From IMG/VR virus record IMGVR_UViG_3300025904_000009, positions 1 to 28,094 of that record: a stretch of 28,094 nucleotides of DNA; one strand, given 5' to 3'. The notes under the pieces were generated by a model. The model searched no databases, was not told the DNA's origin, and worked only from the letters and a program-made list of their open reading frames with translations. The position numbers were made by a program, and so were the translations under genes. The DNA is from a virus. Shown here one piece after another: positions 1 to 28,094 of the stretch. How positions within the stretch are numbered: position 1 is the first letter of the stretch; the number at the start of each line of letters is the position of its first letter.

Positions 1-455
1 GGCTTGCCGCCGGCAGCCTTGTTACTCGCGGCTATCTCGCGAGCCGTATCGAAGCAGCCGGAAACTTCCCCGCCGGGCGAATTGATGTCGAGCCAGATGG
101 CCTTGACCTCATCATCGGCCATTGCCTCGCGCACCTTGGTGATGATCCCGTCATAGCCGGTCATTCCGGAATAGGGGTCCAGCGAACCAAGCTTGTGCAC
201 CAGCGTTCCCTCGACCGGGATCCACGCCACGCCATCGACAAAGTCATAGACGCGCGCACGCTTGCCGGGTGCATCGCGGCCGGAAGCGGCCAGCTGGTTC
301 ATTTCGACTACGGTCATGGCGCTGCCGTCCATGCGCTCCAGGCTCACCACGCCGAGGCGCTGACCCAGCGCAGCGACGATCATCTCCGCCTTCTCCTGGC
401 GGATCATCACTGGCACGTTGAACAGGCGTTGCGCCAAGTGCGCGAAGTGCGTCAT
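1..455 (-). CDS. S49-family phage head maturation protease (N-terminal part)
   Basis: The reading frame opens with ATG at 455 and runs off the left edge, giving about 151 residues. Residues 71-86 (DFVDGVAWIPVEGTLV) and 119-133 (AIWLDINSPGGEVSG) match the first strand and the substrate-binding PGG loop of SppA/ClpP-like S49 peptidases, the fold of lambda gpC and other prohead proteases. Such proteins cleave scaffold and head proteins during capsid assembly. The catalytic serine and lysine lie beyond the window, so activity cannot be judged. The start overlaps the portal stop codon (ATGA), and the order terminase, gpW, portal, protease is the standard lambdoid head order. The family is clear; only the exact substrate is inferred. 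Confidence 0.9.
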   Translation of the reverse strand, partial: MTHFAHLAQRLFNVPVMIRQEKAEMIVAALGQRLGVVSLERMDGSAMTVVEMNQLAASGRDAPGKRARVYDFVDGVAWIPVEGTLVHKLGSLDPYSGMTGYDGIITKVREAMADDEVKAIWLDINSPGGEVSGCFDTAREIAASNKAAGGK

Positions 456-2080
456 TGCTGCTGGTCCGCCTCCTCGCGGTCGTTCTGGGCTTGCTGCTGC
501 CGCGAAGCCCCTTGCGCCTTCTGCTGCTGCGGATCGGGCAGGCCGTATTTCTCCCGCTCGACCGCCACACGCTTTTGATCCCAGAGGTTCGTGCGCCAGT
601 CGTTTCCTTGCTCAGCTGCCTCGTCGGGCAGCGCCGACATGCCGAGTTCCATACGCTTTTCGGCGGCGAGAGATTCCTTCAGCGGGTCGACGTAGCCCCT
701 GCCCGGCCCGATCCAATCGCACTGCGTCAGCGCGTCGCGGAACAGGTAGAAATTCGCCTTTCCGCCTGGGATCTCGACCAGGTCGAGCGCTACTGCCTCT
801 TCCAGCCAGGCCGCGAAGATCGGCGTGCAAAAGGCTTGCGTGAACAGGTGGCGGTCAGCCAGCAGGCCGCGCCAGATCTCATTGAGCAGCGTGCGTGCCG
901 ACGAATAGTTGATCCCAGACCAATCGTTCGAAAGCTGCTCGTAGGAGAGGCCGAGAGCCGAGGCGATCGCGCGCAGAATGTAGTTCTGGAACGCGACGAA
1001 GTTGTTGGACGCCCGTTCGTTCGAGATCGTCTTGATCTCGTCCGTGCCGGGCAGCACCGCAACGCGCACGCCGCCGAATGTCAGATCGGACTGCTCGTAA
1101 AAGTCGGCGCGCACATCCTCGCCGGGGCCGATCCCCTCGTCGACGGGCGCCATCGACTGCCCCATCTCAGCCGAGCTACGGGCACTGGTCGCATAAAGAC
1201 CGAAGATCGCATTGCTGATCGCTGCCTCGAGCTCGGCTTTATCGGACAGCCCCTGCATCTTGATGCGGGACATGACCGAGGCGAGCCGGCCAACAGCAGA
1301 CCGCTGATGTGCCCGTCGACGATCGACCGCGTGCACGAATAGCGGGCGGCCGGAATTGCTCTCGCGCGGCACGAATGTCCACTTATGTGCATCCCAGCTG
1401 CTGTTCAGGTCGTTCGGGTGCGAGTTTCGGACGTAATAGCCGATGGCCGCGCCATATTGATCCAGTGCGACTCCGCCGCGGAGCGTTGCGTCATCGGGCT
1501 TGCCGTCAGGGTTGCCGAGCCGGTCCGGATCCAGCACCAGTACCGCCGTGCCGAACATGCCGCCCCGGTCCGGGATGTAGTAGATCGGCGCGCAGGCCTG
1601 GCCTTCGCGGACGTAGTGATAATAGGCCAGCCGCACGAGGCCGCCGAACTGCATGTTGCGCTCGACATCGCAGAGGAAGCGGGACGAATTGCCCCAGATC
1701 CTGAACAGCGACTCGACCTGGACGGACCATTGATCGGCCCATTCCGGGGTCTGACCCATCGCAGCATAGTCCGGCTTGCATTTGAGCCAGATGTTCGCGC
1801 CTACGACCGCATCGACGCGGCGGTCGATCCCGCCGTAGATGAGGCCGTTGTTGCGGTCGATATCGCGCGAGCGAGCGACGATCTTGTCCCGGCTCGGCAT
1901 GATCTCCGAATCGGCCGAACGGAGCATCGGGTGAAAGCCCGAGAGCTCCCTCGAGCTGCTGGCAGCGTGGTACGCGCTTGGCGCCAGCACCCGATAGGTC
2001 ACGGCCTCCGCCTTCTGCGCAGGGCTGATCGAGGTCGTGATAATGCCGCCAGGAAGTCCGCCGGCAGTGAGCGAGCTCAT
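452..2080 (-). CDS. Phage portal protein (lambda gpB type)
   Basis: A 542-residue protein of the normal size for lambda-family portals. Portals form the dodecameric ring at the head vertex through which DNA is packed and to which the tail joins. Visible family features are an N-terminal stretch with SRDKIVARSRDIDRNNGL and GANIWLKCKPD (about residues 64-100), a central region with YYVREGQ and LVLDPDRLGNPDGKP, and the late segment SALGLSYEQLSNDWSGINYSS (about residues 375-395), typical of this family. The C-terminus is glutamine-rich and of low complexity (QQQKAQGASRQQQAQ). Its ATG overlaps the stop of the gpW-like gene (ATGA), and its stop overlaps the start of the protease gene. Identity is based on motif recognition plus gene order and is near certain. 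Confidence 0.95.
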   Translation of the reverse strand: MSSLTAGGLPGGIITTSISPAQKAEAVTYRVLAPSAYHAASSSRELSGFHPMLRSADSEIMPSRDKIVARSRDIDRNNGLIYGGIDRRVDAVVGANIWLKCKPDYAAMGQTPEWADQWSVQVESLFRIWGNSSRFLCDVERNMQFGGLVRLAYYHYVREGQACAPIYYIPDRGGMFGTAVLVLDPDRLGNPDGKPDDATLRGGVALDQYGAAIGYYVRNSHPNDLNSSWDAHKWTFVPRESNSGRPLFVHAVDRRRAHQRSAVGRLASVMSRIKMQGLSDKAELEAAISNAIFGLYATSARSSAEMGQSMAPVDEGIGPGEDVRADFYEQSDLTFGGVRVAVLPGTDEIKTISNERASNNFVAFQNYILRAIASALGLSYEQLSNDWSGINYSSARTLLNEIWRGLLADRHLFTQAFCTPIFAAWLEEAVALDLVEIPGGKANFYLFRDALTQCDWIGPGRGYVDPLKESLAAEKRMELGMSALPDEAAEQGNDWRTNLWDQKRVAVEREKYGLPDPQQQKAQGASRQQQAQNDREEADQQQ

Positions 2081-2328
2081 CCGCGAAAGCTCACCGATAA
2101 CGCATGATAGCGCGGCCGGCTCGCTCCGACCGAGGAATCCAACGTGGCAATGTCGCTATCGACCTGCGCGATCGCTGTGTTGATGTCGGAGGCCGAAGCC
2201 CCCTGATACACGATGCGCCTGCCGTCCCGCCAAACCTCCTTGACGGCCTGGCCGGTGAGCAGCGATGTGCGGGCGTCCACGAGTTGCCCTCGCAGCGCCA
2301 ATAGCTCCTCGCGTGTTGCCACGATCAT
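2077..2328 (-). CDS. gpW-like head-tail joining protein
   Basis: 83 residues beginning MIVATREELLALRG. Lambda gpW (68 residues) has the same plan: an N-terminal helix, then a KxxxxDGRRxxY hairpin (here VKEVWRDGRRIVYQG, about residues 28-42), then S-x-S-D followed by a second helix (SASDINTAIAQVDSDIATL). gpW binds the portal ring after packaging and forms the platform for tail attachment. I chose the ATG at 2328 because it overlaps the terminase stop (ATGA). Longer upstream extensions in this frame lie inside the terminase gene and look like its shadow. The protein is slightly longer than gpW, with a C-terminal tail rich in S, R and Y. Confidence 0.88.
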   Translation of the reverse strand: MIVATREELLALRGQLVDARTSLLTGQAVKEVWRDGRRIVYQGASASDINTAIAQVDSDIATLDSSVGASRPRYHALSVSFRG

Positions 2329-4451
2329 CTCCGGTTCAGCGCCGCCATTCGGCTCAGCGCGGGTTTCTTGCGAGGTGCCGGGCGATCGTCCCCCGCACTC
2401 TCGACTTGCTCGTCGAGGGAGACCGGCCGGGCCCAAATCGGTCGGCGCGCCGGATCATCCCACTGAATCTCTGCCCTGTCGGGCCGCAGCATCATGCGTG
2501 CCGCATTTTCGTATCCGAACAGGTCTAAGCTTTCGTTCGGCCCCGTTCTGACCCACTCGCCGTCGATGAACTTTTCGGCGAGAAACTCATCGAAAGTCGA
2601 TGCGGGCAAGCCTTCGGCAAAATAGCATTGGCCTGGCCCATGATCCTCGACGGCAAGCCATTCGATCGACTGCTGTTTCAGCCGATGAACGCCCAGATCC
2701 CACTCGTCGAGCTCGGGGCGGGTGGGACGCCCACGCTCGTCCTTGCTCACCTTACGCGGCGCAACGGCGAGCTCAGGCGCGGTCTGCGATCGCGCGCCCT
2801 TGATCAGGCGAACGCGCTGCCATCCAGCCCAGCTTTTTCCTTTGCGTGCCATGCGCCTCGCCCACTCACGGGCTTTCCAGGTGACACCGGACTGGACGTC
2901 ATCGCCATCGACGTGTCCTGCGCCGCCGGTATCGACCGCCATGGCCGCGATGGGCAAACCATAGTCGGTCCCGATTATCGGAATGATCCGGTCAAGCAAC
3001 GGCTCGAGCACATCCCAATCCGCGATGCGCTCGGCCGGGCGGATGTCGCGCTCGATCCCGTCGGGCCATCGCCGCTTGGTGATCGTCACCCGCTCCGTCA
3101 GCCAGCTGCGCGCCTCGAGATCCCATCCCCGAAGACTGATATCGAACATGCGCTTACCGACGTCGACCGCGACGGTGGCGAACATCACCCTGTCGGGAAA
3201 CGTGCCGACGGCGAAGCTATCTTCGTCAGGCCCCTTCCGAGCGCGAAGATCCGCCGCAACCAATCCCGATCCGGTGCCGCCCTCATAAACCGGGCCCAGC
3301 GATTTTGCCGTGACCTCGCGCAGCTTTTCCGATTTCCGCGTGCGCTCGAACATCACGAGCGCCGCCACATATTCCCGCGCCAGCTCACCCATGCTGACGA
3401 AAGGCGACATTGTGCCGTGGATCCAGAAGCCTGCGCTGTCACTGTCGATGACATCGCCGCTCCAATTGCCGTTGGGCTGGATGATCTGGCCCGCGAAGAC
3501 CCAGCGGCCGGCGTCCAGCATAGCCGGCTTGTCCGCCTCAAGACTTAGCTTCCCACAATGGGGGCAGCGCAAACCCGACGTCTGCGTGATCAGATCCAGC
3601 ATCTCGTCCATGGGCAAGCTATCCTGCCGGTCATATGCGAGCGGCATGTAGAGGCCCTTCGGCGCGAGCGGATGAGGACTCCCCCATGCCCCGCAGCGGG
3701 CGCAAGGCCAGTACCACAAACCACGGGTCGAAAGCTTCCACTCGCCGGCGATCCCGAACCAGCCGGCATCCGCGTGGCTTTCCATGTACGCCTTGAACTG
3801 GTTGCCATAAGCACGGCCGCGGATGGCGATGAGCTGCTTGACCGCATGCGGCTTGATCCGCGTGTAGCCGTCGACCTCACTGGCCCAGATGAATGGTGCC
3901 TGTTTCTGGCGGACCGTGCTTTTGTTCGCCGGCAGCAACTGGATGACGTGCCGTCCGAGCCGCTTGAGCTCACGCTTATTGTCGGTCGGGCGCTTGCCGA
4001 TCTGGGCCGCTAGCTCGGGATTGAGGGCCTCGGAAAACAGGTCTCCGAATTCCTTGTCCGCATAGCTGTCGATGTCGCTCGACGATGGCAGGTAAACGAT
4101 GACGTCAGTCTTCGGCCCGTTCCGAAACCGCTTGACGATGTGGTTTTCGCCGCCGAGCGATTTGCCCGTTCGCGCCGGACCAGGCACGATGACGAAACGG
4201 TAGCGCGGATCATCCAGCGCATCCTGAATGCCATCCATGTACGGTGTCAGCGTGGGATCGTAGAGCCGCCTGCCCGTGCCTTCCGGATTTGGAAGATACC
4301 GGTATCTAGCCGCGCAATCCCTGGTCGAAATATTCTCCGGCGGGAGAAGGAGCGATCTAAGCTCCTGTGCTATTCCCCGCGCGCTTTGGCAGAACTGCTC
4401 GCCGCTTAGTTGCTCGAGATCGGCTTCCAGTGCCGTTTGTCCCTCGAACAT
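2325..4451 (-). CDS. Terminase large subunit (lambda gpA family)
   Basis: 708 residues with the ATPase-nuclease plan of GpA-type terminases, the motor that cuts and packs phage DNA. The Walker A-like loop GPARTGKS is at residues 91-98 and the Walker B-like strand FIWASEVD at 187-194. A four-cysteine zinc-ribbon insertion (CARCG at 250-254, CPHCG at 296-300) and the nuclease-domain strand VAVDVGKRMFD near 427-437 follow. An in-frame TTG lies upstream at 4493, but the ATG at 4451 is more plausible. Either choice overlaps the small-subunit gene by about 95-137 bases in another frame, a long overlap that suggests tight translational coupling. The C-terminus (DDRPAPRKKPALSRMAALNRR) is basic. Confidence 0.95.
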   Translation of the reverse strand: MFEGQTALEADLEQLSGEQFCQSARGIAQELRSLLLPPENISTRDCAARYRYLPNPEGTGRRLYDPTLTPYMDGIQDALDDPRYRFVIVPGPARTGKSLGGENHIVKRFRNGPKTDVIVYLPSSSDIDSYADKEFGDLFSEALNPELAAQIGKRPTDNKRELKRLGRHVIQLLPANKSTVRQKQAPFIWASEVDGYTRIKPHAVKQLIAIRGRAYGNQFKAYMESHADAGWFGIAGEWKLSTRGLWYWPCARCGAWGSPHPLAPKGLYMPLAYDRQDSLPMDEMLDLITQTSGLRCPHCGKLSLEADKPAMLDAGRWVFAGQIIQPNGNWSGDVIDSDSAGFWIHGTMSPFVSMGELAREYVAALVMFERTRKSEKLREVTAKSLGPVYEGGTGSGLVAADLRARKGPDEDSFAVGTFPDRVMFATVAVDVGKRMFDISLRGWDLEARSWLTERVTITKRRWPDGIERDIRPAERIADWDVLEPLLDRIIPIIGTDYGLPIAAMAVDTGGAGHVDGDDVQSGVTWKAREWARRMARKGKSWAGWQRVRLIKGARSQTAPELAVAPRKVSKDERGRPTRPELDEWDLGVHRLKQQSIEWLAVEDHGPGQCYFAEGLPASTFDEFLAEKFIDGEWVRTGPNESLDLFGYENAARMMLRPDRAEIQWDDPARRPIWARPVSLDEQVESAGDDRPAPRKKPALSRMAALNRR

Positions 4452-5049
4452 CGCTATCCAGCCATTCTCCAAAGCCGTCGTGGATCCTGACAAGCAGGTT
4501 CCGTAACTCTTCCGCTATCATGGCGCGCGCATCTGCAGGCCAGCGCCCCGCCGGATCGATCCGGCTCACCATCGTCGTGAGCTCACTCTGGACCACGCCC
4601 GCCAGGCCGGACATGATCGCGCGCACTTCAGTCGCAGGCACCAATTGGCGCTGCTCAACCTTGCGACGCTGCACCTCGAGCTGAACGCGGTTGATCTCAA
4701 TGAAATCCTTGACCGACAAGCCGTTGGTGCTGCCGTTCGGAACCGTGATACCCGCCAGGCGCGCGATACGCTCCTGGGCCGCATCGCGCGCCTGGACCTT
4801 GCCGCGATAATAGCCGATCAGCCAATCGAGCACGTCGGGCACGACGAACTCGTATGAGCTTCCTTCGGCACCGCGCTTCCGGATCGGGAAATCCGGATTT
4901 TCGTCAATCAGGCGCTTCAGATAGCGCCAGCCCAATCCCGTGATACGCTCCAGGCCTGCGGTGCTGACGACGTCGTCATTCCTAGCGGCCTTGCGCCTAG
5001 CCTTCAGCGTTTCGAGGCGTTCGCCCGGATCGAACTCAATCCGCGCCAT
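4357..5049 (-). CDS. Terminase small subunit (Nu1-like)
   Basis: 230 residues located directly before the large terminase, with a long overlap. Residues 27-75 (VVSTAGLERITGLGWRYLKRLIDENPDFPIRKRG...) form a MerR/Nu1-like winged helix that would bind the phage packaging site. Residues 90-150 contain a helical stretch with VQLEVQRRKVEQRQLVPATEVRAIMSGL, typical of the coiled-coil oligomerisation part of Nu1-type subunits. The C-terminus is basic (SRSRATKRRAVLPKRAG). The ATG at 5049 follows a GGAAAG-type ribosome binding site and is the first gene after the terminator at 5067-5090, so it opens the packaging/head operon. Identification rests on domain pattern and position. Confidence 0.88.
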   Translation of the reverse strand: MARIEFDPGERLETLKARRKAARNDDVVSTAGLERITGLGWRYLKRLIDENPDFPIRKRGAEGSSYEFVVPDVLDWLIGYYRGKVQARDAAQERIARLAGITVPNGSTNGLSVKDFIEINRVQLEVQRRKVEQRQLVPATEVRAIMSGLAGVVQSELTTMVSRIDPAGRWPADARAMIAEELRNLLVRIHDGFGEWLDSDVRGTNGTGSRSRATKRRAVLPKRAGNSTGA

Positions 5050-5066
5050 CTATCTTTCCGGATATG

Positions 5067-5090
5067 AAAAAGCTCGCCATTTGGCGAGCC
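5067..5090 (-). terminator. Rho-independent terminator before the terminase operon
   Basis: On the minus strand an 8-bp perfect stem (GCTCGCCA / TGGCGAGC, forward bases 5072-5089) is followed at once by a run of five U (forward AAAAA, 5067-5071). This is a canonical intrinsic terminator. It lies between the early/middle leftward genes and the small terminase, so late head genes would need either a promoter in the short gap or antitermination. Confidence 0.85.
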
Positions 5091-5103
5091 GGGTGTGCCG
5101 CAG

Positions 5104-5154
5104 AGGCAACTTTAAATCGTTGCCTAATTGCCACATGCGAGTTCCCGTTGCAAC
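5104..5154. repeat. Cluster of GTTGC/GCAAC elements upstream of terminase
   Basis: The inverted repeat AGGCAAC-N8-GTTGCCT (5104-5125) is followed by TTGCCAC (5128-5134) and the palindrome GTTGCAAC (5147-5154). All lie in the 107-bp gap between the unknown gene at 5157-5768 and the small terminase. Such a cluster could be a terminase recognition (cosB-like) site, an antitermination site or a late operator. The sequence alone does not decide between them. Confidence 0.5.
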
Positions 5155-5156
5155 AC

Positions 5157-5768
5157 TCATTTTTCGCGGTCCAGAAATGTGTACGGGGTGGCAACCTCGA
5201 CAAGGCGGCGAAGGCCTAGGAAAAACTCGTCTTCAATCACTCGGACGTGCGCCTTGCTTCGCGGAATTATCCGCGTCCGAAAATGCCCGTCGATGATGTA
5301 GGACTTCTCGCGGCTGCCAAATCGCACCATGGCCACCTCCCTGAATGGTCTGTCCATGAGAGCGACAGATTGCAGCGTCGACAGCACGGAGCCGATCGCA
5401 TCCTCACACATCCGAAGGTTGGCCTTGGCCTGATACTGCCACTCGCTCGGGCCTTCGCCATTGCCCGACCCGAAATCACGGTTGAGCACTGAACGGACAA
5501 GCGACCGATCGGCACCTTCGTGCGCGCGGCGATAGAACCGGAGGCAGCGGCGGTCTATGCTGTCGATGATACCGCGCTGGTACATCGTCTCGAACCAGGG
5601 CAGCCGACGATATGCTTCGCCAATGGTGATGCTCTTGTTGCCTTCGCGGTCGACGATGGGCTTCAACTCAAACGTCGCATGCCTCATCTGCTCCGGCGTA
5701 GGCGCCACCACGCCCTCACGATTCTCTGCCCCCTCGTCGTCGAATTCCATCTTGATCGCTGCCATCAT
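5157..5768 (-). CDS. Unknown protein in the position of a late antiterminator
   Basis: 203 residues starting MMAAIKMEFDDEG. The ATG at 5768 follows a G-rich ribosome binding site (GGGGGG) one base after the stop of the preceding small gene. No family was recognised with confidence. It has an acidic start and a central basic region with IDSIDRRCLRFYRRAHEG and SLVRSVLNRDFG. The C-terminal half is compact, with strand- and helix-like segments (REVAMVRFGSREKSYIIDGHFRTRI and VRVIEDEFFLGLRRLVEVA). It is the last gene before an intrinsic terminator and the terminase operon, the place lambda Q occupies. A role in late gene activation or antitermination is therefore a positional inference only. It could also be a packaging accessory factor. 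Confidence 0.75.
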   Translation of the reverse strand: MMAAIKMEFDDEGAENREGVVAPTPEQMRHATFELKPIVDREGNKSITIGEAYRRLPWFETMYQRGIIDSIDRRCLRFYRRAHEGADRSLVRSVLNRDFGSGNGEGPSEWQYQAKANLRMCEDAIGSVLSTLQSVALMDRPFREVAMVRFGSREKSYIIDGHFRTRIIPRSKAHVRVIEDEFFLGLRRLVEVATPYTFLDREK

Positions 5769-5769
5769 G

Positions 5770-5976
5770 TCACCCCCCAACTCTACGCTTACCGAACAAC
5801 CCCTCGGCGAGATTGCGCGCCGACCGCGCTGCCACCCAGCCCTTGCGCTGCTCGACCGCGGCAATGTTGATCACGAGCAGCCCTTGATTCTGCCATGCCT
5901 GACGCGCGAGTTCCCAGCCTTCATCGGAATTGGGCTCGCGCATGAGATGCGCGCGAGAGGCAAGACTATCCCTCAT
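5770..5976 (-). CDS. Small hypothetical protein
   Basis: 68 residues, MRDSLASRAHLMREPNSDEGWELARQ and onward, ending in KRRVGG. The start codon overlaps the stop of the upstream gene (ATGA), and the stop is one base before the next start, so it is embedded in the operon. No domain was recognised. The central part (WELARQAWQNQGLLVINIAAVEQRKGWVAARSARNLAEGLF) is likely helical. An internal ATG at residue 12 is an alternative start. Function unknown. Confidence 0.65.
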   Translation of the reverse strand: MRDSLASRAHLMREPNSDEGWELARQAWQNQGLLVINIAAVEQRKGWVAARSARNLAEGLFGKRRVGG

Positions 5977-6596
5977 GCCGCTGCTTCCGTTCCCCCGATG
6001 GCGTCCGGATCTATCCCCATGGCGAGATAGTCGGCGCGCGTCGGCATTTTCGGCGGGCCTTCGTGGCGCACGATGCGAGCCGTGCTCTCGGGGCGTAGGT
6101 TGAACTCGTCGATGATGGCCGCTGCTGCCTCCGGCGTTAAAGGATCGTCCTTCACGCGCCGCTCATGCTCGGCTTGCGCTTCGGCGGCGTCTGCCAGTCT
6201 CATCAAACGGTGCGCAGTGCGCCGGCGGTCCTCCACCAATGGCGTGACGTAGGCAAGGAGCTCGGCAACGGCCGTCGGGAACCACTTGTTCTCGGCCGCA
6301 TATTTCGCCGCAGCTTCGCGGAGGATGCCAACCGGCACGGTCTCAACCGCCTGACGCAGCAGCCGAAACCTGGCCCTGGCCTCCTCCGTGTTCTCTTCAC
6401 GGGTGATCGTCTTCAAGCGGAGCTCGCCGAGGATCACGGTGCGCTCCTCGTGCGTCGCAGGGGCAACCAGGCTGTCGCGGAATTTGGCAGCGACATCGCG
6501 CAGGGCGAAGGCAGCGCCGTCAGGAAGCTTGGACGGCAGGTGAAATTGGCGAGCATCAAGCAAATCTCGATCCAGCCACTTAGGGATCGATGCCAT
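5973..6596 (-). CDS. Hypothetical protein, possible replication partner
   Basis: 207 residues from the ATG at 6596, which overlaps the end of the initiator-like gene by 17 bases. I chose this start because upstream extensions lie inside that gene and look like shadow sequence. The protein is strongly helical and charged, with LLRQAVETVPVGILREAAAKYAAENKWFPTAVAELLAYVTPLVEDRRRTAHRLMRLADAAEAQAEHERR in its middle and a proline-rich C-terminus with LAMGIDPDAIGG. No enzyme motif is visible. In many temperate phages the gene after the initiator encodes a helicase loader (lambda P, DnaC-like). Here no Walker A motif is present, so a P-like non-ATPase loader is only a positional guess. Confidence 0.75.
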   Translation of the reverse strand: MASIPKWLDRDLLDARQFHLPSKLPDGAAFALRDVAAKFRDSLVAPATHEERTVILGELRLKTITREENTEEARARFRLLRQAVETVPVGILREAAAKYAAENKWFPTAVAELLAYVTPLVEDRRRTAHRLMRLADAAEAQAEHERRVKDDPLTPEAAAAIIDEFNLRPESTARIVRHEGPPKMPTRADYLAMGIDPDAIGGTEAAA

Positions 6597-7371
6597 CAGC
6601 GAGGAGCTGGAGTACACCGTCCCGCATGCGATCGGCGTATCGGCCCTGGTTTCCAGATCTGTTCCCATTGAAGTTTCTCGAAGTTGGTCGTGGATCGAAG
6701 ATGGCGCCCCAGCCCCGTTCGGCTGCATGCTGGAGGACACGACCGGGTGGCCATTCGTCATCCGAGAATTTAGCTAGATCTCGCAATTGCGCTTGGTAGG
6801 CGGTCTCGGTGTTGGCCAGCTTCTTCTTTCGACGATTTTCCCGGAAATCACGCCAGTGAGCCGGATCAACCCCTGGAGGACAAACGGCAAAGTGATCGAT
6901 GTGGCGGGCATGCGCGACTGAGGTAGCTTTAGCTACCGAAGGATCTTTCTTATATTCTTCCCTTCCTTGTTCTGTGCCTCGCGTCTGCCTCACGTCTGCC
7001 TCATTTACTGCCTCACGCACTGCCTCATTTGCTGCCTCACTATCTTCCGAAATCACCTGGAAACGATCGTAATTACATATAGTTATTACCATCGCCGCTG
7101 CCTCACGGCGTGTTTCAATCATTGCCTCGGAGATCATGCGGCGCCACAACCGCTCGACCCACGCCTTATCGCGATCCAGCGCAGCCGCCATGTCCCGTTG
7201 CGACACACAAAGCTGGCCACGTTGAAGATGAACGCCGTGACCCTTGTAGCGAACGCGTACCTCGCGCCATGCCGCCTTCGCCACCATCCATGCGAACGCC
7301 ATCGCTTCCGCGTCGTTGCGGAATGCGTGATGTCCCAGGAGGGAACGGTGAAGGCGAATGTATCCGCTCAC
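6580..7371 (-). CDS. Replication initiator-like protein (winged-helix N-terminus)
   Basis: 263 residues from a GTG at 7371. That start overlaps the stop of the nuclease gene (GTGA) and has GGAG five bases upstream. The N-terminal 100 residues (SGYIRLHRSLLGHHAFRN..., then QLCVSQRDMAAALDRDKAWVERLWRRMISEAMIETRRE... and NYDRFQ) match the winged-helix domain of phage replisome organisers of the lambda O / DnaD-like type, which bind the origin. A linker made of E-A-x-x repeats (EAANEAVREAVNEADV) follows and coincides with DNA iterons. The C-terminal part has VDPAHWRDFRENRRKKKLANTETAYQAQLRDLAKF and DDEWPPGRVLQHAAERGWGAIFDP, a pattern common at the end of phage replication proteins. Family assignment is by pattern, without a database search. 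Confidence 0.82.
   Translation of the reverse strand: MSGYIRLHRSLLGHHAFRNDAEAMAFAWMVAKAAWREVRVRYKGHGVHLQRGQLCVSQRDMAAALDRDKAWVERLWRRMISEAMIETRREAAAMVITICNYDRFQVISEDSEAANEAVREAVNEADVRQTRGTEQGREEYKKDPSVAKATSVAHARHIDHFAVCPPGVDPAHWRDFRENRRKKKLANTETAYQAQLRDLAKFSDDEWPPGRVLQHAAERGWGAIFDPRPTSRNFNGNRSGNQGRYADRMRDGVLQLLADGIDP
6918..7095. other. Candidate phage replication origin inside the initiator gene
   Basis: Six head-to-tail units of consensus GCCTCAnnnnCT lie at 6976-6986, 6987-6997, 6998-7009, 7010-7021, 7022-7033 and 7034-7045. The first two are 11 bp and the last four 12 bp. They are flanked by notably AT-rich DNA in an otherwise GC-rich genome: about 6928-6975 (with TTTCTTATATTCTTC) and 7050-7090 (with AATTACATATAGTTATTA). 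The perfect inverted repeat GGTAGC-TTTA-GCTACC is at 6922-6937. Lambda-type origins have this architecture within gene O. The function is inferred. Confidence 0.55.
6976..7045. repeat. Six 11-12 bp tandem iterons
   Basis: The units share GCCTC(A/G) at their start and CT at their end. They stay close to one helical turn, so a bound protein would sit on one face of the DNA. They code for the E-A-x-x linker of the initiator-like protein. The two 11-bp units break the 12-bp coding period, so repetition of the peptide alone does not explain them. Confidence 0.8.
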
Positions 7372-7865
7372 CCCTGCTCCGCCCACCTAGAGTAAGCACG
7401 AGTAACCGCAAAATAGATCTCTGTAATACACTTGTTTACGTCGGCGTAGATCTCAGCTCCGGTAAACCGCAGGATCTTGAAACCTTCCGCAGTCAAATAG
7501 CGATCTCGAGCCTTATCCCTCTGAGCCTGTTCTTTTGTTTTCTCGTGAAAGTCATGCCCATCGCATTCGATTGCAAACCATTGATTGAGGGAACGTCCGC
7601 CAGATTGCGCCGTAAGATGGATGGCGAAATCAAGGCGGTAATCTCCTGCCGGTGGTTGAATATAAATTATGGCTGACCATTCGGTTTCGATGGATGCAGA
7701 GGGCATTGCCGCGAACCTAAAATGCTTATTCAGCAAATGCATGGACACCAGCCCCACGCCCAAACCCGTTTCAATGGGGCTTTCGCACGCCTGTAAGTGG
7801 TCAACCGACAATTGGTAAACGGCGCCCGCCAATCGGTCGGCAACGCGACTGATGTAATGTTCCAC
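7368..7865 (-). CDS. DUF559/Vsr-like PD-(D/E)XK nuclease
   Basis: 165 residues from a GTG at 7865, supported by GGAGG nine bases upstream. The fold signature is a helix with CESPIE (residues 27-32), then YRLDF with Asp79, then WFAIECDGHDFHEKTKEQAQRDKARDRYL (about 96-124) with Glu100 and Asp102, and finally GFKILRFTGAEIYAD. This order matches the DUF559/Vsr-like branch of restriction-type nucleases, in which the conserved acidic residues bind metal. The DNA substrate is unknown. The gene begins a translational unit with the replication initiator (GTGA overlap), so it may act in replication or recombination, or degrade host or competitor DNA. The N-terminal extension, residues 1-55, carries no known domain. 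Confidence 0.8.
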   Translation of the reverse strand: MEHYISRVADRLAGAVYQLSVDHLQACESPIETGLGVGLVSMHLLNKHFRFAAMPSASIETEWSAIIYIQPPAGDYRLDFAIHLTAQSGGRSLNQWFAIECDGHDFHEKTKEQAQRDKARDRYLTAEGFKILRFTGAEIYADVNKCITEIYFAVTRAYSRWAEQG

Positions 7866-7896
7866 TAAGCTTGTCCTCCGCTGTTACACCGGCTGC

Positions 7897-8946
7897 TCAC
7901 TCAGCCGCCTCCGGCCGAGACGCGGGATAGAGCCGCATGCCAAGGTCGATCAGATGTTCGACGAACGCGTCAAGCGGCATGCCCTGCCCCGCTGCCGCGC
8001 GAATGACGGCGCCCGAGATCAGGGGTTTGCGTTTGGGGGTGAGCCACGGCGTAAGCGCATCTACAGCGAGGGCGATGACATCGGCCGGCGGACGGTCCCG
8101 CCGGCAGAGGGACCGAACAGTGATCGCGACATCCGCATGAGCGAGATCGGTTGTGCCGCTTGATATGGGCGCGGGAGCCGTTAACGCCTCAATGAGCAGT
8201 TGAACTGCGTACCGGGATGTTGAGACGCCAATCGCATCAGCGCGTTCCCTCAGCGCGTTTTTTGCCGTTTCGGGAAGATAGACCTCGACACGCTTATTCG
8301 GCCGAGACCGGCGCTGCGCGCGCGGCGTAATATCCTGTTCGGCAGGACATGGTTGCTGGGCTTCCACCAGCTGCGGAGACATTTTCACGGGCGCATTGGC
8401 CTCCTCTGCCGCCTCCAAGGGCGGCGGCTCCGACCTTGGTCCTTGATCGACGCTGGCAGGAGCCGGTTGCCCGTTTCGGAGGCTTTGCTGCTGCGCTTCG
8501 ACTGTCTCGACCTCTGGCCGCTCGGAAATCTCAATTGGGGCAACTGACGACACATCCCCATCGGGCCGCTCCGATTCGTCGAAGATCTCGCCAGTGTCGT
8601 AATTCTTGCTCGTGCCTAGCTTCTGGGCAGCCGCCGCTATCAACGCGCGCCGCGCGGTGGGAGCCGGCTTGGGCACGGGACGATGCGGCGTCGGGAGGAT
8701 CTGGACTGGCGAAAGCTTGTGTTTGCGGGCGATACCCATCCCGATGCCAGTTCGCTGCCCATTGGACCGGATTATGTGGATCTTTCCTTGATCGACGAGT
8801 TCGGCGAGCAGCGTGCGCGCCTGAAGGACGGACGAGAAGCCAAATACCTCGACGATCTCTTCGTCAGTGGGATCGGGAAGCTCCTGCTCCTGATTGTGCC
8901 GGATCCAGTCCAGCATCTTGCCCCGGTTCATTGCGCTGTGGGCCAT
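7897..8946 (-). CDS. DNA-binding protein with winged helix and ribbon-helix-helix
   Basis: 349 residues from the ATG at 8946, which shares one base with the stop of the resolvase gene (TAATG). Residues 8-70 (GKMLDWIRHNQEQELPDPTDEEIVEVFGFSSVLQARTLLAELVDQGKIHIIRSN) look like a LexA/MarR-type winged helix. A long proline- and glutamate-rich linker spans about 85-215. Residues 218-255 (KRVEVYLPETAKNALRERADAIGVSTSRYAVQLLIEAL) fit a ribbon-helix-helix, although that pattern is short. The C-terminal 85 residues are helical. Two DNA-binding modules on one chain suggest a regulator or a DNA-bridging factor. The exact role is unknown. Confidence 0.78.
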   Translation of the reverse strand: MAHSAMNRGKMLDWIRHNQEQELPDPTDEEIVEVFGFSSVLQARTLLAELVDQGKIHIIRSNGQRTGIGMGIARKHKLSPVQILPTPHRPVPKPAPTARRALIAAAAQKLGTSKNYDTGEIFDESERPDGDVSSVAPIEISERPEVETVEAQQQSLRNGQPAPASVDQGPRSEPPPLEAAEEANAPVKMSPQLVEAQQPCPAEQDITPRAQRRSRPNKRVEVYLPETAKNALRERADAIGVSTSRYAVQLLIEALTAPAPISSGTTDLAHADVAITVRSLCRRDRPPADVIALAVDALTPWLTPKRKPLISGAVIRAAAGQGMPLDAFVEHLIDLGMRLYPASRPEAAE

Positions 8947-9500
8947 TAGCGGGATGCCACCAGTTGTTGGGTCAAGACGTGCTCTTGGCGCCAAGGCGGC
9001 ACCACGCCGTCCAATGCGATCGCGTAATCGAGGATGCCCAGCGCATCAGCCTCGTCGTCATTGCGAGGTTTGAAGCCGAGCTCGCGGCTCCGCTGGACTG
9101 CAAGAGCTTTCAGGTCGGCCTTGCGCGTGCCGATCTTCATGCTCCCAATATAGTGTTTCCGCCAGGTTGCCTGGTGGACCATATGGAATGTCTTGATCCG
9201 CTTGGCCGCGCAGAAGCTGAAGGCGTGCGTTGCCAGTCCATAGAGCAGGAACGGCGTGTCGAAATTGTTGATCTTGGCCATCATGACAGGATCGAGAGGG
9301 CGTTCGATGAAAACCGCCTCGAATTGCAGCAACTTGTATAAATGCGACATCTCGACATGGACGCGCGCGCAAACATTTCCGTGATCCGTGTATTCGGATC
9401 CAAGCTTCACCGATCCGTACCGGGCTGTGTCGGACTCCCCGTCCCACATAGCCCAGCCGGTCGATGACTTGGAAAGATCGAGTGCGAGCGTCGGCTTCAC
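8946..9500 (-). CDS. RuvC-like Holliday junction resolvase
   Basis: 184 residues, starting from a GTG at 9500 that overlaps the previous stop (GTGA). The RNase H-like motifs are in order: first strand LALDLSKSSTGWA with Asp8, second VFIERPL with Glu66, and the C-terminal NDDEADALGILDYA with Asp148, Asp149, Glu150 and Asp152. This is the set of acidic residues used by RuvC-type resolvases to bind two metal ions and cut four-way junctions. In a phage it would resolve recombination or replication branches before packaging. Length fits RuvC-like phage enzymes. Substrate preference is inferred from the family. Confidence 0.85.
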   Translation of the reverse strand: MKPTLALDLSKSSTGWAMWDGESDTARYGSVKLGSEYTDHGNVCARVHVEMSHLYKLLQFEAVFIERPLDPVMMAKINNFDTPFLLYGLATHAFSFCAAKRIKTFHMVHQATWRKHYIGSMKIGTRKADLKALAVQRSRELGFKPRNDDEADALGILDYAIALDGVVPPWRQEHVLTQQLVASR

Positions 9501-9877
9501 TGGAGTGTCGCCAGCTCCGGCGCATCACGCTCGCTGACGGGCATGGTCGGCGCTTCGCCGTCGCCCATCTGGTCGACAAGATCCGCGCTGATTCCGATAC
9601 CGAGCGCTTTCATCAGACCGTAGAGGGACCTTAGAAAGTCGTCGCACTTGAAGTCTTCCATCTGATCCAGCTTGAACGCAAGCTTTGCAGCCTGCGGGTT
9701 GATGTGCGCGTCTTTCTTGATCGACTTATACGCGGTCGACATCTCTTGCGCATATTCGCCGACGCTCGATTGAGCGGGCCGGATGTCGTTGCGGTAAAGA
9801 CTGATGGCAAGGTCGAAATCAGGCTTCGGAACCTCGTTATTGACCTGCTTTTCCTTCGGTTTACGTCCTCGTGCCAC
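9497..9877 (-). CDS. Hypothetical helical protein
   Basis: 126 residues if translated from the GTG at 9877, which lies seven bases after AAGGAG. The ATG at 9883 is only one base from that ribosome binding site, too close to be likely. The start is basic (ARGRKPKEKQ). The main body is helical: FDLAISLYRNDIRPAQSSVGEYAQEMSTAYKSIKKDAHINPQAAKLAFKLDQMEDFKCDDFLRSLYGLMKALGIGI. The K-x-H-x-N-x-x-A-x-K pattern recalls small alphaproteobacterial nucleoid-type helical proteins (GapR/DUF2312-like), but the match is too weak to name. Its stop overlaps the resolvase start. Confidence 0.75.
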   Translation of the reverse strand: MARGRKPKEKQVNNEVPKPDFDLAISLYRNDIRPAQSSVGEYAQEMSTAYKSIKKDAHINPQAAKLAFKLDQMEDFKCDDFLRSLYGLMKALGIGISADLVDQMGDGEAPTMPVSERDAPELATLQ

Positions 9878-10061
9878 GTTCATTCTCCTTGGGTTGAGCT
9901 GAGGTTCGGCGCGACGCGGCGATGCCAAATTCGGCAAGCCTCGCGCTCAGATATTCGGTCGTTTTCATCTCTTCGATCAGGCGGTGACGCATCTCCCGCG
10001 CAGTGCAGAAGAGGGCGACGTCCATGGCGAAGAATAGGATGGCGAGGACCCAGCCGATCAT
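9861..10061 (-). CDS. Small single-span membrane protein
   Basis: 66 residues with one hydrophobic N-terminal segment (MIGWVLAILFFAMDVALFCTA, residues 1-21), followed by a charged helix (REMRHRLIEEMKTTEYLSARLAEFG) and a basic tail. It would sit in the inner membrane with its C-terminus probably in the cytoplasm because of the positive charges. The ATG overlaps the methyltransferase stop (ATGA), and its end overlaps the next start by about 17 bases. Function unknown; it is not in a typical lysis cassette. Confidence 0.7.
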   Translation of the reverse strand: MIGWVLAILFFAMDVALFCTAREMRHRLIEEMKTTEYLSARLAEFGIAASRRTSAQPKENERGTRT

Positions 10062-11455
10062 GCGGCGGCCTCCGCGGGGTCCGGCGGATATATTCGACGC
10101 TCGGCGATAGACGCATATTCTGGATTGAGTTCGATCAGCGTCGCACGGATCCCGATCTGCTCGGCTACCAAACCTACCGTGCCCGCGCCTCCAAACGGAT
10201 CAAGCACATGACCAGGAACCCGCGGAAATGTTTCGCAAATACCGCCACAGCCGGAATGGGCGCCGCAGTACCCGCATACCGTTTCCGGCGTTCCGGCCAC
10301 GATGCAACGACGAGCGAGTTCGGGCGGGAAGGTCGCGAAATGTGCTTCGCGGAATGGTTTGGGTGCGATTGTCCAGACGTTCCGAGCGTTGCGGGTTTCG
10401 ACAACCTGAACGAGAGCAGCGTTGAAGCTTGCGTTGGCCTTGATTCCTTGACCCGGAGGTGCGGCCTTCGGCCCAACTCCCGGCTCGCGGTGAATAGTGC
10501 CATGAGCGCCAGGCGCTGTATCCCAGCCCGACGGCACTTTCTTCCGCGATCTAGGAACGCGGTCGACATGCACACGGCTATTAGCCCCGGCCGTGCGAAC
10601 CACCGCCTTCATTGGGCGATCCGGTCGCGTACCTCCGTTTGCCCGAGCTGACCCAGATTGGTTCGCCACATCCTGCGACACGCGCGCATGCGTGTTCGGC
10701 GAGCACGGCTCACGGATCGCCTCGTGGTTGTAAAAGTAATCCTCACTCTTGGTGAGCAGCCAGATCTTTTCATGAGCGGAAGTTGGCCGATCATAGACCG
10801 ACTCCGGCATCGGGTTGGGCTTGTGCCAAATGATTTCCGACCGGACGTACCAGCCGTCGTCCTGTAACGCGATCGCGAGCCGGTTCGGGATCATGCAGAG
10901 ATCCTTTGGCTTTAGATAACCGCCAGCGACGATCGCGCCCGGCGCCGTCACACCTGACGATCGGCGATGCAGCTTGCCACGTTCGCCGCGATCGCCGTGG
11001 TAATCGGCCTGATAGACGGGGCCAGACTTCGGCCGCATGTGATCGTGAAACTCGCGGTCGACACCGCGGGAACCGCCCTCGGCACCGTAATAGGTTCTGC
11101 CGTTGATCGGCCCTACCGTGGAGAACGGCTTGTCACGGAAGGTGCGATCGTCGCTGCCATCCGCCTTATAGGCTTCGGCCGACTTCCCATTCGGCGCCGC
11201 CGCATAACAGTCGCCATAATTGAGCCAGAGAGTGCCCTGGTTTTTGAGAACGCGCCTGACCTCGCGAAACACCCGAACCATCACATCGAGGTGCTCGCCT
11301 AGCGTCGACTCGAGACCAATCTGTCCAACGACGCCATAGTCCCGCAGGCCCCAATACGGTGGCGATGTAACAACGCAATCGACGCTGTTGCTGGGTAATT
11401 CGCGCAGCCGATCAAACACGTCGCCAATGAGGATTGTCACGCGGGGATCCGCCAT
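10058..11455 (-). CDS. Beta-class DNA methyltransferase (N6-adenine or N4-cytosine)
   Basis: 465 residues from the ATG at 11455. The catalytic motif IV TSPPYWGL is at residues 30-37 and the AdoMet motif I DPFGGAGTVG at 419-428. This order, catalytic motif first, defines the beta class. The enzyme methylates an exocyclic amino group on adenine or cytosine. The region between (about 85-400) holds the target recognition part, with YLKPKDLCMIPNRLAIALQDDGWYVRSEIIWHKPNPMPESV shared by this family. A cysteine-rich patch (CGYCGAHSGCGGIC) before motif I is unusual and may bind zinc. An ATG at 11479 adds eight residues but lacks a ribosome binding site. It is the first gene of the leftward operon, so it probably modifies phage DNA early. 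Confidence 0.92.
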   Translation of the reverse strand: MADPRVTILIGDVFDRLRELPSNSVDCVVTSPPYWGLRDYGVVGQIGLESTLGEHLDVMVRVFREVRRVLKNQGTLWLNYGDCYAAAPNGKSAEAYKADGSDDRTFRDKPFSTVGPINGRTYYGAEGGSRGVDREFHDHMRPKSGPVYQADYHGDRGERGKLHRRSSGVTAPGAIVAGGYLKPKDLCMIPNRLAIALQDDGWYVRSEIIWHKPNPMPESVYDRPTSAHEKIWLLTKSEDYFYNHEAIREPCSPNTHARVSQDVANQSGSARANGGTRPDRPMKAVVRTAGANSRVHVDRVPRSRKKVPSGWDTAPGAHGTIHREPGVGPKAAPPGQGIKANASFNAALVQVVETRNARNVWTIAPKPFREAHFATFPPELARRCIVAGTPETVCGYCGAHSGCGGICETFPRVPGHVLDPFGGAGTVGLVAEQIGIRATLIELNPEYASIAERRIYPPDPAEAAA

Positions 11456-11740
11456 CAGCGCAGTCCCGAAATCAAACATTTGTTAACCAAATGGCTGCCG
11501 CGACAGTCACTACGGGGCGCGTTATGACGCAGCCCATGAATTGCAGGGTAGCTCACTGAGCCGAGCCTTCCGCTCCAAAGCACATCGTCAGATCGTCCAG
11601 CCGGGGAGAGCGACAGCGCCCTCCCCGACCGGCCTTTCGTCGCGACCCGACGGAAGAAGGTTGCGCCCCGCCGCTCGCTTGGTGGCGGCACGGCGAGGCG
11701 CTATTCGTGCGGTTGTCGAGACAGCACGAAAGGATGAGCG
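11456..11740. other. Non-coding gap between leftward operon and rightward small gene
   Basis: About 285 bases without a convincing gene, between divergently oriented coding regions. It should hold promoters for both directions, but I found no convincing -35/-10 pair and no copy of the GTAGGA-N4-TCCTAM operator. The only structure that stands out is the hairpin at 11602-11627. Confidence 0.6.
11602..11627. promoter_or_regulatory. Strong GC-rich hairpin
   Basis: CGGGGAG-A-GCG, loop ACAG, CGC-C-CTCCCCG: a 10-bp stem with one A/C mismatch and a four-base loop. No run of T follows on either strand, so it is not a canonical terminator. It may be a leader structure, an operator or a weak terminator between divergent units. 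Confidence 0.5.
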
Positions 11741-11983
11741 ATGGAGTTCACCGAAAAGAAGAAGATGCAGCTGGAGACCGCGTTCAGCATGGCGCATTTT
11801 GCGGCTACCGCCAGCGCCACGATTGCGGCCGCCATGCACCGCGGCAAGCCGATCGGGGACAAAGAGATCAAACATCTCCTCAAGACCCTCGCAACAGCTG
11901 CAGCAACAGCGCCAGAAGAGACGAAATCCTATTTCGACAACTTGGCCGAGACTCTTGCTGGAAAACAATACGAAGCCGGTTGA
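11741..11983 (+). CDS. Small hypothetical protein of the immunity region
   Basis: 80 residues, MEFTEKKKMQLETAFSMAHF and onward. The ATG follows AAAGGAT at suitable spacing. The protein is alanine-rich and helical (FAATASATIAAAMHRGKPIGDKEIKHLLKTLATAAATAPEETKSYFDNLAETLAG), with no domain recognised. It is oriented against the small HTH gene and away from the leftward operon, so it is a lone rightward gene, perhaps expressed independently of both. Function unknown. Confidence 0.65.
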   Translation: MEFTEKKKMQLETAFSMAHFAATASATIAAAMHRGKPIGDKEIKHLLKTLATAAATAPEETKSYFDNLAETLAGKQYEAG

Positions 11984-12025
11984 ACTCCCGGTTCAGGTCC
12001 GCGACTGCCTCCCCCATCTGGTCCA

Positions 12026-12244
12026 TCACGCTGCCTCGACCTTGTCCGTCGAGGGCGCGACATATCCATCCATGAAGGTCCGGACTCGTTGCAGCGTTTC
12101 GGGTCTCAAGAGCCGAGCTGCTTTGATATCTCGAACGAAATGCGGATCGCCCATGGCTTTTCGGCCAAAGGTAACTTCCGACATGGGATGCTTCTTTAGG
12201 AAGGCATCGATTTCGGCGACGAGTTCAGGGTGATAGCGAGACAT
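12026..12244 (-). CDS. Small HTH regulator (Cro-like position)
   Basis: 72 residues. AEIDAFLKKHPMSEVTFGRKAMGDPHFVRDIKAARLLRPETLQRVRTFMDGYV (about residues 10-62) resembles a small alphaproteobacterial helix-turn-helix family in which an F-x-x-x-x-G-M-S-x-x-T-F-G-like helix is followed by D-P-x-F-V-x-x-x-R. It faces away from the CI-like repressor and shares its control region, the arrangement of a cro/cI pair. A sigma70-like promoter (12254-12282, minus) would start RNA only about three bases before the ATG, so the message may be leaderless. Whether it is a Cro-like antirepressor or a second repressor cannot be told from sequence. Confidence 0.8.
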   Translation of the reverse strand: MSRYHPELVAEIDAFLKKHPMSEVTFGRKAMGDPHFVRDIKAARLLRPETLQRVRTFMDGYVAPSTDKVEAA

Positions 12245-12253
12245 GGGTCGCGT

Positions 12254-12282
12254 TGATAACGTAGGATTGGTCCTACGGTCAA
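12254..12282 (-). promoter_or_regulatory. Promoter of the small HTH regulator, with operator in its spacer
   Basis: On the minus strand, TTGACC (forward 12277-12282) and TTATCA (forward 12254-12259) are separated by 17 bases, a good sigma70 fit. The spacer is filled by the palindrome at 12261-12276, so a bound repressor would exclude RNA polymerase. The predicted start, near 12247, is almost at the ATG (12244). Confidence 0.7.
12261..12276. promoter_or_regulatory. Operator, left pair, site 1
   Basis: GTAGGA-TTGG-TCCTAC is a perfect 6-bp inverted repeat. An exact 16-bp copy occurs at 13779-13794. It is likely bound by the CI-like repressor and/or the small HTH protein. Confidence 0.75.
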
Positions 12283-12291
12283 GCCATCAGA

Positions 12292-12307
12292 GTAGGATGT
12301 ATCCTAA
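12292..12307. promoter_or_regulatory. Operator, left pair, site 2
   Basis: GTAGGA-TGTA-TCCTAA has the same half-sites, with the last base changed. Its centre is 31 bp from that of site 1, about three helical turns, so two dimers would lie on the same face of the DNA. It lies between the two divergent start codons. Confidence 0.7.
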
Positions 12308-12326
12308 CCTAGTTCCGAACTGCACA

Positions 12327-12346
12327 ATGTGGGAGACTTCCCACAT
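12327..12346 (+). promoter_or_regulatory. Hairpin covering the repressor ribosome binding site
   Basis: An 8-bp perfect inverted repeat (ATGTGGGA / TCCCACAT, four-base loop) ends in the repressor start codon (ATG at 12345). The only ribosome binding site, GGGAG (12331-12335), is in its left arm and would be hidden when folded. The left arm also begins with another in-frame ATG (12327). Confidence 0.6.
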
Positions 12347-13064
12347 GGAAAAAGGGGACAAAACACCGCTCCAAACATTCCTTGCGCAGGCCCTGGCGCA
12401 TGCTCCCGAAGCTCGAGATTTTTACGATCGCAAGATACAGGAGATCACCGGAAGCAAGGGCAAGCCGATCTACGATATCGAGCGAGGAAAAAGTCTGTCC
12501 CCTAGCCGTTCAACTTTGAAGAACATAGCTTCGGCACTGGACCAGCCTGTCGACCTGGTCATGCGCGCCGCCGATGGGGAACAGGTTTCCCCGTTGAAAC
12601 GGCCATTGCCGCGGCCGGATTTGCCGCTGACGGTCGACGCCTCGGCAGCCGATGAAGTTGTGGATATCATTCGTCTCGATCTGTCGCTCTCCATGGGGCC
12701 AGGCGCCACGGTCGACGATTACATCGAGGAGATCCCGGTCAAGTTCGACATCGGTTACATACGGGCCTTTTCGCGGGCGCCCTTCGATCGATTACGCATT
12801 GCCCGCGGCGTCGGCGACAGCATGTATCCGACGATCCTGAGCAGCGACGAGGTCTGGATCGACACATCACAGCGCGTGGTCAATCAGCAGGACCGCGTTT
12901 GGGCGTGCTCCATCTACGGTGCTGCCGCCATAAAGCGATTGAGAACCATTGGTCACGGCAAGATTTTGGTCATTTCCGACAACCCGACCGTAGAAAACCA
13001 GGAGGTTGACGCCGAGGATATCATGGTCGCGGGGCGCGTGGTTCGTTTTAGCCGAGACATCTGA
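12345..13064 (+). CDS. CI-like phage repressor with S24 (LexA-type) domain
   Basis: 239 residues from the ATG at 12345. That start has GGGAG nine bases upstream; ATG 12327 and ATG/GTG codons further 5' would cross the operators. The N-terminus (residues 7-72) is an XRE-like DNA-binding domain, and residues 50-63 (SLSPSRSTLKNIAS) are consistent with it. The C-terminal S24 domain has GVGDSMYPTI with catalytic Ser159 and AAIKRL with the general base Lys197. No clear Ala-Gly cleavage site lies between the domains, so RecA-stimulated self-cleavage is doubtful. The domain may serve for dimerisation only. It most likely binds the GTAGGA-N4-TCCTAM sites and keeps lysogeny. The HIRAN gene follows with a TGATG overlap. 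Confidence 0.9.
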   Translation: MEKGDKTPLQTFLAQALAHAPEARDFYDRKIQEITGSKGKPIYDIERGKSLSPSRSTLKNIASALDQPVDLVMRAADGEQVSPLKRPLPRPDLPLTVDASAADEVVDIIRLDLSLSMGPGATVDDYIEEIPVKFDIGYIRAFSRAPFDRLRIARGVGDSMYPTILSSDEVWIDTSQRVVNQQDRVWACSIYGAAAIKRLRTIGHGKILVISDNPTVENQEVDAEDIMVAGRVVRFSRDI

Positions 13065-13459
13065 TGCCCCGTGAGATGAGCTTGGCAGTCGTAGGAGCTG
13101 ATTACCCTAACCGCCGCGGGCCCGGGAGAAGATTCGAGATCCGACTTTGTGCTCCAGGTGAAGAAGTGCACCTCGTGCCGGAACCCAATAACCCCGCCGA
13201 TCCAAACGCGATCGCGATATTCAGCTGCCGCCACGTCCAGATCGGCTACCTAACCGCTGAACGCTGCCCATACGTGGCGAGGCTCATGAGCCGAGAGCCA
13301 AAATTGAAGGCGGTGTTCCAAGCTGCTGCGAATTACGGTGCAATCATCCGGATCAATCTCGATGGCAAAACCCCAGAGATCCCTGATCCTTTCAGCGCGC
13401 CGGAAGAAGAGCACTGGACAGATGAATATTTCAACCAGGATGATCACGAGGTTGAGTGA
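13064..13459 (+). CDS. HIRAN-domain protein
   Basis: 131 residues, translated from an ATG that overlaps the repressor stop (TGATG). The HIRAN pattern fills residues 7-80: LAVVGADYPNRRGPGRRFEIRL, then VHLVPEPNNPADPNAIAIFS, then VQIGYLTAERCPYVARLM. HIRAN modules bind DNA 3' ends or stalled structures in HLTF/Rad5-like and several bacterial proteins. The rest is an acidic tail (PEEEHWTDEYFNQDDHEVE). It is co-transcribed with the repressor, so it would be made in the lysogen. A role in superinfection exclusion, host defence or DNA repair is possible, but nothing in the sequence selects one. Confidence 0.8.
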   Translation: MPREMSLAVVGADYPNRRGPGRRFEIRLCAPGEEVHLVPEPNNPADPNAIAIFSCRHVQIGYLTAERCPYVARLMSREPKLKAVFQAAANYGAIIRINLDGKTPEIPDPFSAPEEEHWTDEYFNQDDHEVE

Positions 13460-13494
13460 CTAAGGATCGTTCACGTCAGCGGAGTGACTTCTTG

Positions 13495-13746
13495 ATGCGG
13501 AACAAGCGTTACGCCCTAGCCACATTGTTGGGTTGCTTATGCCTTCTAGGCGGGTGCAAGGTGCATAAGCTACAGAACGAATACGAGATGATGGAGCGGA
13601 ACCACGCGTCGAAGGCTGAGCTTTGCGCGCAAGCCCGCCTGATTACCCAGGCCGCTTTGGATACCGGCATCGAGAAACTCTATTCGGACAAGAAGCTGCA
13701 GTCAGACATCGCGTGCTTAGGAGCACAGCTCGATCTTTCGAATTAA
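13495..13746 (+). CDS. Small lipoprotein of the repressor operon
   Basis: 83 residues from the ATG at 13495, giving a textbook lipoprotein signal: MRNKRY, a hydrophobic core ALATLLGCLCLLG, and the lipobox LGGC with Cys21 as the lipidation site. A GTG at 13456 overlaps the HIRAN stop (GTGA) and would add 13 polar residues, which is less suited to a signal peptide. The mature part is charged, with a likely helix (HKLQNEYEMMERNHASKAELCAQARLITQAALDTGIEKLYSDKKLQ) and two further cysteines. It is not linked to lysis genes, so an Rz1 role is unlikely. Expression with the repressor suggests lysogenic conversion or superinfection exclusion, which is inference. Confidence 0.75.
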   Translation: MRNKRYALATLLGCLCLLGGCKVHKLQNEYEMMERNHASKAELCAQARLITQAALDTGIEKLYSDKKLQSDIACLGAQLDLSN

Positions 13747-13747
13747 A

Positions 13748-13763
13748 GTAGGACGTTTCCTAA
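13748..13763. promoter_or_regulatory. Operator, right pair, site 3
   Basis: GTAGGA-CGTT-TCCTAA: half-sites as in the left pair, with the same TCCTAA ending as site 2. It lies directly after the lipoprotein stop and upstream of the -35 element. Confidence 0.7.
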
Positions 13764-13770
13764 TTTCGTG

Positions 13771-13799
13771 TTGACGACGTAGGATTGGTCCTACATAAG
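13771..13799 (+). promoter_or_regulatory. Promoter of the rightward early operon
   Basis: TTGACG (13771-13776) and CATAAG (13794-13799) are separated by 17 bases. The spacer is the operator at 13779-13794, so repressor binding would block RNA polymerase. The predicted start is near 13806, about 22 bases before the ATG at 13828. Confidence 0.7.
13779..13794. promoter_or_regulatory. Operator, right pair, site 4
   Basis: GTAGGA-TTGG-TCCTAC, identical to site 1 over all 16 bases. Centre-to-centre distance to site 3 is 31 bp, the same as in the left pair. The preceding bases (GTTGAnnACGTAGG) also match the left copy, so the segment may be a duplication. Confidence 0.75.
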
Positions 13800-13800
13800 C

Positions 13801-13823
13801 ATTCCCAGCAAACGCTGAGGAAT
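13801..13823 (+). promoter_or_regulatory. Leader hairpin over the ribosome binding site of the early operon
   Basis: ATTCC-CAGC, loop AAAC, GCTG-A-GGAAT: a 9-bp stem with one bulged A. The ribosome binding site (GAGGA, 13817-13821) is in the right arm. RNA starting near 13806 would lack the outer left arm, while read-through RNA from the repressor operon would keep it. Confidence 0.45.
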
Positions 13824-13827
13824 CGCA

Positions 13828-14073
13828 ATGGAATTCGTTCCTACCTTCAACGAAGACACCACCCTCACCGATGAGGTGCATGGCGACCCACTTGCCGGCG
13901 TGACCGTCACGCCGCTGCGTCGCCATATCCCCTATACCGACCGGCGCATCCGCGAGATGGCTGAGGATGAAGTTCAGGCGAGCTATCGCGCTGACATCCG
14001 GCCTCTCGTCGTCGACGATTATGCGCGAGCGATGAAGGTCATTGACCGCGGATTCTGCGGCGGCCGGAAATGA
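13828..14073 (+). CDS. Hypothetical protein, first gene of the rightward operon
   Basis: 81 residues, MEFVPTFNEDTTLTDEVHGDP and onward. The ATG is seven bases from GAGGA. It has an acidic N-terminus and a C-terminal part with RRIREMAEDEVQASYRADIRPLVVDDYARAMKVIDRGFCGGRK. No known domain. As first product of the early operon it could be a regulator, inhibitor of a host nuclease or antirepressor, but nothing seen favours one of these. It overlaps the next gene (ATGA). Confidence 0.75.
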   Translation: MEFVPTFNEDTTLTDEVHGDPLAGVTVTPLRRHIPYTDRRIREMAEDEVQASYRADIRPLVVDDYARAMKVIDRGFCGGRK

Positions 14074-14348
14074 CCGTGCATTCCCTGGACGAGTACCGCG
14101 GGCGACGTACCCCCAGCTCGCGCAGCCGCAGCGGCGCCGCCTCATCCTCCCCCCTGTCGGCGGCGCCGCTGTGCATCCACAGCCGGAATGAGGGCCAGTG
14201 CTTCGACTGCTGGCGCGATCACGACATAGCCGCTCACGAAATTCACGCGGCCGAGCTCGCAGCCGCTCTCATCAAACTGGCGGCCGTCATCAGCCTCATC
14301 GCCAGCGCCATCCTTGGCCTTGTCATTATCTGCGGAGGAATTTCGTGA
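14070..14348 (+). CDS. Small membrane protein with cysteine motif
   Basis: 92 residues from an ATG that overlaps the previous stop. A serine/arginine-rich N-terminus is followed by CIHSRNEGQCFDCW, a C-x8-C-x2-C group with a histidine that could hold zinc. One C-terminal transmembrane segment follows (about residues 66-90, KLAAVISLIASAILGLVIICGG). The C-tail anchor suggests an inner-membrane protein with the cysteine domain in the cytoplasm. Function unknown. A GTGA overlap joins it to the coiled-coil gene. Confidence 0.72.
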   Translation: MTVHSLDEYRGRRTPSSRSRSGAASSSPLSAAPLCIHSRNEGQCFDCWRDHDIAAHEIHAAELAAALIKLAAVISLIASAILGLVIICGGIS

Positions 14349-15436
14349 ACGCTGAAACAAAGATCCAGCCGTCAACGTCCACCGACATTGTGGTCATCGT
14401 TAGCGCCAACCCTGGCATCGTCCTGACCGAGCGCGAGAAGTTCAACGAATTCTACGCCAAGATGAAGGCCGAGACCGACACGCTGGTGCCGGATACGTCG
14501 ACAGAAAAAGGCCGCGTCGCAATCCGCAAGATGGCTACCCGCGTCCGCGACACCAAAGCGGCGATCGACAAGGCACGGTTGGGCCTCACCAAGGACATGC
14601 GCGACCAGATTGAGCTGATCAATGCTGCCGGCAAGGAAATCAAGGAGACCCTGCAAACCCTCGAGGACGAGGTCCGCAAACCGCTGACCGAGTGGGAAGA
14701 AGCCGAAGCTGCGCGCATCCGCGAATGTGAGGCAACGATTGAGTGGATCAGGCAGCAGAAGGTCATCACCGAGGATGACACCGCGGCCGCCGTCATTGCT
14801 CGCGCGCATGCCGTCTATGAAAGGGCCCTGGACCCCGAGCGGTTCCAGGATCTGCTGGAAGACGCCGAGGCCGCCAAAGATGACGCGATGGCGACGCTCA
14901 AGCGCGCCCACGATCGGCTGACCAAGGAGGAGGCCGACCGGGCAGAGCTCGAGCGGCTACGTGCCGCTGAGGCCGAGCGTCTGGAGAATGAGCGCATCGC
15001 ACGCGAGGCCAAGGAGGCCGAAGAGCGCGCCGCGGCAGAAGCCCAGGCCGAGGAAGAGCGCCGCGAACAAGCGGCCCGGGACGAAGCGGCGCGCATCCAG
15101 CTCGCGAAGGACGAAGCCGCAGAAGCGGCGCGCGAGGAAGAGGCTCGCCGCGCCCAGGCTGAAATCGACGCCGCCAACGAACGCGCCCGCAAGGCCGAGG
15201 AGGATGCCGCCGCCGAGCGGCAGCGCCTAGCCGATGCCAAGGCTGCCGAGGAAGCGGAAGCCGCTCGCGTAGCCGCCGAGAATGCCAAGCGCGAGGCGAA
15301 CAAGGCTCACCGGGCGCGCGTGAAAGGCGCTGCCAAGAAGGCGATCATGCAGCTTGGCGCCGACGAGGATCTTGCGACCAAGATCGTGCTGGCGATCGTC
15401 GCGGGTGAAGTGCCGGCCGTCAGCATGGCGTTCTGA
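14345..15436 (+). CDS. Long coiled-coil protein of the recombination operon
   Basis: 363 residues from a GTG at 14345, which overlaps the previous stop and follows GGAGGA at five bases. The globular N-terminus (residues 1-130) has FNEFYAKMKAETDTL and TKAAIDKARLGLTKDMRDQIELINAAGKEIKETLQTLEDEVRKPLTEWEEAE. From about 175 to 340 it is a nearly continuous alanine/glutamate/arginine coiled coil. The short C-terminal domain AIMQLGADEDLATKIVLAIVAGEVPAVSMAF is common to phage proteins found beside exonuclease and annealing genes. It may be a scaffold or nuclease partner of the recombination complex. The low-complexity composition makes antisense frames look open, and these are shadows. Confidence 0.88.
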   Translation: MNAETKIQPSTSTDIVVIVSANPGIVLTEREKFNEFYAKMKAETDTLVPDTSTEKGRVAIRKMATRVRDTKAAIDKARLGLTKDMRDQIELINAAGKEIKETLQTLEDEVRKPLTEWEEAEAARIRECEATIEWIRQQKVITEDDTAAAVIARAHAVYERALDPERFQDLLEDAEAAKDDAMATLKRAHDRLTKEEADRAELERLRAAEAERLENERIAREAKEAEERAAAEAQAEEERREQAARDEAARIQLAKDEAAEAAREEEARRAQAEIDAANERARKAEEDAAAERQRLADAKAAEEAEAARVAAENAKREANKAHRARVKGAAKKAIMQLGADEDLATKIVLAIVAGEVPAVSMAF

Positions 15437-16500
15437 TGTCGACGGAATCCATCTTCGAGGCCTTCGAGCGCGAGCGGCAGGCCAAGGCACGACCTAAAGC
15501 CGGCGCAAGACGCGTCGACGGCAGAACGATGCTCGATGAGGTTGAGAGTTCAGACAGGCCAGCCCCGGACGCGCCGTGTGCGAAGATGCTGCACCCGATC
15601 ATCACTGAGCCTGGGGCATACCCAGACATCTCGAACGAACAATATCACCAGACTGAGATCTGCGACTCGCCTTCGATCAGCTCGAGCGGCCTAAAGCTCA
15701 TCACGAAGAAGACGCCGCTCCATTATTGGTATCAGTCTCCGCTCAATCCCAAACGGCCGGCACCGAAGCAGAAGCAGCACCTGGCGCTCGGCGCCGCCCT
15801 GCACGACCTTCTCCTGATCGATGGCCGTTTCGAGCAGCATTACCATGTGCTTCCGCGCGGTTTTCGGGCTGATCATCACCAGAAATGGGCCGATGAACTA
15901 GCTGAAATGCGGACCGCCGAGGCCGCTGGCAAAACAATCTTGACTGCCGAGTCTTACGACATGGTCGAGGCGACTGCCGACGCCATCGGGCGCAATGAGC
16001 TGGCACAGGCCCTGCTGACCGCCGGCACTCCCGAGATGACGTTGGCCGCCAAAGATCCGGTCACGGGCGTCTGGATGCGCTCGAAGCCGGACGTGCTGCC
16101 GGAGACGATGGAGATCATTCCAGACGTGAAAACGGCAGCAGATGCGTCGCTCGACGTTTACGAGCGCGCTGCGACCCGGTTCGGCTACTTCCAGTCGGCG
16201 GCCCATTACCTGGACGTCATTGAGCAGCTCTATGGGCCTGCCAAACGCCGGTTCGTCCTGATCACGGTCGAGAAGGAACCGCCCTATTGCGTCACGGTCG
16301 ATAACCTCGACGGCGATGACATCAATTATGCGCGATATCGCAACCGCGCGGCGCTGAACAAGTTCGCCGAAGCGCTGAAAACCGGGGTTTGGCACGGCTA
16401 CACCACGCCGGAGAAGCCCGTCCGCAACCTCCAGATGACGACTTACGAGCGCCAGCTGATCGACCGCGCAATCGAGCGCGGTGAACTCTCTTACAATTGA
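15436..16500 (+). CDS. RecE-like exonuclease VIII (PD-(D/E)XK)
   Basis: 354 residues, ATG overlapping the coiled-coil stop (TGATG). The domain starts at about residue 60 with GAYPDISNEQYHQ and SPSISSSGLKLI, both typical of RecE C-terminal/YqaJ-like exonucleases. Motifs: LALGAALHDLLL with Gly119 and His123; PEMTLAAKD with Glu200; RSKPDV with Asp219; PDVKTAADAS with Asp230 and Lys232; YFQSAAHYLDV with Gln253 and Tyr258. These are the metal and DNA ligands of the family, so an active 5'-3' double-strand exonuclease is likely. It would make 3' tails for the annealing protein two genes downstream. The first 55 residues are a polar extension. Confidence 0.92.
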   Translation: MSTESIFEAFERERQAKARPKAGARRVDGRTMLDEVESSDRPAPDAPCAKMLHPIITEPGAYPDISNEQYHQTEICDSPSISSSGLKLITKKTPLHYWYQSPLNPKRPAPKQKQHLALGAALHDLLLIDGRFEQHYHVLPRGFRADHHQKWADELAEMRTAEAAGKTILTAESYDMVEATADAIGRNELAQALLTAGTPEMTLAAKDPVTGVWMRSKPDVLPETMEIIPDVKTAADASLDVYERAATRFGYFQSAAHYLDVIEQLYGPAKRRFVLITVEKEPPYCVTVDNLDGDDINYARYRNRAALNKFAEALKTGVWHGYTTPEKPVRNLQMTTYERQLIDRAIERGELSYN

Positions 16501-16510
16501 AAGGGCTCCC

Positions 16511-17188
16511 ATGATCCTCGGCTACGATACGGAAACCACGAACCTTCCTGACTGGCACCAGCCTTCAGATGCGCCGCACCAGCCGCATGTAATCCAGTTG
16601 GCCATGATCCTGTACGACATGGAGGGCCGAGAGGTTTCCCGGTGGTGCAATCTGGTCAAGCCGGGGGCTGGCGCAGTCATGGGCGCCGAGGCTTTCGCAG
16701 CCCATGGCATATCCCTGGAGCGCGCTCGGGATGAAGGTCGTGACCCGGTTGAAGCGGTCGACGCGTTCCTCGAAATGGTCGGCACGTCGAAGCTGATGGT
16801 CGCCCATAATGAAAGCTTTGACCGCCGCATGATGCGGATCATGGCCGCGCGCCACAAGGGCTTCAAATGGGAACCTCCGATCCCGAACTTCTGCACGTTG
16901 TATCGTTCGAAGTTCATCATCAATCTGCCGCCGACTCCGAAGATGGTCGCGGCGCGAATTCGTGGGCCGAAGTCGCCTAACCTTGGCGAGTGCATCAAGC
17001 ATTTCTTCAACGAGGAATTGCAGGGCGCGCACGATGCGACCGTCGACATCGAAGCTACCATGAGGGTGTTCTGGCATCTGGTCCGTGATCGCGGCGTGCC
17101 GATGTTCAAGGAACCCCGCCAGCCGGGTGGGCCTGTGGCTTCAAAGCCTGCTCCGTCCAGTGACGCCTTCATGCAGTGGGCTTCGTAA
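16511..17188 (+). CDS. DnaQ-like 3'-5' exonuclease (DEDDh)
   Basis: 225 residues from the ATG at 16511, which follows AAAGGG and starts directly with the first motif. ExoI: GYDTETT with Asp6 and Glu8. ExoII: VAHNESFDRRMM with Asp104. ExoIII: GAHDATVDIEA with His174 and Asp179. This is a complete DEDDh set as in the epsilon subunit and in many phage exonucleases. It could proofread, trim single-stranded tails or remove 3' flaps during recombination. It sits between the RecE-like exonuclease and the annealing candidate, so a recombination role is the better guess. The next gene overlaps by one base (TAATG). Confidence 0.92.
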   Translation: MILGYDTETTNLPDWHQPSDAPHQPHVIQLAMILYDMEGREVSRWCNLVKPGAGAVMGAEAFAAHGISLERARDEGRDPVEAVDAFLEMVGTSKLMVAHNESFDRRMMRIMAARHKGFKWEPPIPNFCTLYRSKFIINLPPTPKMVAARIRGPKSPNLGECIKHFFNEELQGAHDATVDIEATMRVFWHLVRDRGVPMFKEPRQPGGPVASKPAPSSDAFMQWAS

Positions 17189-18246
17189 TGGCAGCCCCGA
17201 CAGCAGCGGAAATCATGATGCAGGCAACGCGCGTGCCTGCAACGCAGGCGACCTCGATCGAACAGTCTCGAGCCGTCGCCGAAGTGCAGGCCGCCATAAT
17301 CGTCGCACAACAGCGTCCGCGGGACGAGGCCCGGGCTTTATTGAAGGCGGTTGAGAGCTGCCAATCATGGGAGGTCGCCGAAGCGGCGTTCTGGAAATTC
17401 CCCAGGGCCGGCGAAACGCTTACGGGCGAGACGATCCAGTTGGCCGTGGAGCTAGCCCGGTGCTGGGGAAATAATCACTACGGCATCATGGAGCTCAGCC
17501 GCGACGATGCCGGCGGTGTTTCCGAAATGCTCGCTTTCGCTTGGGATCTCGAGACCAACACCCAGAGCCGGATGACGTTTCAGGTGCCGCACATCCGCGA
17601 CACGCGCAATGGTCCGAAGAAAATCACTGATATGCGCGACATTTATGAGAACAACGCCAACCAGGGCGCACGCCGGCTGCGGGAATGCATTTTCCGGATC
17701 CTGCCGCCGTTCTTGAAGGAACGGGCCAAGGCGGAATGCTACAAGACGCTGGAAAGCGGCAAGGGCAAAGCCCCCATGCCGGAACGGATCGCGAGCGCCA
17801 TTGATGGCTTCGGCCGGATCGGGATCAGCCGCGAACGGCTGGAGGCCAAGGTCGGGCCGCTCGATAAGCTGCTGCCGGCTGACATTGCGAACCTCGAGGT
17901 GTCGTTCCGGTCCATTACTCGCAAGGAGATCAGCGCCGACGAGGAATTTCCGAAGGTCGGCCATGTCGAGGCGGCCAAGGATATTCGCAAGGCCGTCGAC
18001 AGCAAGAAGGCCGAGCCAGAGCAAGGTCGTTCCGACGAGCAGCATGGCGACCAACATGACGGCAACGCCCAGGCGATCGCCGACGATCTGATCTCCCGCG
18101 CAAATCGCGCGGAGATCATCGGCGACATCATCAACCTCCGTAGCGAGATGGAGAAGGCGGCAGCCGATCTGACCGACGACGATTACGACCGCGTCCGCGA
18201 CGCGATCACTAAGTCTGAGACGCGGATCAAGGGTGGCGCGAGGTGA
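17188..18246 (+). CDS. Probable single-strand annealing protein (phage recombinase)
   Basis: 352 residues from the ATG at 17188 (TAATG with the exonuclease stop). The segment from residue 72 to 172 has PRAGETLTGETIQLAVELARCWGNNHYGIMEL, MLAFAWDLETNT, FQVPHIRDTRNG, TDMRDIYENNANQGARRLRECIFRILP. I recognise it as a phage family that regularly lies beside RecE/lambda-exo type genes, and RecT/Erf-like annealing fits the context. Without profile comparison the exact superfamily is uncertain. A short C-terminal part (about 285-352) is polar, then helical (ANRAEIIGDIINLRSEMEKAAADLTDDDYDRVRDAITKSE), resembling the tails of other annealing proteins. Partner exonuclease: the RecE-like gene at 15436-16500. 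Confidence 0.8.
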   Translation: MAAPTAAEIMMQATRVPATQATSIEQSRAVAEVQAAIIVAQQRPRDEARALLKAVESCQSWEVAEAAFWKFPRAGETLTGETIQLAVELARCWGNNHYGIMELSRDDAGGVSEMLAFAWDLETNTQSRMTFQVPHIRDTRNGPKKITDMRDIYENNANQGARRLRECIFRILPPFLKERAKAECYKTLESGKGKAPMPERIASAIDGFGRIGISRERLEAKVGPLDKLLPADIANLEVSFRSITRKEISADEEFPKVGHVEAAKDIRKAVDSKKAEPEQGRSDEQHGDQHDGNAQAIADDLISRANRAEIIGDIINLRSEMEKAAADLTDDDYDRVRDAITKSETRIKGGAR

Positions 18247-18506
18247 GCCCGCACGACGAGGCCTTGCGGCAAGAGGTTGTCGATCAGCTTTCACGGAATG
18301 GTATCGACCGCGCAGCCGCTCGGCTCACGGTCGACCTGGCCATCCATGCCGTTTGCGAAGCGATCGATACCGTTGGCCGGATAGCGCTGACCGCGACCCC
18401 AGGGTTCAACAGCCTCACCTTTACGCTCGCGCTTCAGATGATGCTGAAAACTTGCGAGGCCCATATCGCCGAGAGCGCCTCCATCATTGTGCCGGTGCAG
18501 GCATGA
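18243..18506 (+). CDS. Hypothetical helical protein
   Basis: 87 residues, GTG start overlapping the previous stop (GTGA). All-helical composition: EALRQEVVDQLSRNGIDRAAARLTVDLAIHAVCEAIDTVGRIAL, then FTLALQMMLKTCEAHIAESASIIVPVQA. No membrane signal or known domain. It is part of the recombination operon by overlap on both sides. Function unknown. Confidence 0.75.
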   Translation: MSPHDEALRQEVVDQLSRNGIDRAAARLTVDLAIHAVCEAIDTVGRIALTATPGFNSLTFTLALQMMLKTCEAHIAESASIIVPVQA

Positions 18507-18745
18507 CCACGCATTGCGCCTTCTGCGAGCGGCCGATCCGCAGCGTCCGCGCCAAGCAGTTCTGCTCGGATACCTGCAAGCGCGACTTTTGGAATGGCTG
18601 CCGCCTGCTCGGCTACGACCTGTTCCGGGCCGGGGCCGTGGATGCAGCAGTCATCCGCATGCACGCAAAGAATACGGCTGCGAATGCCGTTAACGGCTCA
18701 CCGGGCGCCGATCCAAGCCCGGCCGCATCAGGAGAAGCAAATTGA
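18503..18745 (+). CDS. Small zinc-finger-like protein
   Basis: 80 residues, starting with MTTHCAFCERPIRSVRAKQF and then CSDTCKRDFWNGCRLLGYDL. The C-x2-C, then C-x3-C spacing in an FCS/RNHCP-like arrangement fits a treble-clef zinc site of the kind found in many phage proteins. The tail is proline/alanine-rich and disordered. ATG overlaps the previous stop (ATGA). It probably binds nucleic acid or a partner; the role is unknown. Confidence 0.78.
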   Translation: MTTHCAFCERPIRSVRAKQFCSDTCKRDFWNGCRLLGYDLFRAGAVDAAVIRMHAKNTAANAVNGSPGADPSPAASGEAN

Positions 18746-18990
18746 GCTTGCAAGCAGTCAGGGATGCAGTGGCATCCAAACTCGGTGTGTCGAAGGACCA
18801 AGCCGCCAAGACCGTGACCGCCGTCGCGGAGGCCATCAGGGAGAATGTCGGCACCGCCAACGTCACGATCGCTCCGCTTGGCAATTTCAAAGTCAAGCAT
18901 CGCGCAGCACGCGCCGGCCGCAATCCTCAAACAGGCGAAAGCATCCAGATCGCGGCTCGCGACGAGCTGACCTTCCGGGCAGCCCGGTAA
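18742..18990 (+). CDS. HU/IHF-family DNA-binding protein
   Basis: 82 residues, TTG start at 18742 (ATTGA overlap) supported by AGGAGA seven bases upstream. Residues 1-35 form the two dimerisation helices (SLQAVRDAVASKLGVSKDQAAKTVTAVAEAIRENV). The DNA-binding arm is present as the typical ARAGRNPQTGESIQIAARDELTFRAAR, with the proline that kinks DNA in GRNPQTG. HU-like proteins bend DNA and help recombination, integration and packaging. This phage copy could assist the integrase or the annealing complex, and the operon favours the latter. Confidence 0.9.
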   Translation: MSLQAVRDAVASKLGVSKDQAAKTVTAVAEAIRENVGTANVTIAPLGNFKVKHRAARAGRNPQTGESIQIAARDELTFRAAR

Positions 18991-18991
18991 C

Positions 18992-19195
18992 ATGCTCATG
19001 GCGCGCATTCCGCCTGTCATCGGCTCCGGCTTCCGGCTCGTTTATCGCAGCGGGATGCACTGTCCCGGGTGCGACGGACGGCATTGGTCGATCGGGCGGG
19101 TGACGGCGGAATGCGCGTTCTGCGCCACTGCGGTTCCGTTGGCGGATCCGGAGCCGCTGCGACATTCATTCCTCGATACGGGAAGGCCTAGCTGA
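18992..19195 (+). CDS. Small zinc-ribbon protein
   Basis: 67 residues, MLMARIPPVIGSGFRLVYRS and onward. CPGCDGRHWS and then ECAFCATAVPL give two C-x2-C knuckles 16 residues apart, a compact zinc ribbon. No catalytic motif. It ends with TGATG at the start of the ATPase gene, so it could be a subunit or adaptor of that ATPase, though this is guesswork. The start at 18992 has only a weak ribosome binding site; an ATG at 18998 is the alternative. Confidence 0.72.
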   Translation: MLMARIPPVIGSGFRLVYRSGMHCPGCDGRHWSIGRVTAECAFCATAVPLADPEPLRHSFLDTGRPS

Positions 19196-20826
19196 TGGGC
19201 CACGCGATTCCCGATGCAGCGTTGGAAACGCACGTCGGGGTGCTGGGTAAGACCGGCGCTGGCAAGAGCTATACTGCCCGCGGCCTCGTCGAACGCCTAC
19301 TGGGCCTTCGCCGGCACGTCGTCATCGTCGATCCCACAGGAGCGTGGTGGGGACTGCGCACCGGCTTCGACATTCCCATCTTTGGGGGGCGAAAGGGCGA
19401 CATCGAGATCAATGACCAGGCCGGCGCTGCAGTGGCTGGCGTCATCGTCGAGCAGCGCACGTCCGCTATCGTAGACCTGTCCCTTATGTCCGGCGGGGCA
19501 CAGCGCCGCTTCATGCGTGACTTCGCACACAGGGTGCGAACAAAGGAGCCGGGCGCCTTTTATCTGGTGCTGGACGAGGCCGACGAATTTCTCCCGCAAA
19601 ATCTCCAGCCCGACATGTTCCAGCTGTTCGGCGATCTGAAATGGATTGTTCGCCGCGGTCGCCTGAACGGCTTCCGCGTGATGATGATTACCCAACGACC
19701 GGCCGAAATCGCCAAGGCCGTCTTGACCCAGATCGAGACGCTGGTCGCACATCGGCTGACTGCCCCCCAGGACCGCAAGGCGATCGAGGACTGGGTCAAG
19801 GGCCACCATGATCCGGCCGAGGCGCGCGAAGTGCTCAATACGCTGGCCTCGCTCAACAGAGGCGAGGCTTGGGTATGGTGCCCGGATCTAAACATCCTCA
19901 CCCGGTCTAACATGCCGGCAATCGAGACATTCGATAGCGGCAGGACTCCGGAACCTGGCGAAAGTGCGATTGAACAGCCTGAACTTGGCAGGCTTGATCT
20001 ATCGGCGATCAGTGAGGCGCTCAATCCGCCGGAAAATCCATCCGGCGAAGGTGAGCCGACGATCCAGCATGTCGAGATCGCCCGGCTTCGATCTGAGATG
20101 TCCGATTTGCTCGGACAAGTGACTGCGATGACCGCCGATCGCAACCAGTGGCGGGAACGCAGTTACGAACAGGACAGACAGCTTTCCGCCATTCGCGAGA
20201 TCCTTGCAGGCAACGAGATACATATCCCCGCGCAAGGCGGCGGAGGCCCGGAGGTAGACGAAGGGCAAACAGACCGGGTGCGAGCCACCATCGCAAGTGC
20301 CACACCCCCAAGGGCGAGCGGCCGTGCGTCAGCGGCAGAAACCGCGATCGGCAAGTCGGCCGGGGGTAATGCTCCGGCCGGCGCTTCGCCCACCGCACTC
20401 GCCATCGCGGACCTTCTCGACCGCATCAATCCGGCGAAGGTCACATGGAGCCAAGCCGCCGCCATGGTCGGTCGCAAAGCGTCCGGAGGCAATTTCAACA
20501 GTGCGCGCAAATGGCTGCGCGAGTCCGGGCGGATCAGAGAGGAAGATGACCTGATCCAGTCCGCAAGCGATGCGCCCGCCGGAATGACGTGGGCGGAGGC
20601 GATTGGCCTGTGGAAATCCGTTCTCAGCAACCCTGCGCCCAAGATGATCAATGCGCTGATCGCCGGCCCGCTGGATAAGGAGTCGCTCGGCTCCGCGATC
20701 GGCGCCCAGCCGCGCGGCGGGAACTTCAACAATGGCTTGGCCCAGCTTCGTCGCAATGGTCTGATCGTCGCTCAGGCTGACGGAAAGATGCGTTTGGCGC
20801 AGCCGCTGCCAGGGGAGCTTATCTGA
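19195..20826 (+). CDS. HerA/FtsK-like ATPase with duplicated C-terminal winged helices
   Basis: 543 residues, overlapping the previous stop (TGATG). Walker A GKTGAGKS at 18-25, a strand VVIVDPTGAWWGLR at 42-55, Walker B YLVLDEADEF at 123-132, and an ITQRP sensor at 165-169 make a HerA/DUF87-type hexameric DNA motor, which typically pumps DNA and works with a nuclease. A coiled coil lies near 290-335, then a disordered stretch to 395. The C-terminus has two similar modules, each with a GGNFN turn (431-435 and 508-512) and a helix (ARKWLRESGRI, LAQLRRNGLI). They look like tandem winged helices. A DNA-processing role with the exonucleases is inferred from the operon. Confidence 0.85.
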   Translation: MGHAIPDAALETHVGVLGKTGAGKSYTARGLVERLLGLRRHVVIVDPTGAWWGLRTGFDIPIFGGRKGDIEINDQAGAAVAGVIVEQRTSAIVDLSLMSGGAQRRFMRDFAHRVRTKEPGAFYLVLDEADEFLPQNLQPDMFQLFGDLKWIVRRGRLNGFRVMMITQRPAEIAKAVLTQIETLVAHRLTAPQDRKAIEDWVKGHHDPAEAREVLNTLASLNRGEAWVWCPDLNILTRSNMPAIETFDSGRTPEPGESAIEQPELGRLDLSAISEALNPPENPSGEGEPTIQHVEIARLRSEMSDLLGQVTAMTADRNQWRERSYEQDRQLSAIREILAGNEIHIPAQGGGGPEVDEGQTDRVRATIASATPPRASGRASAAETAIGKSAGGNAPAGASPTALAIADLLDRINPAKVTWSQAAAMVGRKASGGNFNSARKWLRESGRIREEDDLIQSASDAPAGMTWAEAIGLWKSVLSNPAPKMINALIAGPLDKESLGSAIGAQPRGGNFNNGLAQLRRNGLIVAQADGKMRLAQPLPGELI

Positions 20827-21050
20827 TGGGGATCTGCGCCGCACCCGGATGCACGGCCGATCTCTCGCCGGAGCATCTGATGTGCGTCCCACACTGGCGC
20901 GCCCTGCCCCGCGCGATCCGCATCGCCGTCAACGAGACCTGGCGCAACGTGAGTTACGACACCGGGGCTTATCGCTCGGCGCGCGCGGCGGCGATCCAGT
21001 GGCACGTCGACCATCCGAAACCTGAGAACACGCAAGGGAGCCTATTATGA
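20826..21050 (+). CDS. Small cysteine-containing hypothetical protein
   Basis: 74 residues, MGICAAPGCTADLSPEHLMC and onward, ATG overlapping the ATPase stop (TGATG). The C-x4-C, L-M-C-V-P-H-W-R-A-LP pattern occurs in small phage and actinobacterial proteins that probably bind one zinc. The rest is a helix (RIAVNETWRN) and a short tail. Function unknown. Confidence 0.75.
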   Translation: MGICAAPGCTADLSPEHLMCVPHWRALPRAIRIAVNETWRNVSYDTGAYRSARAAAIQWHVDHPKPENTQGSLL

Positions 21051-21226
21051 CGTTCCAAGCCTACAAGGACGCTGCCGGTGAATGGCGCTGGCGGCTGGTT
21101 GCGCGCAACGGCGAAACGATCGCCGACAGCGCCGAGGGCTATCGGCGCAAAGGCGCCTGCGTCCGTGCTGTCGAACGGCTCAAGGCAGGCATCCCCGACG
21201 CGAAGGTTGTCGAGGTGCTGGCATGA
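21047..21226 (+). CDS. DUF1508-like small protein
   Basis: 59 residues, ATG at 21047 overlapping the preceding stop (ATGA), stop at 21224-21226. FQAYKDAAGEWRWRLVARNG and then ETIADSAEGYRRKGACVRAVERLK match the repeated unit of DUF1508/YegP: a beta hairpin, then a helix that starts with Y-x-x-K-x-x-x. Such proteins are small and stress-related or of unknown role, and phages carry them often. It contains a single copy of the unit. Confidence 0.82.
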   Translation: MTFQAYKDAAGEWRWRLVARNGETIADSAEGYRRKGACVRAVERLKAGIPDAKVVEVLA

Positions 21227-21561
21227 CGACTGAAGCACCCTTCGCATCGTGGGCCGTGCTCGAACTCATGGGTCATCGCAAGCGGCCGGGTTACGTCCAG
21301 GAGGTCGAGATCGCCGGCGGCAAAATGCTGCGGGTCGATGTCCACGGCGAGAACGATACCGTCATCACCGAATTCTACGGGGTTGCTTCGGTCTACGCCC
21401 TCCGGCCGGTGAGCGAGGAGATCGCACGCGACGCTGCGCGATATACGGATCTGCGACCTGTCCGACCTGTCGAATATCGGGAGCGTGAGGCGCTGCCCGC
21501 TCCCGATGAGGATGACAACGACGCTGAGTTCAATCCTCGCTTTCTGCGGGATGGCGATTGA
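21223..21561 (+). CDS. Hypothetical protein
   Basis: 112 residues, MTTEAPFASWAVLELMGHRK and onward, ATG overlapping the previous stop. The part APFASWAVLELMGHRKRPGYVQEVEIAGGKMLRVDV looks like a small beta-rich phage domain seen in many alphaproteobacterial prophages, with a YALRPVSEEIARDAAR helix after it. The C-terminus is acidic (PDEDDNDAEF). No enzyme motif. Function unknown. Confidence 0.8.
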   Translation: MTTEAPFASWAVLELMGHRKRPGYVQEVEIAGGKMLRVDVHGENDTVITEFYGVASVYALRPVSEEIARDAARYTDLRPVRPVEYREREALPAPDEDDNDAEFNPRFLRDGD

Positions 21562-21821
21562 TGCCTGACCGCGACCCCATCGTCGGCCCGCTGGAGGTCC
21601 AGCTGGGTGATGACGGCTCCCGCATGGTCGGGGTCGACGGCCAATGTCGCTTCTGGATCAAGTGCGATCACGCGCTCTGGTATCTTTGGACCCAGCGCGT
21701 CGATGGCACGGGCAAGGGCGAGAGGCTGATCGCCACCTTCCGCGACTATGACGCCATGGAGAGGTTTTGCGCGGTACTCGGCCTCGCCCGCGCCGAGCTG
21801 CTCAAGCCGGAGATGGCGTGA
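21561..21821 (+). CDS. Hypothetical protein
   Basis: 86 residues from the ATG at 21561 (TGATG). The preceding TTG at 21558 is a less likely start. Beta-rich middle (VQLGDDGSRMVGVDGQCRFWIKCDHALWYLWTQRVDGTGKGERLIATFRDYDAMERFCAVLG), ending in a helix. No known domain. It overlaps the HNH-like gene by one base. Confidence 0.75.
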   Translation: MPDRDPIVGPLEVQLGDDGSRMVGVDGQCRFWIKCDHALWYLWTQRVDGTGKGERLIATFRDYDAMERFCAVLGLARAELLKPEMA

Positions 21822-22219
21822 TGCCGATCCGGCCGGAGAACCGTGCCCGATATCCAAAATCATGGAAGGCCATGGTCGCCCAGGCCCGGGAGCGCAGCGG
21901 CGATCGATGCGAGTGCGACGGGAAATGTGGGGAGAAGCACGATGGTGGAAGGTGCGCCGCGATCAACGGCCAACCACACCCGGCGACCGGATCGATCGTC
22001 GTTCTCACCCTCGCTCACGAACATGGCGTGCCGCTTGAAGAGGAAACGATCGAGCGGATGTTCCACGCCTGTCAGCGCTGCCACAATCGCTACGACGCCC
22101 CGATGCGCCGGCAAGGAATAATCACACGCGCTCGCGCGCAATCAGCGGTGGGGGACTTCTTCGCCCCCGCCAACCGCAACCACGGCTGGGCCGACGAGAT
22201 CGAAGGTGACCAGGCATGA
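21821..22219 (+). CDS. HNH-like endonuclease
   Basis: 132 residues from the ATG at 21821 (TGATG). RYPKSWKAMVAQARERSGDRCECDGKCG is the usual start of small phage HNH proteins. It is followed by an inserted Cys-rich turn (GGRCAAINGQP), VVLTLAHEHG (catalytic strand and histidine), and CQRCHNRYDAPMRRQ, which supplies the second pair of zinc ligands and the last histidine. The zinc-finger fold is complete; the middle histidine-asparagine pair is not in standard form (LAHEHG). In phages such HNH proteins assist terminase or act as homing-like nicking enzymes. Here it is far from the terminase, so its role is open. Confidence 0.78.
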   Translation: MPIRPENRARYPKSWKAMVAQARERSGDRCECDGKCGEKHDGGRCAAINGQPHPATGSIVVLTLAHEHGVPLEEETIERMFHACQRCHNRYDAPMRRQGIITRARAQSAVGDFFAPANRNHGWADEIEGDQA

Positions 22220-22740
22220 CGGCTCCAATTTTCAACGGGCGTCGCGTTCCTTGGAACGCCGCTTGGTCCTCCGAAATGGCATACGAGATCCGCACCTGTC
22301 GCTTCGCGGCTGGACGGAAGGCTGTTTGGCAGCCTCACACACCTGGCGTCGGCGAACCCATCTTCGCGAAGCCGCACAATGTGCGCCAGCGGCGGGCCAT
22401 CTTCGAAATGCGCTGCACAGTTTGCGGCGAACGCACGCCAGAAGATGATCGGTGGTGGTTCAAGCTGGGAGCAATCCAAGACGGCTGGTTCCTGACAACC
22501 GAGGCACCGGTGCACCGCGCTTGCGCTGATTTCGCTTCAAAGGTCTGCCCGCACCTTCGCGGCCGAGATGGCGATCTTGAGCCGTTTCCGCATGGAGCAC
22601 GCGTGATCAGTGCGATTGTGGGCGGTCCGGCCGTAGAGCAGGACTTTCACATTCGCATTTCACCCCATGAGACCGTGATCGGCAGCCTCAAGCTGGGTTG
22701 GCCGGCAGGCTCTCGTCTGGTTCGGAGCCTTTTCGCATGA
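22216..22740 (+). CDS. Hypothetical protein with C-x2-C motif
   Basis: 174 residues, MTAPIFNGRRVPWNAAWSSE and onward, ATG overlapping the previous stop. MRCTVCGERTPEDDRWWFKLG (about residues 65-85) with HRACADFASKVCPHLRG (about 99-115) suggests a two-part cysteine/histidine metal site. The start and end are of mixed composition. It resembles hypothetical prophage proteins of alphaproteobacteria, but I cannot assign a family. Function unknown. Confidence 0.8.
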   Translation: MTAPIFNGRRVPWNAAWSSEMAYEIRTCRFAAGRKAVWQPHTPGVGEPIFAKPHNVRQRRAIFEMRCTVCGERTPEDDRWWFKLGAIQDGWFLTTEAPVHRACADFASKVCPHLRGRDGDLEPFPHGARVISAIVGGPAVEQDFHIRISPHETVIGSLKLGWPAGSRLVRSLFA

Positions 22741-22931
22741 CCGATCCGAAACTCGCGGCCGACGAGGCGGCAAGGAAGATCATCGGCGACCTGCAGCGCA
22801 TGGATTGCCTCGGCTATCCGCTCGCCATGGCGAAGCGCACGGTCGCTGAACTGGAGCAGGATTATTCCGCCATCATCCTGGCGGCGATCACGCGCTGCGT
22901 CTGCGCGCCTAGCGAGGGGATGGGACGGTGA
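22737..22931 (+). CDS. Small hypothetical helical protein
   Basis: 64 residues, MTDPKLAADEAARKIIGDLQ and onward. ATG overlaps the previous stop (ATGA); an upstream in-frame GTG/ATG would lie inside that gene. It is helical (RMDCLGYPLAMAKRTVAELEQDYSAIILAAITRCVCAP), no domain recognised. It ends three bases before the end of the opposing gene at 22934, so the rightward operon is interrupted here by a minus-strand gene. Confidence 0.72.
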   Translation: MTDPKLAADEAARKIIGDLQRMDCLGYPLAMAKRTVAELEQDYSAIILAAITRCVCAPSEGMGR

Positions 22932-22933
22932 AC

Positions 22934-23173
22934 CTACTCGATCAGATCTTCGCGCCGAAGGACGATCGTCCCCCTCACCAATTGGCCGTGCCGTACCTTG
23001 CGTTGGGCCATTTCCCAAATCTCGTCGCGCGCATTGGTCAGAAGGTCCTCAAATTCGTCGGCGGTGAGGCTGTCCGTTTCCAGCATGGCCAGCGCCAGTT
23101 CGCGGGTCACGCGCACGACCACGGTGCGGTCCTCGTCCCTGTAGCCCTGCTCCAGATATTCGGGTGCTTCCAT
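22934..23173 (-). CDS. Antisense-oriented small hypothetical protein
   Basis: 79 residues, MEAPEYLEQGYRDEDRTVVV and onward, the only minus-strand gene in the right arm. It fits exactly between the stop at 22931 and the start at 23172. The ATG (CAT on the forward strand, 23171-23173) shares two bases with the opposing ATG. AGGA lies eight bases upstream. A beta strand (DRTVVVRVTRELA) precedes an acidic helix (MLETDSLTADEFEDLLTNARDEIWEMAQRKV) and a basic end. The balanced charge and helical pattern make it more convincing than the plus-strand frame over the same bases. Function unknown. Confidence 0.65.
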   Translation of the reverse strand: MEAPEYLEQGYRDEDRTVVVRVTRELALAMLETDSLTADEFEDLLTNARDEIWEMAQRKVRHGQLVRGTIVLRREDLIE

Positions 23174-23489
23174 GGTTGAATCCTGTCTCCTCTGTCCCAA
23201 CGATGGGGAATTCTTCCCGGTAGTAATGTTCGGGCCAACGGGCCATCCCAACTCGCTGCCATGGCCCTTCCGCCTCGAGATCCCGCGCCTCGTGTGCCGA
23301 CAGCACCTGAACTTCGACCCGCAGGTGTACTTCACGCCGATGGGGCGCGATCGAATGGCGGCGATGATCTTCAGCGGCACTGGTGGCTGGCCAGACTATT
23401 CGAAGCTGGTGCTGGAGTGGTGGTCATCGGACAATCCCGTTTATCAAGAGCTAAGGGGCGGCCGTGAAGCGCGGCTGTGGATGAGATGA
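23172..23489 (+). CDS. Hypothetical protein with CxxC
   Basis: 105 residues, MVESCLLCPNDGEFFPVVMF and onward. An N-terminal CLLC and a later VCRQHLNFDP (about residues 41-50) could form a zinc site. The centre has YFTPMGRDRMAAMIFSGTGGWPDYSKLVLEWW. The ATG overlaps the start codon of the minus-strand gene inside CCATGG, so both genes begin at the same place in opposite directions. No strong ribosome binding site is seen. Function unknown. Confidence 0.72.
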   Translation: MVESCLLCPNDGEFFPVVMFGPTGHPNSLPWPFRLEIPRLVCRQHLNFDPQVYFTPMGRDRMAAMIFSGTGGWPDYSKLVLEWWSSDNPVYQELRGGREARLWMR

Positions 23490-24151
23490 AAACGATCCCT
23501 GACGCGACCTTGAACGCTGCTGCTGCCGAGCAGCACGTTAAACGCATCATCGGCCCTACCATTCTCATGGGCGACGGCAGCTATTTCGACTTCGAAGCGC
23601 CCGAGACCACGACGATGTCGATCGAGGATTACGCTTGGGGACTCGCCAGCAACAATCGGTTTCGCGGCCAGACACGATATCTGACGGAGGAAGGCGTCGG
23701 TCCGCGGTGCCTCTACAATGTTTGCCAGCACGTCGTCTTGCTCGCCGAGCAGATGCTGCGCGATGATCAGGCACCGGATGCCGTTTACGAAGGCTTGATG
23801 CATGAGAGCGACGAGGTTCCCTGGCCTGATATCGCCGGGCCGGCGAAGCAGATGCTGCCGCAGGAGGCGCGCGACATCATCAATCGCTCAGGTGAGGGCA
23901 TTGATCGGCATTTCGGCGTCACGCACCGGCACAAGCCGCTGATCAAGCAATATGATTTGCGGATGCTCGCTACAGAAAAGCGCGAGCTCATGCCTCATTC
24001 TGGCAGTGATCGGTGGGCGTGGATCCGCGGGTACGAGCCATTCGATTTTCGGATCTCTTGCTGGGCGCCTGAAAAGGCCGTGGGCGAATTTCTGCATCTA
24101 TACCACTCGATACGAGCAGAGCTCGAGACATGGAACGACGGGCGGCCATGA
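23486..24151 (+). CDS. HD-superfamily hydrolase-like protein (YfbR-like)
   Basis: 221 residues from the ATG at 23486 (ATGA with the previous stop). The fold pattern is FRGQTRYLTEEGVGPRCLYNVCQHVVLLAEQM, with His82 as first metal ligand. GLMHESDEVPWPDIAGPAKQML (His106, Glu107) then aligns with the HDASEAYIGDIPRPLK segment of YfbR-like 5'-deoxynucleotidases, and a late Asp lies in KQYDLRML. The usual aspartate of the HD pair is glutamate here, so activity may be changed or lost. Phage HD proteins of this type adjust nucleotide pools, and this role is a family-based inference. The C-terminal part (SDRWAWIRGYEPFDFRISCWAPEKAVGEFLHLYHSI) is typical of the phage variant. Confidence 0.8.
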   Translation: MKTIPDATLNAAAAEQHVKRIIGPTILMGDGSYFDFEAPETTTMSIEDYAWGLASNNRFRGQTRYLTEEGVGPRCLYNVCQHVVLLAEQMLRDDQAPDAVYEGLMHESDEVPWPDIAGPAKQMLPQEARDIINRSGEGIDRHFGVTHRHKPLIKQYDLRMLATEKRELMPHSGSDRWAWIRGYEPFDFRISCWAPEKAVGEFLHLYHSIRAELETWNDGRP

Positions 24152-24306
24152 CCCATTTCTGGCGCCTGCGCGCGACGCTCCCCGAGCGCCACGGTCAACC
24201 CTGCCGGATCCTGGCAGTGGGCAAGCTCAACAGCATCCAGATCGAGTTCGCCGACGGCGTGCGGCACGTCGTCAATCGTTACGCGGTGCGGAGGCTGATG
24301 CCGTGA
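24148..24306 (+). CDS. Small basic hypothetical protein
   Basis: 52 residues, ATG overlapping the HD-like stop (ATGA). MTHFWRLRATLPERHGQPCR is followed by ILAVGKLNSIQIEFADGVRHVVNRYAVRRLMP. The composition is basic and beta-rich, like a small SH3-type nucleic-acid or protein binder, as is frequent in alphaproteobacterial phages. It overlaps the next gene (GTGA). Confidence 0.75.
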   Translation: MTHFWRLRATLPERHGQPCRILAVGKLNSIQIEFADGVRHVVNRYAVRRLMP

Positions 24307-24479
24307 CAGCCCAAGCACGCATCACGCAAGCTGACGAGGAGCGAACCTTCAAAGCGTTGAAGGCCGCCGGCGTTGATCGCGCGCGCGTTGTGCTGGATTT
24401 GAACAAAGGAACGATCGAGGTCATCATCGGCGAATCGGGCGACCCAAAGCCCGACCGCAACCCTTGGGATGACGAGTGA
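24303..24479 (+). CDS. Small hypothetical protein before the integrase
   Basis: 58 residues, GTG start overlapping the previous stop. TAQARITQADEERTFKALKAAGVDRARVVLDLNKGTIEVIIGESG is a helix followed by a beta hairpin, and the end is DPKPDRNPWDDE. Tiny proteins with this D-P-x-P-x-x-N-P-W-D ending commonly lie directly upstream of alphaproteobacterial phage integrases. An excisionase-like role is possible by position but not shown. TGATG overlap with the integrase. Confidence 0.75.
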   Translation: MTAQARITQADEERTFKALKAAGVDRARVVLDLNKGTIEVIIGESGDPKPDRNPWDDE

Positions 24480-25630
24480 TGGCCCGCCAACTCAAATCGA
24501 ACCGATTTCTTCCGCAGTATGTCACGCGCTTCAAAAGCCAGCACGGCTCCGAACGCCTGCGGTTCCGCAGGAAGGGGTTTCCCAGCGGCTATTTCGAAGC
24601 CGCACTTGGAAGCGAAGAATTCCGGCAGGAATATCACGCCTTCATGCACCCGGGCGAGGACAAGGCCAAGCCGATCGTCGCCAAGGCAAAACCCGGCACG
24701 CTCGACGAGGCGCTAAACCGCTACATGAGCGTCCCGGAGCGGCTCGGCCCCACGGCAGTCACCCAGCAGAAGATCACGGCCGTCCTGGAGGACTTCCGCG
24801 ACGGCAGAGGCGACCGGCCGATCCGCCTGGTTACCTTCGAGGCGATCGACAAAATTATCGCCAAGAAAATGGTCAAAAGCGGCACGGGCAATAAAACCAA
24901 GGGCGGCATCCATGCAGCGCGCAAGCTGCGCAAGGAGCTCATTCGGTTCTTCGACTTCTGCCGGAAGGCAGGACTTTGCGACACCAACCCCGCAGCGGAC
25001 TCTCAGCCGGTGAAGGTGCCCGTAGACAAGCGCACGGCCGGCTTCCATTCATGGACTGAGGAAGAGATCCAGAAGTTCCGCGATCATCATCGGCTCGGCA
25101 CGCGCGAGCGCCTGGCGATGGAGCTTTTTCTTTGGACGGATCAGCGGCGCTGCGATGTGCACAAGATGGGCCGCAACCAAATCCAGAACGGGCGAATTCC
25201 CGTCACCCAGGCTAAAACGGGCAAGTCGCTGTGGCTGCCCGTTGCCCCGCAGCTGCTCGAGGCGATCGTCGCGATGTCGCCGAAGGACACCAGCCCGTTT
25301 TGCTTTATCGTTTCGCGCAAGGGCACAGCCTACACCAAGGAAAGCTTCGGCAATTGGTTCAAGGATGCTTGCGTGGCGGCCGGCCTTCCGCATTGCTCCG
25401 GTCACGGTCTCCGCAAGGCGACGCTGCGCCGGATGGCCGAGCTCGAGATGGCAAATATGCCGATGAAAGCGGTGTCTGGACAGACAAACGACAAGACGTT
25501 GGCAACGTACACCGCAGCCGCCAACCAGAAGCGGCTGGCCGACTATGCAATCACCGCTCTGGCACGCTGGGAAATGTCCTCAAAGCCGGGCGGTCAGGAC
25601 GACGAATACAGGTTCACCGCGAACGACTGA
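24479..25630 (+). CDS. int: Tyrosine-type phage integrase
   Basis: 383 residues from the ATG at 24479 (TGATG overlap; the adjacent GTG at 24476 would add one residue). The core-binding domain is at about 72-170 (ALNRYMSVPERLG...LRKELIRFFDF). The catalytic domain has DQRRCDVHKM with Arg223, an AKTGK hairpin with Lys246, SGHGLRKATLRRMAE with His309 and Arg312, and TLATYTAAA with the nucleophile Tyr344. The usual histidine or tryptophan before the tyrosine is replaced by GQTND (Gln335). This occurs in other alphaproteobacterial integrases and need not destroy activity. The gene closes the rightward operon, and the repeat-rich gap after it is the natural place for attP. Confidence 0.95.
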   Translation: MARQLKSNRFLPQYVTRFKSQHGSERLRFRRKGFPSGYFEAALGSEEFRQEYHAFMHPGEDKAKPIVAKAKPGTLDEALNRYMSVPERLGPTAVTQQKITAVLEDFRDGRGDRPIRLVTFEAIDKIIAKKMVKSGTGNKTKGGIHAARKLRKELIRFFDFCRKAGLCDTNPAADSQPVKVPVDKRTAGFHSWTEEEIQKFRDHHRLGTRERLAMELFLWTDQRRCDVHKMGRNQIQNGRIPVTQAKTGKSLWLPVAPQLLEAIVAMSPKDTSPFCFIVSRKGTAYTKESFGNWFKDACVAAGLPHCSGHGLRKATLRRMAELEMANMPMKAVSGQTNDKTLATYTAAANQKRLADYAITALARWEMSSKPGGQDDEYRFTAND

Positions 25631-25834
25631 TGTCTCACCCGATTTCAAGGTGAGACACGGGATGCTCGCAAAGCCGCAGAAAAGGTAGGATATGGAAAAC
25701 CGAATGGCTCCCCGGGCCGAACTGACACATGGCTCGAATTTCAATAACTTAGAATGTCTCACCAGCCTCTTTGAGCCCACGCAATCCTGCGGCATCCCGC
25801 GGTCGATGTCTCACCCAAAAAGCGTGGTGCAGGC
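25629..25834. repeat. Repeat-rich gap after the integrase: candidate attP / arm-type sites
   Basis: Non-coding, 204 bases. TGTCTCACC occurs three times in direct orientation (25631-25639, 25755-25763, 25807-25815) and once inverted (GGTGAGACA, 25649-25657). The first copy and the inverted one form a perfect 9-bp inverted repeat with a 9-base spacer. The flanking 12-mer GATGTCTCACCC is identical at 25629-25640 and 25805-25816. No T-run follows, so this is not a canonical terminator. Such short repeats next to int fit integrase or excisionase arm-binding sites. Confidence 0.55.
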
Positions 25835-26032
25835 ATGACTTTCGTCGCTCACGGCGGCGGCCCAGATCCGCATTTCGATGCCGACGATCCTAAGCCTGTG
25901 ATGGTGCGGGTTCGTTATCGCAATGGGTTCAGCAGCGAGCCCGTCGACTCGCGCAAGCGGCGATGGCCATGGGGCGGCAGGTTCCCGTCCAACTATGATT
26001 GGGACATCGTCGCTAGCGAGGTGGTGGCATGA
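25835..26032 (+). CDS. Small hypothetical protein before the methyltransferase
   Basis: 65 residues, MTFVAHGGGPDPHFDADDPK and onward. VMVRVRYRNGFSSEPVDSRKRRWPWGGRFPSNYDWDIVASEVVA occurs as a small protein in alphaproteobacterial phages. It is a short beta-rich domain with a W-P-W core. The ATG follows a weak GGTGCAGG. ATGA overlap with the methyltransferase. Confidence 0.72.
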   Translation: MTFVAHGGGPDPHFDADDPKPVMVRVRYRNGFSSEPVDSRKRRWPWGGRFPSNYDWDIVASEVVA

Positions 26033-27981
26033 AACCCGCCCGCCTGATGGCTACCACGTCCGACATCGTAGTCGATTATTTCGCCGGCGGTGGCGGAGCA
26101 TCGCAAGGGATCGAGCAGGCGATGGGCCGGCCCGTCGACGTCGCAGTCAATCACGATCCCGAGGCGATCGCGGTCCACGCTGCGAATCACCCTGGCACCG
26201 AGCATTTCTGCCAATCGGTCTATGCCATCGATCCCCAGGACGTCGCTCGCAAGCGCCGAGTCGCTGCCGCTTGGTTCTCCCCGGACTGCAAGCACTTCAG
26301 CAAGGCAAAGGGCGCCGTCCCGGTCGACAAGAACATCCGCGACCTCGCCGACGTCGTACCACACTTCATCAAACGCCTCGGCGCTGATTATCGACCGCTC
26401 GTCATCCTCCTGGAGAATGTCGAGGAGTTTCGCACTTGGGGACCGATCGGCGCCGACGGCCGCCCGTGCAAGGAGCGCAAGGGACAATCGTTCGACGCTT
26501 GGGTCGCGAAGATTCGCCGGGCGGGCTACCGCGTCCAGTGGAATGAGCTTCGCGCCTGCGATTATGGGGCGCCGACGTCCCGCAAGCGCCTCTTCATCAT
26601 CGCTCGGTGCGACGGCCGGCCGATCGTTTGGCCAAAACCCACGCATGGCAAGCCGGGAAGCCCGGGCGTTCTGTCGGGCCAGTTGCTGCCATGGCGTACC
26701 GCAGCCGACTGCATCGATTGGTCGATCCCCTGCCCGTCGATCTTCGATCGAAAGCGGCCTCTGAAGGACGCGACCTGTCGGCGAATCGCCGCGGGCATCA
26801 TGCGCTATGTGGTCAACAGCGCCCGCCCCTTCATCGTGCCGGTCACGCATAGCGGCGATTCGCGCGTCCACTCGATCGATGATCCAATCCGGACAGTCAC
26901 GACCGCGAACGGCGGCGAGTTGGCGATCGTTGCGCCTGTGCTCGAGCGTCAGTTCGGAAAAAGCGCGGGATCGGATGCGAACGCTCCTCTCCCGACAACC
27001 ACAGCCGGAGGCGGCGGCAAATCTGCACTGGTCGCGGCCACCTTGGCACGAACCGCCCACGGTGAAGCTGATAAGAGCGGCAAGCGACGCGGCCGGGGCG
27101 ACCATAACATTGAACAGCCGTTGCCGACCACGACGGCTTCGCCTGATCTGGCAGTCGTATCGGCGACCATGATCGGCGTCGGGGGACGGCGCGCCCAAAG
27201 TCCGCCATTGGACGTCCAGGCACCCCATCCAACCACTACGGCGAAAGCTGACGCGGCCTTGGTAACTGCCTTCCTCCACAAATATCGACAGGGCAGCGAT
27301 GGTCAGTCGCTCGAGGATCCTGCCCCGACCATAACGGCGAACAGCTTCATCAAGCGGCCGGGCGGCGCCCCTCCTCTAGCAGTTACCGTGGCGCACCTGG
27401 CGCAGTTCAACACCAATCCCAATGGATCGGTGAATGCCGGGCATGAGGTCGAGGAGCCGGTCAGCACCGTTGCAACGAAGGGACCGCATCAAGCCGTGGT
27501 CGCATCGAACCTCGTCAAACTTCGCGGGACATCGAAGGATGGGCAGCCCGTCGACGAACCACTCCACACCATCAGCGCCGGCGGAACCCATTTCGCGCAG
27601 GTGCTCGCCTTCCTAGTCAAATATTATGGCGCAGCCGAGCACGGACAGGCCGCGAATCGCCCGCTTGATGCCATCACGGCGAAGGCGCGCTTCGGCCTGG
27701 TGACCGTCACCATCGACGGCGAGGAATATGCGATCGTCGACATCGGCATGCGAATGCTCACACCGCGCGAGCTTGCACGCGCCCAGGGCTTTCCTGACGA
27801 TTACGAGCTGGATCCGGTCTGCGACCGCGTGACCAAGGGCGGCCGGAAGGTGCGCGGGCGCCTGCCTATCGCCTCCCAGATCCGCATGATCGGCAACAGC
27901 GTCTGCCCCCCGATGAGCGAGGCCCTGTTCCGTGCGAACCTGCCGGAGCTTTGCGACCAGGCTGAGAGGATGGCGGCATGA
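26029..27981 (+). CDS. Cytosine-C5 DNA methyltransferase with repeats in the recognition region
   Basis: 650 residues. Motif I DYFAGGGGASQGI (16-28), motif IV FSPDCKHFSKAK with catalytic Cys87 (PDC in place of the usual PCQ), motif VI LLENVEE (128-134), motif VIII TSRKRLFII (183-191), and at the end ELARAQGFPDDY (581-592) and IGNSVCPP (621-628), motifs IX-X. It forms 5-methylcytosine using AdoMet. Between about 284 and 560 lie eight related units with core P-x-x-T-x-(T/S)-A followed by a hydrophobic strand (ALVxAxL). They replace the normal single target-recognition domain. It probably protects phage DNA from host restriction. A family with this layout exists in phages. ATGA overlaps at both ends. 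Confidence 0.93.
   Translation: MKPARLMATTSDIVVDYFAGGGGASQGIEQAMGRPVDVAVNHDPEAIAVHAANHPGTEHFCQSVYAIDPQDVARKRRVAAAWFSPDCKHFSKAKGAVPVDKNIRDLADVVPHFIKRLGADYRPLVILLENVEEFRTWGPIGADGRPCKERKGQSFDAWVAKIRRAGYRVQWNELRACDYGAPTSRKRLFIIARCDGRPIVWPKPTHGKPGSPGVLSGQLLPWRTAADCIDWSIPCPSIFDRKRPLKDATCRRIAAGIMRYVVNSARPFIVPVTHSGDSRVHSIDDPIRTVTTANGGELAIVAPVLERQFGKSAGSDANAPLPTTTAGGGGKSALVAATLARTAHGEADKSGKRRGRGDHNIEQPLPTTTASPDLAVVSATMIGVGGRRAQSPPLDVQAPHPTTTAKADAALVTAFLHKYRQGSDGQSLEDPAPTITANSFIKRPGGAPPLAVTVAHLAQFNTNPNGSVNAGHEVEEPVSTVATKGPHQAVVASNLVKLRGTSKDGQPVDEPLHTISAGGTHFAQVLAFLVKYYGAAEHGQAANRPLDAITAKARFGLVTVTIDGEEYAIVDIGMRMLTPRELARAQGFPDDYELDPVCDRVTKGGRKVRGRLPIASQIRMIGNSVCPPMSEALFRANLPELCDQAERMAA
26878..27708 (+). 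repeat. Eight protein-level repeats in the C5 methyltransferase
   Basis: The core segments are DPIRTVTTA, APLPTTTA, QPLPTTTA, APHPTTTA, DPAPTITA, EPVSTVAT, EPLHTISA and RPLDAITA, spaced about 32-46 residues. Most are followed by a strand such as ALVAATL, AVVSATM, ALVTAFL, AVVASNL or QVLAFLV. DNA identity between the units is low, so they are old duplications rather than recent slippage. Confidence 0.75.
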
Positions 27982-28094
27982 ACGAGATTATGCCTCCGCC
28001 TGAGAAATGCGACGACTATGGTCAGGCGTGGATGGTCGATTTGGCCAGCGCGGCAGCTCGCGGCATTCCGCTCGGGAGTACGCTTGCGCAATGG
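27978..28094 (+). CDS. Hypothetical protein, start only
   Basis: The first 39 residues, MNEIMPPPEKCDDYGQAWMV then DLASAAARGIPLGSTLAQW, run off the right edge. ATG overlaps the methyltransferase stop (ATGA), so the operon continues. Too short to assign. Confidence 0.6.
   Translation, partial: MNEIMPPPEKCDDYGQAWMVDLASAAARGIPLGSTLAQW

Follow-up and report, generated by a model that had tools for sequence, protein, structure and literature searches.

Five 16-bp palindromes in this viral DNA are very probably the operators of a temperate-phage immunity region, laid out on the plan of phages λ and N15 and controlled by a LexA-type CI repressor, as judged from sequence comparison. The window analysed here is the whole stretch of 28,094 bases, taken from a single virus record. 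Within it the five palindromes account for 10 strand-matches when up to two mismatches are allowed, whereas shuffled windows yield 1.47 ± 1.47 matches and at least 10 are reached in none of 100 shuffles. Three palindromes form the block OR: OR1 (GTAGGATTGGTCCTAC, positions 12261–12276), OR2 (GTAGGATGTATCCTAA, 12292–12307) and OR3 (GTGGGAGACTTCCCAC, 12329–12344). Two more form OL: OL2 (GTAGGACGTTTCCTAA, 13748–13763) and OL1 (GTAGGATTGGTCCTAC, 13779–13794), the latter with the same sequence as OR1. OR2 lies 31 bp from OR1 and the centre of OR3 lies 37 bp from that of OR2, and the last base of OR3 directly precedes the ATG of the cI gene (position 12345). The cI operon follows, and beyond it OL2 and OL1 are again 31 bp apart. 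An earlier note on this DNA had described four palindromes in two pairs with 31-bp geometry, the outermost two identical. All four are real and correctly placed, but the fifth, OR3, was overlooked.

Relatives of the region were gathered by several routes. A scan with the 16-mer gave ten matches, two of which are kindred phages (L005 and L006); a search with the small protein added L013 and L014; and pattern scans contributed further loci, including Sphingomonas and Sphingobium genome contigs. A profile of aligned CI proteins, applied without use of the operators, returned 16 loci, five of them newly gained (L266, L270, L272, L274 and L277). CI scans with the window protein alone as the query found zero relatives, and it was the profile, the small protein and the operator patterns that succeeded. 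The pattern scans chose their loci by OR1 and OR2, so the comparison is free of this bias only for the 16 loci from the profile and for OR3, OL and the start codon.

All 16 profile loci carry these operators with unchanged spacing, although OR2 of L266 is degenerate (four mismatches). The order OR1–31 bp–OR2–37 bp–OR3–ATG(cI) is intact in 20 distinct loci with zero exceptions, and these loci share ancestry, so that column counts such as those given here are not independent. The OL pair is spaced 30–33 bp apart in relatives, with 31 bp in 12 of 19, and essentially no further palindromes of this kind occur elsewhere in the roughly 20 loci. The CI proteins are far apart (34–58% identity to the window CI in an alignment of 15) and their tree is star-like, which argues that the operator geometry is held by strong selection rather than reflecting recent descent. 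Relatives with this repressor therefore preserve both spacing and half-sites, the outcome on which the note had staked its reading. The proposal that each pair contains one site ending in TCCTAA fared unevenly: the cI-side last base of OR2 is C in none of 20 loci, while OR1 and OR3 always have C there, but in the relatives most OL2 sites end in C. The named hosts of this repressor family are Sphingomonas and Sphingobium. In a scan of about 400 genomes belonging to the same order as a Sphingobium host, the strict pattern turned up in that host only, and the switch family looks rare in that order.

OR1 and OL1 are sited within the early promoters pR and pL. The leftward pR has a −35 box, TTGACC (12277–12282, minus strand), in which GTCAA, the complement of TTGAC, is invariant in 20 of 20 loci, and the rightward pL has TTGACG (13771–13776, plus strand), with TTGAC present in 18 of 19 loci. 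GTCAA formed part of the search pattern for some loci, but those found by the 16-mer, the small protein, the early pattern and the CI profile were not chosen for it. Since these boxes adjoin OR1 and OL1, both sites fill promoter spacers, as the earlier note had recognized for its TCCTAC sites. A generic promoter scan did not call pR or pL because their −10 boxes are degenerate.

This placement suggests how the switch would operate. In a lysogen, CI at OR1 and OL1 would shut pR and pL, of which pR would drive the cro-like gene and, further left, replication and packaging genes, and pL would drive recombination genes and the integrase. The 31 bp separating OR1 from OR2 and OL2 from OL1 correspond to about three helical turns, which would put CI dimers on the same face of the DNA and hence makes cooperative binding at each pair probable. 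The 37 bp between OR2 and OR3 correspond to about 3.5 turns. RecA-stimulated self-cleavage of CI through its Ser/Lys dyad would release the switch.

Control of cI itself may differ from the λ scheme. The T three bases past OR2 on the cI side is invariant in all 20 loci, and we infer that the (T/C)A[AGT]nnT box at the OR2 edge is the −10 element of the cI promoter. In the window this box is TAACCT (12305–12310, plus strand), whose second base (A) and sixth base (T) are the same in 20 of 20 loci; no −35 box is recognizable for this promoter. Transcription from here would give cI a leader of about 28 nt, with its ribosome-binding GGGA within OR3, which in the window holds a likely ribosome-binding GGGAG. 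Because OR2 overlaps the −10 box, filling OR2 would cover it and repress cI, making the gene autorepressing, and OR3, which lies over the cI ribosome-binding region, is the likely site for the cro-type protein to block cI in lytic growth. The full scheme, in which OR2 shuts cI, OR3 acts after initiation at the ribosome-binding site, and the gap between the operators is a lysogen-expressed, exchangeable anti-phage slot that is usually HIRAN-capped, seems to us an evenly balanced proposition.

A more conventional arrangement, in which the cI promoter lies further right under OR3 and OR2 activates cI, has λ as its precedent and would accommodate the lack of a visible −35 box, which is as expected of an activator-dependent promoter. 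However, were cI transcription to begin at the ATG, the −10 box would have to fall within the variable middle of OR3, and the sole invariant promoter-like element in the OR2–OR3 region is the box overlapping OR2. We therefore regard this arrangement as rather unlikely.

The presumed ligand of these operators is encoded by cI (12345–13064, plus strand), identified by family search, alignment and fold as a cI-type repressor with an N-terminal helix-turn-helix (HTH) and a C-terminal S24 (LexA-like) domain carrying Ser159 and Lys197. Both residues are invariant in the CI alignment, and the structural model resembles LexA, the 186 repressor and the λ repressor; the HTH part falls under the Pfam cut-off. 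Conservation within CI peaks in the helix-3 region, with a mean pairwise identity of 67% compared with 37–43% elsewhere, a pattern that fits a conserved DNA target. Furthermore, the CI of L255 has retained the N-terminal domain (58% identity) but shows only 28% identity in its C-terminal half, yet its operators are kept, indicating that the operators go with the DNA-binding domain.

The cro position is occupied by a 72-amino-acid gene (12026–12244, minus strand), the first gene of pR, whose homologues adjoin OR1 in relatives. A model and fold search gave four helices and XRE/Cro-type neighbours with weak E-values, and comparison of the CI and cro-type profiles found no detectable homology between them. 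Where its start codon was identified, it lies 13–16 nt from OR1 (16 nt in the window; for L139, L255 and L270 the start was taken at ATG, with an in-frame TTG or GTG lying earlier), so the cro mRNA is probably leaderless.

That this small protein or another phage regulator is the main binder of the palindromes, with CI acting elsewhere, strikes us as improbable. The 72-amino-acid gene does accompany the operator sites in relatives, and the consistently different left half of OR3, GTGGGA in 20 of 20 loci, is what a preferred second binder would be expected to produce. Against this, the sites bracket the cI operon, one at the first codon and another at the last stop, the helix-3 region stands out within CI, and the L255 repressor joins the same N-terminal domain to a foreign C-terminal domain with operators unchanged. 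In addition, L274 and L277 keep all operator sites, whereas an intact 72-amino-acid gene was not found in the expected frame. A chance or repeat-family origin, to which the shortness of the motifs and the two identical copies might point, is refuted by conservation, given the shuffling result and the exact spacing shared by some 20 diverged loci that are otherwise essentially free of such sites, and we give it virtually no weight.

A readable binding code, with half-sites that co-vary with the repressor HTH, had also been proposed, and this part is unsupported. The recognition helix of CI and the operator half-site are both almost invariant, and where half-sites are altered (L266, L272, L274 and L277) there is no matching helix change. 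The helix of L272, L274 and L277, whose sites are rich in GTGGGA, is KPLYDLSRGKG, the same as in L139 with its mostly TAGGA sites, and L266, with GTAGGT and GTAGGG sites, has KPLYDI as in other loci. A distant switch in Zavarzinia marina (L148) has ATAGGA-N4-TCCTAT sites, and the N-terminal HTH of its repressor is of another type; one site (5264–5279) separates the repressor from a cro-type gene, and two more (within 6839–6885) lie beyond, 31 bp apart. This combination of altered sites and a different HTH is no more than a lone hint of a half-site code. Separately, TAGGA-N4-TCCTA pairs spaced 28 bp apart occur at 87 places in viral-contig loci (L015, L020, L022, L031 and others). These pairs surround a TGCTAAAATG-like promoter box and were set aside as an unrelated promoter family.

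The gene arrangement is that of λ, mirrored. The leftward pR side carries a λ-family portal, a GpA terminase and a replication-type gene, and the rightward pL side carries exonuclease VIII-like and other nuclease genes and an integrase, the first genes past OL1 having no family match. In λ, OL is located beyond rexB. The earlier note was mistaken in contrasting λ with this region on the grounds that genes lie between the two operator blocks, as λ too has cI, rexA and rexB between OL and OR. The λ genes rexA and rexB stand behind cI and share its promoter (PMC11077077). Here, as in λ, a CI-type gene diverges from a cro-type gene with operators in between, and accessory genes lie behind cI (PMC11077077). 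Both systems also have an S24/LexA-type repressor, with a Ser/Lys dyad found here by sequence and fold, a second operator block past the accessory genes at the other early promoter, and early genes in two diverging arms. The differences are that OL has three sites in λ but two here, giving three at OR and two at OL in the window and its relatives rather than three per block; that the sites here are 16 bp with another half-site and 31/37-bp spacing; that the putative cI promoter is on OR2 rather than OR3; that cro rather than cI is probably leaderless; and that HIRAN and other cargo replace rexAB.

The immB region of N15 and phiKO2 likewise has five 16-bp operators, three forming OR between the repressor gene and cro, the other two forming OL elsewhere (PMC4997575), and its T-A-N10-T-A symmetry is matched by OR1, OR2 and both OL sites. 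In contrast, OL in those phages is at repA of a plasmid prophage, whereas the pL side here has recombination-type genes and an integrase, and their CB repressor is without the Ser/Lys self-cleavage residues that the window CI has at Ser159 and Lys197. A phage search with the window CI gave no sequence match to N15 or phiKO2. In PY54, a leaderless cro mRNA is documented, as we propose here, although its cI mRNA is leaderless too, and that phage has just one recognizable operator, OR3 (PMC4488713). The repressor of Rhodobacter phage RcapNL, a named alphaproteobacterial phage, aligns over 97% of the window CI, at a low identity of 27.8%. Thus, the immunity switch proposed earlier is strongly supported by comparison, but it is a λ/N15-type switch in a new repressor family and not an undescribed kind of switch. 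No title or abstract that we found describes an operator-level study of this Sphingomonas/Sphingobium group.

The stretch between cI and OL, in the place of λ rexAB, is an exchangeable cargo slot. Its length from cI to OL2 ranges from 2 to 1,973 bp across loci. Fifteen of 19 loci carry a HIRAN-domain gene, which as a rule comes last and has its stop codon at or beside OL2. In the window, the HIRAN gene takes the place of rex in the cI operon (13064–13459, plus strand; Pfam PF08797, 6.7e-12) and is followed by a small lipoprotein-like gene (13456–13746, plus strand), the last of the operon, whose stop codon lies 1 nt before OL2 and which has no match in domain and family searches. Elsewhere the slot holds candidate defence families of PADLOC: a SIR2 protein (PDC-S25, 5.6e-60; L053:8802–10172), a HipA_2/DUF3037 pair (PDC-M66A/B; L139:1188–2755) and a DUF1828 protein (PDC-M24B; L266:5235–6023). 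A protein similar to the last is found at L270:5187–5972, an acyltransferase at L254:5753–6889, and the HIRAN protein itself has a weak PDC-M03B match. We predict that the cargo genes act in defence. Because the slot can be located through its operators, it offers a place to seek new lysogen-encoded phage-exclusion genes.

Roughly 20 diverged natural versions with one operator geometry and one half-site constitute a ready comparative set. This set is suited to asking how a λ-type switch evolves under frozen spacing, which promoter answers to the middle operator, and why the C-terminal half of CI and the cargo vary while the DNA-binding end is constant.

Elsewhere in the window are a DUF559/MTES endonuclease-like gene (7368–7865, minus strand), an N6/N4 DNA methylase (10058–11479, minus strand) and a C5 cytosine methylase (26029–27981, plus strand). 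Just downstream of OL1, a hairpin (13799–13826) would open the pL transcript and recurs at the same place in relatives. Its folding energy is on average below that of shuffled sequences (18 loci, mean z −2.3), pairing is kept by differing sequences, and the hairpin may include the first gene's ribosome-binding site.
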